From contig NZ_SMBP01000003.1 in assembly GCF_004341945.1 (NCBI RefSeq), positions 62,001 to 126,000 on the forward strand: a stretch of DNA of 64,000 nt. The letters are read 5' to 3'. Under the pieces are notes generated by a model, which was given only the letters and a program-made list of their open reading frames with translations, ran no database searches and was not told where the DNA came from. Below are positions 1 through 64,000 of the stretch, piece after piece (position 1 is the first letter of the stretch; every line of letters starts with the position of its first letter). Source of the stretch: Longicatena caecimuris. GTDB lineage: Bacteria > Bacillota_I > Bacilli_A > Erysipelotrichales > Erysipelotrichaceae. Made by a program: the position numbers and the translations under genes.

Positions 1-537
1 TGCGACTGCACCAGCAACAGCGATTTGATTGCAGGCTTTTGTATGCTGACCACTACCAGCCTCTCCCATATAATGCAAACTATTGCCAAGTAGGGATAAA
101 ACTGGCGTAACTGTTTCAAATATTTTTTTATCTCCACCAACCATGATAGATAAAGTGGCAGCTTTTGCTCCACTATCTCCACCGGAAACAGGAGCATCCA
201 AGATATCTAAACCATGGTTCTTAGCTTCTTTGTAGAGCTGTTGTGCAAGCTTTGGAGAACTGGTTGTAAAATCAATCAAGATAGTACCAGCTTGTACTGC
301 CGAAAAGATTTTTTGATAAACCTCCACAACATCTTTTGGATAGCCAACCATGGTACACACAAGCTCTGCATCGCTCACACATTCTTCAATGCTGTCACAA
401 ACCTTTACACCATCCTTGGCTAGATCCAATGCTTTCGCTTTGGTACGATTGTATGCAGAAACACTATGTCCGCCATGCACAAGGTGCAGCAGCATGCTTT
501 TTCCCATGACTCCGGTACCAATCCAAGCAATTTTCAT
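1..537 (-). CDS. 3-hydroxyisobutyrate dehydrogenase-family NAD(P)-binding reductase (3'-partial)
   Basis: The gene runs off the left edge of the window, leaving the first 179 codons. The N-terminus reads MKIAWIGTGVMGKSM, the GxGxMGxxM Rossmann signature of beta-hydroxyacid dehydrogenases. The substrate-binding motif DAPVSGGDSGAK follows at about residues 119-130, and GSGQHTKACNQI near residue 165 carries the catalytic lysine. These enzymes oxidise 3-hydroxyacids such as 3-hydroxyisobutyrate or tartronate semialdehyde in the cytosol. The exact substrate cannot be told from this fragment. The ATG at 537 is preceded by an AAGGAAGGTGAT ribosome-binding site, and a promoter lies at 560-587. The C-terminal all-helical domain is outside the window. 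Confidence 0.88.
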   Translation of the reverse strand, partial: MKIAWIGTGVMGKSMLLHLVHGGHSVSAYNRTKAKALDLAKDGVKVCDSIEECVSDAELVCTMVGYPKDVVEVYQKIFSAVQAGTILIDFTTSSPKLAQQLYKEAKNHGLDILDAPVSGGDSGAKAATLSIMVGGDKKIFETVTPVLSLLGNSLHYMGEAGSGQHTKACNQIAVAGAVA

Positions 538-559
538 ATAATCACCTTCCTTGCTTCTT

Positions 560-587
560 ATTATAACGTATCAACTTTTGAAAGCAA
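560..587 (-). promoter_or_regulatory. sigma-A-type promoter for the reductase gene
   Basis: On the minus strand TTGCTT (-35, 582-587) is separated by 16 bp from TATAAT (-10, 560-565), about 23 bp upstream of the ATG. The -10 is a perfect consensus match. No operator is evident. Confidence 0.55.
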
Positions 588-606
588 AGATGCGAATACT
601 TGCACA

Positions 607-1500
607 TCATAAAAACAACATCTGCAGCATATAAAAGGACAAGCAGGAAAAAAGGGCTTGTAGCAAACGGAACAATAAAAACTTGCCATAGGATAGAGGA
701 ACATGCTCAACCATAGAGAATATCTGCATATGGACGCAGAAACCGCCAAAGGACAACAGCACACAGAGCAGCAGTTGGATTAGTATGGGAGCATAAGGAA
801 GACTTTGGAGTAAGACAGCTCCACTGGAAAATTCAGCACTGATACGCAAAGGCAGTGCAACAGCTTCGGGTAAAAAGGAGAGTAACACCCCGCTGATGCT
901 TAGAAATAACATGAGGTAGCCACCAATCATATATAAGGACAGACCGCTTTCTTTGACAGCTATAGACAACTGTTTCATCATGGGCTGTGCAGCACTAGGG
1001 GAAAAGGCTGCCTGAACACTTTGCTTACGGGTAAAAAACAATAAAAAAAGGCCAGCGAATAACTGTGCTGCATAAAGTAAAATACCGATCTTTACCGAAT
1101 GATAAAATACTACACCACAAGTCATAATGACAAAACCAGGAGTTGCGAAACAGCAGGTATATAACAAACGCTGTGCCTGTGGTAAGGATAACGTATGCTC
1201 GTGATATGCTTCATCAATTAACAGTGAGCCGGTGGGAAAACCTAACAGCATTGTACAAAGAACCAGCTGTACACCGGCTTTGTTCATGTTCAGCAAAGTC
1301 GGAAGAAAAGGCAGTGGAACTAAAGCAAAGGCATGTGTGTGATATAAAAATTTCACCAGTACCATTGTAACAAACATCGAGGGAACCAACTTTTCAAACC
1401 AGATCGTCAATCCTTGTTGTGCATATTGCAGGGTCAAGGAGCCAAAGCAAAGTGTGATAAGGAAACTAAATAAGAGGAAGGGAAGCAGGAATTTCTTCAT
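607..1500 (-). CDS. YlbJ-like sporulation integral membrane protein (nucleoside-recognition/Gate domain)
   Basis: A very hydrophobic protein of 297 residues with about eight predicted membrane segments. It resembles the Gate-domain family that includes the spore protein YlbJ: the stretch GFPTGSLLIDEAY, followed by helices with TCCFATPGFVIMT, matches the conserved GYPTGA/C..NTSGP pattern. YlbJ is needed for spore cortex formation in Bacillus but is about 400 residues, so this is a short version. The chosen ATG at 1500 has AGGTG six bases upstream. An ATG at 1506 and a GTG at 1507-1509 are in frame but sit on the ribosome-binding site. It stands alone, 69 bp upstream of the reductase gene on the same strand. 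Assignment to the Gate family is fairly secure; the sporulation role is inferred. Confidence 0.7.
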   Translation of the reverse strand: MKKFLLPFLLFSFLITLCFGSLTLQYAQQGLTIWFEKLVPSMFVTMVLVKFLYHTHAFALVPLPFLPTLLNMNKAGVQLVLCTMLLGFPTGSLLIDEAYHEHTLSLPQAQRLLYTCCFATPGFVIMTCGVVFYHSVKIGILLYAAQLFAGLFLLFFTRKQSVQAAFSPSAAQPMMKQLSIAVKESGLSLYMIGGYLMLFLSISGVLLSFLPEAVALPLRISAEFSSGAVLLQSLPYAPILIQLLLCVLLSFGGFCVHMQIFSMVEHVPLSYGKFLLFRLLQALFSCLSFYMLQMLFL

Positions 1501-1622
1501 GTACATCACCTATTCTATCGTATGATGTTCATGAAAAAAACATGAGGGAAACAACGTTAGATACAAATCGCAATTACCACATGCTCTTTTGCAGGAAACC
1601 TTTAGGAAATAAGAAGGGGACT

Positions 1623-1650
1623 TTGCGTTTTTCATAAAATATGGTAAACT
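1623..1650 (+). promoter_or_regulatory. Promoter of the CDF exporter gene
   Basis: TTGCGT (1623-1628), 16 bp, TAAACT (1645-1650) with a TG two bases before the -10, i.e. an extended -10 form. It lies about 28 bp upstream of the ATG. No yybP-ykoY (Mn) riboswitch fold is visible; the leader is too short for one. Confidence 0.5.
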
Positions 1651-1677
1651 ATAAACTCAGAAAACAAAAAGGGTGAT

Positions 1678-2877
1678 ATGATGATAGCATTATTAGCAAA
1701 AAAAATGATACCAGATCATGAGAATATCGAAAATGAAAAGGTTCGTCGTGCCTATGGAAATCTAACAAGCACGGTAGGCATCGCCAACAATATTCTTTTA
1801 TTTGTCTTTAAGTTTATCGCCGGTACTTTAGCACATAGTGTTTCTATCACAGCCGATGCAATCAACAACCTGTCGGATGCCGGAAGCTCTGTGATTTCTT
1901 TGATTAGTTTTAAGTTATCTAGCAAACCGGCTGATGAGAAACATCCTTTTGGGCATGCACGCTATGAGTGTATTGCCAGTATGGTGGTGGCTTGTCTGAT
2001 TTTATTGTTGGGCTTTGAATTAATTAAAACAAGTTTAGATAAGATTTTACATCCGGAAGCAGTCGTCTTTTCCTGGCTGTCTTTAGTTATCTTGGTGTTT
2101 TCCATCTCGGTGAAACTGTGGATGTATTCCTATAATAAAAAATATGGCAGATTGCTGCAATCTAGCATCATGGAAGCTACAGCAGCTGACAGTATCAGTG
2201 ATGTTATGGCAACCGGAGCGGTTTTATTATCTTCTATTATTTCTCCTTTGATCCATTTTAACCTGGATGGTTATATGGGCATAATCGTTGCCTTTTTCAT
2301 TCTATTTGCCGGAACCGGTATTATTAAACAGGCTCTTGATGAATTGTTAGGCCAGGCCCCTAGTGAAGATTTGGTAGAAAAGATTCAGCAAAAGATTATG
2401 AGTTATGAGGGCGTATTAGGTATGCATGATTTGATGATCCATGACTATGGCTCACATAACACTTTTGCCAGTGCTCATGTAGAGGTGGATTGTAAAGTAG
2501 ATGTCTTAAAGTCCCATGATATGATTGATAACATCGAGCGTGATTTTAAAGACAATATGGGATTGGAAATGGTATTGCATATGGATCCCATCAATATTGA
2601 TGATCCTTTAACGAATGAATTGCGTGATTACATTCGTACATCTGTAAAGGAGATACATGAAGATCTAACCATCCATGATTTCCGCATCGTACCTGGAGAA
2701 ACCCACACCAATTTAATTTTTGATGTTGTTGTACCTTTCCATGTGAAGATGAGCAACCAGACCATCTTAGATATGTTATCGGAAAAAGTAAGTGCGAAAG
2801 GGCATACCTATTATTTGGTTGTGACCTTTGATCGTGCCTATACCAGTCAATCGAAAACAGAGGCTGCCCAAGAATAG
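1678..2877 (+). CDS. Cation diffusion facilitator exporter, probably for Mn2+
   Basis: A 399-residue CDF-family antiporter: six membrane helices in about residues 30-240, a cytoplasmic metal-binding domain at about 245-320, and a further 75-residue C-terminal domain. The helix-2 motif is DAINNLSDAGSS and the loop motif is KPADEKHPFGHARYE. The helix-5 motif is EATAADSISD. The metal-site residues therefore read N-x3-D in helix 2 and D-x3-D in helix 5. This is the ND/DD pattern described for manganese exporters such as pneumococcal MntE, rather than the HD/HD pattern of zinc exporters. It probably protects the cytosol from excess manganese. The RBS AAAGGGTGAT precedes the ATG at 1678; an ATG at 1681 is equally possible. 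Confidence 0.88.
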   Translation: MMIALLAKKMIPDHENIENEKVRRAYGNLTSTVGIANNILLFVFKFIAGTLAHSVSITADAINNLSDAGSSVISLISFKLSSKPADEKHPFGHARYECIASMVVACLILLLGFELIKTSLDKILHPEAVVFSWLSLVILVFSISVKLWMYSYNKKYGRLLQSSIMEATAADSISDVMATGAVLLSSIISPLIHFNLDGYMGIIVAFFILFAGTGIIKQALDELLGQAPSEDLVEKIQQKIMSYEGVLGMHDLMIHDYGSHNTFASAHVEVDCKVDVLKSHDMIDNIERDFKDNMGLEMVLHMDPINIDDPLTNELRDYIRTSVKEIHEDLTIHDFRIVPGETHTNLIFDVVVPFHVKMSNQTILDMLSEKVSAKGHTYYLVVTFDRAYTSQSKTEAAQE

Positions 2878-2931
2878 TTGTCAGAAAGTGGTACAGCTAG
2901 AAAGCAATTGTTAGAAAATATCCATTTAAAA

Positions 2932-2978
2932 AAAACCAGTCAGAACTTTCAGTGAAAGTAAAGGCTGGTTTTGTTTCT
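2932..2978. terminator. Bidirectional terminator between the CDF gene and pgeF
   Basis: An inverted repeat (AACCAGTC ... GGCTGGTT, with inner ACTTTC/GAAAGT) is flanked by an A-run on the left and a T-run on the right. It can serve the converging genes on both strands. Confidence 0.8.
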
Positions 2979-2984
2979 TTTAAT

Positions 2985-3749
2985 TTAACGTTTCATCATA
3001 ATAAAGCTAAGATGTCTGCCACAGTCATGATCTCTGCGATAGCTGAACAGCGCTTCATTTGGCTGAAAGGTATCGTTTTTATTTACCGTTATTTGTTCTT
3101 CGGGAACACCTAGCTGTAACAGCATGGCTTTATTTAATCCTTTGTTGTTTACCAATGCCTTGCCATTTTGCAAATAGGTGATATAAGCGGATGTATCAAA
3201 GCTCATCTGCTGCACTTTTTCAATGACATCTTGACCTACCTCAAAGCTATGATAGTTAATGGCAGGACCGATGTAGGCATGCAGATGGGCAGGCTGTACC
3301 CCTTCCTGTGCGAGCAAATAGGCAACACTTTTTCGTGTGATTTCTTTTACGGTACCTTGCCATCCACTATGAATCGCCGCAATTAGGTGGGTGAATGGAT
3401 CATACAACAGCACCGGTACACAGTCGGCATGAAAAACACCAAGGGCAATATGACTTTCTCTTGTATATAAAGCATCACAATCCGCAATACCATCCACATA
3501 AAGCAAGCTGCCCTTTCCTGCATCTGCCTTTGTTACTTCATGCATATGATCACTATGGGTCTGCTGTGCAAATACCCATTGATTTAGAGAAATATCAAGA
3601 TCCTCGCTTAATCCTTGGCGATTCGCAATTACATCAGTCAGGTTTCCTCCCACATGTAAAGCCATATTGTTGTCTTCTTTTACTTGAACATCACGCAGCG
3701 TTGTTCCAGCTACGATATCTTCATTATCTTTCCATATTATTTTATTCAT
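2985..3749 (-). CDS. pgeF: Peptidoglycan editing factor PgeF (YfiH/laccase-domain, DUF152)
   Basis: A 254-residue protein of the YfiH/CNF1-like family. The metal-binding core is visible as HADCVPVLLYD (about residues 105-115) and AAIHSGWQGTVKEI (about 124-137), with an earlier QQTHSDHMHEV. In other bacteria PgeF is a cytoplasmic amidase that removes wrongly incorporated L-Ser from UDP-MurNAc-peptides; older annotations call it polyphenol oxidase. The length matches the family. The ATG at 3749 follows AGAAGG. It is a single gene between the shared terminator and the heat-shock operon, transcribed away from hrcA. Confidence 0.9.
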   Translation of the reverse strand: MNKIIWKDNEDIVAGTTLRDVQVKEDNNMALHVGGNLTDVIANRQGLSEDLDISLNQWVFAQQTHSDHMHEVTKADAGKGSLLYVDGIADCDALYTRESHIALGVFHADCVPVLLYDPFTHLIAAIHSGWQGTVKEITRKSVAYLLAQEGVQPAHLHAYIGPAINYHSFEVGQDVIEKVQQMSFDTSAYITYLQNGKALVNNKGLNKAMLLQLGVPEEQITVNKNDTFQPNEALFSYRRDHDCGRHLSFIMMKR

Positions 3750-3910
3750 AATAACCTTCTCTTTCTTCTCTATAGTATACGATTTTGATAAGAAAACTTT
3801 CTTATTTTCATAATAGAATTACATACAGCGAAAGTATAGCATGCTTTTTTTAAAATGCAAACGCCTTTGCCTCTAAGAAAGGAGGCATATGGCAAAGGAT
3901 TTTTAGGAAA

Positions 3911-3937
3911 TTAGCACTAAAGTGTTGACAGTGCTAA
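3911..3937 (+). promoter_or_regulatory. CIRCE operator 1 (HrcA binding site)
   Basis: TTAGCACTA-N9-CAGTGCTAA, i.e. the CIRCE consensus TTAGCACTC-N9-GAGTGCTAA with one changed base in each half-site. The changed pair does not complement, but the 9-9-9 geometry is exact. Its right part overlaps the -35 box at 3925-3930, so bound HrcA would block RNA polymerase. Confidence 0.93.
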
Positions 3938-3953
3938 TAAAAAGGAATATACT
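3925..3953 (+). promoter_or_regulatory. Sigma-A promoter of the hrcA-grpE-dnaK-dnaJ operon
   Basis: TTGACA (3925-3930), exactly 17 bp, TATACT (3948-3953). The -35 is perfect and the -10 is one base off consensus. It lies inside CIRCE 1 and just upstream of the second CIRCE-like site. Confidence 0.93.
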
Positions 3954-3954
3954 G

Positions 3955-3981
3955 TTAGCAGACATAGAGGTGGAGTGCTAG
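3955..3981 (+). promoter_or_regulatory. CIRCE-like operator 2
   Basis: TTAGCAGAC-N9-GAGTGCTAG keeps the 9-9-9 CIRCE geometry, with two mismatches in the left half and one in the right. It covers the predicted transcription start and ends just before the ribosome-binding site of hrcA. It probably gives HrcA a second contact for tighter repression. Confidence 0.75.
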
Positions 3982-3996
3982 AAAGGAGTGAAAGAC

Positions 3997-5013
3997 ATGC
4001 TAACAAATCGCCAGATATCCATATTTAAAGCAATTGTTGATGAGTTCACCAGAACAGCAGAACCAGTTGGCTCTAAGCGATTGATGGATTTGTTAGAGTT
4101 CACTTGTTCCAGTGCTACCATACGAAATGAAATGGCTGCATTAGAGGATGTCGGCTTGCTGGAAAAAACACATACCTCCAGCGGACGCATTCCAAGCAGT
4201 AAAGGGTATCGCTTCTATGTTGAACATCTGATGGAGAAGCAACTTGATGAAGGAGTTAAGAATTCTCTTCAGGAAGTATTCAAGGAACGCCATTACTCAA
4301 TGGATGAAATCGTCAAGAAAAGCTGTGACATCCTATCGCAGATGACATCATTAACATCTGTCGTGTTAGGACCGGAAAGCAAGTATCAAACCTTGCAGCA
4401 CATTCAGCTATTTCCTTTGACAGAACGCAGTGCAGTCGCCGTCTTTATTACAGACCATGGGCATACGGAAAATAAAACGTTCCATTTTAACACCGAGGTC
4501 AGTATAGACGATATCAAGACCTGCTGCAATTTGTTGAATGATAAGCTGAGCGGCACACCGATCAATGAGGTCGTGGAGCGCATGCAGGAAATTGAGCCTT
4601 TATTAGCTAGTCATGTCGCACGACATGAAGTCTTGTTTGAAGCCTTCGTCAGTGCTTTCATGAAATTCGCTACGGAGCATGTGTATTGCAGCGGTAAAAC
4701 CAATATGTTATACCAGCCGGAATTCGCAGATATCGAAAAGCTCAAGGAATTGATGAAGATGTTGGAAGACAGCTCTTTATTCCGTCAGATTGCCAATCAC
4801 GAAGGCAACATGGCAATTGAAATCGGCGGTGAAAACGAATTGATCCATATGAATGATGTTGCTGTTGTCAGCAGTAAGTTCAAAGTTAATGACAATGAAG
4901 AAGGTGAGCTGATGATCGTTGGTCCAACCCGCATGCAGTATAGCCGTGTCGTTGCTTTGATGGAGTATATGAGCAAGGTTCTTGAAGATTTGTATCGACA
5001 GGAAGAAGTATAG
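3997..5013 (+). CDS. hrcA: Heat-inducible transcription repressor HrcA
   Basis: HrcA binds CIRCE operators and represses the class I heat-shock genes; its DNA binding is helped by GroEL. The protein begins MLTNRQISIFKAIVDEF. The winged helix motifs PVGSKRLMDL and SSATIRNEMAALEDVGLLEKTHTSSGRIPSSKGYRFYVE fall within about residues 25-85, followed by the GAF-like dimerisation region. At 338 residues it has the normal length. The ATG at 3997 is chosen because AAAGGAG ends eight bases before it; an in-frame GTG at 3988 overlaps that site. It is the first gene of a four-gene operon and is followed after 9 bp by grpE. Confidence 0.97.
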   Translation: MLTNRQISIFKAIVDEFTRTAEPVGSKRLMDLLEFTCSSATIRNEMAALEDVGLLEKTHTSSGRIPSSKGYRFYVEHLMEKQLDEGVKNSLQEVFKERHYSMDEIVKKSCDILSQMTSLTSVVLGPESKYQTLQHIQLFPLTERSAVAVFITDHGHTENKTFHFNTEVSIDDIKTCCNLLNDKLSGTPINEVVERMQEIEPLLASHVARHEVLFEAFVSAFMKFATEHVYCSGKTNMLYQPEFADIEKLKELMKMLEDSSLFRQIANHEGNMAIEIGGENELIHMNDVAVVSSKFKVNDNEEGELMIVGPTRMQYSRVVALMEYMSKVLEDLYRQEEV

Positions 5014-5022
5014 GAGGTCATC

Positions 5023-5700
5023 ATGCAGGAAGAAAAAGAATTGCAACAAGAAACAACATGTGACTGTGAAAAAGAAGCGTGTAAAACCGAAGAAGTAAAA
5101 GAAGCTGGCAAAGACGAAAAGGCAGCGGATAAAGAAGTAAACAAAGATGCGAAGGCAGATGATAAAGAAGCAAAAAAAGATGCCAAAGCTGAAGAAAAAG
5201 AAGAAAAGAAAAGCGCGAAGTTCTCAAAACGCAAGCGCATTGAAGAATTAGAAGAAGAAGTCGCTAAATTAAAGGAAGAAGTCGCTGCCAGCAAAAATGC
5301 GTATTTCAAGGCATATGCAGATGCAGAAAACTTAAAGAAGCGTTTGCAGAGTGAGGCAGACAACGTACGAAAATATCGTATCCAGGGATTCGCTACTGAA
5401 GTATTACCGGTATTGGATAATCTGGAAAGAGCACTTGATGTAAAGGTTGAAGATCCTAACATCAAAAATTATGTGAAAGGATTTGAGATGATTTATCAGC
5501 AGCTGGTACACATTTTGGAAAATGAAGGTGTCAAAGTAATTGAAGCACAGGATAAACCATTTGATCCAAATTATCACCAGGCACTGATGCAGGAGGCCAA
5601 AGAAGGCGTAGAATCCGGTATGGTCATTGAAGTTCTGCAGAAGGGTTACATGTTAAAAGATCGCGTATTACGTGCAGCACTCGTAAAAGTGAGTGAATAA
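5023..5700 (+). CDS. grpE: Nucleotide exchange factor GrpE
   Basis: GrpE releases ADP from DnaK. The first 75 residues are a low-complexity, highly charged Lys/Glu/Ala/Asp tail, longer than in Bacillus GrpE. A coiled coil follows (KRIEELEEEVAKLKEEVA), then the conserved core ending in FDPNYHQALMQEAKEG and MLKDRVLRAALVKVSE. Length is 225 residues. AGGAGGT precedes the ATG. It sits between hrcA and dnaK, as is usual. Confidence 0.96.
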   Translation: MQEEKELQQETTCDCEKEACKTEEVKEAGKDEKAADKEVNKDAKADDKEAKKDAKAEEKEEKKSAKFSKRKRIEELEEEVAKLKEEVAASKNAYFKAYADAENLKKRLQSEADNVRKYRIQGFATEVLPVLDNLERALDVKVEDPNIKNYVKGFEMIYQQLVHILENEGVKVIEAQDKPFDPNYHQALMQEAKEGVESGMVIEVLQKGYMLKDRVLRAALVKVSE

Positions 5701-7530
<1,830 letters not shown>

Positions 7531-7543
7531 AATGTTTGACGAC

Positions 7544-7574
7544 TACAAATCCTAGTGCTTGCGCTAGGTTTTGT
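7544..7574 (+). terminator. Hairpin between dnaK and dnaJ
   Basis: ACAAATCCTAGTGC pairs with GCGCTAGGTTTTGT across a short loop. No long T-run follows. It is more likely a weak terminator, processing or mRNA-stabilising hairpin that lowers dnaJ relative to dnaK than a full stop. The remaining 195 bp to dnaJ show no clear consensus promoter. Confidence 0.5.
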
Positions 7575-7769
7575 ATGTTGTTAGAAACGGTATCTAAGAT
7601 GATAGCGAGTTTGTTGTCATAATGAGAATGATGTGTCATAAATAAAATAAAGAATGGTATTTGTGGCAAAGTATGATAAAATAAAACCCGGTATGAAGAA
7701 ATGTAACATGAATATTTATGGAACATTTTATCATTTATTTATAACAAGCAATTCAGGAAGGTGATGAGC

Positions 7770-8879
7770 ATGGCAGAAAAACGAGATTATTACGAAGTCC
7801 TTGGATTAAGCAAGGGTGCAAGCGAGGATGAAATAAAAAAGGCATATCGTAAGATGGCCAAAAAATATCACCCGGATATAAATAAAGAACCGGGTGCAGA
7901 AGAAAAATTTAAAGAAATAAATGAAGCTTATGAAGTATTGAGCGATCCACAGAAAAAGGCAACCTACGATCAGTTTGGTTTTGCCGGTATGGATGGTGCA
8001 CAGGGCTTTGGCGGTGGCGCCGGATTCGGTGGATTTGAAGATCTGAGCGATATCTTCGGTTCTTTCTTTGGCGGAGGCTTTGGCGGTGGAAGTCGCCGTG
8101 CCAGCAATGGACCACGTAAGGGAAATGATCGTTTCATGCAAATGCGCATTGATTTCATGGATGCTATCTTTGGTAAAACCGAAACGATTACAATTGATGT
8201 GGATGAACAATGTGATGAATGCATGGGCAGCGGTGCACGCAGTAAATCTGATGTGAAATCTTGTAGTCGTTGTGGTGGTACAGGTACTGTAACTCAGCAG
8301 CAGCGTACACCATTTGGTGTTTTCCAATCACAAACGGTTTGTCCGGATTGTAATGGTACAGGGAAAACGATTGCCCACAAATGTCCAAAATGTCATGGAA
8401 AAGGCTATGAGCATAAGCGTGTAAAGCTGGATATTAAGATTCCGGCAGGTATTCAATCTGGTCAGCAGGTTCGTGTGCCAAACAAAGGTGAACGTGGTGT
8501 AAATGGCGGTCCTAATGGTGATTTATATATCGAAATCTTAGTTACTCGTCATAATCAGTTTGTCCGTGATGGCAATGATATAAGAATCAGTGTACCAATC
8601 AGTGCGATTGATGCGACGTTAGGTTGTAAGATTGATGTACCTACAGTGTATGGAGATGTAGAATTAACCATACCGGCAGGTACACAATATGGACAACAGT
8701 TCCGCTTGAAAGGTAAGGGTGTAAAATCACCTAGAGGTTCGCAAGGTGATCAGTATGTGGAAATCACAGTTGAAATACCTAAAAAGCTTTCTCGTGAAGA
8801 GAAGGAATTATATGAGAAGATACGTAATCGTAAAGATCATGAAAGTCCATTTGAAAAATTCAAGAATGCGTTTAAATAG
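7770..8879 (+). CDS. dnaJ: Co-chaperone DnaJ (Hsp40, type I)
   Basis: DnaJ delivers substrates to DnaK and stimulates its ATPase. The J domain carries the HPD triad in KKYHPDINK. It is followed by a Gly/Phe-rich linker (about residues 72-100) and four zinc-binding CxxCxGxG repeats ([32 protein letters not shown]), then the C-terminal substrate domain. The ATG at 7770 ([12 protein letters not shown]) is preferred because AGGAAGG ends eight bases before it. Upstream GTG and ATG codons in the same frame overlap that site. It is the last gene of the heat-shock operon. Confidence 0.97.
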
Positions 8880-8887
8880 TAAGAAGA

Positions 8888-8922
8888 AAGATACAAACAA
8901 ATTACTTGTTGTGTCTTTTTTT
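8888..8922 (+). terminator. Terminator of the hrcA operon
   Basis: AAGATACAAACAA pairs imperfectly with TTGTTGTGTCTT over a 5-nt loop, followed by a run of seven T. The next 230 bp up to 9153 show no gene. Confidence 0.75.
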
Positions 8923-9153
8923 ATATGAGATTGAATTTAATATTGGTCTTTTAAGTAATCTAATCTATGATACCGAAATTTAGGTTGGTTTTACGTTCAT
9001 ACAAGGATTCTAGCTGATGGAGAATAATTAAACGCAAGGAAGTATCATAATTCATCTTCGTTATGTCATTGTTTAGAAATTTTTAAGATTTTATTTCAAC
9101 AGTTGATAAGAACTATCCTTCATACTGATAACAGTAAGAAAGAGGAGATGAAG

Positions 9154-9357
9154 ATGAAAAAACAAAGAAAACAAATTAGTTTTGCCATCATCTGTATACT
9201 GGTTACGATTGCCTTATGTATCATCATTGCATCTACCCCCTTTTTAAGAACGATTGATACAATGGATGGTATCGTATTGGCAATGGCAGTTGGCTTTATG
9301 ATAAAAACCACCTTACAGCGCTATATGATACAGCAACAAAAACGGTGGGAGGGATAA
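9154..9357 (+). CDS. Small two-helix membrane protein
   Basis: A 67-residue protein with two hydrophobic segments (about residues 8-26 and 38-52), a Lys/Arg-rich N-terminus and a basic C-terminus. I do not recognise a family. The ATG at 9154 lies six bases after GAGGAG; an in-frame ATG at 9148 abuts the site and is unlikely. It stands just upstream of a two-component system and in the same direction, with a second tiny membrane ORF immediately after it. It may be an accessory small membrane protein of that sensor system, but this is only context. Confidence 0.6.
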   Translation: MKKQRKQISFAIICILVTIALCIIIASTPFLRTIDTMDGIVLAMAVGFMIKTTLQRYMIQQQKRWEG

Positions 9358-9358
9358 G

Positions 9359-9430
9359 ATGGAACTATTTGTATACTGCATCTGTACGGTATGCACGTTT
9401 GCAGGATTTCTTCTGCATAGGAATATCTAA
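9359..9430 (+). CDS. Putative 23-residue hydrophobic peptide
   Basis: ATG at 9359 to TAA at 9428-9430 encodes a 23-residue peptide, MELFVYCICTVCTFAGFLLHRNI, which is almost entirely one membrane-spanning stretch with three cysteines. GGGAGGG ends five bases before the ATG, inside the end of the preceding gene, and the start follows that gene's stop by 1 bp, which favours real translation. No family is recognised. Confidence 0.4.
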   Translation: MELFVYCICTVCTFAGFLLHRNI

Positions 9431-9432
9431 GC

Positions 9433-9461
9433 TTTCCAAGTGAATAGAAATCGGTTAAAAT
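9433..9461 (+). promoter_or_regulatory. Possible promoter of the two-component system
   Basis: TTTCCA (9433-9438), 17 bp, TAAAAT (9456-9461), 34 bp before the response-regulator start. The -35 is weak. Co-transcription with the small upstream genes is also possible. Confidence 0.35.
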
Positions 9462-9494
9462 AGAACAAGTAAATAAGAGAGGGCGTTGAAACAT

Positions 9495-10211
9495 ATGGAA
9501 CATACCGTATTAGTTGTTGAAGATGAACAAGGAATCCGCGAGGCAATCGCAATATATCTAAAGAATCAGGGCTATCAAGTGTTGTTAGCGGAAAATGGAA
9601 AAGAAGGACTTGACTTGATTCATACCAATGATGTACATTTGGCAATCGTAGATATCATGATGCCGATCATGGACGGTATCACTATGACGATGGAATTGCG
9701 TAAAAACTATGATTTCCCGGTGATTTTTTTAAGCGCGAAATCAGAGGATATCGATAAAATCAATGGTTTAAATATAGGAGCGGATGATTATGTCACAAAA
9801 CCTTTTGGCTCAATGGAATTATTAGCACGTGTGCGTTCTCAATTGCGCCGGTATGAACAAATATTATCGCTACAAACAGCATCCAAACAAGATAAAACAG
9901 AGAAAAATCCCCATCGTTTCTGTGTCGGCGGATTAGAACTCGATACCTATACAAAGGATGTATATGTAGATGGCAGGCGTGTCAAATTGACTCCGAAAGA
10001 ATTTGCTATTCTTCAATTGTTGATGGAATCCGCAGGAAGAGTGTACTCTGCAAAACAGATTTATGAGCAAGTATGGGAAGAAGAAGCCATCAATACAGAG
10101 ACAATCATGGTACATGTTCGTAAATTGCGTGAAAAAATTGAAGTGAATCCTCGTCAGCCACAATATTTGAAAGTGGTATGGGGCGTAGGATATAAAATTG
10201 AAAAAGGATAG
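9495..10211 (+). CDS. OmpR/PhoB-family response regulator
   Basis: A 238-residue two-domain regulator. The receiver domain has the acidic pocket E9-D10, phospho-acceptor Asp53 (AIVDIMMPIMDG), Ser80 and Lys102 (VTKPF). The C-terminal winged helix at about residues 140-236 has the OmpR signature LTPKEFAILQLLMESAGRVYSAKQIYEQVW and VHVRKLREKIE. It should be phosphorylated by the histidine kinase that starts 9 bp downstream and then act on promoters. The ATG at 9495 is chosen; an in-frame TTG at 9486 lies almost on the GAGAGGG site. The target genes are unknown. Confidence 0.93.
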   Translation: MEHTVLVVEDEQGIREAIAIYLKNQGYQVLLAENGKEGLDLIHTNDVHLAIVDIMMPIMDGITMTMELRKNYDFPVIFLSAKSEDIDKINGLNIGADDYVTKPFGSMELLARVRSQLRRYEQILSLQTASKQDKTEKNPHRFCVGGLELDTYTKDVYVDGRRVKLTPKEFAILQLLMESAGRVYSAKQIYEQVWEEEAINTETIMVHVRKLREKIEVNPRQPQYLKVVWGVGYKIEKG

Positions 10212-10220
10212 GTGAAAAGC

Positions 10221-12284
10221 ATGAAGCAAAAAAGAATATTTTTAAGTGTATGGATCATGTTGCTCAGTGTGATCAGCATAACTATATGCAGTTTTTATCC
10301 ATCATCTAAAATGGATAAAGAGAATATGCATAAAACCATTCAGAATGTACTGGGCGATGAATTGTTCTTCTATGCACTCAGTATGAATCAATTTGCGGAT
10401 GAACAATGGTCCTATCCAAGGTTTTCAAATTTTCCTGAAAAAAGTCATTTTGAAGATGAGTATATAAGCTTGATGGATCGAGCAGTCTCCTGTTTCCAAA
10501 ATGATGAAAATGTACAATATATCGTTTATGATGCAAATACAAAAAAACGATTAGCAGCGAATGTCAAGGATGATTTAAGTGAAAATAATAGTATGTTTTA
10601 TGGCATAGGAACTTTTAAGAAAGATGGTTCTTTACAGCTGAGCGGAGATTTTGGTAACTATACGAATGGTGCTAAAGATTATTTTGTGGATTGTATGAAT
10701 ACGTTTATCCGTGATCCTTCCTTATATGATCAAAAAAATGATGCAAAGGTTTCTTTTCGTAATGATTTTACAGTTGTTATACGCATCCCTGAGAAATTAA
10801 CAAATAATGGTATGTATGTTTATGATACAATTTATGACAGATATGAATATACTCCTTACGTGTTTATCGCTATGGGAGTAGGTGCTTGTATTTTAGCTTT
10901 ATTCATACTTCTAGTACCGATTCGTATCGTAGAACAATGTCAACCGTTCAAAATTTTTGCGCAAATCAAGTTTGAAATCAATTCCATTTTAGCCTGTTGC
11001 CTGATTACCTTTGGCTGCATGGGTGTAGTGGTGCTTTCTAATTATACGATGAATGGCTTATTGGCTGAAATATTGTTACGATATGAAATATGGGATGGCA
11101 TAAGCCTACTTGCGAACCTTGCGGCATGGATGTTGTTATTTGCTTATTTATCAATCATTTTCTTTTTGCTAAAGTATATAATTGTCCATGGTGTGATTCG
11201 CTATTTGAAAGAGGACACCTTCATTGGCAGTATCATTCGGCGTTTTAAGCATTATGTTAATGCTTTAGCAGATGTAGAACTAGATAAATTGAATCAGAGT
11301 TTGATCAAACTGCTATTGATAAATTTGCTAATCGTTATTATCTTTTGTTCCTTGCAGGGATTTGGTATCATCCTTTCCTTTGGATATACAATTGCTCTTT
11401 TCTTTTGGCTGCGTGATAAGTTGAAAGAGGTAAAATTAGAGTATCAAGAATTACTAGAGAATGCAAAGGCGATGGAAGAAGGACGTTTTGATTATGAATA
11501 TACACATGTAGATGGTGTATTTAAAGAACTACAACAGGAATTAACCCAAGTGCGCAGTGGTTTTGAAAAAGCTGTGCGTGAAGAAACAAAATCGCAGTTA
11601 ATGAAAACGGAGCTTATCAGTAATGTATCACATGATTTAAAAACACCATTGACCGGTATGCGAAATTATGTTGAATTGTTGCAAGATACGACATTGTCAG
11701 AAGAAACAAGAACACAATATGTACAAATGCTTGCTCAATATACACAGCGTTTAAGTCGTCTGATTGAAGATTTATTTGAGGTTAGTAAAGTTAATAGTGG
11801 AAACATTCAGTTAAATCTTATGGAGTTAGATGTCAAAGCATTAATCGAACAAGCACAAGCTGAATGTAGTGAATTATTACAAGAGAAGCATTTACAGGTC
11901 ATTACTAGCTTTGATCAAGAACAATATTTGGTTGCGTTAGATGGCGATAAAACCATGCGAATTTTTGAAAATTTATTTATCAATATCGGGAAGTATGCAT
12001 TGGCCAATACAAGAGTTTATGTGATGGTGAAAGCAGAAAACGAAACGGTGATAATCACCATGAAAAATATATCCGCGGAACCATTAAATTTTGATGAAAC
12101 GCAAATTGTCGAACGTTTTCAACGAGGTGACTCTTCTCGTCATGGAGAAGGAAGTGGTTTAGGCTTGGCAATCGTTAAAAGCTTTACGGAGATTCAAAAT
12201 GGTCAATTCCATATTGAAGTAGATGGGGACTTATTTAAAGCTATCGTGCAATTCGCTTTGCCTTCTGATGCAAATATAAACTGA
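10221..12284 (+). CDS. Multi-pass membrane sensor histidine kinase
   Basis: A 687-residue kinase, partner of the preceding regulator. A signal-anchor helix (about residues 6-25) is followed by an extracellular domain of about 185 residues. Further helices near 210-230, 255-275, 290-320 and 375-395 lead to a HAMP-like linker. The HisKA box is ELISNVSHDLKTPLTGM (phospho-His near 468). The ATPase domain shows an N-box in FENLFINIGKYA, and G-boxes in RHGEGSGLGLAIVKSF. Several central helices are unusual for a simple VanS-type kinase and suggest it may sense something within the membrane. The ATG at 10221 has AGGTG seven bases upstream; the GTG at 10212 is less likely. Confidence 0.9.
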   Translation: MKQKRIFLSVWIMLLSVISITICSFYPSSKMDKENMHKTIQNVLGDELFFYALSMNQFADEQWSYPRFSNFPEKSHFEDEYISLMDRAVSCFQNDENVQYIVYDANTKKRLAANVKDDLSENNSMFYGIGTFKKDGSLQLSGDFGNYTNGAKDYFVDCMNTFIRDPSLYDQKNDAKVSFRNDFTVVIRIPEKLTNNGMYVYDTIYDRYEYTPYVFIAMGVGACILALFILLVPIRIVEQCQPFKIFAQIKFEINSILACCLITFGCMGVVVLSNYTMNGLLAEILLRYEIWDGISLLANLAAWMLLFAYLSIIFFLLKYIIVHGVIRYLKEDTFIGSIIRRFKHYVNALADVELDKLNQSLIKLLLINLLIVIIFCSLQGFGIILSFGYTIALFFWLRDKLKEVKLEYQELLENAKAMEEGRFDYEYTHVDGVFKELQQELTQVRSGFEKAVREETKSQLMKTELISNVSHDLKTPLTGMRNYVELLQDTTLSEETRTQYVQMLAQYTQRLSRLIEDLFEVSKVNSGNIQLNLMELDVKALIEQAQAECSELLQEKHLQVITSFDQEQYLVALDGDKTMRIFENLFINIGKYALANTRVYVMVKAENETVIITMKNISAEPLNFDETQIVERFQRGDSSRHGEGSGLGLAIVKSFTEIQNGQFHIEVDGDLFKAIVQFALPSDANIN

Positions 12285-12299
12285 TAAACAGTAATCGCA

Positions 12300-12346
12300 C
12301 AAAGCATGCTAGTTTAAGAATTTCTTAGCTATGCATGCTTTATTTT
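12300..12346 (+). terminator. Terminator of the two-component operon
   Basis: AAAGCATGC pairs with GCATGCTTT across an AT-rich loop that itself holds a small AAGAA/TTCTT stem; TATTTTAT follows. Confidence 0.7.
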
Positions 12347-12449
12347 ATCCTCAATCGTTTTCATGAAAAGAAGCTCATAGGAAATCGATGAAGTTCTTAT
12401 AAGACATCACCTGTGATAATAGTTTTTTCATTTATATCCAGTATAAGAA

Positions 12450-12479
12450 TTGCTAAAAACCTTCTAGGTATGGTACTAT
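12450..12479 (+). promoter_or_regulatory. Promoter of the MATE exporter gene
   Basis: TTGCTA (12450-12455), 18 bp, TACTAT (12474-12479) with TG upstream of the -10 (TATGGTACTAT). It lies 28 bp before the ATG at 12507. Confidence 0.55.
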
Positions 12480-12506
12480 AACCACACTATAGAATTGAGG
12501 GATATA

Positions 12507-13880
12507 ATGAAGAAATATGTAAATTTGTTAGATGGTGCGATACTTCCGGCATTAAGCTCATTAGCACTACCTATCATGGCAACCAGTTTGATACAAATGG
12601 CATATAATCTTACCGACATGCTATGGATTGGCAGAATCGGGGCAAATGCTGTGGCATCTGTCGGTGCTGCCGGTATGTTCATGTGGCTTTCCAATGGCCT
12701 AGTCACCTTAGCCAAGATGGGTGCTCAGGTCAAAGTTGCACATTCTTTAGGCGCACAAGATCAAAACAAGGCAGCATGTTATGCCCAAAGTGCCATACAG
12801 ATGGGCATTGTTTTCGCATTGGCATTTGGTTTTGTCACGGTCGTTTTTTCACGGCAAATGATTGGCTTTTTTAAATTAAACAGTGCACAGGTAGCAGGCG
12901 ATGCACAAAGTTATTTAATCATCACCTGTGGCCTGGTGATTTTCTCATTTCTTAATCAGATATTCACGGGTATTTTGACAGCCATGGGAAATTCTAAGAC
13001 TTCCTTTATAGTGACCGCTTTGGGATTGCTCATGAATATCCTCTTAGATCCTATTTTTATCTTTGGTTTTGGTGGGATACCGGCGATGGGAGTGCGTGGG
13101 GCAGCTATAGCTACAGTAATGGCCCAAATGATTGTTTGTCTATTATTTCTAATGGCAATAAGAAAAGATACACTTATTTTTTTACAAGTACATATTCTTT
13201 CACATATACACAAGGAAGAAATGAAGGAAATATTTCGTATTGGGCTGCCTATTGGATTACAAAGTATGTTGTTTAGCAGCATCTCTATGGTGATAGCACG
13301 CTTTATTGCCGGTTGGGGTGATGCAGCCGTTGCAGTGCAAAAGGTTGGCTCACAGATAGAATCCATTTCTTGGATGAGTGCGGAAGGCTATGCCGCTGCT
13401 TTAAATAGCTTTGTAGCTCAAAATCATGGTGCGCATAATGCACAGCGTATTCGCAAGGGATATCGTTTGTCTATGAGATTGATGATAAGCTGGGGCATCC
13501 TTTGTAATTTGATATTGCTTTTATTTCCGCAGTTTATTTTTCAGATTTTCATCAATGAACCAAAAGTCATTTGGATGGGCGTAGATTATTTACGTATCTT
13601 AGGTTTCTCCCAGTTGTTTATGTGTATGGAAATTACTACTGCCGGTGCTTTTAATGGTTTAGGTAGGACATTGCCACCTTCGATTATATCCGTAACCTTG
13701 ACGGCCGCTCGTATACCTTTGGCAATGTTGCTGGGAAATGGGCTTGGTTTAAACGGTGTTTGGTGGGCCATTACCATAAGCTCCATTTTTAAAGGTGTGT
13801 TACTGTTTGGTTGGTTTTTATGGGATATGAAAAAACCGGATTTCTTAGTTCAAGACCATCCATCAAAAAGTATTTGTTAA
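12507..13880 (+). CDS. MATE-family multidrug efflux transporter
   Basis: A 457-residue protein with about twelve membrane helices in two six-helix halves, typical of NorM/DinF-like Na+ or H+ coupled drug exporters. The N-terminal half starts with PALSSLALPIMATSLIQMAYNLTDMLWIGRIGANAVASVG, matching the MATE helix-1/2 signature. Other family elements include GLLMNILLDPIFIFGFG and the mirrored motif in the second half. The ATG at 12507 has GAGGG five bases upstream; an in-frame TTG at 12495 overlaps that site. It is a single gene with its own promoter and terminator. Its substrate is not evident. Confidence 0.92.
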   Translation: MKKYVNLLDGAILPALSSLALPIMATSLIQMAYNLTDMLWIGRIGANAVASVGAAGMFMWLSNGLVTLAKMGAQVKVAHSLGAQDQNKAACYAQSAIQMGIVFALAFGFVTVVFSRQMIGFFKLNSAQVAGDAQSYLIITCGLVIFSFLNQIFTGILTAMGNSKTSFIVTALGLLMNILLDPIFIFGFGGIPAMGVRGAAIATVMAQMIVCLLFLMAIRKDTLIFLQVHILSHIHKEEMKEIFRIGLPIGLQSMLFSSISMVIARFIAGWGDAAVAVQKVGSQIESISWMSAEGYAAALNSFVAQNHGAHNAQRIRKGYRLSMRLMISWGILCNLILLLFPQFIFQIFINEPKVIWMGVDYLRILGFSQLFMCMEITTAGAFNGLGRTLPPSIISVTLTAARIPLAMLLGNGLGLNGVWWAITISSIFKGVLLFGWFLWDMKKPDFLVQDHPSKSIC

Positions 13881-13905
13881 GTTCTTTGTAAGCGATAAAG
13901 ATATA

Positions 13906-13988
13906 AAAAACATCCAAATAGAAAGGGTCTGTACTGGTAAGCGTTGATATTCCCAAGCGAATCACCTATCTGGATGTTTTTTTATTTT
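13906..13988. terminator. Long-stem bidirectional terminator
   Basis: AAAAACATCCA-A-ATAG pairs with CTAT-C-TGGATGTTTTTTT, enclosing about 45 bases that can form a weaker inner stem (GGT...ACC). A-run and T-run on opposite sides allow use by the MATE gene and by the converging acetyltransferase gene. Confidence 0.75.
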
Positions 13989-13999
13989 CATAGTGGTTG

Positions 14000-14545
14000 T
14001 TATGGATGAAGGATAGCCATGATAAGAATATCGTGATAATTGCCATCATAATATAAGCCATCTTTTTTTCGTCCTTCTATCTGATAGCCACAACATTCAT
14101 ACACATGTTGGGCACGAGGATTGTAATCAAACACTTCCAGTTCAATGCGATGAAGCTGTAAGGTATACAATCCAAAATCCGTAACAGCTTTTACGGCCTG
14201 TTTACCGATGCCTTTATTTGTTTGTGTACTTGAAAATAAAGCAATTCGAAAACCAGCCATGTTAGCATCCCAATCAATGTCATTTAAAACAGCTTCCCCA
14301 ATTAACTCGTCTTGATATGTAAATATTAAAAAATCATAGCGATCATCTGCTTCAGCAATACGTTCGACATAATCGTAGATCATCTTTTTGCTAAACGTTT
14401 GTGTCGTTCCGGTAAAACGTCTCACTTCCTCATCTTCTTGCGCAAAACCTTTCTCATAATACATGGCGGCATCTTCTTTTCGTAGCAAACGAAGATAACA
14501 GTCTTGTACATACAAAACATCTGTTGTTTGTTTCTCATGTCTCAT
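14000..14545 (-). CDS. GNAT-family N-acetyltransferase (RimJ/RimL type)
   Basis: A 181-residue acetyl-CoA-dependent acetyltransferase of the Acetyltransf_3 group. The acetyl-CoA loop region is visible in QTNKGIGKQAVKAVTDFGLYTLQLHRIELEVFDYNPRAQHVYECCGYQIEGRKKD, the usual C-terminal half of such proteins. The substrate is unknown; relatives modify ribosomal protein N-termini, amino acids or antibiotics. The ATG at 14545 overlaps the stop codon of the upstream HAD gene by ATGA, so the two genes are translationally coupled. Confidence 0.88.
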   Translation of the reverse strand: MRHEKQTTDVLYVQDCYLRLLRKEDAAMYYEKGFAQEDEEVRRFTGTTQTFSKKMIYDYVERIAEADDRYDFLIFTYQDELIGEAVLNDIDWDANMAGFRIALFSSTQTNKGIGKQAVKAVTDFGLYTLQLHRIELEVFDYNPRAQHVYECCGYQIEGRKKDGLYYDGNYHDILIMAILHP

Positions 14546-15318
14546 GCAATCCACCCAAACTTTTTACAAGCCTTCCATATTCCATCACGTGTATTAGTAT
14601 CTGTCACATAATCCGCTTTTTTCTTCAAGACTTCTTTAGCATTTCCCATCGCGATACTTGTCCATTGTGAATCAAACATGACCAAATCATTTGTATCATC
14701 ACCAAATACAACAACATCTTCAGCTTTTCCATCAATATAGCGTAACATGTCTATAATACCATCTTTTTTTCGGTCATGTTGAATTGTTAAGTAAGCATCG
14801 ACGAAGCGGAGCTGGCCGACTTCTTTTAATAAAGGAATGCGATCTTCTTCATCAATAGGTACGGAGATATATAATTTATAAATATCTTTTGCATCCTCAA
14901 TGCGAAAGTTTTGATCATACACATAGCGTGTAGGTTCTTGACGTTCTCCACATTGTTTTACAAACGTGTCATCTATCCCATAAAGGTCAATAGAATCATC
15001 TAGCATTGCTAATACACCATATCCAGCATTGATTGCTTGATGATATAAGGCAATACTTTGTTCACGATCTAAGGGAATGTTTTGGATAAGTTCATCGTTT
15101 ACTACGAGTGCATTTCCTCCGCAACAAACCATGTTATGCAGATGGACGCTTTCCATAAAGGGTCGTGCCTTATAATGTGCACGCCCTGTGGCAATCGCCA
15201 CAAAATGTCCGTTTTTTTGCAGCTCATCTAGTGCTTTCTGAGCACTAGGTACGATTTTTTTAGTAGCATTGTCGGTTAATGTACCATCAATATCAAAAAA
15301 GATATATTTCTTCTTCAT
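14542..15318 (-). CDS. Cof-type HAD-superfamily phosphatase
   Basis: A 258-residue hydrolase with motif I FFDIDGTLTDN at residues 6-16, motif II in VAIATGRAHY, motif III Lys in the C-terminal part, and motif IV VVFGDDTNDLVMF. The cap is of the C2 (Cof) type. Relatives dephosphorylate sugar phosphates or flavin intermediates. The ATG at 15318 is preceded by AAAGGTGAT; codons upstream in the same frame belong to the promoter region and the divergent gene. It is followed by the coupled GNAT gene. Confidence 0.9.
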   Translation of the reverse strand: MKKKYIFFDIDGTLTDNATKKIVPSAQKALDELQKNGHFVAIATGRAHYKARPFMESVHLHNMVCCGGNALVVNDELIQNIPLDREQSIALYHQAINAGYGVLAMLDDSIDLYGIDDTFVKQCGERQEPTRYVYDQNFRIEDAKDIYKLYISVPIDEEDRIPLLKEVGQLRFVDAYLTIQHDRKKDGIIDMLRYIDGKAEDVVVFGDDTNDLVMFDSQWTSIAMGNAKEVLKKKADYVTDTNTRDGIWKACKKFGWIA

Positions 15319-15343
15319 TGTAATCACCTTTCTATTTGGTATT

Positions 15344-15372
15344 ATCATACAGGAAACAAAGAATTTTGACAA
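15344..15372 (-). promoter_or_regulatory. Promoter of the HAD-GNAT operon
   Basis: On the minus strand TTGTCA (15367-15372), exactly 17 bp, TATGAT (15344-15349), 26 bp upstream of the ATG. It lies in the 98-bp space shared with the divergent uvsE gene. Confidence 0.75.
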
Positions 15373-15416
15373 GAATAGTGGGCCATACAAGAGCCATCCT
15401 AACAATAGGTGATAAG

Positions 15417-16322
15417 ATGAAAATTGGATATGCTTGTACACTGGCATTACAGGATGATACAAAAATGCGTAGCTGTATCGCAAAAAATGCGAGTGAGTTG
15501 CGTTTAATAGAACTGATAGATCACAATTTAACCGCTTTATCAAATATTCTGACATATAATCATCAACAGGGAATTAAAATGTTTCGCATTAGTTCAGACA
15601 TCATACCTTTTGGCTCTAGTCCTATCAACAGTGTTGACTGGCAGACTTTGTTTCAGTCAGCCTTTACTTTCTTACAAGAACAAATTAAACGCTATGATAT
15701 GCGGATTTCTATGCATCCTGGACAATATACGATTATAAATTCTCCTAATCCGGAAGTGGTACAAAGAGCGATTGCTGATTTACAATATCATTGTGCGCTT
15801 TTGGATCTTTTATGTGAGGATGCCACGCATAAGATGGTGTTACATGTGGGTGGGGTATATGGCGATAAACAGGAAGCGATGAAACGTTTTATGGCAGAAT
15901 ATCGAGAATTGGATGAGACAATCAAACGACGTTTGATCATTGAAAATGATGATCGCTATTATACATTAGAGGATGTCTTATGGATCGCGGAAAAAATCCA
16001 GATACCGGTGGTCTTCGATAATTTGCATCATAAATTAAATCCATCTCTTACCAATCTTAATGAAAAACAATGTCTAGCGTTGGTAAAGCAGACTTGGAAA
16101 TCCGTTGATGGGCGCATGAAGATGCATTACAGCGAACAGGATCCGTTAAAACGTGCCGGTGCCCATGCCTCATCTATTGACATAGAGACATTTTTGGAAT
16201 TCTGCAAAGATTTACAAAAAGAGGAAGTTGATATCATGTTAGAGGTTAAAGATAAACATGTTTCTGCATTGTGTGTGATAGAAGCATTGCGAAATAAATA
16301 TCCATGGCTGCTTGAGGAATAA
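15417..16322 (+). CDS. uvsE: UV damage endonuclease UvsE
   Basis: A 301-residue TIM-barrel endonuclease of the UVDE family that nicks DNA 5' of UV photoproducts, starting an alternative excision-repair pathway. Family motifs seen are MKIGYACTL at the start, FRISSDIIPFGSSPIN, MHPGQYTIINSPN, LHVGGVYGDK, IENDDRYYTLEDVL, VVFDNLHHKLNPS and MHYSEQDP. Together they hold the His, Glu and Asp residues of the metal centre. The ATG at 15417 follows AGGTGAT. It is transcribed divergently from the HAD gene. UvsE is often linked to spores, which would fit a sporulating host. Confidence 0.93.
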   Translation: MKIGYACTLALQDDTKMRSCIAKNASELRLIELIDHNLTALSNILTYNHQQGIKMFRISSDIIPFGSSPINSVDWQTLFQSAFTFLQEQIKRYDMRISMHPGQYTIINSPNPEVVQRAIADLQYHCALLDLLCEDATHKMVLHVGGVYGDKQEAMKRFMAEYRELDETIKRRLIIENDDRYYTLEDVLWIAEKIQIPVVFDNLHHKLNPSLTNLNEKQCLALVKQTWKSVDGRMKMHYSEQDPLKRAGAHASSIDIETFLEFCKDLQKEEVDIMLEVKDKHVSALCVIEALRNKYPWLLEE

Positions 16323-16369
16323 AGTAAAAAGCCCTGTGCATACTAAAGATTGACAAGGAGGAATCAGTA

Positions 16370-17044
16370 ATGAAAAAAACAATGAAAGTATTGCTGGCAG
16401 CATTTCTGTTCACAGGTATATTACAAGGCTGTAGCAGTAATAACAATGAAACCACTGGTAAGGAAAATCAAAGTGATACCGGTGATGTTGCAAATGATGT
16501 AAAAAATGATATTGATGACAGCATTGACAATGTCATGAGCTTCTTCAATAACAAAAAAGTTGAGCTTGAGAATATGCAGCCAATCAAAAATATGGAATTT
16601 GCGGCATATGAAGGAAAAAGCTTTGAGGTGAATGGCAAAACAGCTTATCTATATCGTGTAAAAAGTAATGATGAAAACATGAAAAAAGTCTTAAAAGAGG
16701 CTAGAGAAAAAGGTAAAGTACGAGTAAATATCAAAAATAAAGAAATGGAGTATGGAGCAAAAGTAAATGGAAATTTCTTACTGTTATATGACCCAAATGC
16801 TGATATGAACGATGTCTTAACAACATTTGATGGTTATACAAGTGGTGGAGTAAATGCAGGAACAAGCGCCAAAGATACGACCAATACGCCAACAAGTGAT
16901 GGTGCATATGGAAATGCCAAAACAAACGATCCCAATGCCGGTAATACGACAAGTGGGAATCAAAATGGTGATGTGAATAATAATGGTAAAACAAATGCCA
17001 ACAATACCAATGGAACCAATGCTGCAGGACAAAATGAAAACTAA
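16370..17044 (+). CDS. Secreted lipoprotein of unknown function
   Basis: A 224-residue protein with a lipoprotein signal: MKKTMKVLLAAFLFTGILQGC, where LQGC is the lipobox and Cys21 the lipidation site. The mature part has an Asn/Asp-rich linker (about 22-55), a small folded region (about 60-145), and a low-complexity tail of Asn, Gly, Thr and Ala ending TNGTNAAGQNEN. The folded region shows AAYEGKSFEVNGKTAYLYRVKSND. It is anchored to the outer face of the cytoplasmic membrane. No enzyme motif is visible. AAGGAGG precedes the ATG by eight bases. Confidence 0.8.
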   Translation: MKKTMKVLLAAFLFTGILQGCSSNNNETTGKENQSDTGDVANDVKNDIDDSIDNVMSFFNNKKVELENMQPIKNMEFAAYEGKSFEVNGKTAYLYRVKSNDENMKKVLKEAREKGKVRVNIKNKEMEYGAKVNGNFLLLYDPNADMNDVLTTFDGYTSGGVNAGTSAKDTTNTPTSDGAYGNAKTNDPNAGNTTSGNQNGDVNNNGKTNANNTNGTNAAGQNEN

Positions 17045-17057
17045 GTAAATATAAAAT

Positions 17058-17095
17058 AAATCTTTCTATATATGAATTGTAGGAAGATTTTTTTT
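17058..17095 (+). terminator. Terminator of the lipoprotein gene
   Basis: AATCTTTCTA pairs with TAGGAAGATT across an AT-rich loop, then eight T residues. Confidence 0.85.
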
Positions 17096-17098
17096 GCT

Positions 17099-17126
17099 GT
17101 ACAGATAATAAAAAAAAGTTTATACT
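17099..17126 (+). promoter_or_regulatory. Possible promoter of the ankyrin-WYL operon
   Basis: TGTACA (17099-17104), 16 bp, TATACT (17121-17126). The perfect inverted repeat at 17135-17159 starts nine bases after the -10, over the expected transcription start. Confidence 0.45.
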
Positions 17127-17134
17127 ATTTTTAT

Positions 17135-17159
17135 ATTGTTACACAAATAATGTAACAAT
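17135..17159 (+). promoter_or_regulatory. Perfect inverted-repeat operator candidate
   Basis: ATTGTTACA-N7-TGTAACAAT: nine-base arms, no mismatch. Its place just after a -10 box and in front of an operon carrying a WYL-domain regulator suggests an operator, possibly for autoregulation. No T-run follows, so it is not a terminator. Confidence 0.6.
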
Positions 17160-17206
17160 GAGGTTTATGATATAGCCGTAAAGATAAGGAAAGAGGTTGA
17201 GGCTAT

Positions 17207-17569
17207 ATGATAAACGAGAGAAAAATGGCAAAGGAATTATTAAATGCAGTTTGGAACAAGGAAACGGAAAGAATCAAGGAACTTTTAGATTTTGGGGCGG
17301 ATCCCAATTGGATTTTCAATGGCTATCCCATCTTATTACATGCTGTCTATACGCGTAATGTAGATGCTGTTCTGGCATTTTTAGAAGCAGGAGCATATCA
17401 CACGGAAGAGGCATTAGGTTTTGCGTTAGAAAATGGAATAGGTGAAGTCGTGGCGGCTTTAGCACCCAAAGGTATCGTACCAAAGAAAAAAGAAGTTGAA
17501 CCGGTTTTTGGTTCTTTTCCATCCCGCTATAGTCCATTGGACTATCATCCAAAGGTCATACGTTCCTAA
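17207..17569 (+). CDS. Small ankyrin-repeat-like protein
   Basis: A 120-residue cytoplasmic protein. Two to three degenerate ankyrin-type helical repeats are visible: LLNAVWNKETERIKELLDFGADPN, YPILLHAVYTRNVDAVLAFLEAGAYH and EALGFALENGIGEVVAALAPKG. The tail (PVFGSFPSRYSPLDYHP) is proline-rich. Ankyrin repeats bind other proteins, and its partner may be encoded nearby. It is the first gene after the inverted repeat and is followed after 18 bp by the WYL regulator. The repeat assignment is moderately sure; the function is unknown. Confidence 0.72.
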   Translation: MINERKMAKELLNAVWNKETERIKELLDFGADPNWIFNGYPILLHAVYTRNVDAVLAFLEAGAYHTEEALGFALENGIGEVVAALAPKGIVPKKKEVEPVFGSFPSRYSPLDYHPKVIRS

Positions 17570-17587
17570 TGGGAAGGATGAGAGGAA

Positions 17588-18586
17588 ATGAAACGCAGTG
17601 CACGCTGTATTCAAATGTTGCAACTATTAAAAGCAAGAGGTTTTTTATCAAGAGAAGAATTAGCGACATTATTAGATACAAATATACGCAATGTATCCGA
17701 ATATCGCAAAGAACTTGAAGAGGCAGGCTATTCCATCATTAGCACGACCGGCAAATATGGCGGTTATCAGCTGGATGCATCCTGTCTTTTTCCAATTGTC
17801 GGTTTACGGCAAGAAGAGGTTAAGGCGGTGAGTGAGGCGATCAGCTATATGAAGAGTCATGATGATTTTTTGCTGTTGCCACAATTTTTATCTGCGATGG
17901 ATAAATTAATGGCAACGCTTACTATGGAAAAAAAGGAAGGCAGTATTTATGTGAAGGGCAATACCCCATTACTTAATCCAATGTTAAAGGAATTTATCAT
18001 GCGAATGGATGGTGCTCGTAATGATCAACTTGCTGTTGATATTGTATATAAAGGAATGCATGCTAAAAATTTTGAAAAGGTACGTATTCATCCATATGAA
18101 ATCTTGAACGATGCAGGGAGCTATTATTGTTTAGCATATTCATTGAAGGCAAAGGATTATCGAAATTTTAAGTTTAGTGAAGAGCGTATGAAAAAAGTGC
18201 AAGTAAGTGATGTGAAATTTCAGCGGGATGCTGATTTTCAAGTAAGTGAGCATATTGGCAAAAAGGGTCTTATTCGTAATGAGGTTTATGAATTGGATGT
18301 ATTGATACATGGTGAGAGTGCTTTGTTAGTAAGTGAAAAAATGATTGGCATCGATCCGAAAGGTGAATGGATAGATGAACATGTTTTACATTTCACAACG
18401 ATCATGGAAGGGAAAATTCCAGCTATGCAGTTTCTGTTATCTTTGGGTAATCAGGTCGAAGTAAGAAAACCCCTCTCTTTAAAAGCGGAACTAAAACATA
18501 TTGTAGAAGACATGTTTCGACAATATCATGAAACGAAGGTTCCAACTTATGATATAATACAAGATAGAGAAAGTGTGGAGAAATAA
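17588..18586 (+). CDS. WYL-domain transcriptional regulator (YafY/DeoR-like HTH)
   Basis: A 332-residue regulator. The N-terminal winged HTH (about residues 1-62) contains FLSREELATLLDTNIRNVSEYRKELEEAGYSI and the wing TTGKYGGYQL. The WYL-type domain (about 140-225) contains IHPYEILNDAGSYYCLAYSLKAKDYRNFK, and a C-terminal extension follows. WYL domains bind nucleic acid or nucleotide ligands and often control defence or DNA-repair genes. The GAGAGG site lies just before the ATG. The next gene (DUF2779) starts at once after its stop, so the pair is co-translated. Confidence 0.9.
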   Translation: MKRSARCIQMLQLLKARGFLSREELATLLDTNIRNVSEYRKELEEAGYSIISTTGKYGGYQLDASCLFPIVGLRQEEVKAVSEAISYMKSHDDFLLLPQFLSAMDKLMATLTMEKKEGSIYVKGNTPLLNPMLKEFIMRMDGARNDQLAVDIVYKGMHAKNFEKVRIHPYEILNDAGSYYCLAYSLKAKDYRNFKFSEERMKKVQVSDVKFQRDADFQVSEHIGKKGLIRNEVYELDVLIHGESALLVSEKMIGIDPKGEWIDEHVLHFTTIMEGKIPAMQFLLSLGNQVEVRKPLSLKAELKHIVEDMFRQYHETKVPTYDIIQDRESVEK

Positions 18587-18587
18587 A

Positions 18588-20054
18588 ATGTATCATATTA
18601 CCGATATAAAAAAGATGGAACGTTGTGAACGTTTGTTTTGGTTAAGTAGAAGAGTTCAAAAGTCATTTACTCCTTATGTGCAATATACAGAAAGTATGAC
18701 TTCGCTGATGAAAGAACGTCTGTTGTTGCCAAATGATTGTTTTGAAGGACAGGCAAATGATGATCCTGCTTTAGCGTTGCAGGCTTTCGCAGAGAAAAAG
18801 CCATTGGTCAATGCCCGTTTTGCATATGAAGATTTACGTATCAAAGTTCCTGTACTTATACAGGAGGAAGGTAAGACCATCCTGTATATGAGTTATCGCA
18901 GCTGTTACCCTAAGGAACAGGAAGCTCAATATATCGCCGATATCATTGCGGTGTTGCAATTGTTGGATATTAGAATAGATGAAATCTATGCCATTCATTT
19001 GAATGCGGAGTATATACGGGGAAAAACATTAGATGTACATGCATTACTTACCATCAGTGATCATTTTTATAATTCACATAATCGCCCTGGTAAAAATATT
19101 TTTCAGCTTGTACAAATGAAACTGCGAGATATTCGCCCATTGCTTGAGAATATGCGTATATTAGATGCATTGGATGAGATAAAACCAAAGCGGACATCGT
19201 TTTGTACTAGAGGAAATAAATGTTCTTTTTATAAAGAATGTTTTCAAGAAGAAAGTCAACCTGGCGCTATTACTAATCTAGTTCAATCACAGCATAAATA
19301 TGCGATGAAAGAAGAGGGAATCCAACGTTTAAAGGATGCCGATCTTGATCGTATTGAAGGAACACGCCATCAATATGCCCAGATCATGGCGGATACATAT
19401 GGCGGGCTGTATGTGGATGTTGCCGCTTTAAAAACTTGGCGCAAAGATCATATCAGTTATCCCCTTTCTTATCTGGATTTTGAATGGGAAACGTATGCCT
19501 TTCCACCTTATGAAGGAATGAAGCCTTTTGATGTTTTGACCTTTCAGTTCAGCCTCCATGTTGAAGAGGAAAAAGGAAAGACATTACAACATACTGGTTT
19601 TATCGGTGAGAAAGATTGTCGCCTTGCCTTTATAGAAGCTTTGTTAGCAAGTGTACCGAAAATGGGAACGATTTTAGTTTATAATATGGAGGGGGCTGAG
19701 AAACTGCGCTTGGTACAATTGGCCCAACAGTTTCCGCAATATGAAAAAGCTTTGATGCAGATATGGGAACGCATGGTGGATTTATCCCTGCCTTTTTCCA
19801 CCGGAAATGTTTATGATGTACGTATGGCAGGTCTGTTTTCTTTAAAGACGTTGGTGCCGATTTTCAGTTCTTATCATTATGAAGATTTGGCCATTTCTTA
19901 TGGATTAGATGCGGTAGCAAAATGGCGGGAGTATCAAGAAAGTGAAGGTACTAAGAAACAACAAATCTATGAGGAGTTAACACAATATTGTGCAATGGAT
20001 ACTTATGCAGAATATATCGTCTATCATGCTTTAGAAGGATTTATGGATGTTTAA
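18588..20054 (+). CDS. DUF2779 protein with Cas4/AddB-like cysteine pattern and RNase H-like domain
   Basis: A 488-residue protein. The N-terminal part starts MYHITDIKKMERCERLFWL, with Cys13 placed as in Cas4/AddB-type PD-(D/E)XK nucleases. A three-Cys cluster, CTRGNKCSFYKEC, comes near residue 207. Together these four cysteines could hold an iron-sulfur cluster. The C-terminal DUF2779 part has YLDFEWETYAFPP (acidic DxE), ILVYNMEGAEKLRL, MVDLSLPF and a final CAMDTYAEY, a 3'-5' exonuclease (RNase H-like) layout. The function is not established; a nucleic-acid role is inferred from these motifs. The ATG at 18588 (1 bp after the WYL stop) is chosen over the in-frame GTG at 18573, which lies inside the regulator gene. 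Confidence 0.8.
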   Translation: MYHITDIKKMERCERLFWLSRRVQKSFTPYVQYTESMTSLMKERLLLPNDCFEGQANDDPALALQAFAEKKPLVNARFAYEDLRIKVPVLIQEEGKTILYMSYRSCYPKEQEAQYIADIIAVLQLLDIRIDEIYAIHLNAEYIRGKTLDVHALLTISDHFYNSHNRPGKNIFQLVQMKLRDIRPLLENMRILDALDEIKPKRTSFCTRGNKCSFYKECFQEESQPGAITNLVQSQHKYAMKEEGIQRLKDADLDRIEGTRHQYAQIMADTYGGLYVDVAALKTWRKDHISYPLSYLDFEWETYAFPPYEGMKPFDVLTFQFSLHVEEEKGKTLQHTGFIGEKDCRLAFIEALLASVPKMGTILVYNMEGAEKLRLVQLAQQFPQYEKALMQIWERMVDLSLPFSTGNVYDVRMAGLFSLKTLVPIFSSYHYEDLAISYGLDAVAKWREYQESEGTKKQQIYEELTQYCAMDTYAEYIVYHALEGFMDV

Positions 20055-20901
20055 GCGACTGCAACGTAGTGATTATGAGATGATCTTAGCAATGATCATC
20101 TTTGGCACACTTGCTCCATTTGTACGCAATGTAGCAACATCCAGTGCCACCATAGCTTTTTCAAGAACCTTGTTGGGAGCTATCGTATTGCAAATTATGC
20201 TCCTTTTTAAACGACAGACGCATTCTTTAGCGAAAGGTGAAAGAAAGCTTATGGTATTATCTGCAGCTGCGTTAGCCGGTAATTGGATTTTTTTATTTGA
20301 AAGCTATCGTTATGTCAGTGTGTCCATAGCAACCATGCTGTATTATACAGCTCCTATATTGGCTTTGTTATTATCTTTTATATTCTTTCATGAGCCACTT
20401 ACCAAACGTCAAATAGGATGTTTTATATTAACCTTGATTGGCTGTATTCTCATTTCATGGCAACCACAAAGTGCATTTAACTTACGTGGTGTGATTATGG
20501 GATTATGTGCTGCTTTCTGTTATGCAATGATTTTATTACTACAACGTTTTCGAAAGCCGATGCCTGGATTATTATTGACAAGTTGGCAGTTATCGATTGC
20601 GGCCATCCTACTTGGCATATATTTAGTAATAAGTAAAGATACCACCATGTTACATATATCGTTAGCCCAACTTCCCTGGTTGTTATGCATTGGTATTGTT
20701 CATACTGCATTGGCGTATTATTTATATTTTCATGCATTGGCTCACTTAGCTTTAGCACGTAGTGCATTATATAGTTATCTCGATCCGTTGACTGCTATAT
20801 TACTATCTTTTCTAATCTTGCAAGAATCGTGTACAGGAATGCAGGGAAGTGGAATCGTCTTATTATTTAGTGCTATGCTCTTATATTCATATCAGAAATG
20901 A
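20047..20901 (+). CDS. EamA/DMT-family transporter
   Basis: A 284-residue membrane protein with ten predicted helices in two EamA repeats. In the first half, RYVSVSIATMLYYTAPILALLLSFIFFHEPLTKRQ is the typical DMT motif; the second half mirrors it with ARSALYSYLDPLTAILLSFLILQES. Such proteins export or exchange small metabolites and amino acids. The start overlaps the preceding gene's end by 8 bp, with AGAAGG seven bases upstream, so it is part of the same operon. Substrate unknown. Confidence 0.9.
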   Translation: MFKRLQRSDYEMILAMIIFGTLAPFVRNVATSSATIAFSRTLLGAIVLQIMLLFKRQTHSLAKGERKLMVLSAAALAGNWIFLFESYRYVSVSIATMLYYTAPILALLLSFIFFHEPLTKRQIGCFILTLIGCILISWQPQSAFNLRGVIMGLCAAFCYAMILLLQRFRKPMPGLLLTSWQLSIAAILLGIYLVISKDTTMLHISLAQLPWLLCIGIVHTALAYYLYFHALAHLALARSALYSYLDPLTAILLSFLILQESCTGMQGSGIVLLFSAMLLYSYQK

Positions 20902-20910
20902 GGTGTCAAT

Positions 20911-21837
20911 ATGCTGTATCGATTAGAACAAAAAATGATTCCTATTACACTAGATGATGTCAATGATACCGTGTTATGTGCAGGCGTATATCGCATGGCG
21001 GAAATGGAACCATTACTTGCCCATTTTGGCTTTGCCCCACAGACATTGCGGGAATTGAAAGAACATCATCAGCATACGGTTAATAAGTTAGATGCTTATT
21101 TTGGTTATTGCTTTGGTCTTGTGCATGAAATTATAAAACAGGATGAAGAACTTTCTTTTATTCATATTGGTGTATATTTTAAAAAGAACCTCATCTTACT
21201 AGTTTGTGAAGATGAAAAAGCATTGCAGCGATTTCAACACAGGTTAGAGTTAATACCAAACACCAGTTATAGCCTAGAACATGTTTTGGCTATTCTTTTA
21301 GAAAGTGTTTTGGCACCTATGCATCCTCTATTTGAATCTATTGAGAATACAATCATGCAGATGGAAGAAGATATTTTGAGTATGCAAAAGGTGACGATGA
21401 CTGCCAATATCATGAAGATTCGTCGTGAAATCACGATGCTGTCACATTACTTTGCACAAATGATGGATATCGCCGAGGAGTTACAACAAGATGAAAATGA
21501 TCTATTTCAAAAAGATCAGTTGCATCATATTCGTATTTTTGCCGATCGTGTGCAACGCTATGAACAAAGCGTGCAAATGCTAAAAGATTACATCATACAA
21601 GTACGCGAATTGCAGCAGTCACAATATGATTTGAATCTAAACCGTATGATGTATGTTTTTACGATCGTAACCATCATCTTTTTACCTCTTACATTGATTG
21701 TTGGATGGTATGGCATGAACTTTACGACTATGCCGGAATTAACATGGCGCTATGGCTATCTTTTCGTGATTGCTTTATCACTCATTACGATTGTTGGTTG
21801 TATCTGGTATTTTAAGAAAAAAGATATCTTACAATAG
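20911..21837 (+). CDS. CorA-family divalent cation transporter
   Basis: A 308-residue protein with a cytoplasmic N-terminal domain, a long helical stalk (about residues 135-245, ending SQYDLNLNRMMYVFTIVTIIFLPLTLIVG) and two C-terminal helices. The essential GMN motif is present in YGMNFTTMPE. CorA forms a pentameric channel for Mg2+ and sometimes Co2+ or Ni2+. The protein is near normal length. It follows the EamA gene by 9 bp with the GAGGTG site, and is the last gene of the operon. Confidence 0.93.
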   Translation: MLYRLEQKMIPITLDDVNDTVLCAGVYRMAEMEPLLAHFGFAPQTLRELKEHHQHTVNKLDAYFGYCFGLVHEIIKQDEELSFIHIGVYFKKNLILLVCEDEKALQRFQHRLELIPNTSYSLEHVLAILLESVLAPMHPLFESIENTIMQMEEDILSMQKVTMTANIMKIRREITMLSHYFAQMMDIAEELQQDENDLFQKDQLHHIRIFADRVQRYEQSVQMLKDYIIQVRELQQSQYDLNLNRMMYVFTIVTIIFLPLTLIVGWYGMNFTTMPELTWRYGYLFVIALSLITIVGCIWYFKKKDILQ

Positions 21838-22049
21838 GAGCAGATGAAAAATGTGTATGGTGTTAAGAAAAAGCGATAAGAGTAATTGTATAATTGATGC
21901 AGAAGAGCGCATTGGTTATTCTTTTCTAGATTCAAGATTGGTTATAAAATGAATACGAGAAAAAGGCTTTTACGATACAATATTCTATCCAATCAAATAC
22001 AGCATTCTTTTGCCCCTGATATTTCATCGGTATGAAGAAAAGATTTTAT

Positions 22050-22074
22050 AGCAGCACTCGCTGCTTTTTTTTTG
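22050..22074 (+). terminator. Rho-independent terminator after corA
   Basis: AGCAGC-ACTC-GCTGCT stem followed by nine T residues. Confidence 0.85.
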
Positions 22075-22092
22075 TAAACTCATAAAATTATC

Positions 22093-22106
22093 TTGAAAAT
22101 TTTCAA
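22093..22106 (+). promoter_or_regulatory. Palindrome upstream of the ABC-cassette promoter
   Basis: TTGAAAATTTTCAA is a perfect 14-bp palindrome ending seven bases before the predicted -35 (22113-22118). It could bind a dimeric regulator. It may also occur by chance in AT-rich DNA. Confidence 0.4.
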
Positions 22107-22112
22107 AGAGTT

Positions 22113-22141
22113 ATGAAAAAACCATCATGTTGTGCTACAAT
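22113..22141 (+). promoter_or_regulatory. Promoter of the ABC cassette
   Basis: ATGAAA (22113-22118), 17 bp, TACAAT (22136-22141), 22 bp before the first permease ATG. Confidence 0.5.
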
Positions 22142-22163
22142 ATAAGAAAAGGGAAATGAGCAT

Positions 22164-24692
22164 ATGAAAAAGAGGGAACACACAAAGACACCTTTCCTGT
22201 TACGGTTAGGGTGTTTTTCAAAAATCGCATGTATATATAAAGCGCTGCATTATCAACAGCGTTTTCAGCAGTTTCTATTGATGATCCTTTTGTTATTTGC
22301 CATGTTATCGGTATCCATCAGCGTTAGTGTCTTTACGCGTAGTGATTCTATCGTAGCACGCATTGATCAGATGCATGCCACACATACCGCAATCATTTCC
22401 GATTCACCAAAAGGAATGTATAAGTTTTTAGATGTCATACAGAAAGAAGAGCATTGCTTTGACTATTATGAAAAGACAAGCGTCTTTCCGTATGCCCCAT
22501 ATCCAGGAAGCTCTATCCAAGGATCTTTCCCCTTGTATATTGAAGGCTATGTGAAAAGTGATGCTAACTATCCTTTATTGGATGGCAAACCTCTAGAAAA
22601 GCTAATAGGAAATGAAATTGCCATCACCCAAAGCTATGCCAAACAGCTGGAAGATAAAGGCATCCAGGTACTTGGTCATAAGGAAGTCATCAAAGATCCA
22701 CCCAATGGAAAAACGTATTCCTTTGTGATTGCTTCCATCATGGAATATCCCAACTATAACCAAGGGTATATCGGACAAAACGATATTAATAAAGTCGATA
22801 TGTTCACGATTGCCAAACCAGCCGTTGCAATTGGAAATTATGAAACAATCAAGAAGCTGGAAAAAGCCTCTATCTATGGCAATGCCATGGCAAAGATACG
22901 CTTTCATGATTATCATGAGCAGGATGAATATGACCTACGTTCACGCATGTATCTGGATTATACCTATATTACCGGAGAGATGGCTTCCTATCCTGATTTC
23001 CGTCTGTTAGCAGAAGAGATGAATGCGAATAAGATCATGAATGGGATCTTTCAGTTTGTATCGCTATGCGTTACCATCTGTATGCTAATCAGCTCTTGCT
23101 TTGTGCTTTATGCTTTTATGAAACGGAAGCTGATAAAGGATCAGGAAAAATTAAGCTTAATGTTTATGAATGGGGTTCGCCGTTTGAATATCCGCAATGC
23201 CTATTTGCTGGAAATCGTACAAATCTTTTTACAGGCCTTTATCATTCATCTTATCCTTCTGTTTATGATGCAATGGTTTCTGCATGTCTTGAACCGTTAT
23301 GATTTATTATTGCTGTTTACATTATCAATGAAAGGATGGCTCTTGATCATTGGCAGTACACTGTTATTTTTAGCAGCCTTGCTCTTTCAGGTAACACTGC
23401 AGGTACGTTCCTGTTTTAAAGGCAATTTGGTAACGGCAATACGCTCGCGCTCTTTGCATTTGAAACATCATAAGAGCATACACTATCGCTATCAAAGCTT
23501 ACAAATGGCGTTGCGTGATATCGTAACCACTCCATTTTCCAGCCTGCGCAGTGTCGTTTCTTTGGCCTTCGTGTTTGTGACCTTGCTGGTATTAAGTGGT
23601 ACTTCTACCATCTTATTTCATCTATATACACCAGAAACGTTTGGTTTATCTTTCGATTATATGTTAAAAGGACCTATCTCCTTTTCATCTTTTACAAAGC
23701 TGCAAAAAACATATCTGGATGAAGATTTCGTGTTTGTCGCTGCGGAAAGTGCAGATACCAGTGTCTATCGTTGTTTTATGGTCGATGATCGCAGCAATCG
23801 CGATGAAAATCTCTATCATTATTATCCGGGATTATTGATGATCATGGATGGACCTTTGGATAAATTTCTTCCTTTACGAAAGGGAACCTATCCACAGGAA
23901 GCCAATGAGCAGCACTTAGGTGAGCGTGCCTTTGAGTTACAATATGGCATGACGACCAGACGTTTAGAACATGATTTTGGCTTATACACCATGCAAGATA
24001 AAAAGGTGGCACAAGATGATACATTACGTACGAAAACTTATGTAGAGTATAGTCTTAATCATTACTTATCCGCATCCCAGTTACATGGCTTTACAGAATC
24101 CATTATCAATAATGGGTATATTACATTCTTTCGCGCAAAGCGAAGACCTTTAAATACCTATTGGTATCCGGAAATTCCAACGACATTGCTACGCTTAAAG
24201 GATGAAAAGCAAGCAGCTACTTTTGAAACGACATGTAAGCAACAAGGAATCACTTATGTTCGCTACAAGGATATCTTAGATGTGCTGCAGGAGAATAACA
24301 ATGCCTTACAAGCACGCTTATTTGCTATTATGGCAGGAGTTGCCAGCTTAACGATCTTAGTTGGCTGTATGACGATGTATGCAAATGTCCAAAGTGACAT
24401 CGAAGAAAAACGTCGGGAAGAAGGCTATCTGTTAAAACTGGGCTGGCAAAGAAACATGCAAAAGAAACGATTGCTGTTGCATGAAATTATTTTGCTGGTT
24501 ATGGCGTTCTTGCTGGGGTTATTGCTATATGCGGTATTCAAACTACCTTATTTTGCTATTTTGCGTGATTATCTAGGTTTATATACGTTGCCATCCGCAT
24601 ATTCAATAATGCCATGGCTAATGGCCTTGTTATGTGCAGGCGGTGTCTTACTGTTATTGGTTATCGGAAGACATCGTGGAAGGGAGATATAA
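22164..24692 (+). CDS. FtsX/MacB-type ABC transporter permease 1
   Basis: An 842-residue permease. The layout is one helix (about 36-57), an extracellular domain (58-290), three helices (about 293-317, 345-370, 385-410), then a fifth helix (460-485), a second extracellular domain (490-710) and three final helices. This is two FtsX units in tandem. It shares with permeases 2 and 3 the motifs YTPETFGLSFDY, GFTESIINNGY and DFRLLAEE. Unlike them it has about 23 extra N-terminal residues. Such permeases do not form classical channels but move or extract lipids, lipoproteins or peptides from the membrane. The ATPase gene starts 1 bp after its stop. The BceB layout (ten helices, single large domain) does not fit. 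Confidence 0.88.
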   Translation: MKKREHTKTPFLLRLGCFSKIACIYKALHYQQRFQQFLLMILLLFAMLSVSISVSVFTRSDSIVARIDQMHATHTAIISDSPKGMYKFLDVIQKEEHCFDYYEKTSVFPYAPYPGSSIQGSFPLYIEGYVKSDANYPLLDGKPLEKLIGNEIAITQSYAKQLEDKGIQVLGHKEVIKDPPNGKTYSFVIASIMEYPNYNQGYIGQNDINKVDMFTIAKPAVAIGNYETIKKLEKASIYGNAMAKIRFHDYHEQDEYDLRSRMYLDYTYITGEMASYPDFRLLAEEMNANKIMNGIFQFVSLCVTICMLISSCFVLYAFMKRKLIKDQEKLSLMFMNGVRRLNIRNAYLLEIVQIFLQAFIIHLILLFMMQWFLHVLNRYDLLLLFTLSMKGWLLIIGSTLLFLAALLFQVTLQVRSCFKGNLVTAIRSRSLHLKHHKSIHYRYQSLQMALRDIVTTPFSSLRSVVSLAFVFVTLLVLSGTSTILFHLYTPETFGLSFDYMLKGPISFSSFTKLQKTYLDEDFVFVAAESADTSVYRCFMVDDRSNRDENLYHYYPGLLMIMDGPLDKFLPLRKGTYPQEANEQHLGERAFELQYGMTTRRLEHDFGLYTMQDKKVAQDDTLRTKTYVEYSLNHYLSASQLHGFTESIINNGYITFFRAKRRPLNTYWYPEIPTTLLRLKDEKQAATFETTCKQQGITYVRYKDILDVLQENNNALQARLFAIMAGVASLTILVGCMTMYANVQSDIEEKRREEGYLLKLGWQRNMQKKRLLLHEIILLVMAFLLGLLLYAVFKLPYFAILRDYLGLYTLPSAYSIMPWLMALLCAGGVLLLLVIGRHRGREI

Positions 24693-24693
24693 T

Positions 24694-25413
24694 ATGATTG
24701 ATGTAAAAAACTTGCGAAAATCTTATCAGACGCAAGATAAGATCGTTGAAATCTTGAAAGGTATCAATATTCATGTAAATCCCGGTGATTTTATGATCAT
24801 CATGGGGGAAAGCGGCAGTGGAAAGACGACCTTTCTGAACTGTGTTTCCGGTTTTGATACGATTGATGAGGGAAGTATTGAAATTGGTGGCACTAAGCTA
24901 AATGAAATCAAAGGCAAAGCGTTAGAACAATTGCGTTTGCATCAGTTTGGTTTTATCTTTCAGGACAATTATTTGATTGATAATTTAACAATCTTAGAAA
25001 ACGTAGCGATTACTCGTTTGCAATACGATGCGAAAGCGTATGAAAAAGCAATTGAATTATTGAAGAAGGTGCATATTGATCATTTAAAGGATAACTATCC
25101 ATCTCAGGTGTCCGGAGGAGAGAAACAGCGTTGTGCGATTGCCAGAGCCTTGGTAAATGAACCAAAGATCTTGTTTGCGGATGAACCAACCGCAGCCTTG
25201 GATCGACAGACTGCTGATGAAATCATGAACATCTTAAGTGAGTTGAATAAACAAGGACAAACGATCTTGATGGTAACTCATAGTCCGCGAATTGCCGCAT
25301 ATGGAACAAGAATGGTGTTTGTGGAAAGTGGGGTATTTGAATGCGATGAAGCCTTTACCGGTGATGATCTAGAAGCCAACTATCAGCGAGTGATGGAAAT
25401 CACGGAGCGCTAA
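24694..25413 (+). CDS. ABC transporter ATPase 1 (MacB/LolD type)
   Basis: A 239-residue ATPase with Walker A GESGSGKTT, Q-loop FQDNYLID, signature VSGGEKQR, Walker B ILFADEPTAALD and the switch His in VTHS. It belongs to the LolD/MacB/BceA branch that partners FtsX permeases. Its sequence differs from ATPase 2 (27895-28614) at only about three residues. AGGGAG stands before the ATG at 24694, 1 bp after permease 1. It can presumably drive permeases 1 and 2 between which it lies. Confidence 0.95.
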   Translation: MIDVKNLRKSYQTQDKIVEILKGINIHVNPGDFMIIMGESGSGKTTFLNCVSGFDTIDEGSIEIGGTKLNEIKGKALEQLRLHQFGFIFQDNYLIDNLTILENVAITRLQYDAKAYEKAIELLKKVHIDHLKDNYPSQVSGGEKQRCAIARALVNEPKILFADEPTAALDRQTADEIMNILSELNKQGQTILMVTHSPRIAAYGTRMVFVESGVFECDEAFTGDDLEANYQRVMEITER

Positions 25414-25452
25414 GCTTATGAAACTTGTATATAAAACGTTGCATCAGAAACA
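24694..25452 (+). repeat. Long direct repeat, copy 1 (ATPase gene plus start of permease 2)
   Basis: A 759-bp stretch nearly identical to 27895-28653. It covers the whole ATPase gene, the GCTT spacer and the first twelve codons or so of the following permease. Identity stops sharply on both sides. Confidence 0.92.
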
Positions 25453-27889
25453 GATGTTTACACATGGCTTATTGATCGTACTGCTGTTTTTATCTATGCT
25501 GTCTTTACAAGTAACCTGCACGGTTTTTACGAAGAATCAAAGCATGGCAAAACGTATTGAACATTTAGATGTTGCCACAACAACCATCTTCAGCAGTCCT
25601 TCGATGAATTTTGATACGTATCTGAAAGAATATCAGGAACAAGGTAAATTTAACTTCACGTATGAAAAAGGTAGTGCATGGCCATACCTGCCTTATTCAA
25701 CTAGCTGGATGCAGTCAAAATTTCCATTATATTTAGAAAGCTATATTCAAAGTGATGATGCATACCCTTTGTTAGAAGGAAAGCCATGCAAAGAATTAAA
25801 GGGTAATCAGATTGCCGTTATGAACGGCTATGCCAATGCTTTACGAAAACAAGGCATAGAACCCTTGCATCATCAAATTAGTATTCAAGATGATATGGGA
25901 AATGCGCATACCTTTCAAATTGAAAGCATCCTATATTATACAAACTATGAAGATGGCTATGTGAATCATAAAAATGAAGACGCAATAAAAGATTATCAAA
26001 TCTTACCACCGGCTGTTGGTATCGTAAAACAAGAAACTTTGCAAAACTTACGTAATGAGATTATCAAAGCCAAAGGAGAAGGTGCGACAGGGGCCTTCAG
26101 TACGATGTTAAAAGTACGTTTTGATAGTTATGATATGCAGGATGAATATGAATTTCGCCAGGATGCTTTAGATACCTATTATATGTCATCGGCAGATTTT
26201 CGTTTATTGGCGGATGAATTAAATGGCAATCGAGTACAAGATGCTATCTTCCGTTTTGTGTCAATGAGTGTAACGGCATGTTTATTGCTAAGCTGCTTAT
26301 TTGTTCTATATGCCTTTTTAAAGCGGAAACTGCTGGATGATCAGGAAAAATTAAGTATTCTTGTCATCAATGGCATCACCAAACGCAATATCCAAAGAGC
26401 TTATGATCTGGAATATGGACGATTGTTTGTATTCGCAATCCTTTATCTAATCCTTTTTGATCTTTTCACATATCTTGTTCTTCAGCAGCAAAGTGATTAT
26501 ATTTTGCGCTTACTATTTACCATGTCATGGGAAACGGCAAAATGGTTGTTACCTTTATTAGTTGCTTTCATCATTGTTTTAATGCTGATGATTCGTTGGC
26601 AAGTGCATCGCTGCTTCCATGGCAATTTATTTCGACAAATCAAAGGAAAACATCTGTCGGTAAAACGGAAACGACGTGTCATCAGTTATCGCTTTCAGCC
26701 ACTGCATATGGCAATGCGACAATTTCAGACAGATCCATTTATGGGAATACGGAATATCTTCTCTTTAGCCGTTATTTTCTTAACGATCCTGCTTTTGTCC
26801 ATGACGCAAGGAATCTTATCACATTTGTATACACCGGCTACCTTTGGCTTACAATTTGATTATCAAATAGCTGCGGGTATGCCTTATGATGATTATGAAA
26901 AAATCAAACCATATATAAAAGAATATGCACTTCTAGAGATGAACAAAGAAGAAAATGGTATTATGAAAGAATATATGGTAAATGATCGCAGTACACGCGA
27001 GAGTGTAGATTTTCGTTATTTTCCGGGGATGCGTTTGGTATTAACCGGAGATTTGGATGAATTTCTTCCATTACGAGAAGGCTCTTATCCACGGATTCCG
27101 GATGAAAAACATAACGGAATAGATTATTCCAAAGAGCGTGCCATGGTGCCGCGGCGCATTCAATATGATTTTGATAAATATATCGCCAATTCGGATTATG
27201 TAAATCAACATCCTGAATATGCCAATGATACGTATGCCGAATTTGTCGAAGGCTTTTCCGTTCATGGCGCAGCGATTTATGGTTTTACAGAATCCATTAT
27301 GAATCAAGGCTATGTCGCTTTTACATCGCGAAGAAAAAGTCCGGTTGACAAAGTCCATTATCCATATCTTCCTAAGATGTTGGTAAAGGTCAAGGATGAG
27401 AAAGCAAAAGCAGATATGGAAAAGATGATGAAACAAAGTGCATTAACGTATGATTCTTATGATAGCGTCTTAGCGATGCTGCAGGAAAATAATGATGAAT
27501 TGAACCAGAAGCTGCGATATGTCATGAGTGTTGTCTTTGGAATGGAAATCCTTGTGTTAGCCATTACGCTATACGCCAATGTCATGGCCGATAAGGCGCA
27601 GCAAAAAGCGATGTATACATGTTTTGCACGCATCGGTGTTAAGAACAGCTTGCGTCGGCGCAAAGAATTTTCTTATGAAGCGTTGATGCTGCTTCTGGCC
27701 TTTCTTATGACGGCGTTGCTGTATATACTTGTACAATATCCGTATTTTAATGTATTAGGCATTTATCTTGGTGTATATGAATTACCTTCATCGTTAAGCA
27801 TGATGCCTATGCTGATGGTAATCTTCGTTATCGTATTAAGCGCAGGAATGCTGTTTTATGGAAAAGCGCAGCATAAAAAGGAAGGGTGA
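25418..27889 (+). CDS. FtsX/MacB-type ABC transporter permease 2
   Basis: An 823-residue permease with the same tandem FtsX layout as its neighbours. It starts MKLVYKTLHQKQMFTHGLL, with no N-terminal extension. Shared motifs include DFRLLADELNGN, YTPATFGLQFDYQI, PLREGSYPRI, GFTESIMNQGYVAF and a final LGVYELPSSLSMMP. It is clearly closer to permease 3 than to permease 1. The start lies 4 bp after the ATPase 1 stop. The substrate is unknown. The large paired extracellular domains suggest contact with a cell-wall or extracellular ligand. Confidence 0.9.
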   Translation: MKLVYKTLHQKQMFTHGLLIVLLFLSMLSLQVTCTVFTKNQSMAKRIEHLDVATTTIFSSPSMNFDTYLKEYQEQGKFNFTYEKGSAWPYLPYSTSWMQSKFPLYLESYIQSDDAYPLLEGKPCKELKGNQIAVMNGYANALRKQGIEPLHHQISIQDDMGNAHTFQIESILYYTNYEDGYVNHKNEDAIKDYQILPPAVGIVKQETLQNLRNEIIKAKGEGATGAFSTMLKVRFDSYDMQDEYEFRQDALDTYYMSSADFRLLADELNGNRVQDAIFRFVSMSVTACLLLSCLFVLYAFLKRKLLDDQEKLSILVINGITKRNIQRAYDLEYGRLFVFAILYLILFDLFTYLVLQQQSDYILRLLFTMSWETAKWLLPLLVAFIIVLMLMIRWQVHRCFHGNLFRQIKGKHLSVKRKRRVISYRFQPLHMAMRQFQTDPFMGIRNIFSLAVIFLTILLLSMTQGILSHLYTPATFGLQFDYQIAAGMPYDDYEKIKPYIKEYALLEMNKEENGIMKEYMVNDRSTRESVDFRYFPGMRLVLTGDLDEFLPLREGSYPRIPDEKHNGIDYSKERAMVPRRIQYDFDKYIANSDYVNQHPEYANDTYAEFVEGFSVHGAAIYGFTESIMNQGYVAFTSRRKSPVDKVHYPYLPKMLVKVKDEKAKADMEKMMKQSALTYDSYDSVLAMLQENNDELNQKLRYVMSVVFGMEILVLAITLYANVMADKAQQKAMYTCFARIGVKNSLRRRKEFSYEALMLLLAFLMTALLYILVQYPYFNVLGIYLGVYELPSSLSMMPMLMVIFVIVLSAGMLFYGKAQHKKEG

Positions 27890-27894
27890 ACAGT

Positions 27895-28614
27895 ATGATT
27901 GATGTAAAAAACTTGCGAAAGTCTTATCAGACGCAGGATAAAACCGTTGAAATCTTGAAAGGTATCAATATTCATGTAAATCCCGGTGATTTTATGATCA
28001 TCATGGGGGAAAGCGGCAGTGGAAAGACGACCTTTCTGAACTGTGTTTCCGGTTTTGATACGATTGATGAGGGAAGCATTGAAATTGGTGGCACAAAGCT
28101 AAATGAAATCAAAGGCAAAGCGTTAGAACAATTGCGCTTGCATCAGTTTGGTTTTATCTTTCAGGACAATTATTTGATCGATAATCTGACGATCTTAGAA
28201 AATGTAGCGATTACACGCTTGCAATACGATGCGAAAGCGTATGATAAAGCAATGGAACTATTGAAGAAGGTGCATATTGACCATTTAAAGGATAACTATC
28301 CATCTCAGGTATCCGGAGGAGAAAAACAGCGTTGTGCAATTGCCAGAGCCTTGGTAAATGAACCAAAGATCTTATTTGCGGATGAACCAACCGCAGCCTT
28401 GGATCGACAGACTGCTGATGAAATCATGAACATCCTAAGTGAACTGAATAAACAAGGACAAACGATCTTGATGGTAACCCATAGTCCGCGAATTGCCGCA
28501 TATGGAACAAGAATGGTGTTTGTGGAAAGTGGGGTATTTGAATGCGATGAAGCCTTTACCGGTGATGATCTAGAAGCTAACTATCAGCGAGTGATGGAAA
28601 TCACGGAGCGCTAA
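27895..28614 (+). CDS. ABC transporter ATPase 2 (MacB/LolD type)
   Basis: A 239-residue ATPase with the same Walker A, Q-loop, signature, Walker B and H-loop as ATPase 1. I count three differences: Ile17 to Thr, and Glu to Asp plus Ile to Met in the segment YDAKAYDKAMELLKK. The DNA also differs at scattered silent sites. Such high identity between genes inside an operon whose permeases are far more diverged indicates recent duplication or gene conversion. The ATG at 27895 follows GAAGGGTGAACAGT. Confidence 0.95.
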   Translation: MIDVKNLRKSYQTQDKTVEILKGINIHVNPGDFMIIMGESGSGKTTFLNCVSGFDTIDEGSIEIGGTKLNEIKGKALEQLRLHQFGFIFQDNYLIDNLTILENVAITRLQYDAKAYDKAMELLKKVHIDHLKDNYPSQVSGGEKQRCAIARALVNEPKILFADEPTAALDRQTADEIMNILSELNKQGQTILMVTHSPRIAAYGTRMVFVESGVFECDEAFTGDDLEANYQRVMEITER

Positions 28615-28653
28615 GCTTATGAAACTTGTATATAAAACCTTGCATAAGAAACA
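27895..28653 (+). repeat. Long direct repeat, copy 2
   Basis: Partner of 24694-25452. Both copies end in GCTTATGAAACTTGTATA and then diverge inside the permease genes about 35 bases after the start codon. Confidence 0.92.
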
Positions 28654-31105
28654 AGCTTTCCTGCATGCTATGCTGATACTGCTGCTCTTTCTTTCCCTAT
28701 TATCTTTGCAAATCACCTTTACAGTGTTTACAAAAGGGCAAAATATGGCAGAACGTATCGATAAGATGGATGTTGCCACGACCAATATCTTTTATAAAGA
28801 ATATGATGATGAAATCAAGGATTTTTTGCAAGAGTATAAAGAAGATGGCAACTTAGACTTCACTTATGAAGAAAGTTTGGTATGGCCGTATGGCGTTTTT
28901 TCAACAAGCTGGATGCAAGAAACATCTCCTATCTATTTAGAAGGATTCGTGAAAAGCGATGCGCATTATCCGTTATTAGAAGGTAAGCCCTTAAAAGATT
29001 TAAAGGGGCATGAAATCGGGGTCATGGAAAGCTATGCACGTTCTTTACGAAAACAGGGCATTGAACCTTTAGGACATGAGATTGAAATTACTGGATCCTT
29101 CCAAGAAAAAGAAAAATTTACGATAACAAGTGTTTTTGATTATCCTAATTACGATGATGGCTATGCCAATCAAAAGAATAGTAAAGCTATTCAGGATTAT
29201 CAGATTACCAGACGTGCCGTAGGTATCGTTAATGAGAAAACCATAGAACAAATAAACGGTCATTATGTGAAAACGTATGGTCTTGAAAAGGCGGCAGGTC
29301 TATATGAACGCATCTTAAAATTGAAAATCAAGGACTATTCAGCACAGAAAGAGTATGCCCTGCGCAGTGATGCGTATAATGATGATCGTACTTCTTCCGC
29401 TCAGATAGATTTTCGTTTACTTGCGGATGAAATTGATGGTAATCATGTACAAGATGGTATCTTCCAATTTGTATCCTTAAGTGTTACCTCTTGCTTGGTG
29501 GTAAGCTGTTTATTTGTTTTGTTTGCCTTTATGAAACGTAAACTGATTGAAGATCGTGAAAAGCTGCATATTCTGATTGCCAATGGGATCATGAAGAAAA
29601 ACATTCAAAAGGCATATGGAATGGAATATGGACAGCTGTTTGCTGCAGCGCTTGGTCTGCTGATTGTTTTTGATATCGTGTTGCAGCTAGTGTTGGCACA
29701 TCAACAAAACTATGTCTTGCGTCTATTATTTTCTTTATCAACGAAAACAGTGTTATATCTTTTGCCGGTTACCATCCTTTTCTTTATCGGATTGCTCGCT
29801 TTGATGCTATGGCAAGTACATGCCTGTTTCCAGGCAAATCTATCCCATGCGATGAAGGCGAAAGACGTGCATATTACAAAACGTACACATCGTATTCGGT
29901 ATCGTTGGCAGAGTCTGCATATGGCATGGCGAGAAGTTTTAACACATCCGTTTTCTTCCATGCGTAATATTCTTTCTTTAGCTATTATCTTTTTAACAAT
30001 CTTGCTGCTGTTTATGACGCAAAGTATTTTATGGCATTTGTATACGCCGGCTACCTTTGGCTTACAATTTGATTATCAGTTGTATAATGGGATAGCTTAT
30101 GATGATTTTATGGAACTGAAAAAGGAATATTTTGATGTCTTTGCGTTTATGGATGAAACAAAGCGTTTTACTAGTATTGATAAGGAATTCATGGTATATG
30201 ATAAAAGCACGCGAGATAGTGTAGAATTTCATTATTATCCAGGCATGCGCATTACCTTGACCGGAAGTTTAAAGCATTTTCTACCGGTAAAAGAGGGTGT
30301 TTATCCGCCACCGGTTGGAGCAGAAGGTGGCGAAACATTGATGGAAAAGATGCGAACTATGGTGCCACGTCGTATTCAACATGATTTTCATCGCTATATC
30401 ATGTATTCTGACTATGTGAAAAAACATCCTGAAGTTGCCAATGACACCTATGCTGAATTCTCACAGGGATGGCGAGTAAATGGATATCCAATCTATGGCT
30501 TTACAGAGTCTATCGTAAATCAAGGCTATGTGGCATTTGCCAGTCGTAACATGAGTCCTTTAGATAGAGAGCATTATCCACAAATGCCTAAGACTATCCT
30601 AAAACTAAAGGACAGCTCACAAAAGCAAGCTTTTGAAGCTGCTTTAAAGGAAAAAGGTATTACCTATGATAGCTATGATACGGTATTACACATCTTGCAG
30701 GAGAATAATAACGATTTGAGTCTGAAATTACGCTATGTCATGATTAGTGTTGCAATGATGGGCGGTTTTGTCTTATTGTTGACTTTGTATGCCAATGTGC
30801 GTGCAGATGAAGCTATGCAAAAGATGAGCAATATTTGTTATACACATATCGGTATGCAAAAAAAGATTCGGCTGCAGCGAGATATCTTATATCAAGGTAT
30901 TATTATTGTAGCAGCTATGATTTTAGCCATTTTCTTATATGGTATTTTACAATATCCTTATTTCCAGGTGTTAGGAGTTTATCTTGGTTTATATGAATTG
31001 CCATCAGGTGCTATCTGGATTCTTCCTGTTTGCCTCGTTATTGTGGTACTGCTATACCTGCTGCTTGTTGTAATAACCAGAAAACGAAAACAACCCAATA
31101 TCTGA
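28619..31105 (+). CDS. FtsX/MacB-type ABC transporter permease 3
   Basis: An 828-residue permease, closest to permease 2: MKLVYKTLHKKQAFLHAML at the start, DFRLLADEIDGN, YTPATFGLQFDYQL, GFTESIVNQGYVAF, and YLGLYELPSGAIWILP near the end. It has eight membrane helices and two large extracellular domains as in the others. It starts 4 bp after ATPase 2 and is the last gene of the cassette. No strong terminator is visible in the 147 bp that follow. An isolated TATAAT at 31181-31186 may start the next gene. Confidence 0.9.
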   Translation: MKLVYKTLHKKQAFLHAMLILLLFLSLLSLQITFTVFTKGQNMAERIDKMDVATTNIFYKEYDDEIKDFLQEYKEDGNLDFTYEESLVWPYGVFSTSWMQETSPIYLEGFVKSDAHYPLLEGKPLKDLKGHEIGVMESYARSLRKQGIEPLGHEIEITGSFQEKEKFTITSVFDYPNYDDGYANQKNSKAIQDYQITRRAVGIVNEKTIEQINGHYVKTYGLEKAAGLYERILKLKIKDYSAQKEYALRSDAYNDDRTSSAQIDFRLLADEIDGNHVQDGIFQFVSLSVTSCLVVSCLFVLFAFMKRKLIEDREKLHILIANGIMKKNIQKAYGMEYGQLFAAALGLLIVFDIVLQLVLAHQQNYVLRLLFSLSTKTVLYLLPVTILFFIGLLALMLWQVHACFQANLSHAMKAKDVHITKRTHRIRYRWQSLHMAWREVLTHPFSSMRNILSLAIIFLTILLLFMTQSILWHLYTPATFGLQFDYQLYNGIAYDDFMELKKEYFDVFAFMDETKRFTSIDKEFMVYDKSTRDSVEFHYYPGMRITLTGSLKHFLPVKEGVYPPPVGAEGGETLMEKMRTMVPRRIQHDFHRYIMYSDYVKKHPEVANDTYAEFSQGWRVNGYPIYGFTESIVNQGYVAFASRNMSPLDREHYPQMPKTILKLKDSSQKQAFEAALKEKGITYDSYDTVLHILQENNNDLSLKLRYVMISVAMMGGFVLLLTLYANVRADEAMQKMSNICYTHIGMQKKIRLQRDILYQGIIIVAAMILAIFLYGILQYPYFQVLGVYLGLYELPSGAIWILPVCLVIVVLLYLLLVVITRKRKQPNI

Positions 31106-31252
31106 TGGTGTAAGATAGGTATTTCATAGTATGATGAGGAAATCTGTTTACTGTAGCTATTGCGTAACGATTTTCTCTTTTATAATAGAAGTATATTTTT
31201 AATTGCAAAGTATGTAATGCCCGATGTTAGGAAATGAAAGAAGGTAAATAAA

Positions 31253-31873
31253 GTGGATGAGAGCATAAAGAAAACCTGTAAGAAGTTGAACTTAAGTAAG
31301 CTAAACTATATAAAGTGTATATGCAGATTTACGAAAGATACAATTAATTCCGCAAAAAAGGATATTAAAGACAATCTTGATATTGGTAATGATAAAAAAC
31401 GTGTATGGGCTTTGTTTGGAAAAGATGGAAAAGATGGAAAATATTGGTACTGTTTAGAAGTCGGTTCCAGCAATAACATACAAACAGAAATACTATCAAA
31501 TCTACAGAGTATGCAGCAAGAGCCAAAAGCGGTATGGAAAGGTGCTTATTTTCATAAGGATGAAAAATTGTTTGCATTCCAAACCTACATGGATAGAGCC
31601 AGTTGTAAATATCGTGGCATGTTACAGCTATGTGAGGAATTTTGTTGGTGTGAAATTGATATCGATTCCTATGTGGGTGCTAATCAGCTACCTGAAGATA
31701 TGGAAAGCAACGATATCAACGATCATTTAGAAAATTATGTAGAAGCAAAATTTGCCTATGATACAAAGGCTCTATTTTGGAATCCTTCTCCTGCAACAAA
31801 CGGTAATAAAGAAAAAGCAATCCTACAGGAATTAGAGAAAGTAGAGAAGTTAAAGATGGCACAAAAAGGTTAG
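31253..31873 (+). CDS. Hypothetical protein, 206 residues
   Basis: I do not recognise this protein. It is soluble, Lys-rich and cysteine-rich. The middle contains KRVWALFGKDGKDGKYWYCLEVGSSNNIQTEI, which faintly recalls the GIY-YIG nuclease start (aromatic-rich strand, then VGSSNNI), but the required Arg and Glu cannot be placed with confidence. Further on are LQLCEEFCWCEIDID and a C-terminal Lys/Glu helix. It starts with GTG at 31253 after AAGAAGG. It stands alone between the ABC cassette and an AT-rich non-coding stretch, a typical place for acquired genes. Confidence 0.55.
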   Translation: MDESIKKTCKKLNLSKLNYIKCICRFTKDTINSAKKDIKDNLDIGNDKKRVWALFGKDGKDGKYWYCLEVGSSNNIQTEILSNLQSMQQEPKAVWKGAYFHKDEKLFAFQTYMDRASCKYRGMLQLCEEFCWCEIDIDSYVGANQLPEDMESNDINDHLENYVEAKFAYDTKALFWNPSPATNGNKEKAILQELEKVEKLKMAQKG

Positions 31874-32306
31874 TTTTGCTAACTTATTATGAAATATATA
31901 AATTTAATTCGTTAATGATCGTATATTGTTAGTGATTCAGCTAATGATTTACGATTGTTAGTTATATAGCTAATAAATACTGAAAATAAGTAAATATCAA
32001 CAATTTGCAGAATATTATTTATTAGAAACTTTATGAAGCATAATTCGTTTTTTGATTCATGAATTTAAAATGGAAGATCATGAGTTTTAAAGAATTAAAA
32101 GGATACAGTATGAGCGGCTGATAATTAGTTAAGTGCATCCGTGCGATATCTGGATCATAAGGAAAAGATAGAAACTGCTACATTCCTTTGTTTCTTCTTC
32201 TAAATTACGCGCATCATGAAAATAATCAAAAAATTCCTTTCATGAGGTGACGAATGAATGCCTTCTATGGTACTATTATATGGCTTATAGAGATGGAGGC
32301 GTTATT
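31874..32306. other. 433-bp AT-rich non-coding region
   Basis: No supported gene. It contains a short direct repeat (period 29) at 31925-31982 in which TTGTTAGT..AT..AGCTAAT occurs twice. Close to 32268-32279 a TATGGTACTATTATA stretch looks like an extended -10 for the ygiQ gene. A GTG-started reading frame from 32247 simply extends the ygiQ frame and lacks its own logic. Confidence 0.5.
31925..31982 (+). repeat. Two tandem 29-bp repeat units
   Basis: The unit ATTGTTAGT(G/T)AT(TC/AT)AGCTAAT recurs with a period of 29 bp, and each unit has partial dyad symmetry (TTAG...CTAA). Only two clear copies. Confidence 0.5.
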
Positions 32307-34208
32307 ATGGCTTTTTTACCAACAACACGCGAGGAAATGCTGGAACAGGGATATGAACAAGTAGATTTTGTTTATGTTAATGGGGATGCTTATGTGGACC
32401 ATCCTTCCTTTGGTTGTGCCATCATTACCAGAGTTTTACAGGCGTATGGCTATAGCTGTGCAATCTTAGCTCAACCGGATTGGCATAAGGATGAAGAATT
32501 TTTACAATTTGGAGAACCACGGTTAGGTTTTCTAGTATCTGCCGGCAATATTGATTCTATGGTGAATCACTATTCTGTAAATAAACGCCGCCGTGATCAT
32601 GATTCTTATAGTGATGATGGTGTCATGGGAAAACGCCCGGATCGCCCTACGATCGTATACACTCAAATCTTGAAACGACTGTTTCCACATAAACCGGTAT
32701 TGATTGGTGGCATTGAGGCTAGCTTACGGCGCCTATCGCATTATGATTATTGGGATGATGCTGTACGACGCAGTATTCTGATGGATTCACAGGCAGATCT
32801 ATTGATGTATGGCATGGGAGAAAATACGATTGTTGAGGTTGCGGATGCATTGGCAAGTGGCTTAGCAGCAAAGGATCTATGTTATATACGCGGTACTTGC
32901 TGGAAAACCAAAAGTCTAGAGTATTTGAGTGATTATATCTTGTTGCCCAGCTATGAGGAAGTAAAAGCGGATAAGCGCACTTATGCCAAGAGTTTTCATA
33001 TCCAGCATGAAAATATTGATGCCATTGCGGCAAGTGTATTGGTAGAGCCTTATGATGGTTGGTATGTCGTACAAAATCAACCACCATTGCCATTGACACA
33101 GGAAGAGATGGACTTTACCTATTCCTTGCCATATGAACGCACCTTCCATCCAAAATATCATTATATCCCGGCAATTGAAGAAGTGCAGTTTTCCATCGTA
33201 TCTAATCGTGGCTGCTTTGGCTCCTGTGCTTTCTGTGCCATCACCCATCATCAGGGACGTGTAATTTCTACACGTAGTAAGGAAAGCATTGTCGAAGAAG
33301 CAAAACGCATAACCGAGATGCCGAATTTCAAGGGGTATATTCATGATGTAGGAGGGCCTACAGCTAATTTCTCACGAGAAGCTTGTGATAAGCAGCGAGA
33401 ATTTGGGGCCTGTAAGAAACGAGAATGTTTATTTCCAAAGCCTTGTGGCAACATGGTAGTGGATCACAGTCGTTATTTGGATATCTTGCGTTCCGTTCGT
33501 GAATTACCTAAAATTAAGAAAGTTTTTATTCGTTCTGGTATTCGTTATGATTATTTGATGCAGGATAAGAATGATGAGTTCTTTGATGAATTGGTAAAAT
33601 ATCATATCAGCGGACAGTTGAAGGTAGCTCCTGAACATATCAATGCGGCTGTGTTAGATAAAATGGGAAAACCACGCAAGGAGCTCTATTTAAAATTTGT
33701 TGAAAAATTTAAAGAGAAGAATGAACAGTTCCATATGGATCAATATATTGTGCCTTATTTGATGAGTTCACATCCAGGCAGTGATTTACAGGCAGCCATA
33801 GAATTGGCTTGTTATTTAAAGAAGATCCATTATACACCGAAACAGGTACAAGATTTCTATCCAACACCGGGGACACCGGCTACTTGTATGTATTACACCG
33901 GTTTGGATCCTAAGACGATGCGTCCTGTTTATGTAGCGAAGACTTGGGAAGAAAAAGCAATGCAGCGTGCCTTGATGCAATTTACATATCCACAAAATTA
34001 TGATCTGGTGTACAAAGCATTAAAAAAAGCAGGAAGAGAAGATTTGATTGGCAATGGTCCAAAGTGTTTGATCTCATATCGTCGTCCATCCGCTAATAAT
34101 TTTTCACACAAACAAGCAAAAGGGAAAGATAAGACTATGAATAAAAAGAATGTAGGAACAAAGAAAAGGACAAACGCACATAAAAGAGAAAGGAATGCGC
34201 AGCGATGA
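32307..34208 (+). CDS. YgiQ-family radical SAM protein
   Basis: A 633-residue protein with an N-terminal B12-binding-like region and a radical SAM core. The iron-sulfur motif is CFGSCAFCAITHHQGR (CxxxCxxC). Typical family blocks are RPTIVYTQ, PVLIGGIEASLRRLSHYDYWDD, VKVAPEHI-like LKVAPEHINAAVLDKMGKP, and DFYPTPGTPATCMYYTG. The reaction of YgiQ is not established. The ATG at 32307 is chosen since GGAGG lies seven bases before it. The last 30 residues are Lys/Arg/Asn-rich and probably disordered. The stop overlaps the lrgA start by ATGA. Confidence 0.92.
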   Translation: MAFLPTTREEMLEQGYEQVDFVYVNGDAYVDHPSFGCAIITRVLQAYGYSCAILAQPDWHKDEEFLQFGEPRLGFLVSAGNIDSMVNHYSVNKRRRDHDSYSDDGVMGKRPDRPTIVYTQILKRLFPHKPVLIGGIEASLRRLSHYDYWDDAVRRSILMDSQADLLMYGMGENTIVEVADALASGLAAKDLCYIRGTCWKTKSLEYLSDYILLPSYEEVKADKRTYAKSFHIQHENIDAIAASVLVEPYDGWYVVQNQPPLPLTQEEMDFTYSLPYERTFHPKYHYIPAIEEVQFSIVSNRGCFGSCAFCAITHHQGRVISTRSKESIVEEAKRITEMPNFKGYIHDVGGPTANFSREACDKQREFGACKKRECLFPKPCGNMVVDHSRYLDILRSVRELPKIKKVFIRSGIRYDYLMQDKNDEFFDELVKYHISGQLKVAPEHINAAVLDKMGKPRKELYLKFVEKFKEKNEQFHMDQYIVPYLMSSHPGSDLQAAIELACYLKKIHYTPKQVQDFYPTPGTPATCMYYTGLDPKTMRPVYVAKTWEEKAMQRALMQFTYPQNYDLVYKALKKAGREDLIGNGPKCLISYRRPSANNFSHKQAKGKDKTMNKKNVGTKKRTNAHKRERNAQR

Positions 34209-34564
34209 AATTGTTTCGTGAAATTATCATCATCTTTGGCATTAGCTATATTGGAGAATGTCTGTCTACGCTTTTACATTTACCCTTGCCAGGTAGTCTG
34301 GTAGGAATGCTGTTACTGTTGTTACTGTTGTCTTTTCGTATTCTGCGGCTGGATATGATCGCAACAGTTTCGGATTTTTTGTTAGGACATCTACCATTTT
34401 TCTTTATTCCGGCTGGTGTTGCTTTGATGGCAAAATTTTATCATATCGCCGATATTTGGATTCCAATCCTCTTAATCTGCATGGTGACTACAGTGATTAC
34501 GATGGGGTTGAGTGGATGGAGCATGCAACAGGTGATGGAGAAATGGGGGAAAAAGCATGGATGA
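34205..34564 (+). CDS. lrgA: CidA/LrgA-family holin-like membrane protein
   Basis: A 119-residue protein with four helices. The family motifs are GECLSTLLHLPLPGSLVGMLLLLLLL and LPFFFIPAGVALMAKF. LrgA/CidA proteins resemble phage holins and affect murein hydrolase activity, cell lysis and, in some species, transport of pyruvate or other small acids. The ATG overlaps the ygiQ stop (ATGA), so expression is tied to that gene. The lrgB start lies within its last codons. Confidence 0.9.
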   Translation: MKLFREIIIIFGISYIGECLSTLLHLPLPGSLVGMLLLLLLLSFRILRLDMIATVSDFLLGHLPFFFIPAGVALMAKFYHIADIWIPILLICMVTTVITMGLSGWSMQQVMEKWGKKHG

Positions 34565-35258
34565 ACTTATCAATACCCCTATGTTTGGCATCTTATTGTC
34601 ATTGCTTGCTTTTGAAATAGGGTTATTTATCCAAAAGAAAACAAAGCTCTTATTTCTGAATCCATTACTGATTGCCATCGCTCTTATCATTATCGTGTTG
34701 CTGATTAGTAACATTCCATTAGAAAGCTATCAGCTTGGTGGCGATATTATCAATCTGTTTTTAGGACCGGCGACAGTTGTTTTAGCGGTTCCTTTGTATC
34801 AACAGTTACATAATCTGAAAAATTATTTTGTTCCTATCATGATAGGAATTTGTGTGGGGATCTTAGTTGGTATGATTTCAACGATATCTTTATGTCTTTT
34901 AACTCATTTTGATGCTGACATCATTGCTTCTTTAGTTCCTAAATCAATCACAACGCCGATTGGAATTGAAGTAAGTGCACAGCTGGGCGGGATACCTGCT
35001 ATTAGTGTATTGACAATTTTAGTTACTGGGATTTTTGGAGCAGTTGCAGCGGATGTCGTTTTTCGTATTTTTCATATCAAACATCCTGTCGCAAAAGGAA
35101 TTGCTTTGGGAACTAGCGCTCATGCCATTGGAACGACCAAGGCTTTATCGTTAGGCAAAGTAGAGGGTGCGATGAGCTCTTTGGCAATAGGCGTCAGCGG
35201 TATTATCACCGTCATGATAGCTCCGTATGTATGGAATATCGTAATGTCGATTTTATAA
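34557..35258 (+). CDS. lrgB: LrgB/CidB-family membrane protein
   Basis: A 233-residue protein with about seven helices. The motif ALVPKSITTPIGIEVSAQLGG (seen as SLVPKSITTPIGIEVS) and GTSAHAIGTTKALSLGKVEGAMSSLAIG are the LrgB signatures. It is the usual partner of LrgA and overlaps that gene by 8 bp. No LytSR two-component system is seen next to it, which is the usual regulator in staphylococci and Bacillus. Confidence 0.93.
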   Translation: MDELINTPMFGILLSLLAFEIGLFIQKKTKLLFLNPLLIAIALIIIVLLISNIPLESYQLGGDIINLFLGPATVVLAVPLYQQLHNLKNYFVPIMIGICVGILVGMISTISLCLLTHFDADIIASLVPKSITTPIGIEVSAQLGGIPAISVLTILVTGIFGAVAADVVFRIFHIKHPVAKGIALGTSAHAIGTTKALSLGKVEGAMSSLAIGVSGIITVMIAPYVWNIVMSIL

Positions 35259-35261
35259 AAA

Positions 35262-35318
35262 AAAGGAAGTCCATGTTATCATGCAATTTTTTGGATGATC
35301 ATGTTGCTTCCTTTTTTA
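35262..35318. terminator. Terminator after lrgB (usable from both sides)
   Basis: AAAAAAGGAAG pairs with CTTCCTTTTTT; inner CATG/CATG elements extend the stem. It separates lrgB from the converging peptidoglycan-binding gene. Confidence 0.8.
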
Positions 35319-35361
35319 ATGTGTTTTTATATCTTTATCACTATTTTTTCATTATGCTTGC

Positions 35362-36480
35362 TTATGGAGAAATCGCTTTTTCATAGACTTCAAGTTCTTT
35401 GCACATCTGCTTTATCAGCTGCCATTGTGTCTCATCCAGGATGCCATTGACTGGAAGGCCGAGCAGTCGCTGAAAGCTTTTTATGGCTTGTCTTGTTGTT
35501 TGAGCATCTTCCATAGCACAGTAAGGAATCGTAGGATAATAGGCATGCAAGATGTTCAGCTTTTCTGTTAATGTGTTTAATTGTTCTGTTGCTGCTATGG
35601 ATAGGGGGGTGAACAAAGGCAAAGAGCCAGCAGTATGCTGCATGATGGTAAAAGCAAGCTCATATGCCCATTGTATCGTAAATGGGGTCAAATGATCCAT
35701 GCAAGGAAGATGCCAATACCTGTGGAAGGCAAGAAGTGCTTCCATGCTGTCATGGTTCCATTGACCATTCTGCTTAGCGATGATAGGCAATGCCTGGTGA
35801 AAGCTGGATATGATATGGTATTGTTGTTGAAACTGTAATCGATAGGTTTTTTTCTGCTCATCAGATAGAGCAGTAATAGGATTTTTTTGATTACTATAAG
35901 CATTAAAATAGTGTACGGCTTTTGCTAAAAGGTCAGGATAGAAGCAATAAGTGGCAGTTGCAGCTTTACCACCTTCATCTGTTGTGGAGTCTTGTTCCTG
36001 CAAGCTCAACAGTTTCATAATGGCAGCCTCAAGTTGTTCATCAGATGAGGTAGGATTCATCTTTTCACTTAAAAGGTGCATTAATTTACTGATGACGGGT
36101 TGAAAAACACCGGCAGGGAAACAAGAAACAGGTGGGTCATGGGCAAAGCATAGACAATCTTTTGTCACTTGATGAGTATTGCCTTTTTGGGTATTTGTAC
36201 GCATCAAAGTTAATAGACAACTTCGTTCATTCGCATACAGGATGACTTTTTGCTGTAAATTACGATAGTTTCCTATACGTATATCAACCAGATATTCCAC
36301 GGGGTTTTTACCATCCACATAAAGGGGAATCCAGGAAGTCATACCATAAGCATCACTTAACAGAAAATCTTCAAATACCAGAATGTTTTGTTGTTTGCGA
36401 TAAATACGTATGCAGGCTTGGGCAACAGGTGAAAAGGTTTCCTGTGTCATGACATGAACTTGTAAATATGCGGTTGCGAT
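35362..36480 (-). CDS. Peptidoglycan-binding-domain protein with probable AUC start
   Basis: The C-terminal 60 residues are a PG_binding_1 domain (TTRQAIKSFQRLLGLPVNGILDETQWQLIKQ). The rest is a large domain found in clostridial spore or cell-wall proteins but of unknown action. A conventional ATG exists at 36450 but has no ribosome-binding site. GGGGAGG (36488-36494) lies seven bases upstream of an in-frame ATC at 36478-36480. Translation from there adds ATAYLQVHVMT..., which completes the beta-strand start (xxYLQVxVxTxExxxPVxxAxIRI) common in such proteins. I therefore place the start at the ATC (372 residues) and flag it as noncanonical. No signal peptide is seen. Confidence 0.68.
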   Translation of the reverse strand: MATAYLQVHVMTQETFSPVAQACIRIYRKQQNILVFEDFLLSDAYGMTSWIPLYVDGKNPVEYLVDIRIGNYRNLQQKVILYANERSCLLTLMRTNTQKGNTHQVTKDCLCFAHDPPVSCFPAGVFQPVISKLMHLLSEKMNPTSSDEQLEAAIMKLLSLQEQDSTTDEGGKAATATYCFYPDLLAKAVHYFNAYSNQKNPITALSDEQKKTYRLQFQQQYHIISSFHQALPIIAKQNGQWNHDSMEALLAFHRYWHLPCMDHLTPFTIQWAYELAFTIMQHTAGSLPLFTPLSIAATEQLNTLTEKLNILHAYYPTIPYCAMEDAQTTRQAIKSFQRLLGLPVNGILDETQWQLIKQMCKELEVYEKAISP

Positions 36481-36638
36481 TGTTTCACCTCCCCTACATT
36501 ACGGTATGTTTCACTAGACAAAGGGCATGGGTGGAATGCCTAGCAAAAGCAAAAATGGAAGGAAATGGAATGATAACCTTTTCAATATGTGAATTATGTG
36601 AGAAGTATAGAGTTTTGATGTTGAAAACAGCAAAGGTA

Positions 36639-36667
36639 TTGACGTTATAAAAGGCAAGGTGTATATT
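36639..36667 (+). promoter_or_regulatory. Sigma-A promoter of the marR-ftsH operon
   Basis: TTGACG (36639-36644), exactly 17 bp, TATATT (36662-36667). Close to consensus in both boxes. Confidence 0.8.
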
Positions 36668-36679
36668 CATCACATAAAC

Positions 36680-36697
36680 TATTTCATGCGTGAAATA
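36680..36697 (+). promoter_or_regulatory. MarR-type operator candidate
   Basis: TATTTCA-TGCG-TGAAATA, a perfect inverted repeat twelve bases after the -10, over the start of the transcript. Its position between promoter and marR start fits autorepression by the MarR protein. Confidence 0.65.
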
Positions 36698-36718
36698 ATA
36701 GGAAGTGAGGACGCTGTT

Positions 36719-37150
36719 ATGGGCAATGAGGAACGTATTGTTCGTTTGATCAGAACGATAACTACACATTTGCATAGCTGTATGAATCGCTGTTATGAAG
36801 ATTATGGAATGACGGGTATTCAAGGGCTTGTACTGATGGAAGTGGCAAATGATGAAGAATGTAAACTGGGGGCATTGGCACAGCGCTTGCTAATGACGAA
36901 TTCAAATCTATCCGCCATTATCAAACGAATGGAAGAGCATGGTTGGATACGCAGATGCCGTTCACCTCAGGATGAGCGTATTGTCTATGTACGCTTAAGC
37001 AATGAGGGCGCAGCTATCCTTGCGGATATTAAAAAGCGTATGGATGCCAAGTTGGACTTTCTGAAGCAAGAAGATGAAGAAAGTATTAAGCAAATGATAC
37101 AGAGTCTGAAACGACTTGATGATCTTTTGCAGGAGGTTACCTATGAATAA
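36719..37150 (+). CDS. MarR-family transcriptional regulator
   Basis: A 143-residue winged-helix regulator. The HTH and wing are visible in CKLGALAQRLLMTNSNLSAIIKRMEEHGWIRRCRSPQDERIVYVRLSNEG, with helices for dimerisation on each side. MarR proteins usually repress their own operon and respond to phenolic, oxidant or other small ligands. The ATG at 36719 is preceded by GTGAGG. Upstream in-frame codons fall within the operator. Its last 8 bp overlap the ftsH start, so regulator and protease are translationally coupled. Confidence 0.92.
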   Translation: MGNEERIVRLIRTITTHLHSCMNRCYEDYGMTGIQGLVLMEVANDEECKLGALAQRLLMTNSNLSAIIKRMEEHGWIRRCRSPQDERIVYVRLSNEGAAILADIKKRMDAKLDFLKQEDEESIKQMIQSLKRLDDLLQEVTYE

Positions 37151-38996
37151 GCAGAAAAAGCCATTATATTACTATTATTTAATCATCTTAATCGTTCTGT
37201 TAGGAATTAATCTTGTATTTACTATGTTTCGTGGGGATAAAATTAAAAACGTGAACTACAATGATTTTATGAAACAAATTGAACAGCATCAGATAAATGA
37301 AGTAGAAATAGGTGATCAGAATATTACGTATTCACTTAAAGGGGAAACGAAACAGCTGTATAAAACAGAAACGATGGAAACAGATACGAGTTTATCACAG
37401 CGCTTATATGATGCCGGAGCTAAATTTACGCGTATTCATACGAAAGAAATGAATCCTTTGTTATCTTTTCTATTGACATTTATCTTACCGGTTGCTTTCT
37501 TATGGTGGCTAGGTAATCGGATGTTTAAAAAGATGCAGAAGAAAATGGGTGGCGATGCCATGAGTTTTGGCGGTGGTTTTGGTAATTTTGGCAAAAGCGA
37601 TGCTAAAATTTATGTAAAAAGTCAAAGCGGTAAAACCTTTCGTGATGTAGCAGGACAGGAAGAGGCGAAGGAATCCTTACAGGAAATGGTTGACTTTTTA
37701 AAGGATCCAGAAAAATATAGTAAGATTGGTGCACAAATGCCAAAAGGGGCATTATTAGTAGGTCCACCGGGTACCGGTAAGACGTTATTAGCCAAAGCTG
37801 TTGCCGGAGAAGCCAATGTGCCTTTCTTCTCTATATCCGGTTCCGAATTTGTTGAAATGTTTGTTGGACGCGGAGCTGCCCGAGTACGTGATTTATTTAA
37901 ACAGGCTCGTGAAAAAGCTCCATGCATCGTTTTTATCGATGAAATTGATACGATAGGGAAAAAGCGAGATGGTGCAGGCGTTGGTGGAAATGACGAACGA
38001 GAACAGACGTTAAATCAGTTATTAGCCGAAATGGATGGTTTTGATGGCAGTACCGGTGTTATCATCCTAGCTGCGACCAATCGTCCGGAATCCTTAGATC
38101 AGGCATTGTTGCGTCCGGGACGATTCGATCGCCGCATTCCGGTGGAATTGCCTGACTTGCATGGACGTGAAGCAATTTTACAAGTTCATGCGAAAGATGT
38201 TAAAATCAGTAAACAAGTTGATTTCCGCGCGATTGCCAGAGCTACAGCAGGGGCCAGCGGTGCAGAACTTGCTAATATTATTAATGAAGCAGCTTTGATT
38301 GCTGTAAAAGATCATCGTAATCAAGTATTGCAGAAGGATTTAGAAGAAGCTGTTGAAATTGTGATTGCCGGTTATGAACGTAAAAATGCTGTGATTTCAG
38401 CGAAAGAAAAACTCATTGTATCCTATCATGAAATTGGTCATGCCTTAGTAGCAGCCCGCAGTAAACATTCCATGCCAGTCGCAAAAATTACGATTGTACC
38501 AAGAACAAGTGGAGCTCTTGGCTATACTATGCAGGTACCGGAAGATGAAAGTAATTTGATTACAAAGGATGAGGCTTTTACGAAAATCGTAACATTCTGT
38601 GGCGGACGAGCTGCGGAAGAATTGATTTTCCATTCCATTACCAGTGGTGCAGCAAATGATATCGAACAGGCAACCAAAATTGCCAGAAGTATGATCACTC
38701 GTTTAGGAATGAGTGAACAGTTTGGCATGACTGCTTTAGAAACAGTGAATAATCGCTATCTTGGACAAGATGCGACACTTGCTTGCAGTGATCAAACGGC
38801 AACCAAAATTGATGAAGAAGTAGTGAAACTGATACAGGATGCATATCAACAAGCATATCGAATACTTGAAGAAAATAAAGATAAATTGCATGAGCTGGCA
38901 AAGTTCTTATATGAAAAAGAAACGATTACCGGTGAGCAGTTTATGGCAATTTTGAATCGCCCGCGGCAAATTGAAACAAGCGCGGTGCAGGAATAA
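37143..38996 (+). CDS. ftsH: ATP-dependent zinc metalloprotease FtsH
   Basis: A 617-residue membrane AAA+ protease. Two helices (about residues 9-28 and 103-124) flank a short extracytoplasmic domain. The AAA domain has Walker A GPPGTGKT, Walker [11 protein letters not shown] and the second region of homology [20 protein letters not shown]. The pore loop is in [18 protein letters not shown]. The zinc site is HEIGH (HExxH). FtsH degrades misfolded membrane proteins and regulators. AGGAGG precedes the ATG at 37143, which lies within the end of marR. The usual tilS/hpt neighbours are absent, so this may be a second, MarR-controlled FtsH. Confidence 0.95.
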
Positions 38997-38998
38997 AG

Positions 38999-39053
38999 AA
39001 AACGTCATAGGACAGGATGCATGTCAACAGCAACTGTGTTATGACGTTTTTTA
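38999..39053. terminator. Bidirectional terminator after ftsH
   Basis: AAAACGTCATA pairs with TATGACGTTTTTT, enclosing 30 bases. It stands between ftsH and the converging phosphodiesterase gene. Confidence 0.85.
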
Positions 39054-39058
39054 TTTAC

Positions 39059-41332
39059 TTAATCAGATTCTTTAAGAAAGCCTTCTCCCCAATAGCCAAC
39101 AGGATCTTTCAACAATAACTTCTTAAAATCATTTGCCGGCATTGGTTTAGCAAAGACATATCCCTGGATGATATCACAGCCACATTTTTCTAAGAAGTAC
39201 ACTTGATCAGGCTCTTCAATACCTTCTGCAACGACCGCGATATGAAGCTGTTTCGCCAAATGAATAATATGGGAAACAATGATGCGAGCTTTCTCTATAG
39301 AAGCACCTTTGCGAAAGAATAAGATATCTAATTTTATGACCTGAATAGGAAGTTCTTTTAATGTATTCAAGGAAGAATAGCCAGCACCGAAATCATCAAT
39401 TGAACAAAGGAATCCATGAGTACGCAGTTCACTGATCTTGGCACTTAATAACGCATGGTCTTCAATCGCTAGACTTTCGGTGAATTCCAATTCTATCACA
39501 TCATCACAAAGTTCATATTGTTCTTTTATCGAAACATAATAGCTTATGAAATCTTCCTGGAAAATGTCTAATCTTGAAACATTGACTGCTAGATGAATGC
39601 GATGTGTGTGATTTTCAAAATAATCGTGCAGCCATTTGCAGGCAGAAGCAAACATATAACGATCTAAAAGAACAATGAATCCATTACGTTCAAATATCGG
39701 AATAAAGTCATTTGGAGGAATGATGGTTCCATCACTTTTTTGCCAACGTACCAAAACTTCTCCACCCATGATGCGATGATTATGATGAGTATCCGTTTTA
39801 GGCTGTATATACATTTTAAATTCACCATTCTTCAAGGCAAGCTGCATTTGACTTTCAATCTCATTAACATGTAGGATATTTTGACGAATGGTATCGGAAT
39901 AAAATGCTTGCCGTATTTCACGATTTGCTTTAATTGACTGTTGCGCCATCTTAGCACGGTTATACATCTTATTTACACTTAACACATCTTCTGGTTTTGT
40001 TACACAGTAAAAACCAATTGCAAATGAAATAGGGAAAGAATGTGTATTGCAATGCTCTTTCGCAATAACAGCTTTCATGATATGTTCATGCCATTCGATT
40101 AATTGGTTAGGTTCTTGGAAAAAACGTATACCCGTAAAATGATCGGCACTTTCACGACAGAAGAAATCATGTGTTTGCATATTGGCAAGTAGGCAATTGC
40201 ACATGATTTTTAATAAAGCATCACCGGCCTCATAGCCAAAGGTGTCATTATAGATTTTAAAATTATCAATATCCCCATACCAAAAGGCGAATGGTTGAAA
40301 TGCGTCTTTTCTTTGGATTATCTGTTCTTCCACATCTATAGAAAATTTGACAAAGTTTGATATACCGAGCACAGGATCTGCAAAGGCTAGTCTTTCAAGA
40401 TGTTGCTTTGTGCGATTGTGCGTGCGATTAATAAGGTAAAAGAGTAGTAAAAAGATCAATAAGGCAAAGCCTGTTAACAGAATGGTTCCATAGATCAGCG
40501 TATGATCTTCATTAATCATATTTTCATTTACGATACTTAATAAATACCAATCGTTATACGATAATGGTGTATATAAGCACCAATAAGTTTGTTTATCCTC
40601 ATCATACGTGAAGAAATGTGATGTTTTATCTTTAAGGTTTTGATGAATACTTGTTAATTGTTCTTCACTAAGATTACCAATATCCCCTATATTTTCCACC
40701 GTTGCTGATTTCATAGAACGAATGATATAAGTGCCGTTGCTGTCAATGATATTGGAATAGCCACTATGACTGAAGATGGCATTATCCAAAACACTCCGCA
40801 GTCGCTGAGTTTTATCAGCCGCTAGTAACACACCGATATTTTGATTATTACTGATAATAGGAACACTATAATAATTGAGGTAGTTATTACTGAAAGGATC
40901 TTTTAATGTCTTAGAAATGGTAAGTTTTCCTTGCATGCCTGATTGAAAAATAGGAGAGGAACTAAAATCAACCTTATGATGAATGGTGCCATCTAAATCA
41001 ACCATGTCGGCTTTCCCATTGCTATGAATGATACCCATGCGATAAAACGCGTTGCGATCATTGATCTTACGGATAATAGGAAGTAAATGTTTTAAATCCA
41101 TAACTTTCATTTCACCAAGTGTAAGTGCCACACCGTCAAGGGTTTCCATATTATTCGCTATTTGTTCGTTAACCGTTGTCTTCATATTTTCTACAGACTC
41201 TTCAAAATAAGCAATATTTTTCTGATTGCTTTCTTTCATCATATAGAAAATAAAACCGACACCTGAGACGAAAAAGCACAGGCATAATATAAGAATAATA
41301 CGATAATATCTACTTGTTTTTTTTGTTACCAT
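39059..41332 (-). CDS. Membrane-bound Cache-GGDEF-EAL cyclic-di-GMP phosphodiesterase
   Basis: A 757-residue signalling protein. A helix near residues 10-30, an extracellular Cache-type sensor (about 35-275) and a helix near 280-300 lead to the cytoplasmic part. The GGDEF domain is degenerate: the active-site loop reads RESADHFTG instead of RxGGDEF, so it cannot make cyclic-di-GMP in the usual way. The EAL domain is intact: EVLVRW (ExLxR), EFTES, IDDFGAGYSSL, PIQVIKLD and VVAEGIEE. It should therefore degrade cyclic-di-GMP in response to an external ligand. TAGGAGA precedes the ATG. Confidence 0.92.
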   Translation of the reverse strand: MVTKKTSRYYRIILILCLCFFVSGVGFIFYMMKESNQKNIAYFEESVENMKTTVNEQIANNMETLDGVALTLGEMKVMDLKHLLPIIRKINDRNAFYRMGIIHSNGKADMVDLDGTIHHKVDFSSSPIFQSGMQGKLTISKTLKDPFSNNYLNYYSVPIISNNQNIGVLLAADKTQRLRSVLDNAIFSHSGYSNIIDSNGTYIIRSMKSATVENIGDIGNLSEEQLTSIHQNLKDKTSHFFTYDEDKQTYWCLYTPLSYNDWYLLSIVNENMINEDHTLIYGTILLTGFALLIFLLLFYLINRTHNRTKQHLERLAFADPVLGISNFVKFSIDVEEQIIQRKDAFQPFAFWYGDIDNFKIYNDTFGYEAGDALLKIMCNCLLANMQTHDFFCRESADHFTGIRFFQEPNQLIEWHEHIMKAVIAKEHCNTHSFPISFAIGFYCVTKPEDVLSVNKMYNRAKMAQQSIKANREIRQAFYSDTIRQNILHVNEIESQMQLALKNGEFKMYIQPKTDTHHNHRIMGGEVLVRWQKSDGTIIPPNDFIPIFERNGFIVLLDRYMFASACKWLHDYFENHTHRIHLAVNVSRLDIFQEDFISYYVSIKEQYELCDDVIELEFTESLAIEDHALLSAKISELRTHGFLCSIDDFGAGYSSLNTLKELPIQVIKLDILFFRKGASIEKARIIVSHIIHLAKQLHIAVVAEGIEEPDQVYFLEKCGCDIIQGYVFAKPMPANDFKKLLLKDPVGYWGEGFLKESD

Positions 41333-41389
41333 GACTATCTCCTATATAAATCATCATCCGATATCCCTTACATCGGTTATAGTTCTTAC

Positions 41390-41398
41390 ATTATAGCA
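41390..41398 (-). promoter_or_regulatory. Extended -10 promoter of the phosphodiesterase gene
   Basis: TGCTATAAT on the minus strand (41390-41398), about 57 bp before the start codon. The -35 region is poor, as is usual with extended -10 promoters. Confidence 0.5.
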
Positions 41399-41642
41399 TG
41401 GATTATGTAAAGAGTGGTACTAGAATAAGAATTCCTATCTATTCACTTTATTTTTAGCATATATCATGTATATATCATACTTCTACAAGTAATCTGTAAT
41501 GAATGAAGATAACAATTACCGAAAATAAGATACCACCTTCAGCAAATGATAAGAAATAAAAAATATAGCATTACTCTTTCAGTTACCATCCTATGGAATC
41601 AAGCATAAAAGAAAAGAAGGGTTTCGCTTTCATAATAAAGCA

Positions 41643-41672
41643 TTGTGAAAAAGAGGAATGAAATGCTATAAT
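41643..41672 (+). promoter_or_regulatory. Promoter of the phospholipase-like gene
   Basis: TTGTGA (41643-41648), 18 bp, TATAAT (41667-41672), with TGC before the -10 (extended form). Confidence 0.65.
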
Positions 41673-41701
41673 ACCACTAGACGACAATAGGAGGGAAGCA
41701 C

Positions 41702-42679
41702 ATGCCAAATATTATCACACACAAAATATTTGCTGAAGAGGTATTAAAACAATTAGAAAAACAAGATATTCGCTCAATTATTGAAAAACATCCGCAAAGC
41801 TATTATATTGGCAGTAACGGACCGGATTTTCTGTTTTTTTCGCATAGTAAGCCTTGGGAGGCATATAAGAGCCATGTCTTAAATCATCTAGGGAGCCGTA
41901 TGCATGCAACCCATATCAACGCTTTTTATGAAACTGCACTGCGCTGTGTGAAAGCTCAGGAAAACATACAAATAAAAGAAACAATGATGGCATATTTGTT
42001 TGGACATTTATGTCATTGGGCATTAGATAAAACAACACATCCTTATATTTTTTATCGTACCGGGAACTGTAAAGGAAAAAGTGCCGGATATCATCACCGT
42101 TTTGAATCTATGATGGATACCATGATGTTAGAAAAATATAAGGGTATTAATATTAAAGAATTCCCTTGTTATGAAATTTGTGAATATGATGAAGATATAC
42201 TAAAGGCTATTGCCAGGATATATGTTCCTAGCGCAAAAGAAGTGTATCATGTAGATGTAAAGGTACATGACATACGAGAAGCTTTAAATTCCTGGTATGA
42301 TATTCAAAAATTATTGTATGATCCTAATAATTTGAAATATCCCATTGTTAAAGGTGTGGAAACTTTGTTTAGACAACCATGGAAGATCAGTGGCAATATC
42401 GTTAAAACAAAGATTGATGAACGCTATGATATCTTGAATGAAGAAAAACGCGAATGGCTGCATCCTTGTGATTCTGCTATGCGATCAAATGCATCCTTCC
42501 TTGAGTTATTCCAAGAGGCGCAATCGTTGGCAGTTGCGGTAGTGGAAAAGGCCTATGGATGTATAGAATATGATGCAAATGTCCAAAGTGTTATGGATAT
42601 TTTACAAAATCAGGCATATGATACTGGTATGGATGGCAATCCTAAGATGCAGTATTTTGATGTCATCTATGAGCATTAG
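41702..42679 (+). CDS. Zinc-dependent phospholipase C-domain protein
   Basis: A 325-residue protein of the zinc-dependent PLC / S1-P1 nuclease fold family. The His and Asp ligands are visible in MPNIITHKIFAEEV (His7), IGSNGPDFLFF and LFGHLCHWALDKTTHPYIFYRTG, followed by HHRFESMMDTMML. There is no signal peptide, unlike secreted phospholipases, so it is probably cytoplasmic. Many Firmicutes carry such uncharacterised relatives. GGAGGG precedes the ATG. A tight terminator begins at its stop codon. Confidence 0.82.
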   Translation: MPNIITHKIFAEEVLKQLEKQDIRSIIEKHPQSYYIGSNGPDFLFFSHSKPWEAYKSHVLNHLGSRMHATHINAFYETALRCVKAQENIQIKETMMAYLFGHLCHWALDKTTHPYIFYRTGNCKGKSAGYHHRFESMMDTMMLEKYKGINIKEFPCYEICEYDEDILKAIARIYVPSAKEVYHVDVKVHDIREALNSWYDIQKLLYDPNNLKYPIVKGVETLFRQPWKISGNIVKTKIDERYDILNEEKREWLHPCDSAMRSNASFLELFQEAQSLAVAVVEKAYGCIEYDANVQSVMDILQNQAYDTGMDGNPKMQYFDVIYEH

Positions 42680-42700
42680 CAGCATATATGCTGCTTTTTT
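42678..42700 (+). terminator. Terminator overlapping the stop codon
   Basis: AGCAGCATATATGCTGCT perfect hairpin followed by TTTTT; it starts within the TAG stop. Confidence 0.85.
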
Positions 42701-42717
42701 AAACGGAGGTGTATGAT

Positions 42718-43671
42718 TTGAAGAGTTTTGATCTGCATGCAGATATCGGCTACGATATTATGCAAAAGAAAAATAAGGGATATAAAGAGAATATTTTAAA
42801 AACGTATCATCTGCCTAAATTTGAGCAGGGAGAAATCGCTTATATTTGCATGGCATCTTTTTTTGATGGGCATGAAGATTGGACGGATATGCAGGATATG
42901 ATCCAAAATACCAAAAAAGCCATACAGGAGTGCGAAGATGTCTGTCTTCTTTTGCAAGCAGAAGACTTTTTTGTACCTGCTAAGGTTCATGCCATTATGA
43001 GTGTAGAAGGGATGTGTGGAATCAAGGAGCATCCGCGTGAAAAGATACGTTGGATGTATGAACAGGGTGTGCGTTTGGCGTCCTTTTGCTGGAATGATGA
43101 AAATGCGCTGGCAACCGGTGTGAAAGGTGATACACAACGTGGACTTACGGCAATGGGAAAAGAAGCATTGGACGAAATGGTAAAACTGAATATGGTCATT
43201 GATGTCTCACATGCAAATGAAAAAACTTTCTGGGATATTCTTTCTCATCCTAAGGCCAATATCATCGCGAGTCATTCTAATGTTCGAGAATTGTGTGATC
43301 ATCCGCGTAATCTTAAGAATGAACAGATTGAAGCATTGCTGAAACGTGGCACTTTGATTGGTATGAATACAGCACCACAATTTGTGCATAGCAATAAAGA
43401 AAAACAGGATGTTGCCCATCTTGTACAGCACATGGTCTGGTTAAAAGAGTTTCATCATAATAAGGTTGATAGCATTGCTTTTGGCTTTGATTATATGGAT
43501 TTTTATGAGGAACAATATGATTATTTAAAGGGTGCGAAGGATTGTACGCAGACTGGTAATATCCTTCAGGAAATGCGTAAGTATTTTAGTGAAGAGGAGA
43601 TTGCAGCAATTGCATATCGTAATGCATGCGATTATTTTAAAAAGATTTGGCAGGCCCATAATGCCATATAG
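42718..43671 (+). CDS. M19-family (renal-type) dipeptidase
   Basis: A 317-residue zinc dipeptidase. Metal-binding motifs: FDLHADIGYD (HxD), MSVEGM (bridging Glu), DVSHANEKTFWDI and IASHSNVREL (His ligands), and FGFDYMDF (Asp). M19 enzymes cleave dipeptides, including those with D-residues, in the cytosol. The start is taken as TTG at 42718, eight bases after GGAGG. A GTG at 42709 overlaps that site and the ATG at 42713 is out of frame. A strong terminator separates it from the gene before. Confidence 0.9.
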   Translation: MKSFDLHADIGYDIMQKKNKGYKENILKTYHLPKFEQGEIAYICMASFFDGHEDWTDMQDMIQNTKKAIQECEDVCLLLQAEDFFVPAKVHAIMSVEGMCGIKEHPREKIRWMYEQGVRLASFCWNDENALATGVKGDTQRGLTAMGKEALDEMVKLNMVIDVSHANEKTFWDILSHPKANIIASHSNVRELCDHPRNLKNEQIEALLKRGTLIGMNTAPQFVHSNKEKQDVAHLVQHMVWLKEFHHNKVDSIAFGFDYMDFYEEQYDYLKGAKDCTQTGNILQEMRKYFSEEEIAAIAYRNACDYFKKIWQAHNAI

Positions 43672-43680
43672 AAACATTCA

Positions 43681-43733
43681 AAAAAGAAAGTTTTCAGGTA
43701 GTTTAAAATTCACCTTAAGACTTTCTTTTTTTA
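43681..43733. terminator. Bidirectional terminator after the dipeptidase gene
   Basis: AAAAAAGAAAGT pairs with ACTTTCTTTTTTT, with an inner AGGT/ACCT stem. It serves the dipeptidase gene and the converging DUF1893 gene. Confidence 0.8.
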
Positions 43734-43759
43734 AACAATTTATTTGTAGGAAGACGTTC

Positions 43760-44167
43760 TTACTTGGTCATTTGTGCTAGCAAATGTACCAGTTTGTGAT
43801 AGGCAAGCTCCATATCGTCTATATGCAATACACATGTTTCCATGGGGCAGATACCATCTTTTTTGCGATTGATGATATTTGGTACAAGTAGTTCGTAATG
43901 AACAAGAATATGATGTGCTTGTAAAAAATGCAGTGCCGGTTCAGATATCACACCAGCATGAACTTCTTTGATGCCCCCGAATACTAACATCATTGCTGCC
44001 GCTTTGCCAATCACTTTATCTGCGATTTGCGCATCTTTCAATACACCCTTATCAAGGAGGGTTAGAATGGGGCGTATTCCATCAGCCTTTTCTTTATAAA
44101 TATGATTGTTTTGTGACACTATACAGGATAAGTGTTCTTCCTTTAAAATTTTCATCAGGCTTTCCAT
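43760..44167 (-). CDS. DUF1893-family protein
   Basis: A 135-residue cytoplasmic protein. It starts MESLMKILKEEHLSCIV and contains ADGIRPILTLLDKG, ADKVIGKAAAMMLVFGG and HAGVISEPALHFLQ, with a Cys in the last third (DGICPMETCVL). This matches DUF1893, whose fold is close to cytidine-deaminase-like proteins but whose function is unknown. The ATG at 44167 follows AAGGAAAAG. Codons upstream in frame (MEVSLFLC...) have no ribosome-binding site. Confidence 0.8.
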   Translation of the reverse strand: MESLMKILKEEHLSCIVSQNNHIYKEKADGIRPILTLLDKGVLKDAQIADKVIGKAAAMMLVFGGIKEVHAGVISEPALHFLQAHHILVHYELLVPNIINRKKDGICPMETCVLHIDDMELAYHKLVHLLAQMTK

Positions 44168-44329
44168 TTTTTTCTTTTCCTTTCTTACAAATAGTTTGCA
44201 TAAAAAAAGCGAAACTTCCATGATCGCCCTTACAGTACAAGTCTATCATATTTTATCTAAAAATGATAGTCTAGTAAAAGGAATTTTTTTGACTATAATA
44301 AAGGTATAAATACAAGGAGGGATTTTATT

Positions 44330-44863
44330 ATGAAAGTCCAGATCTACGGTAAGAACATTACGGTAACTCCAGCAATCGCTGAGAAAATTGAGAAGAAGTT
44401 AAATCATCTCGAAAAGTATTTCATCATTGATGAGAATGTGATTGCAAATGTGGTAGTTCGGGTGTATCCGAACAAACAGAAAATAGAGGTGACGATTCCA
44501 ACAAAGTTTGCAGTTCTGCGTGCAGAAGTTGTGCATGATGACTTATATGCAGCCATTGACTTGGCTATCGACAAACTGGAAGATCAGATTCGCAGACAAA
44601 AAACAAGATTAACGAGAAAGAACAAAGAGAAATTGGCATATGCGTTCCTTGAAACAGAAGAATTAGATGAAGAGTATGATGAAGCGGATGAAGTCGTTAA
44701 GACAAAATCCATTGTCCCAGACACCATGGAATTAGATGAAGCGATTATGCGTATGGAAATGTTGAATCATAATTTCTTTATTTATCGCGACGATGAAACA
44801 AAGGAAATTGCCGTTGTCTATAAACGTCATGATGGTGGCTATGGCTTAATTGAAACGGAATAA
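44330..44863 (+). CDS. hpf: Long-form ribosome hibernation promoting factor HPF
   Basis: A 177-residue long HPF. The N-terminal S30AE domain (about 1-100) binds the decoding region of the 30S subunit; it starts MKVQIYGKNITVTPAIAEKIEKKL. The C-terminal domain (about 120-177, FFIYRDDETKEIAVVYKRHDGGYGLIE) joins two ribosomes into 100S dimers in stationary phase. ACAAGGAGG precedes the ATG. A TATAAT at 44293-44298 is likely its -10. An insertion sequence begins three bases after the stop codon and separates the gene from its own terminator at 46550. Confidence 0.96.
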   Translation: MKVQIYGKNITVTPAIAEKIEKKLNHLEKYFIIDENVIANVVVRVYPNKQKIEVTIPTKFAVLRAEVVHDDLYAAIDLAIDKLEDQIRRQKTRLTRKNKEKLAYAFLETEELDEEYDEADEVVKTKSIVPDTMELDEAIMRMEMLNHNFFIYRDDETKEIAVVYKRHDGGYGLIETE

Positions 44864-44865
44864 AC
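44858..44865. repeat. Target-site duplication, left copy
   Basis: GAATAAAC, identical to 46533-46540. It contains the TAA stop codon of hpf, so the insertion left the protein intact. Eight bases is the usual ISL3 duplication length. Confidence 0.88.
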
Positions 44866-44960
44866 GGGGCTCTAAATTAACGTGGGGTTGAGCGAAAAAA
44901 GGCTCTAAATTATTGTGGGGTTTTAGCATCTAACTGCTACGCTCTAAATTAACGTGGGGT
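44866..44960 (+). repeat. Left-end iterons of the IS
   Basis: Three direct copies of (G)GCTCTAAATTA(A/T)(C/T)GTGGGGTT at about 44866-44888, 44901-44924 and 44941-44962. Probably multiple transposase binding sites. Confidence 0.85.
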
Positions 44961-45037
44961 TTCAAAAAAGAAGTAATAAGGTTCGGGAATGAACAAATTA
45001 CTTCTTTTTTATATGTCAAACATTGTATGCATGATAG

Positions 45038-46357
45038 TTATTTTTTATAGGTACCGCGTTTCTTTCCGTTCATTCTGATTGGAAGCTGTGCATCAGAGAG
45101 GCAAGGCAGTGCATCTCTGTTCATGCAGTACATACAACGGTTACGGAAGCGCGCGAAATTCACATATCCATTACCCGTTTTCTTGATCAGTTTTACAATA
45201 GAGTTACGAGATTCCATGATGCCATTCGACAACCGTCTTCCATCTACGAGAATAAAAGAATTGATGATTTCTTCTTTCCAGTTATTCAACATTTTATGGA
45301 TTACTACTATTTCAGGAATATGAGATTTTCGTATCAATGACATCATCTCATTGAAATCTTTTTCTGCATTACTGAAATCGCTGTATGTATTGAAGAGAAG
45401 GTATCTATCTTTGATCTGATAGGCTTCCTTTAATTCTGGGGATATAGCCAATATGCGGTCAAGCAGCTGCGGATAATTGATATATTGATTTAACCGTTTA
45501 TTGAACCTGCGCTTACCTTCTCGTACTTCTTTTTCAAGAAGAAGCCAGTTGAAATTCTTCAGCAGATAATATTCTACAGTGTTTGACTTATATCCTTTCA
45601 TAATACGGACCCTGACTGCATTTAGGGAATCATTGATATTTTTAACAACATGGAAAGAGTCTACAGCAATTTTGGCTTTAGGAAAACGGAAATGAACAAC
45701 ATCTCTATATGGCTGATACATATCCATAATGAAGTATTGGACATTTGATCTTTCACCTATAGGAATCCTTTCAAAGTAATTGAGAAGAGAATACTTTTTT
45801 CTCTCAGGAAGCATATCAATCAGCTGATGAGATTTGAAATCAAGAAGAAGGCAGACATACTTACTATGATTATCCTTCAAAGCATAGACTTCATCGATAC
45901 ATATGATTTTAGGAAAAGTTCTACGCTTTATACGGACATAAAGATCGAAGATTTCCTGAGCCTTAGTTGGAGAAATATAATTATGCCGTGCAACGCTGGA
46001 GAAAGTAGAATTTGACTCTTTCAGCTCATTCAGCACATTAAGAACAGTAAGGCTGCTTATAGTATGCCCGGAAGGCAGGAAGGGATTTGATTCAAAAAAA
46101 GTTCTGCCACATACAGTGCACACAAAGCATCTGGCACGATAGCGTATCAGACAAGAACGGCTGTTCAGCGCAGAATGGGTAATAGATTTAGTTCTATAGT
46201 CTTTAATATGTGTGGAATAAGAACCACAAGAAGGACAGCTAAACTTTTTAGATACGAGAGTAATGTCGATAATCAAAGAACCGTTTTCACTTTGAGAAGA
46301 GGAAGAGGATAAAACATCTTCTTGAGGTATATTCAATAAATCTGTTATAATATCCAT
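45038..46357 (-). CDS. ISL3-family transposase
   Basis: A 439-residue DDE transposase. The N-terminal zinc-finger region has CPSCGS and CFVCTVCGRTF. The catalytic core shows Asp in CIDEVYALKD, Asp in IMDMYQPYRD and Glu in NGIMESRNSIVKLIKKTGNGYVNFARFRNR, the ISL3 (DDE_Tnp_ISL3) signature. It catalyses cut-and-paste or copy movement of the element. The frame is complete with no stops. AAAGGAG lies before the ATG at 46357. The last residues are very basic. Confidence 0.95.
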   Translation of the reverse strand: MDIITDLLNIPQEDVLSSSSSQSENGSLIIDITLVSKKFSCPSCGSYSTHIKDYRTKSITHSALNSRSCLIRYRARCFVCTVCGRTFFESNPFLPSGHTISSLTVLNVLNELKESNSTFSSVARHNYISPTKAQEIFDLYVRIKRRTFPKIICIDEVYALKDNHSKYVCLLLDFKSHQLIDMLPERKKYSLLNYFERIPIGERSNVQYFIMDMYQPYRDVVHFRFPKAKIAVDSFHVVKNINDSLNAVRVRIMKGYKSNTVEYYLLKNFNWLLLEKEVREGKRRFNKRLNQYINYPQLLDRILAISPELKEAYQIKDRYLLFNTYSDFSNAEKDFNEMMSLIRKSHIPEIVVIHKMLNNWKEEIINSFILVDGRRLSNGIMESRNSIVKLIKKTGNGYVNFARFRNRCMYCMNRDALPCLSDAQLPIRMNGKKRGTYKK

Positions 46358-46441
46358 AGTGGAAAACCACTCCTTTCGTTAAGAATAATGTTTGACAATG
46401 ATATTCTACAACGAAAGGTTTTTTTGTGAAATGAACAAAAG

Positions 46442-46532
46442 AACCCACCCCACAATAGTTTAAAGGTAAGCTCTCTGTAAACCCCATGATAATTTAGAGG
46501 CAGGTTTTATCCCCACGATAATTTAAATATCC
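46442..46532 (-). repeat. Right-end iterons of the IS
   Basis: Three inverted copies of the left-end unit at about 46442-46466, 46479-46501 and 46509-46532 (CCCCACAATAGTTTAAAGG, CCCCATGATAATTTAGAGG, CCCCACGATAATTTAAATA). Spacing and number mirror the left end. Confidence 0.82.
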
Positions 46533-46540
46533 GAATAAAC
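46533..46540. repeat. Target-site duplication, right copy
   Basis: GAATAAAC, identical to 44858-44865. Confidence 0.88.
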
Positions 46541-46549
46541 ATAATGAAA

Positions 46550-46575
46550 GAAAGTGTGCAATCGCACACTTTTCT
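46550..46575 (+). terminator. Displaced hpf terminator
   Basis: AAGTGTGC-AATC-GCACACTT followed by TTCT. Without the IS it would lie about 17 bp after the hpf stop. It now lies 1.7 kb away, behind the element. Confidence 0.8.
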
Positions 46576-46903
46576 AATGGTTTCTTGTTTGTTTAATGGT
46601 AGGTGTTTGTTAAATGATAAGGTTTCTTTGTGCCAATAGACTATAACATGCCGAATCAAGCATATAGTTCAACATTGCTATGAAGCGTAGGTGCTTGCAG
46701 GACTTGACCGCTTTGTTTAGGGAAGATAAGTAAGGAAAAGATAGACTTAAGACCGTGTGGAAATCAAATAAAATTGTAACACGTATTTGAAACTGTTATA
46801 ATAAGAAAAAGCAGGTATATTTGAAGTGATTTTTTCCTTGTATCATAGTAGTGCTGTTCTTGTTAGAAGGTATATTGTAAAATAAAAGGAATGGAGAGAT
46901 CAT
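46576..46903. other. 328-bp intergenic region after the IS
   Basis: No gene is seen. The last part carries the promoter at 46774-46802. The middle (46600-46740) has no clear structure. Confidence 0.55.
46774..46802 (+). promoter_or_regulatory. Promoter of the alkylsulfatase-like gene
   Basis: TTGTAA (46774-46779), exactly 17 bp, TATAAT (46797-46802). It lies about 100 bp before the start codon, so the mRNA has a leader of about 90 bases. Confidence 0.75.
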
Positions 46904-48205
46904 ATGTTAATATCTAATGGAAAACAAAAATTAACAAGTTTTACAAAAAACTATAAAGAAGCTGTTATAGAAATAACATCAGGTGTATGGTTCGTTTTTG
47001 GCGTGGGGCATAGTAATGCTATTTTTATTGAAGGTGCTACAAGTATTCTTCTGATTGATACTTTAGATTCTTTAGAACGTGGCAAAAAATTGGCAAATAT
47101 CATTCGAAATCATACAGAAAAGAAAGTTAAAACCATTCTTTACACACATGGACATCCAGATCACAGAGGTGGCGCAGGTGCTTTTTCAGAAAGTGTTTCG
47201 GAGATTATTGCATTTGAGCCTAAGATGGCGGAATTAGAGAAAACAGCTTTTTTAAAGGATATTCAAACTTTACGAGGGGCAAGACAGTTTGGTTATGCGC
47301 TAGATGATAATGAAGCCATTTCTCAAGGAATTGGGATACGTGAGGGAGTTGTTTATGGTGAACAGCGTGCTTTTGTTTCACCGACCACTTGTTATCAGCA
47401 AGATAAAGTCATTAGAGAAATTGATGGTATACAATTAGAGTTGGTTAGACTTGTTGGCGAATCTGAGGATCAGATGATGATATGGCTTCCTCAAAAAGAA
47501 GTTTTATGTTGCGGGGATAACTATTTTGGTTGTTTTCCAAACCTATACGCTATTCGTGGCGGACAATATCGAAACCTTGCGACATGGATTAACAGTATCG
47601 ACTTTATGTTATCTTATCCTGCCAAATATCTTTTAGCTGGACACACAGCTTTGATACAGGGAAAAGAAAAAATTCATGAAGTACTAACGAATTACAAGAA
47701 TGCGATGGATTATGTCTTGAATGAAACACTGAAAGGTATGAATGAAGGCAAAAACGCAGAACAATTAGCTTCTGAAATTCATTTACCAGCTGAATATGCT
47801 GACTTACCATATTTAGGTGAATATTATGGTTGTGTAGAGTGGACAGTAAGAGAAATCTATGCAGCTTATTTAGGCTGGTTCGATGGAAATCCAACCAATC
47901 TTCACCCTCTTTCTCCTGAGCAAAAAGCAAGTAAAACGGTTAAATTAATGGGAGGAAAAGAAAATGTGTTTGCAGCTGCGCAAACAGCGCTTAAAGACAG
48001 AGATTATCAATGGTGTTTAGAACTTTGTGATTTGCTGATACAAATAGATATAGATAAAACTATATTGGAAGTAAAAGCAACTGCATTAGAGAAAATTGCA
48101 GAATATGAAACAAGTGCCAATGGGCGGCACTACTATATCGCTTGTGCTAAAGAATTAAGAAATAAAATTTCAAAAGAATTTCCTGACAATGATGTTGTCT
48201 TATAA
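46904..48205 (+). CDS. Alkylsulfatase-like metallo-beta-lactamase-fold hydrolase
   Basis: A 433-residue protein. The N-terminal metallo-beta-lactamase domain has the metal motif THGHPDHRGG (HxHxDH) near residue 85, then GESEDQMMIWLPQKEVLCCGDNYFGCFPNLY and LLAGHTALIQG. The second half (about 290-345) has the alkylsulfatase dimerisation segment EYYGCVEWTVREIYAAYLGWFDGNPTNLHPLSPEQKA. Relatives split alkyl sulfates such as SDS, but this copy is shorter than the 650-residue secreted enzymes and has no signal peptide or sterol-carrier domain. GGAGAG precedes the ATG. The natural substrate is unknown. Confidence 0.85.
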   Translation: MLISNGKQKLTSFTKNYKEAVIEITSGVWFVFGVGHSNAIFIEGATSILLIDTLDSLERGKKLANIIRNHTEKKVKTILYTHGHPDHRGGAGAFSESVSEIIAFEPKMAELEKTAFLKDIQTLRGARQFGYALDDNEAISQGIGIREGVVYGEQRAFVSPTTCYQQDKVIREIDGIQLELVRLVGESEDQMMIWLPQKEVLCCGDNYFGCFPNLYAIRGGQYRNLATWINSIDFMLSYPAKYLLAGHTALIQGKEKIHEVLTNYKNAMDYVLNETLKGMNEGKNAEQLASEIHLPAEYADLPYLGEYYGCVEWTVREIYAAYLGWFDGNPTNLHPLSPEQKASKTVKLMGGKENVFAAAQTALKDRDYQWCLELCDLLIQIDIDKTILEVKATALEKIAEYETSANGRHYYIACAKELRNKISKEFPDNDVVL

Positions 48206-48690
48206 GGACAAACGAGCGCTTTGCACTAAACGATTGATAAAAATGGATCTTTCCAGAAGAGAATCCCTACTGGAAAATGGGTAATTGAAAAATAGGAATT
48301 AAAAAATGGAGATTTCCAAAATGACGATACATAGTAACCATTTAGAAACCACTTTTACAAAGCTAACCTAAAGTAAGAAAGAACCTAGAGGAGTCATCGT
48401 ACAGTTGTTAAGGTTAGGCAGTGTCTTTCATCTAGGTACTATATTTATTAATGAAAAGCACAAGGTGTCTATCAATAATTGGCACCTTATGTTTTTTATA
48501 TTATCTGTTATGAAATGTCATTTCAATGATCATGTTATGATAGCGGCTTTGTGGGAAAGCCGATTTCTTAATAGGTACATAGATAAAATATTTTTTATAC
48601 AGATAATCATATATGAAATGTAACTTATGTTAAAGAAGAAATGTTTGTATCTTCATTAAAATACATCAATATAAACTACCATTATTGCTC
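48206..48690. other. 485-bp intergenic region
   Basis: No supported gene. A 72-codon frame at 48405-48623 lacks a ribosome-binding site and recognisable features. A terminator-like hairpin lies at 48462-48498. The rest is AT-rich. Confidence 0.55.
48462..48498 (+). terminator. Terminator-like hairpin
   Basis: AAGGTGTC pairs with GGCACCTT over a 12-base loop; ATGTTTTTTAT follows. It may end the alkylsulfatase transcript, although it is 260 bp after the stop. Confidence 0.6.
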
Positions 48691-49992
48691 TTACTTTGTT
48701 TTATTTTCAACAATTTTTTTAAAACGATTTCGATATTCGGCTGCCAAAGTATTGTCTTGAAAATGCTGCATACTGCCTTCTTTTTTTATACCGAGTTGCA
48801 TGAAGATGGCATCACATTCTTCAATTTCTAAATATGTATGCTCTTCATAACGTTTTTCATGTGCCGCATTTGGCATGGAAATATCAATCTTTTTACCATC
48901 CTTCAGATAAAGAAAATAATAGAAATCACCTTTATTGTGTTGCGATAAAAAGGATTTGGCTGATTGAAAACCAGTTTTTACTTTTGTGATATTTTGATAA
49001 TCATTTGTTTGCAGGATAGGCGCATACCAGCGTGCTGTTTCAAGATGTGATGGATATAGCACATTGATGTTTGTTAAAGATATATAAAGAACGATGAGAT
49101 TTACAAAGAGCATTAGGAAACGGTAGTGTTTCAGTTTGTGAAAGATGACTTGATAGTCTTCAAAATCAATATTATGCGTTTTCTTGGCAATGTAGGCGCC
49201 ATTTATGACCATCGCTTCAATGAGGAAGAAAAAGGGAAGGATATCGGCAAGCATCGTGGAACTCCACAGTATGTAGCCATCTTTAAGATAAAGCAGCTCT
49301 TTTAGCCACTGTATGACAAAGATGAATAAAAATCCTATGCATAAAGAAAAAGGCAACCACAAGAGTAAGATCCATCCTCTCTTTTTCCGTTCTTTAAATT
49401 GGTGTCTTGTAGTAAAATACTTACGCCATAATAATGTTAGCACGCTCATGTCAGCTAGAGAAAGTAAGGTTAGCAATCCTTGGTGTTCTACATTATGTTC
49501 ATTAATTTTAAGAAATAAAGTTAGAATAGGGCCACTAAGAATGAGAGTCCATACAACATAAAAAAGCGGGGAATGCTGCGTCAACATTTGGACATCTTCG
49601 TGTAATTGTTGGAATTCATCCGTTTCGATTTCTTTTAAAGTTTGTAGCCATGCAGATAATGCAGAGGCATCACTTTTCTGAAAAGATTTTTGCATATCAT
49701 ATAAAATAGATAGGCGAAGATCTTCTTGCCATTTCTGTTTTTCCAACATATGAATTTGTTTTTCTAATAACTCTACTAGCGTACATTTTCCGTCTGTAAC
49801 ATCCTTAATAGCAGCTATAGAACAACCACATTTTCTTAATAAAGCAATTGTTTGTAATTGCGTTAAATCTTCTTCGCCATACTCGCGATAGGCATTTTCA
49901 CCACGTTTGATCTGTAATAGACCCTTAGTTTCATAATAGCGTATCGTCTTGGCAGAGATGCCACTCAATTTTTCAATTTCTCCAATTTTCAT
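48691..49992 (-). CDS. Membrane-anchored MerR-family regulator
   Basis: A 433-residue protein. Residues 1-70 are a full MerR winged helix (MKIGEIEKLSGISAKTIRYYETKGLL, then YREYGEEDLTQLQTIALLRKCGCSIAAIKDV), followed by a helical linker to about residue 125. The rest carries about six hydrophobic segments (for example SPLFYVVWTLILSGPILTLFL and GWILLLWLPFSLCIGFLFIFVIQWL) and a soluble C-terminal domain of about 110 residues ending in basic residues. Most MerR proteins are soluble, so this one probably senses a membrane or cell-envelope signal. AAGGAG precedes the ATG at 49992. Confidence 0.88.
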   Translation of the reverse strand: MKIGEIEKLSGISAKTIRYYETKGLLQIKRGENAYREYGEEDLTQLQTIALLRKCGCSIAAIKDVTDGKCTLVELLEKQIHMLEKQKWQEDLRLSILYDMQKSFQKSDASALSAWLQTLKEIETDEFQQLHEDVQMLTQHSPLFYVVWTLILSGPILTLFLKINEHNVEHQGLLTLLSLADMSVLTLLWRKYFTTRHQFKERKKRGWILLLWLPFSLCIGFLFIFVIQWLKELLYLKDGYILWSSTMLADILPFFFLIEAMVINGAYIAKKTHNIDFEDYQVIFHKLKHYRFLMLFVNLIVLYISLTNINVLYPSHLETARWYAPILQTNDYQNITKVKTGFQSAKSFLSQHNKGDFYYFLYLKDGKKIDISMPNAAHEKRYEEHTYLEIEECDAIFMQLGIKKEGSMQHFQDNTLAAEYRNRFKKIVENKTK

Positions 49993-50018
49993 AGCTATGC
50001 TCCTTCTTTTATAGAGGT

Positions 50019-50049
50019 AGTAAACACCTTCTAGCAGCTGGAAGGTCAA
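50019..50049 (-). promoter_or_regulatory. MerR-type promoter with 19-bp spacer and operator
   Basis: On the minus strand TTGACC (-35, 50044-50049), a 19-bp spacer, TTTACT (-10, 50019-50024). The spacer holds ACCTTC-C-AGC-T-GCT-A-GAAGGT (50026-50046), palindromic except for one pair. A long spacer with a central dyad is the hallmark of MerR-controlled promoters, where the activator twists the DNA to align the two boxes. It almost certainly controls the regulator's own gene. Confidence 0.88.
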
Positions 50050-50137
50050 GGAAAAAGTAAACTTTTTGCTATATTTACGACATTTTTATATCATCTTGTG
50101 ATTGTTGTTGCTTCACATGTCACTTTTTGCGATAAAT

Positions 50138-50162
50138 AAAAAACCCGCTTGCATCAGCGGGT
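50138..50162 (-). terminator. Terminator after tRNA-Arg
   Basis: On the minus strand ACCCGCT-GATGCA-AGCGGGT followed by six T. It begins about ten bases after the tRNA 3' end. Confidence 0.88.
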
Positions 50163-50172
50163 AATACACATA

Positions 50173-50249
50173 TGGCGTCCACGAAGGGATTCGAACCCCT
50201 GACCGTGCGCTTAGAAGGCGCATGCTCTATCCAACTGAGCTACGTGGAC
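50173..50249 (-). tRNA. tRNA-Arg (anticodon UCU)
   Basis: A 77-nt cloverleaf on the minus strand. The acceptor stem GTCCACG pairs with CGTGGAC, with discriminator G and an encoded CCA end. The D-arm is GCTCAGTTGGATAGAGC. The anticodon arm GCGCC-TTCTAAG-GGCGC-like loop gives TCT, which reads AGA/AGG arginine codons. The T-arm is GGTTCGAATCC. A TATAAT lies upstream at 50265-50270 on the minus strand. Confidence 0.97.
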
Positions 50250-50756
50250 AACAATCAATGCCTAATTATAATAGCAAATTTCATATTGAATTTCAATATA
50301 TAATTTGTTTTTTTTCATTTCTGAACAGTTTTTCCAACTGCAGTACACAAAGAATGTTAAGTGTAAAGTGAGGTATATGCACCTTCAAATATGAAAAGTC
50401 AATCATATGTATTAATACTTTTTGTAAAATAGTAGTATGTGTTTGGCATTTTTAAAATATCATATCCTTATATAATATAGCGGTTTGTAAAAGAAACTTC
50501 GCTTTTATGATTTTAAAGAAAATAAAAGTATTTTCATTTTTAGGGATTTTACTGCATGAAGTGTGTACGTTGCCTAGAAAGACTGTTGTAAAAGCAGGAT
50601 GGGCAAAGGAAAATCATCACATAAGAAATGAAAATAACACACTTTATGTGATAACGGACAAAAAATGCGTGAAATTGGCGCAACTATGGACATACTAATT
50701 GATAAAACAAGGTAAATATGCTATATTAATGTATGTTTGGTCGTAAAGGAGATACC
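50250..50756. other. Intergenic region of about 500 bp
   Basis: It holds the tRNA upstream region, an AT-rich stretch, and the promoter at 50699-50727. A 63-codon frame at 50507-50698 has no ribosome-binding site and is not supported. Confidence 0.55.
50699..50727 (+). promoter_or_regulatory. Promoter of the DUF3196-tig operon
   Basis: TTGATA (50699-50704), exactly 17 bp, TATATT (50722-50727), 30 bp before the ATG. Confidence 0.78.
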
Positions 50757-51482
50757 ATGGATACTTATTATGAAGATATTCTAAAAAAAGTAGAAATGCA
50801 GATGGAACAACATGACCATCAAGCTGCTTACCAGATTCTTGAGGAAGAGCTTTCCATGCCTTATATTCCTAAGGAATATGAACAGCGTTTGATCGATCTT
50901 TATAATGCCTGTCGCAGTGAGTTGCAACCACAAGCACAGCGAAGCTATAGTGAAGAGGATATTGAAATGCTGCTAAAGGGTTCCTTGGAAGAACAGTTTC
51001 TTGCGATTGAACAGTTAAGAAAAAGTAATATTCGTAATCATCTGGATGCGATACGCGATTACCTTGGCAATGCGCCACACTACTTAATTCGCTCTTATCT
51101 AATTGAAGCGATGATGGAACAAAACATCAGTGACGAGTTCACAATTGAGATGGATGGGTTAGTCATAACCTTTGCTCCATGCTTTATTGAGCCGCCAATG
51201 GAGAGTGATGGTGTCATACAAGCAGTCGCATACCTAAAGGATTGGTTTGAAAGCGATAATCCGACATTCACGATGATGTGTGTGGAAACACTAGTAAAAG
51301 AGGCATATCTTCGATTGCCATACAATATCGAAGAAGATGATGCTTTGGGAATTGCAATCGGTGTTGCACAATATGTCTTTGCGGCACATGAAGAAATGGA
51401 TGCTTTTGCAATATTTCTGAATGAAAAAGGACTTGCGCGAAACAGTGGTTATGAATTATTATTAAGTAAGCATGAAATTTAA
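50757..51482 (+). CDS. DUF3196-like all-helical protein
   Basis: A 241-residue cytoplasmic protein, acidic, with repeated helical segments (for example HQAAYQILEEELSMPYIPKEYEQRLIDLYNACRSEL and SEEDIEMLLKGSLEEQFLAIEQLRKSNIRNHLDAIRDYL) that suggest a TPR/HEAT-like solenoid. It resembles the DUF3196 family of Firmicutes and mollicutes; its function is not known. The ATG at 50757 lies after AAAGGAG. It is followed within 40 bp by trigger factor, which suggests, but does not prove, a role linked to translation or folding. Confidence 0.7.
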   Translation: MDTYYEDILKKVEMQMEQHDHQAAYQILEEELSMPYIPKEYEQRLIDLYNACRSELQPQAQRSYSEEDIEMLLKGSLEEQFLAIEQLRKSNIRNHLDAIRDYLGNAPHYLIRSYLIEAMMEQNISDEFTIEMDGLVITFAPCFIEPPMESDGVIQAVAYLKDWFESDNPTFTMMCVETLVKEAYLRLPYNIEEDDALGIAIGVAQYVFAAHEEMDAFAIFLNEKGLARNSGYELLLSKHEI

Positions 51483-51521
51483 ACATGTGAAAATCGTATT
51501 GGGTACGTAGGAGGTATGAAC

Positions 51522-52799
51522 ATGAGTTCAACATGGGAATTAAAAGAAAAATCAACAGGTGAATTAACAACAACTGTAGAAGGAGATGCTTGGAAAGCTG
51601 CTCAAAAGAAAGCATTTGGCAAACTTTCTAAGAAAGTAAATCTGCCAGGCTTCCGTAAAGGACATGCTCCTGAGGCACTGGTTAGAAAACAAATCAGTAC
51701 ACAAAATATATTAATGGAGGCAATTGATGAAGTTGCTGGTGAAGCTTTAAGTGATGGTATCAAGGAACATGACTTGTGGGTCGTTTCTCGTCCTTCTTTA
51801 GGCATCGACAGTATTGATGAAGATAAAGTAACTTTTAAATTCACAGTTACAGTGAAACCAGAAGTAAAACTTGGCGCATATAAGAACTTGGATATTAAAA
51901 AAGATGATGCAGCCGTTAGCGATGAAGATGTTGAAGCAGAATTGACTTCTTTACAGGAACGTTTTGCTGATCTAGTAATAAAGGAAGACGGCAAGGTTGA
52001 AAATGGCGATACAGCTGTCATTGACTTTGAAGGATTTAAAGATGGTGTTGCATTTGAAGGTGGAAAAGCAGAGGCTTATCCATTAGTAATCGGTAGCGGT
52101 TCTTTCATTCCAGGCTTTGAAGAACAGCTGTTAGGCATGAAGAGCGAAGAAACAAAAGAAATCAATGTAACTTTCCCTGAAGAATATCAGGCAGAAGAAT
52201 TAGCTGGTCAACCAGTGGTCTTCAAGGTTACGGTACATGATATTAAAGAAAAGGTATTGCCTGAAGTAAATGATGAATTAATCAAACAGGCAGAAATCAA
52301 AGATGTTGAAACGGTTGATGCGTACAAAGAATATGCACGTAAAAATCTGGAAACTAGTAAAGCAAATGCGGCTAATCAGAAATTTGAAAATGAATTGCTG
52401 ACTGCGGTAACGGATGCTGCAGAAGTAGAAATTCCAGATGTTATGGTAGAAGAAGAAACGGATACTTTGGTAAATGAATTTGCACAGCGTTTACAGTCTC
52501 AGGGATTCAGCTTGGATCAGTTCAAACAGGTAACTGGACAAACAGATGAAATGATTCGTGAAGAAATGGGCAAAGACGCATACAACAAAGTAAAAGTGCG
52601 TTTAGTTCTAGAGGCAATTGCTGCTGAAGAAAAAATGGAAATCAGCGATGAAGAAGTAGAAAAAGAACTGGAAACAGTTGCAACTACTTACAACATGCCA
52701 TTAGAACAGGTGAAACAGCTGATTAGCAAAGATGCGATTGCGTATGATCTGCGTATTCGCAAAGCTCTTGAATTATTGAAAGAGACAGCTGGTAAGTAA
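51522..52799 (+). CDS. tig: Trigger factor (ribosome-associated chaperone and peptidyl-prolyl isomerase)
   Basis: A 425-residue chaperone that meets nascent chains at the ribosome exit. The N-terminal ribosome-binding domain has the signature LPGFRKGHAPEALVRKQ (GFRxGxxP). The FKBP-type isomerase domain (about 150-240) contains GDTAVIDFEGFKDGVAFEGGKAEAYPLVIGSGSFIPGFEEQL. A long helical C-terminal domain follows. The ATG at 51522 is chosen because it is eight bases after GGAGG; an ATG at 51516 is too close to it. Confidence 0.97.
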   Translation: MSSTWELKEKSTGELTTTVEGDAWKAAQKKAFGKLSKKVNLPGFRKGHAPEALVRKQISTQNILMEAIDEVAGEALSDGIKEHDLWVVSRPSLGIDSIDEDKVTFKFTVTVKPEVKLGAYKNLDIKKDDAAVSDEDVEAELTSLQERFADLVIKEDGKVENGDTAVIDFEGFKDGVAFEGGKAEAYPLVIGSGSFIPGFEEQLLGMKSEETKEINVTFPEEYQAEELAGQPVVFKVTVHDIKEKVLPEVNDELIKQAEIKDVETVDAYKEYARKNLETSKANAANQKFENELLTAVTDAAEVEIPDVMVEEETDTLVNEFAQRLQSQGFSLDQFKQVTGQTDEMIREEMGKDAYNKVKVRLVLEAIAAEEKMEISDEEVEKELETVATTYNMPLEQVKQLISKDAIAYDLRIRKALELLKETAGK

Positions 52800-52807
52800 A
52801 GCCGCGT

Positions 52808-52831
52808 AAAAGACGCATCCGCGTCTTTTTT
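52808..52831 (+). terminator. Terminator between tig and lon
   Basis: AAAAGACGC-ATCC-GCGTCTTTTTT. The lon gene starts 25 bp later, so some read-through probably links them. Confidence 0.85.
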
Positions 52832-52855
52832 GGCTTATGAAAGGAGTGTAGACAA

Positions 52856-55180
52856 ATGAGTGAAAACGATGCTAATCCAATTGTACGACTGCCTTTGGTT
52901 TGTACGCGCGGTGTAATTGTCTTCCCAAATCAAGAAGTAATCATTGATGTAGGACGAGACAAATCTACGTGTGCTGTAGAAGAGGCTCAGGAAAAGTTTG
53001 AGAGTCAGGTGGTTCTGGTAGCGCAGAAAGACTTAGCGATGGATTCACCAGACATTGATGACTTATATTCCTTTGGTACATTGTGTCAAATTCGCCATAT
53101 CCGTCGTATGGATGGCTATCTGCGAGTAAAATTTAAAGGGCTTCAGCGTGTAAAGATTCATACGATCATCAATGACGATGAGATGATGAGCACATCTGCT
53201 GAGGTTATGTATGATGTAACACAGGATGCGATGGAAGAAGTAGCTTTAATTCGCAAAATTGCAAAACAGTTTGAAGAGATTGAAGCAATTTCGCAAAGCA
53301 TTCCGAAAGAGATGATTAATGAGTTGGCAAAAGGGGTCAGTGCTCCTCAGCTAGCGGATCAGATATCACAATTGTTTCCTTTTACATTGGAAAAACGCCA
53401 AGAATTATTGGAAACAACAGGTGTCAATGACCGTCTGTTTTTGATCTTACAGGAAATCGAAAGTGAGAAAGAGCTTTCTCAGATTGAAAATAAGATCAAT
53501 GATAAAGTGAAATCACGTATTGAAGAAAGCCAGAAAGAATACTATTTGCGTGAAAAGATGCGGGCGATTAAAGAAGAGTTAGGTGATGTCCCTGACAGTG
53601 ATAAGGATGCGGATGAAATTCGTCGTCGTTTAGATGAGAACCCATATCCGGAAAGCATTAAAGAAAAAATTAAAGAAGAGCTAAGCCGTTATGAAATGTT
53701 GCCAGCAGCCAGTGGGGAGACCGGGGTCATCAAAACTTATATTGACTGGATGATGGATCTTCCTTGGTGGCAGGAAAGCAAAGATAATGAAGATTTGCAA
53801 GCTGCCAGTGATGTCTTAGATGCAGATCACTATGGCTTAGAAAAAGTCAAAGAACGTATCTTAGAATATTTAGCGGTGAAACAGATGACGAATTCTTTGA
53901 AAGCTCCAATTATTTGTTTAGTTGGTCCTCCAGGAGTTGGTAAAACATCTTTGGCCAAATCTGTTGCGCGTGCATTAGATCGTAAATTTGTAAAAATTTC
54001 ACTTGGCGGTGTTAAAGATGAATCTGAAATTCGCGGTCATCGCAGAACGTATTTAGGTAGTATGCCGGGACGTTTCATTCAAGCGATGAAAAAAGCCGGA
54101 ACGATCAATCCTGTCTTTTTGATCGATGAAATCGATAAGATGGCAAGTGATTATAAAGGAGATCCTGCCAGTGCAATGTTGGAAGTATTGGATCCTGAAC
54201 AAAATGCGATGTTTTCAGATCATTACATTGAAGAACCATATGATTTGAGTAAGGTTTTATTTATCGCAACAGCAAACTACTTGGAAAATATTCCAAACGC
54301 TTTACGCGATCGTTTAGAAATTATCGAACTTTCCTCTTATACGGAATTAGAGAAAATTGAGATTGCGAAACGTCATTTAGTACCAAAGCAGATTAAAGAA
54401 AATGGTTTAAAGAACAGCCAGCTGAAAATAGACGATGATATGATCAGCTATCTGATTCGTTATTATACGCGTGAAAGTGGTGTGCGTCAGTTAGAAAGAA
54501 CGATTGCCACTGTATGCCGGAAGAGCGTTTTGGCTATTCTTAAGGATAAAAAACGTTCGATCAAGGTTACAAAAAAACTCATCCATGAATGGTTAGGCAA
54601 TGAAAAATTTGAATACGGCAAGCGTGAAACAAAGGATCAGGTAGGAACTGTGACAGGGCTTGCGTATACAGCCTTTGGCGGTGATGTGTTACAGATTGAA
54701 GTAAATCATTTCGAAGGTAAAGGGAAGTTGGTAATTACCGGACAGCTTGGTGATGTGATGAAAGAATCGGCAACGATTGCATATGATTATGTGCGTGCCA
54801 ATGCTAAAAAGTATAAGATCAAACCAGACTTCTTTGAAAATAACGATATTCATATCCATGTTCCAGAAGGAGCCGTACCAAAAGATGGACCAAGTGCAGG
54901 GGTTACTTTGACAACAGCGCTTGTATCCAGTCTAAGCAACACGCCGGTAAAAGCGAATTTAGCTATGACGGGTGAAGTTACCTTACGTGGTCATGTTTTG
55001 CCAATCGGTGGTTTAAAAGAGAAATCGATGGCTGCTCATCGCTGTGGTATCACAACCGTAGTTATTCCAAAAGCGAATGTGAAGGATCTTGATGATGTAC
55101 CTGCTGCTGTTAAGGAAACCGTAAGCTTTATCCCAGTGGAACGTGTTTCACAGGTACTAGATGCAGCTTTGGTAAAGTAA
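52856..55180 (+). CDS. lon: ATP-dependent protease Lon
   Basis: A 774-residue AAA+ serine protease. The N-terminal substrate domain starts LPLVCTRGVIVFPNQEV. The ATPase domain has Walker A GPPGVGKTSLAKS and Walker B PVFLIDEIDKM. The proteolytic domain has the Ser-Lys dyad, with the Ser in PKDGPSAGVT and the Lys in LPIGGLKEKSMAAHR. Lon degrades damaged and regulatory proteins in the cytosol. GAAAGGAG precedes the ATG. The stop is directly followed by the ATG of ysxC, a pairing conserved in many Firmicutes. Confidence 0.98.
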   Translation: MSENDANPIVRLPLVCTRGVIVFPNQEVIIDVGRDKSTCAVEEAQEKFESQVVLVAQKDLAMDSPDIDDLYSFGTLCQIRHIRRMDGYLRVKFKGLQRVKIHTIINDDEMMSTSAEVMYDVTQDAMEEVALIRKIAKQFEEIEAISQSIPKEMINELAKGVSAPQLADQISQLFPFTLEKRQELLETTGVNDRLFLILQEIESEKELSQIENKINDKVKSRIEESQKEYYLREKMRAIKEELGDVPDSDKDADEIRRRLDENPYPESIKEKIKEELSRYEMLPAASGETGVIKTYIDWMMDLPWWQESKDNEDLQAASDVLDADHYGLEKVKERILEYLAVKQMTNSLKAPIICLVGPPGVGKTSLAKSVARALDRKFVKISLGGVKDESEIRGHRRTYLGSMPGRFIQAMKKAGTINPVFLIDEIDKMASDYKGDPASAMLEVLDPEQNAMFSDHYIEEPYDLSKVLFIATANYLENIPNALRDRLEIIELSSYTELEKIEIAKRHLVPKQIKENGLKNSQLKIDDDMISYLIRYYTRESGVRQLERTIATVCRKSVLAILKDKKRSIKVTKKLIHEWLGNEKFEYGKRETKDQVGTVTGLAYTAFGGDVLQIEVNHFEGKGKLVITGQLGDVMKESATIAYDYVRANAKKYKIKPDFFENNDIHIHVPEGAVPKDGPSAGVTLTTALVSSLSNTPVKANLAMTGEVTLRGHVLPIGGLKEKSMAAHRCGITTVVIPKANVKDLDDVPAAVKETVSFIPVERVSQVLDAALVK

Positions 55181-55771
55181 ATGATCACTTTTCAGAAAGC
55201 AGAGCTAGTTATATCTGCTCCCGATAAAAAATCTTGGCCGGAAACCGATTTACCGGAAATCGTATTAGCAGGACGCAGCAATGTTGGTAAAAGCAGCTTT
55301 ATCAATACGATGTGTGGAAGAAAAAAACTTGCCTATGTAGGAAATACACCGGGGAAAACAAGACTTTTAAACTTCTTTAACCTAGATGATAAATACATGT
55401 TTGTCGATGTACCAGGCTATGGTTATGCTAATATATCAAAAGCACAGCTGCTAAAATTTGGCGAAATGATGGAAGATTATTTTGCCGAAAGAAAACAGAA
55501 AAAAGGGTTAGTCATCCTTGTGGACGCAAGGCATAAACCAACAGAGGATGATATCACCATGCTTGAATTTGCACGATATTATGAAATTCCGGTAGCTGTT
55601 GTTGCGACGAAAACAGATAAGCTGCCATCAACCAAATTAAAAAATCAATTAAAGATGATTCGTAAAGAATTGCAATTGAATGATCATGAGCCATTATTTC
55701 CATTCTCCGCTGAAAAAAAGACGGGAATGGAGGCGGTATGGGAGTATCTCATTCCTATCTTTGAATCTTAA
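55181..55771 (+). CDS. ysxC: Ribosome biogenesis GTPase YsxC/EngB
   Basis: A 196-residue GTPase needed for 50S assembly. G1 is GRSNVGKSSFIN, G3 is VDVPGYGYA (DxPG), G4 is TKTDKL and G5 is in FPFSAEKKTG. Length and motif order fit the YihA/YsxC family. The ATG directly follows the lon stop, with no space and no own promoter, so it is co-transcribed and probably translationally coupled. Confidence 0.97.
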   Translation: MITFQKAELVISAPDKKSWPETDLPEIVLAGRSNVGKSSFINTMCGRKKLAYVGNTPGKTRLLNFFNLDDKYMFVDVPGYGYANISKAQLLKFGEMMEDYFAERKQKKGLVILVDARHKPTEDDITMLEFARYYEIPVAVVATKTDKLPSTKLKNQLKMIRKELQLNDHEPLFPFSAEKKTGMEAVWEYLIPIFES

Positions 55772-55798
55772 GACGTGTGTAATGCACGTCTTTTCTTT
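55771..55798 (+). terminator. Terminator after ysxC
   Basis: AAGACGTG-TGTAATG-CACGTCTTTTCTTTT hairpin with T-rich tail. Confidence 0.85.
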
Positions 55799-55819
55799 TA
55801 TGAATTGGGTAACTAATTT

Positions 55820-55896
55820 TTTAGGGGTCTTTGCTAGAAATTTAGGGGGCAACTTTAGGGAATGAAGAAAACGAACTAAAATCTAAGACCCCTAAA
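55820..55896. repeat. Inverted and direct repeats of TTTAGGGG
   Basis: TTTAGGGGTCTT (55820-55831) and its exact complement AAGACCCCTAAA (55885-55896) form a 12-bp inverted repeat with 53 bases between. Weaker matches extend each arm to about 19 bases. Two further TTTAGGG units lie between the arms. No coding sense. Confidence 0.65.
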
Positions 55897-55919
55897 GTTT
55901 TAGATATCTTTTAAATTAG

Positions 55920-55948
55920 CAAAAGAAAAGCAGGGAATTCCTGCTTTA
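55920..55948 (-). terminator. Terminator of the deoR-type gene
   Basis: On the minus strand AAAGCAGG-AATTC-CCTGCTTT followed by TCTTTT. Confidence 0.8.
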
Positions 55949-55959
55949 GAAATTATATA

Positions 55960-56742
55960 TTAGGCCAAGATAACCTCTTGAATGGTTTTACGCAAATGCT
56001 CTTGTTGCTCATGTTCGATGGCATCATCGACAATGATGCGTGAAAGCTGTGATAAATCAGCGAATTTACAAAAACAGACTTTGTTGAATTTCGTAGAATC
56101 TACCAGTAAGATGGTTTCATTGGCAATGGCCATCATCTTTGCTTTTAGATGAGCCGTTCCAGCATTCGGTGTTGTCAATCCCTGTACCAGATCAATGGCA
56201 GAAGTTGTAAGGAAAAATTTATCGACATGGAAAGCGCTCAACATACGAATGGCAATATCGCCACAGGCAAAATGGAAACCATGACGAATTTCGCCACCAA
56301 TGGATATGATTTCAAAGTCCTGACGTTTTTCAAATGTATGCAACAACATCAAATCTGAAGTAATGATCTTCAGATTTTTTTTTGATGATTGAATCAAGGC
56401 ATTCGCAAATGCCAAGGCTGTCGTTCCGGTATCTAAGGCGAGGGTATCACCATCATGAACATAAGCAATTGCGCTTTGGGCTATTTTCATCTTCTTATCA
56501 TCATTTTTGCGATTATCTAATACTTCTTCCTGTTCAATCTTGTTACGTAAAACAGCTCCTCCATGTGTACGGATGATACTGCCGTTTTTTTCTAGTTCCC
56601 TTAGATCACTGCGTATCGTTGCAGGGGTGATATCAAATAATTTTGCTAGCTCACTCACACTGCAACGGGTGTTTGTTTTAATGAAATTCATAATTTTGCG
56701 TTTTCGCTCTTCCGCAAAAAGCGGATTTGGGTTCTTCTGCAT
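55960..56742 (-). CDS. DeoR-family sugar-operon repressor
   Basis: A 260-residue regulator. The N-terminal HTH (about residues 12-65) has RKRKIMNFIKTNTRCSVSELAKLFDITPATIRSDLREL and the wing RTHGGAV. The C-terminal DeoRC sensor domain (about 85-240) has DGDTLALDTGTTALAFANAL and KFFLTTSAIDLVQGLTTPN. Such proteins repress sugar operons until a phosphorylated sugar binds. It is divergent from the six-gene PTS/DeoC operon and shares with it the intergenic region that carries several candidate sites. Confidence 0.93.
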   Translation of the reverse strand: MQKNPNPLFAEERKRKIMNFIKTNTRCSVSELAKLFDITPATIRSDLRELEKNGSIIRTHGGAVLRNKIEQEEVLDNRKNDDKKMKIAQSAIAYVHDGDTLALDTGTTALAFANALIQSSKKNLKIITSDLMLLHTFEKRQDFEIISIGGEIRHGFHFACGDIAIRMLSAFHVDKFFLTTSAIDLVQGLTTPNAGTAHLKAKMMAIANETILLVDSTKFNKVCFCKFADLSQLSRIIVDDAIEHEQQEHLRKTIQEVILA

Positions 56743-56763
56743 AATTTCACTTCCCTTATGTAT

Positions 56764-56792
56764 ATTTTAGCAGATTATAGAAAAGTAAGCAA
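56764..56792 (-). promoter_or_regulatory. Promoter of the DeoR-type gene
   Basis: On the minus strand TTGCTT (56787-56792), exactly 17 bp, TAAAAT (56764-56769). The -35 touches the candidate operator at 56791-56804. Confidence 0.7.
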
Positions 56793-56804
56793 ACGAAAAT
56801 AAAT
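56791..56804 (+). promoter_or_regulatory. DeoR operator candidate 1
   Basis: AAACGAAAATAAAT. The same motif with one change recurs at 56866-56879. It overlaps the -35 box of the regulator's own promoter. Confidence 0.55.
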
Positions 56805-56814
56805 AAAAATAAAA

Positions 56815-56832
56815 GTAAATAAATATATTTAC
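56815..56832 (+). promoter_or_regulatory. Inverted-repeat operator candidate
   Basis: GTAAATA-AATA-TATTTAC, perfect seven-base arms. It overlaps the -35 box (56828-56833) of the deoC operon promoter. Confidence 0.6.
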
Positions 56833-56856
56833 AAAACAAAAATATAGGGCTATAAT
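56828..56856 (+). promoter_or_regulatory. Promoter of the deoC-PTS operon
   Basis: TTTACA (56828-56833), exactly 17 bp, TATAAT (56851-56856). Confidence 0.85.
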
Positions 56857-56865
56857 GAACCTGTA

Positions 56866-56879
56866 AAACGAAAGTAAAT
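56866..56879 (+). promoter_or_regulatory. DeoR operator candidate 2
   Basis: AAACGAAAGTAAAT, 13 of 14 bases identical to candidate 1, placed about +4 to +17 of the transcript and just before AGGAGG (56886-56891). Binding here would block transcription. Confidence 0.55.
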
Positions 56880-56897
56880 GAAAATAGGAGGAATTAA

Positions 56898-57572
56898 ATG
56901 AAAATAACAAGAAAAGAATTAGCGGGTATGGTGGATCACACAAACTTAAAAGCTTATGCGACAAAAGAAGATTTCCAACAGCTATGCGAGGAAGCGAAAG
57001 CTTATGGGTTTAAATCTGTAGCAATCAATTCCTATCCAGTTGCGATGTGTCGTAAGATGTTGGAAAATTCTTCGGTATTATGTGGAGCTGCTATTGGTTT
57101 TCCATTAGGGCAAACCACGATTGCTGTAAAAGCGGCCGAAGTTGAAGATGCCATTGGCCATGGATGTCAGGAATTTGATTATGTATGCAATATCGGCAAA
57201 GTAAAAGAACATGATTATGCCTACCTTCGCAAAGAAATGGAATGTTTAGTAGGAATTGCTCGCAAACATGGGGTTTGTTGCAAAGTGATTTTTGAAACCT
57301 GTTATTTAGAGGAAGATGAAATCATCGAGCTTGCGAAAATTGCAAAAGAAGAAGAACCTGATTTTGTGAAAACATCAACCGGCTTTGGCAGTGCTGGTGC
57401 AACAATTGCCCATGTAAGGCTCATGAAACAATATGCCGGTGATAAGGTACAAGTAAAAGCAGCCGGTGGTATCCGCGATCTGAAAACTGCACTAGCCATG
57501 ATAGAAGCAGGAGCAACTCGTCTAGGTACTTCCTCAGGCATAAAAATATGCGATGAACTGGCAGAAAAATAA
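56898..57572 (+). CDS. deoC: DeoC-family deoxyribose-phosphate aldolase
   Basis: A 224-residue class I aldolase. The Schiff-base lysine lies in FVKTSTGFGSAGAT (about residue 156) and the proton-relay lysine in VQVKAAGGIRDL. The active-site Asp region reads EFDYVCNIGKVKEHD. DeoC splits 2-deoxyribose 5-phosphate into acetaldehyde and glyceraldehyde 3-phosphate. Here it leads an operon with a fructose-type PTS and two dehydrogenases, but with no nucleoside phosphorylase, phosphopentomutase or deoxyribokinase, so its real substrate may be another phosphorylated deoxy- or keto-sugar. AGGAGG precedes the ATG. Confidence 0.93.
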   Translation: MKITRKELAGMVDHTNLKAYATKEDFQQLCEEAKAYGFKSVAINSYPVAMCRKMLENSSVLCGAAIGFPLGQTTIAVKAAEVEDAIGHGCQEFDYVCNIGKVKEHDYAYLRKEMECLVGIARKHGVCCKVIFETCYLEEDEIIELAKIAKEEEPDFVKTSTGFGSAGATIAHVRLMKQYAGDKVQVKAAGGIRDLKTALAMIEAGATRLGTSSGIKICDELAEK

Positions 57573-57580
57573 GGAGATCA

Positions 57581-58027
57581 ATGATGAATATACAAGAATA
57601 TATCAGTAAGGATTGTGTAACTTTCCAACTCCAAGCTGATAAGAAAGAAGCCGCATTAAAGGAAATGGCAGAACTACTATATCAAGCAGGGAAAGTGAAG
57701 AATTTATCACTTTATCTGAAAGCAGTAGAAGAAAGAGAATTGGAATATACGACCGGGATAGGAGGTGGAATTGCTATACCGCACGGGAAATCGGCTACTG
57801 TACCCCATGCCTGTATTGCCTTTGGCAAGAGTGAAACGGGTATTACCTGGAATTCACTTGATGAAAAGCCTGTCTATTGTGTATTCATGCTCGCTATACC
57901 GGAACATGAAGATGAAACGCATTTGGATATGCTCAGTACATTGGCGCGTAAGCTCATGCATCAGGAAGTTCAAGAGGCATTGTTACAGGCAAATGATATA
58001 GATACATTTTATCAAGCTATCGAATAA
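57581..58027 (+). CDS. PTS fructose/mannitol-type EIIA component
   Basis: A 147-148-residue EIIA (PTS_EIIA_2). The phosphorylated histidine is in GGGIAIPHGKSATVPHACIA, the classical motif. It passes phosphate from HPr to the EIIB domain of the next gene. Two adjacent ATGs (57581 and 57584) are both reachable from AAGGAG; the second has the better spacing. It starts 8 bp after deoC and is followed after 32 bp by EIIBC. Confidence 0.93.
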   Translation: MMNIQEYISKDCVTFQLQADKKEAALKEMAELLYQAGKVKNLSLYLKAVEERELEYTTGIGGGIAIPHGKSATVPHACIAFGKSETGITWNSLDEKPVYCVFMLAIPEHEDETHLDMLSTLARKLMHQEVQEALLQANDIDTFYQAIE

Positions 58028-58059
58028 TAAACATCGTAGATGAAAAAGGAGAAGATATT

Positions 58060-59430
58060 ATGAAACTGATTGCGATTACATCATGTTCAACCGGAATTGC
58101 CCATACATATATGGCAGCTGAGGCATTAGAAATAGCCGCAAAAGATATCGGATGGAACATCAAGGTTGAAACGCAGGGGTCGGTGGGGGCTAAAAATGTA
58201 TTAACTCAAGAAGATATTGAGGCTGCAGATGCTGTTGTCATAGCGGCAAGCACATCTGTAAACAAAGATCGTTTCCATGGAAAACGCTTATATGAAGTAG
58301 ATGTCAATGATGCCATCAAAAATGGACAACAGGTTTTAAAGGATTCTTTGCAAGCTCCTATCTATGGAGGTGCTAAACAAACAGAAACCATAAAGGTTGA
58401 AAAAGAAAGTAATAACAACTTTAAAGGTATTTACGCTCATTTGATGACAGGTGTATCTTATATGATTCCATTTGTTGTAGCCGGTGGTATCATGACTGCA
58501 TTATCTTTTGCATTTGGTGGTATTAATTCAGAAGGAGCAATTGCCGAAGCCTTTAAGACCATCGGTGGTACTGCCATGGGATTGATGTGGGCAGCACTTG
58601 GCGGTTATGTGGCTTTCTCTATTTCTGATCGTCCAGGACTTGTACCAGGCATGGTTGCCGGTATGTTGGCATCTTCTTCCGGGTCTGGCTTTTTAGGAGC
58701 ATTGCTAGGAGGCTTTATTGCAGGTTACTCGGTTTTAGGTGTTAAAAAAGCCTTTGTAAAATTACCAGAGAAATTTGAAGGTCTGATGCCGGTCTTGATC
58801 ATTCCGGTACTATCCTGTATCATTACCGGTTTCTTAATGGTCTTTGTCGTAGGAAAACCACTTACTTGGTTGAATGAAACCTTGACATCTTGGCTGACAA
58901 GCATGAGTGGTGCTAGCTCCGTTGTATTAGGGGTTATTCTTGGTGCCATGATGGCAATTGACCTTGCCGGCCCTATTGGAAAAGCAGCATATTTCTTTGG
59001 TGTAGCATCTTTAACAGCCTTAACGCAAGGACAGACAAGTCCGGTAATGGCAGCGGTAATGTTATCTGGTATGGTACCTCCACTTGCTATGGCCTTATCT
59101 TCCACAGTGTTGGCAAAGAAAAAATATACACGCGATGAGCGTGAATCAGGAAAAACAGCATGGATTCTTGGTCTATCCTTTATATCCGAAGGAGCGATTC
59201 CCTTTGCGGTAGCTGATCCAATTCGTGTTCTTGCCTCTGTTACGGTAGGTTCTGCGATTACCGGGGCATTATCGATGGTTTTCAATTGTGGCCTTGCTGT
59301 ACCACATGGAGGATTCTTTGTCTTGTTAATTCCCGGTGCTACATCCAATGTCTTTATGATGGTATTGGCATTAGCTGTTGGTACGGTTGTATCCGCCTTG
59401 CTGGTATCTTTATGGAAGAAGGAAAAATAA
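58060..59430 (+). CDS. PTS fructose-type EIIBC component
   Basis: A 456-residue protein. EIIB (residues 1 to about 105) has the phospho-cysteine in ITSCSTGIAHTYMAAEAL (Cys9), and QGSVGAKN. EIIC (about 120-456) has about nine membrane helices, starting GVSYMIPFVVAGGIMTALSFAFGG and including SEGAIPFAVADP and VPHGGFFVLL. It imports and phosphorylates one sugar or polyol. The absence of a 1-phosphofructokinase gene nearby argues that the substrate is not fructose. AAAGGAGA lies before the ATG. Confidence 0.93.
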   Translation: MKLIAITSCSTGIAHTYMAAEALEIAAKDIGWNIKVETQGSVGAKNVLTQEDIEAADAVVIAASTSVNKDRFHGKRLYEVDVNDAIKNGQQVLKDSLQAPIYGGAKQTETIKVEKESNNNFKGIYAHLMTGVSYMIPFVVAGGIMTALSFAFGGINSEGAIAEAFKTIGGTAMGLMWAALGGYVAFSISDRPGLVPGMVAGMLASSSGSGFLGALLGGFIAGYSVLGVKKAFVKLPEKFEGLMPVLIIPVLSCIITGFLMVFVVGKPLTWLNETLTSWLTSMSGASSVVLGVILGAMMAIDLAGPIGKAAYFFGVASLTALTQGQTSPVMAAVMLSGMVPPLAMALSSTVLAKKKYTRDERESGKTAWILGLSFISEGAIPFAVADPIRVLASVTVGSAITGALSMVFNCGLAVPHGGFFVLLIPGATSNVFMMVLALAVGTVVSALLVSLWKKEK

Positions 59431-59431
59431 T

Positions 59432-60454
59432 ATGAAAGATTGTCTAAACGTCTGTTTAATAGGAACAGGAAGAGCAGGCATGATCCATGCCCGCAGCTAT
59501 ATGGGAAACGTCGTGGGAGCACGTTTGTTGGCAATATGTGATCCCTGTGAAGAAAATTTAAAAAAAGCCCAAGAAGAACTTCATGTTGCTTATACGTATG
59601 CGGATTATCAAGTGGCACTACAGAATAAAGAGATAGATGCGGTCATTGTGGTGACACCAACAGGTACTCATAAAGAAATCGTGCTGGCGGCAGCTTCTGC
59701 TGGCAAACACGTGTTCTGCGAAAAACCGATGGCGATTTCAGCGGAAGAATGTGATGAGATGATAGCAGCTTGTAAACAACATCATGTAAAGCTACAAGTA
59801 GGATTTATGCGGCGTTATGATGAGAGCTTTCAGAAAGCAAAAGAAGTCATTACATCTGGTAGGATCGGTGAAGTGACAATGATTAAATCACTGACCCATG
59901 GACCAAGTGAGCCCAAAGAATGGATGTATGATATAGCAAAAAGCAGTGGACCTATCGGAGAAGTTAACAGCCATGATTTCGATACGTTGCGCTGGTATGC
60001 CGACAGCGAAGTAAAAAGTATCCATGCAATTGGAAGAAATTTTCGCTCCTGCGAAAAAAAAGCAGAATATCCAGACTATTATGATACCGTGGCTGTATTA
60101 TTGGAATTTGAAAATGGCATTATCGGCATGATTGATGGAGCACAATATGTACAGTATGGCTATGATGCCAGAGCGGAGATATTAGGTACATGTGGCAATG
60201 TATTGGTAGGTTCACAGAAAAACAACAATGTGAGCATCGCCACTCATGATAAGTGCATGCATGCTGAAGTCATGCCTTCCTGGACAAAGTTATTTAAAGA
60301 TGCTTATATTAATGAAGCAAGAGATTTTATTCGTTGCATACGTGAAGATGATACCCCTAGAGTTAGTGGACATGATGGTAAAATGGCATTGATTCTGGTA
60401 CGTGAAGGATTGCGTTCGTTACTTGAAAAACGACCAATCAGAATAGGAGAGTAA
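59432..60454 (+). CDS. Gfo/Idh/MocA-family NAD(P)-dependent oxidoreductase
   Basis: A 340-residue oxidoreductase. The N-terminal Rossmann domain has CLIGTGRAGMIHARSY, and the motif CEKPMAISAEECDEM holds the catalytic Lys. The second part has GFMRRYDESF and GEVNSHDFDTLRWYA, with an active-site His/Asp pattern like inositol 2-dehydrogenase. Such enzymes oxidise a ring hydroxyl of inositols, sugars or sugar phosphates. The ATG at 59432, 1 bp after the EIIBC stop, is chosen; upstream in-frame codons lie inside that gene. It probably oxidises the imported phosphorylated compound or its product. Confidence 0.9.
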   Translation: MKDCLNVCLIGTGRAGMIHARSYMGNVVGARLLAICDPCEENLKKAQEELHVAYTYADYQVALQNKEIDAVIVVTPTGTHKEIVLAAASAGKHVFCEKPMAISAEECDEMIAACKQHHVKLQVGFMRRYDESFQKAKEVITSGRIGEVTMIKSLTHGPSEPKEWMYDIAKSSGPIGEVNSHDFDTLRWYADSEVKSIHAIGRNFRSCEKKAEYPDYYDTVAVLLEFENGIIGMIDGAQYVQYGYDARAEILGTCGNVLVGSQKNNNVSIATHDKCMHAEVMPSWTKLFKDAYINEARDFIRCIREDDTPRVSGHDGKMALILVREGLRSLLEKRPIRIGE

Positions 60455-60456
60455 AA

Positions 60457-61494
60457 ATGAAAGCTGCATTATTAAAAGGAAAGCTAGACATTAGCGTAGA
60501 AGAAGTTCCGCTGCCGGAAATAGGGGATGATGAAATCCTATTAAAGGTGAAAGCCGCAAGTATTTGTGGCAGTGATGTTCGGATGTATAAGAATGGTTAT
60601 CAACATGTGTCTAAAGAACATCCTTTGATTATCGGCCATGAATTTGCCGGGGTCATTGAGAAAATCGGTAAACAAGTCACGGCGTATGAAGTAGGGCAGC
60701 GAGTAGCTGTTGCGCCCAATATGGGATGTGGCACTTGTGATCATTGTGTGAGTGGTGAAACACATCTGTGTGAGCATTACCAAGCCTTTGGTATTAATAT
60801 GAATGGTGGGTTTGCCGAATATGTAAAAATTCCGGCAACCGCCATTCAACAAGGAAATATCACGGTATTACAGGATGCGATTTCCTTTGCGGAAGCTGCT
60901 TTGGTGGAGCCTTTAAGTTGTGTGTATAATGGGCAAAAGCGTCTGCATATGACACCGGGAAAAGATGTTTTGATTATCGGCGCTGGACCGATTGGAATCA
61001 TGCATATCATGGTGGCAAAATTGTTTGGTGCTGCCAAGGTGTTCATGAATGATCTCAGTCGTGAACGGATGGAACAGGCGAAGAAACTCTTTCCTGATTT
61101 GATTCTGGTGGAAGGTGATTTACAAGAGGAGATACGCAAGCGTACGGGAAAGGGTGTAGATGTATGCATCATTGCAGCTCCGGCACCAACAGCACAAACA
61201 CAATCCTTGCAGTATATGAATATGAATGGGCAGCTGTTATTTTTTGGCGGTCTTCCTAAAGATCGCGAAAATGTATCATTAAATACGAATCTTGTACATT
61301 ACAAGCAATTGAGCATTTATGGCTGTACCAGACAAAGTGTCATGGATTATCGACTTTGCAGCAAATTGGTAAACGATAAACGTATCCCTTTGAACAGCAT
61401 CATATCCGCAACATATCCCATCGATGATTTCATGGAGGCGATGGATAAGGCAGCACATGCCGTTGGTTTAAAACATGTCATTACGTTTGCATAA
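60457..61494 (+). CDS. Zinc-dependent medium-chain alcohol dehydrogenase (sorbitol/threonine-dehydrogenase type)
   Basis: A 345-residue MDR enzyme. Catalytic zinc residues: Cys in SICGSD, and His-Glu in IIGHEFAGV. The structural zinc is held by four Cys in CGTCDHCVSGETHLC. The coenzyme domain has VLIIGAGPIGIM. Close families are galactitol-1-phosphate, sorbitol and L-threonine dehydrogenases. It follows the Gfo/Idh gene by 2 bp. It is the last gene of the operon and would oxidise a polyol phosphate or secondary alcohol with NAD(P). Confidence 0.92.
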   Translation: MKAALLKGKLDISVEEVPLPEIGDDEILLKVKAASICGSDVRMYKNGYQHVSKEHPLIIGHEFAGVIEKIGKQVTAYEVGQRVAVAPNMGCGTCDHCVSGETHLCEHYQAFGINMNGGFAEYVKIPATAIQQGNITVLQDAISFAEAALVEPLSCVYNGQKRLHMTPGKDVLIIGAGPIGIMHIMVAKLFGAAKVFMNDLSRERMEQAKKLFPDLILVEGDLQEEIRKRTGKGVDVCIIAAPAPTAQTQSLQYMNMNGQLLFFGGLPKDRENVSLNTNLVHYKQLSIYGCTRQSVMDYRLCSKLVNDKRIPLNSIISATYPIDDFMEAMDKAAHAVGLKHVITFA

Positions 61495-61548
61495 TCTGAT
61501 CAGACAGTGAGCATGACATAATGGTAGTAAATAAATATGAAAGCACAT

Positions 61549-61575
61549 AAAAAGGCGAGAAGTTCGCCTTTTTAT
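61549..61575. terminator. Bidirectional terminator after the PTS operon
   Basis: AAAAAGGCG-AGAAGTT-CGCCTTTTT, flanked by A-run and T-run. It also ends the converging ThyX-like gene. Confidence 0.88.
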
Positions 61576-61578
61576 TGT

Positions 61579-62211
61579 TTATTGTTCTTTTTGTTCCACA
61601 GCTAAGATCAATTCTTTTGCATAAGGTAAAGAAGCAATCCAATCACATACAACATGCCATTCATCCAGTTTGTGATTTCTTCTGGCATAATATATATTCA
61701 TTAACGTTTCATAATTCAAGGTACAGGTACGCAGTTGGTGGTAGCTGGTTGGCAATAGTTGAATCATGCTATACCAGACAGTTTTATCTTTTGTTTCTAA
61801 ATATTCCAAGCGCAACTCTTCCAATACCGCTATGACTGCTTTCAAAGATGCTAAGGCTTTTTCATTCATATGCTCATAAGAGAAGTCATCTAATGTAAAA
61901 GGCTTACTGGCAATTTTATGCATGGTGCTTGTTGAATTGGCAACCGTTGCTACTTTATAGGTGTCATATTCTTTCCACCAGTACATTGGTGCGGTAAAAT
62001 CTACGGAAACAAAAATCTGGCGAATAAATTTACGATGGTCACTGCCAGCCTTTGCTAAACGCTGTGCTAAAGATAAATCATTAGGCCCCATCACAAAGTT
62101 TCCTTCATCATCATAATAGGAATCCATGCGATTCCAGCTATTCATCGGATTACGAGCTCCGCGAATGGCGTTTTCAAAATTCATAACGCTGCAACGTTCA
62201 ATTTTTATCAT
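61579..62211 (-). CDS. ThyX-like protein of unknown function
   Basis: A 210-residue protein without signal or membrane segments. Segments such as DHRKFIRQIFVSVDFTAPMYWWKEYDTYK and TVANSTSTMHKI, and the later LPTSYHQLRTCTLNYETLMNIYYARRNHKLDEWHVVCDWI, recall the order of elements in flavin-dependent thymidylate synthase ThyX. The canonical RHRxxSxNExSxR motif is not present. It may be a diverged ThyX homologue that has lost or changed activity. AAGGAG precedes the ATG. It is a single gene with no metabolic neighbours. Confidence 0.6.
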   Translation of the reverse strand: MIKIERCSVMNFENAIRGARNPMNSWNRMDSYYDDEGNFVMGPNDLSLAQRLAKAGSDHRKFIRQIFVSVDFTAPMYWWKEYDTYKVATVANSTSTMHKIASKPFTLDDFSYEHMNEKALASLKAVIAVLEELRLEYLETKDKTVWYSMIQLLPTSYHQLRTCTLNYETLMNIYYARRNHKLDEWHVVCDWIASLPYAKELILAVEQKEQ

Positions 62212-62350
62212 AATTCTTTACTCCTTATTTTTTATTGTTGTATTTATTTTATCATAGAAAAGATAAAGTACAGAGAAGAAAGTTGTTTTTATTTTCACAT
62301 GGGCATATTTAGAGAAAAAGATGCATACATAGTGATAGGAGGATTTGACA

Positions 62351-63037
62351 ATGAAAACAATGAAGATTGAAAAGCATCTGTTTTATGCAGATGAAATAAA
62401 GCGTTTGCATACACTGCAGGCAAAAGAACAGCTGCAATATGATCAAGATGAAGATGGTATTCGGGCAACCGGGCCGCTGCATATTCAAGGTAGTTATGAA
62501 ACAATGGATGGCAATATAATACCTTTTGAAGAAGAATTGCAAATGGATGTATTAGCCCCTAGAGAAAAGTTGGGCACAATGCCTTTTGCTATGCAGGTGG
62601 AAGCATGCGAAGGGGAGATGGATGAAAATGGGATACTTGTAACAATACTCATGAACATTAGCGGCTTAAAAGAAGAAACAGAGAAACCACAGAAAAAAAT
62701 TACACCACAGCCGGTAACGACAACACCAATTCCACAACGAGAACAAACACCAGTACCGGATACATCGAACAGCAATAAGCAAGATGAAGAAGAAGCACAA
62801 GAGATTATCACTACTCCAGAAAATGAACAACCGGAAACGGAAAAAACGACGGTTGATGAATTTGAAGATTTATTTGAGGATGCCGATACCACGTATACTT
62901 CTTATCGCATGATTGTCGCAAAACCCAATGATACGTATGCCAGTATTGCCAATCGTTATGAGGTGAAAGAAGCTGATTTACGTGCATGTAATCATAATAA
63001 AACGATTGAGGCCAAAACTTTAGTAATCTTACCATGA
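62351..63037 (+). CDS. SpoVID-like spore-coat protein with C-terminal LysM domain
   Basis: A 228-residue protein. The N-terminal region (about 1-85: MKTMKIEKHLFYADEIKRLHTL, ATGPLHIQGSYETMDGNIIPFEEELQMDV) resembles the SpoVID/SipL N-terminal domain. A Pro/Thr/Glu-rich linker follows (about 105-175). The last 45 residues form a LysM fold (MIVAKPNDTYASIANRYEVKEADLRACNHNKTIEAKTLVILP). SpoVID anchors and spreads the coat around the forespore. Within the weak family similarity, this is the likely role. The ATG at 62351 is eight bases after AGGAGG. A possible sigma-E-like -10 (CATATTTA) lies near 62302. Confidence 0.75.
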   Translation: MKTMKIEKHLFYADEIKRLHTLQAKEQLQYDQDEDGIRATGPLHIQGSYETMDGNIIPFEEELQMDVLAPREKLGTMPFAMQVEACEGEMDENGILVTILMNISGLKEETEKPQKKITPQPVTTTPIPQREQTPVPDTSNSNKQDEEEAQEIITTPENEQPETEKTTVDEFEDLFEDADTTYTSYRMIVAKPNDTYASIANRYEVKEADLRACNHNKTIEAKTLVILP

Positions 63038-63063
63038 TGATTCTATTTGGAATCATCTTTTTC
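63036..63063 (+). terminator. Terminator after the LysM gene
   Basis: GATGATTC-TATTTG-GAATCATC followed by TTTTTCC; the stem includes the stop codon. Confidence 0.85.
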
Positions 63064-63083
63064 CTTTTAAGGGGTGCTTGAAC

Positions 63084-63251
63084 ATGATACAAATTCGTCC
63101 TGTTTCTGACCTTGAAAATGAATTCCCAAAGATTGCAACCATTATCAACAAATATTTGGTATATCTTACAAGAATAGATATGGTGAATAGGCATATGAAG
63201 TCTGAAAGAATACGCAAGACTGACAGACAACATTGTGATGAAATCAGATGA
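63084..63251 (+). pseudogene. Remnant of a Phd/YefM-type antitoxin gene
   Basis: A 55-codon frame starts MIQIRPVSDLENEFPKIATI, very like the N-terminus of type II antitoxins of the Phd/YefM group (xxIRPVSDLRNxFxxI). The sequence then degenerates (LTRIDMVNRHMKSERIRKT) and stops far short of the usual 80-90 residues. The 85 bp before the next promoter hold no recognisable toxin. A truncated copy or decayed module is the best explanation. Confidence 0.6.
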
Positions 63252-63338
63252 GATTGAAATAATGATAGCAGTCGTACAAGAAGTGCGGTACTTGAAAAAT
63301 AAATCCACAAGATTATCAGATTGATTATAAAAAAACGG

Positions 63339-63367
63339 TTGAAATGCAGAAAAGTTTTGTTTATAAT
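63339..63367 (+). promoter_or_regulatory. Promoter of the T-box transcript
   Basis: TTGAAA (63339-63344), exactly 17 bp, TATAAT (63362-63367). Confidence 0.85.
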
Positions 63368-63373
63368 AAGTGT

Positions 63374-63600
63374 ACATACGCTGAAGAGAAGGAGTACATG
63401 TTATCGGAAATACAGAGAGCTTTTGGATGGTGTAAGAAAGCATGAGGATACATGGAAGGTAGTCTTGGAGTTGATATTCTGAAAAGTGCAGTAGGAATAT
63501 TCGGGTTGGCACATCGTTATTCGTGCTGTAGAGGCATATAAAAGTATGCGAAGTAAGGTGGTACCACGTTCATCACGTCCTTATACAGGACGTTTTTTTT
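63374..63600 (+). ncRNA. T-box riboswitch leader (apparent specifier GUA, valine)
   Basis: The leader shows the T-box elements in order: GAAGAGAAGGAGTACATG (base of stem I), CAGAGAGC...GGATGGTGTAAG (stem I distal loops), a specifier side reading GAAG-GTA-G-TCTTGGAG (63455-63470), and the linker AGTAGG. The T-box AAGGTGGTACCACG (63555-63568) and the terminator ACGTCC...GGACGT plus eight T (63575-63600) complete it. Aligned with typical leaders (GAAG-XXX-A-CCUUUGAG) the specifier is GTA (63459-63461), a valine codon. The antiterminator bulge TGGT would pair with ACCA, consistent with tRNA-Val. Uncharged tRNA should allow expression of the following gene. Confidence 0.88.
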
Positions 63601-63618
63601 ATGGAGGGAGATGAGCAT

Positions 63619-64000
63619 ATGCAATTGTCAATGCCAGAAAAAGAAACCTCTCGTCTGTATCTGCGTGGTATGGAGGAAGCGGATGCCTGTGATATTTATG
63701 ACTATTATCGGCAGGCTTGCGTAACGCAATTTCTTACCTTTCCCCCACATCCTGATGTAGAACATACATTGCACATTCTTAAAGCGTTTTATTTGCCTTA
63801 TGAACGCCGAGGAGAACCGCAAGCTTGGTGCGTGCTTGATAAACAAAGGGGAAAGGTCATCGGTCATGTGTGTTTCCATGCATTGGAGGATGATACGGCA
63901 CAGCTTGCTTATGTCTTACATCCAGAGTATTGGGGTCATGGCTATATAAGGGAGGCTTTACTTCCATTGCTGGAAGTTGGCTTTACACAATTTGGCTTGC
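63619..64000 (+). CDS. GNAT-family acetyltransferase (3'-partial), T-box controlled
   Basis: The first 127 codons of a RimJ/RimL-type acetyltransferase, cut by the window end. Visible are ETSRLYLRGMEEADACDIYDYY at the start, then RGKVIGHVCFHALEDDTAQLAYVLHPEYWGHGYIREAL, which contains the acetyl-CoA loop (HPEYWGHGYIREAL, the Q/RxxGxG/A-like segment). GGAGGGAG precedes the ATG at 63619. It directly follows the T-box terminator, so its transcription depends on the charging of the cognate tRNA. The substrate is unknown. Confidence 0.85.
   Translation, partial: MQLSMPEKETSRLYLRGMEEADACDIYDYYRQACVTQFLTFPPHPDVEHTLHILKAFYLPYERRGEPQAWCVLDKQRGKVIGHVCFHALEDDTAQLAYVLHPEYWGHGYIREALLPLLEVGFTQFGL

Follow-up and report, generated by a model that had tools for sequence, protein, structure and literature searches.

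A Rim-type GNAT gene between a valine-specific T-box leader and valS in Longicatena caecimuris, and related GNAT genes in other synthetase operons

The locus at the right end of the window (the whole stretch of 64,000 nucleotides that was analysed, 62001-126000 of the source contig in an assembly of 2.95 Mb) reads from its sequence as a T-box(Val)-GNAT-valS operon with the GNAT gene as the first gene before valS. As a T-box valS operon it is a textbook case apart from its GNAT, which is unusual, conserved and recurrent, and its control by a valine-specific T-box is almost certain. The best explanation combines this operon with a genuine functional tie of the GNAT to the synthetase, and we give the two together a probability of about 0.6, the GNAT probably helping the work of the synthetase. 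Known targets of T-box control are synthetase, biosynthesis and transport genes, and an earlier note, made from the window alone, had suggested a T-box dedicated to an acetyltransferase; that suggestion is refuted because valS follows on the contig, which is the observation that the note itself had named as speaking against it.

Results

The T-box leader

In a covariance-model search with RF00230 the leader matched the full length of the model (1-219) and scored 127.9 bits, above the gathering score of 93 (E 4.9e-28), in agreement with the complete T-box leader proposed in the earlier note. Plain MFE folding did not recover Stem I of this leader, the covariance model being the better test. The consensus promoter that had been assigned to the leader was also found, a sigma-70-like site (Table 1); it is the best promoter-like site of the region, and four bases separate its end from the start of the T-box model, in a consensus scan where promoter-like sites as a class show no excess over shuffles. 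The antiterminator helix and the intrinsic terminator have bases 63575-63583 in common and are, judged by sequence only, mutually exclusive.

The specifier loop, GAA-G-GUA-G, contains the codon GUA (Val), and the TBDB rule, under which bases two to four counted from the loop end take precedence (PMC7778990), leads to the same codon. When the rule was applied to the other 20 of the 21 T-boxes in the genome, the codon fitted the downstream gene, named by eye from its protein sequence, in nearly all cases (UAC tyrS, UCA serS, AUC ileS, CUC leuS and leuA, UGG trpS, UGC cysS, GCU alaS, ACU thrS, AAC asnS, UUC pheS, AUG metG and CGC argG), the reading of one leader, L018, being ambiguous. The GGU (Gly) and UAG (stop) frames around GGUAG were ruled out by the position rule together with this genome-wide check. 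The UGGU of the T-box bulge matches the ACCA end that was found in each of two tRNA-Val(UAC) genes. The valine specifier and the fit to the tRNA-Val end, both read earlier from the leader itself, are confirmed.

Table 1. Positions of the features of the valS locus and of the hisS-linked loci (window numbering unless stated otherwise)
Feature	Position	Strand	Basis or remark
Promoter-like site TTGAAA-17-TATAAT	63339..63367	+	11/12 consensus matches; consensus match only
T-box leader (Stem I, Stem II, Stem IIA/B region, Stem III, antiterminator)	63372..63585	+	RF00230
Specifier GUA (Val) in Stem I specifier loop	63459..63461	+	Model alignment; after GAA-G, before purine
Antiterminator helix, UAAGG/CCUUA outer pairing and inner stem	63554..63583	+	Model alignment
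UGGU of T-box bulge	63559..63562	+	Complementary to ACCA of tRNA-Val
Intrinsic terminator ACGTCCT-TATAC-AGGACGT-T7, 7-pair stem and T run	63575..63600	+	Hairpin at 63575-63593; overlaps antiterminator 3' arm
Shine-Dalgarno GGAGGG of GNAT gene	63603..63608	+	Sequence
Rim-type GNAT gene, 5' part (P0001, 188 aa full)	63619..64000	+	Continues beyond window, contig piece L022 1620-2186
valS (P0002, 874 aa)	L022 2170-4794		Contig right of window; overlaps last 17 bases of GNAT gene
T-box-GNAT-hisS loci	L277, L279, L281, L284, L293, L294, L298, L299-L322		Families f11, f15 and f22; aspS after hisS in some

The GNAT gene and valS

The likely start of the GNAT gene is the one behind the Shine-Dalgarno sequence and not the one at 63601, and the gene is completed on the contig past the end of the window. 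Its product, P0001, carries a GNAT domain of PF13302 (Acetyltransf_3; E 3e-26, 93.1 bits against a cut-off of 25.4), a family with 13 matches in the genome, in line with the RimJ/RimL-type assignment made in the earlier note. Extension of the contig to the right revealed valS, its product scoring far over the cut-offs of TIGR00422 and NF004349 for ValRS, so that the other possibility raised at the time, a GNAT placed as first gene before valS, is the one that was found. From the T-box to valS the scan gives only weak promoter- or terminator-like matches, all of them inside reading frames, and 3' of valS a stem with a T-run was seen by eye that is absent from the consensus-scan list. The frames of GNAT and valS are probably translationally coupled through their overlap, and uncharged tRNA-Val would induce both genes.

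Upstream of the operon (62345-63037) lies a gene for a LysM protein with a weak SpoVID-like N-terminus, below the Pfam cut-offs; in Bacillus subtilis, too, spoVID is near valS. The stretch from this gene to the T-box promoter (63078-63310) holds a short frame of 57 aa for which no Pfam match was found, and is possibly a decayed gene.

Distribution of the GNAT gene beside valS

When 96 genomes of the family were searched with P0001, the best homologues were all found to abut or overlap valS, together with a few weaker ones down to 27% identity (alignment A1), and the remaining weaker relatives, outside these operons, occur in unrelated contexts with no T-box upstream. All of the 20 further loci tested, which represent at least 19 genera of the family, have the GNAT behind a Val T-box and before valS, the codon in the leader being mostly GUA and in some cases GUC. 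The same gene order is present in Dielma fastidiosa, Merdibacter massiliensis, Traorella massiliensis and Amedibacillus dolichus, and the ValRS of the window genome is closest to that of a Longicatena sp. assembly (89%). Linkage to valS persists at GNAT identities of 27-55%, while ValRS stays at 70-93%, the GNAT evolving much faster than the synthetase (38% vs 92% at L031, for example).

In a tree of 132 sampled ValRS sequences the GNAT accompanies 32, the T-box lies directly before valS in 76 and the layout is another one in 24, mostly with a different gene in the slot behind the T-box. Many lineages can therefore dispense with the GNAT. Its state changes about eight times on this tree, at least six of the changes falling on well-supported branches.

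Several other arrangements were observed around valS. In the sister family the place between T-box and valS is taken by a DMP19-like protein that is membrane-anchored and about 210-250 aa long (L055-L063, L067, L069, L075-L078, L082, L182, L189), and at L102 the slot is occupied by an HD-domain protein. The order is reversed at L116 (G174:C1:791796-794929), in a genome, G174, that reads TGA as Trp; here valS comes first and overlaps with its 3' end the GNAT gene.

GNAT genes behind other T-boxes

A second GNAT lineage in T-box-GNAT-valS order was found in families f11 and f15 and falls outside the main valS-linked clade in the tree. A single clade for all valS-linked GNATs is rejected by the AU test (p 0.025, with the group defined post hoc from the tree), which disfavours one origin for all of them; a larger GNAT tree gave no resolution of the deep branching among the valS-linked GNATs of f1 and f9.

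A class-wide search revealed a third lineage, in T-box-GNAT-hisS operons of families f11, f15 and f22 (Table 1). This order was found in 24 of the 24 best matches to a profile built from these hisS-linked GNATs (alignment A2; T-box core motif and hisS match), and RF00230 supports the 16 hisS-operon leaders tested with it, most of them under the gathering score. In some of these operons aspS is visible after hisS, and the specifier at L293 and L298 is GAC (Asp), which fits a hisS-aspS operon, the other hisS leaders being less clear. The seven hisS-linked GNATs placed in the tree form one supported clade (96/90), and some f11 genomes (G146, G159 and G192) contain both a valS-linked and a hisS-linked GNAT.

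The window genome itself also has a T-box(Thr, ACU)-GNAT-thrS arrangement with a GNAT of 168 aa (L015 / L249, G000:C30:10921-14126). As a conserved pair it was rejected, thrS adjoining at 0 of the 17 homologous family loci examined, and the thrS-linked GNAT therefore looks local to this lineage.

Three further kinds of neighbourhood were noted. At L248 (G000:C37) an Asn T-box and asnS are followed directly downstream by a GNAT of another Pfam group, PF13420; at L289 and L290 a GNAT lies just upstream of the hisS T-box and not behind it; and at L278, L282 and L297 related GNATs are situated between a YmdB-like phosphoesterase gene and a miaB-like gene, both named by eye.

Judged from gene order, the GNAT is a recurrent companion of T-box-controlled synthetases and not a chance neighbour, an enrichment behind T-boxes that is argued from recurrence and not from a statistic. 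The earlier note had held that a valS gene in the same transcript would make the GNAT a passenger. The valS gene is there, but "passenger" is too weak a word, because the GNAT keeps its slot across many genera and separate lineages occupy equivalent slots.

Discussion

Fold and candidate substrate of the GNAT

The AlphaFold model of P0001 (pLDDT 96.7) has the GNAT fold, and the nearest solved folds are RimJ (3igr, Foldseek E 2.5e-16), a GNAT of B. anthracis, a GNAT of T. thermophilus, SpeG and YdaF, with RimL also near. Profile matches were obtained to RimL and MccE (E 7e-20 and 1e-15), and the best NCBIfam equivalogs, RimJ and RimL, give 44.8 bits against a cut-off of 190 and 37.5 against 184. 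When P0001 was compared with RimL and MccE at the catalytic residues Ser141 and Glu160 (RimL numbering), Ser141 was found to be mostly kept, while the position of the catalytic glutamate is Thr160 in P0001 and variable in the family, so that the catalytic pair is not complete in P0001. The fold does not pick the substrate, since structures of the RimJ and SpeG types equal or surpass RimL and MccE as matches.

Many aminoacyl-adenylates are inactivated through acetylation of their alpha-amine by RimL and MccE, which thereby detoxify processed microcin C, an inhibitor of AspRS (PMC3817062, PMC4964394). Owing to this activity and to the placement of the GNAT behind T-boxes that sense failing charging, our preferred guess, and a tentative one, is that the GNAT may N-acetylate the alpha-amine of aminoacyl-nucleotides as RimL and MccE do, which, given the Thr at the Glu160 position, is not meant as a claim of membership in the RimL/MccE group.

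In the mechanism that we propose, uncharged tRNA-Val would base-pair at two sites, the GUA specifier and, through the free ACCA end, the UGGU bulge, and this binding would stabilise the antiterminator and let transcription pass the terminator into GNAT and valS. The GNAT would then N-acetylate aminoacyl-nucleotides, either inhibitory adenylate mimics or stray adenylates, and synthetase and protection would be induced together when charging fails. In a broader version, the Rim-type GNATs that follow T-boxes of synthetase operons (valS at least twice, hisS-aspS and thrS) would make up a protection module that recurs in Bacilli, responds to tRNA when charging fails and N-acetylates aminoacyl-nucleotide inhibitors or stray aminoacyl-adenylates, with the T-box sensing the attack on the synthetase; this version is speculative and in our judgement unlikely.

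The GNAT could instead acetylate proteins in the manner of RimI, RimJ or RimL, with ValRS, a ribosomal protein or some other protein of translation as its target, and owe its place in synthetase operons to a role in tuning translation when charging falls. The nearest folds and sequences, among them RimJ (3igr), a ribosomal-protein-alanine acetyltransferase homologue (2z0z) and RimL, are consistent with such a role, and so are the top NCBIfam matches RimJ and RimL, though these are far below their cut-offs; an invariant ribosomal substrate, however, fits poorly with a GNAT that diverges so much more than the ValRS beside it, and the gene is absent in many relatives. We consider this alternative somewhat unlikely.

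More doubtful is acetylation of a free amino acid, an analogue or a small xenobiotic, for instance a non-protein valine analogue, with the enzyme being induced as such compounds lower the charging of tRNA-Val. The fast evolution of the GNAT would suit a variable substrate, and SpeG as well as aminoglycoside or bleomycin acetyltransferases are found among the Rim-type matches, but the same kind of GNAT goes with hisS and with valS, which indicates no single amino acid.

It is decidedly unlikely that GNAT and ValRS are functionally unconnected and that the GNAT gene sits in a slot between terminator and valS that tolerates insertions, where it profits from strong inducible transcription. The unrelated genes found in the same slot (the DMP19-like protein of the sister family and the HD-domain protein at L102) and the commonness of PF13302 genes in the genome agree with this, whereas the occupation of such slots by GNATs of separate lineages, the long-term retention and the overlap with the synthetase frame argue against it. 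A toxin of the TacT/AtaT kind acetylating charged tRNA is highly improbable, for although the superfamily is the same and those toxins act on charged tRNA (PMC7595197, PMC9177977), P0001 belongs to the RimJ/RimL-type PF13302 group, no antitoxin gene adjoins the GNAT, whose neighbours are the T-box leader (5') and valS (3'), and the PADLOC models gave no match for it.

With acetylation of aminoacyl-nucleotides kept as the preferred guess, T-boxes would, if it is true, also be sensors for synthetase-directed antibiotics. The conserved GNAT between leader and synthetase, which separate lineages have with valS and with hisS, points to a function that is linked to tRNA charging and has gone unrecognised; the T-box-GNAT-synthetase operons are ready gene pairs for testing it.

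Comparison with known systems

T-box control of valS has long been known (PMC2494555), and no report of a T-box-GNAT-synthetase operon was found in the literature searched, in which coverage of subscription papers was incomplete. Compared with the Firmicutes T-box riboswitches (RF00230) that precede valS and further synthetase genes, the present locus has the same tested leader features, a valine specifier, the tRNA match and valS in the transcript, but here a GNAT lies between leader and valS, overlapping valS, in an order that is conserved in many relatives. With RimL and MccE the likeness consists of the GNAT fold, the profile similarity and the Ser141 position, while P0001 differs in the Thr at the position of the catalytic Glu160 and in its location in a T-box synthetase operon. 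The RimJ and YdaF-type GNATs (3igr, 1nsl, 3fbu) are the nearest solved relatives by sequence and fold, yet P0001 is only about 25% identical to them and far under the RimJ equivalog cut-off. A GNAT joined to a related synthetase is found in the IleRS with an N-acetyltransferase domain (NCBIfam NF040702), where P0001 matches the GNAT part (E 8e-8, model 284-420); there the GNAT is fused with IleRS, whereas here it is a separate gene before valS.
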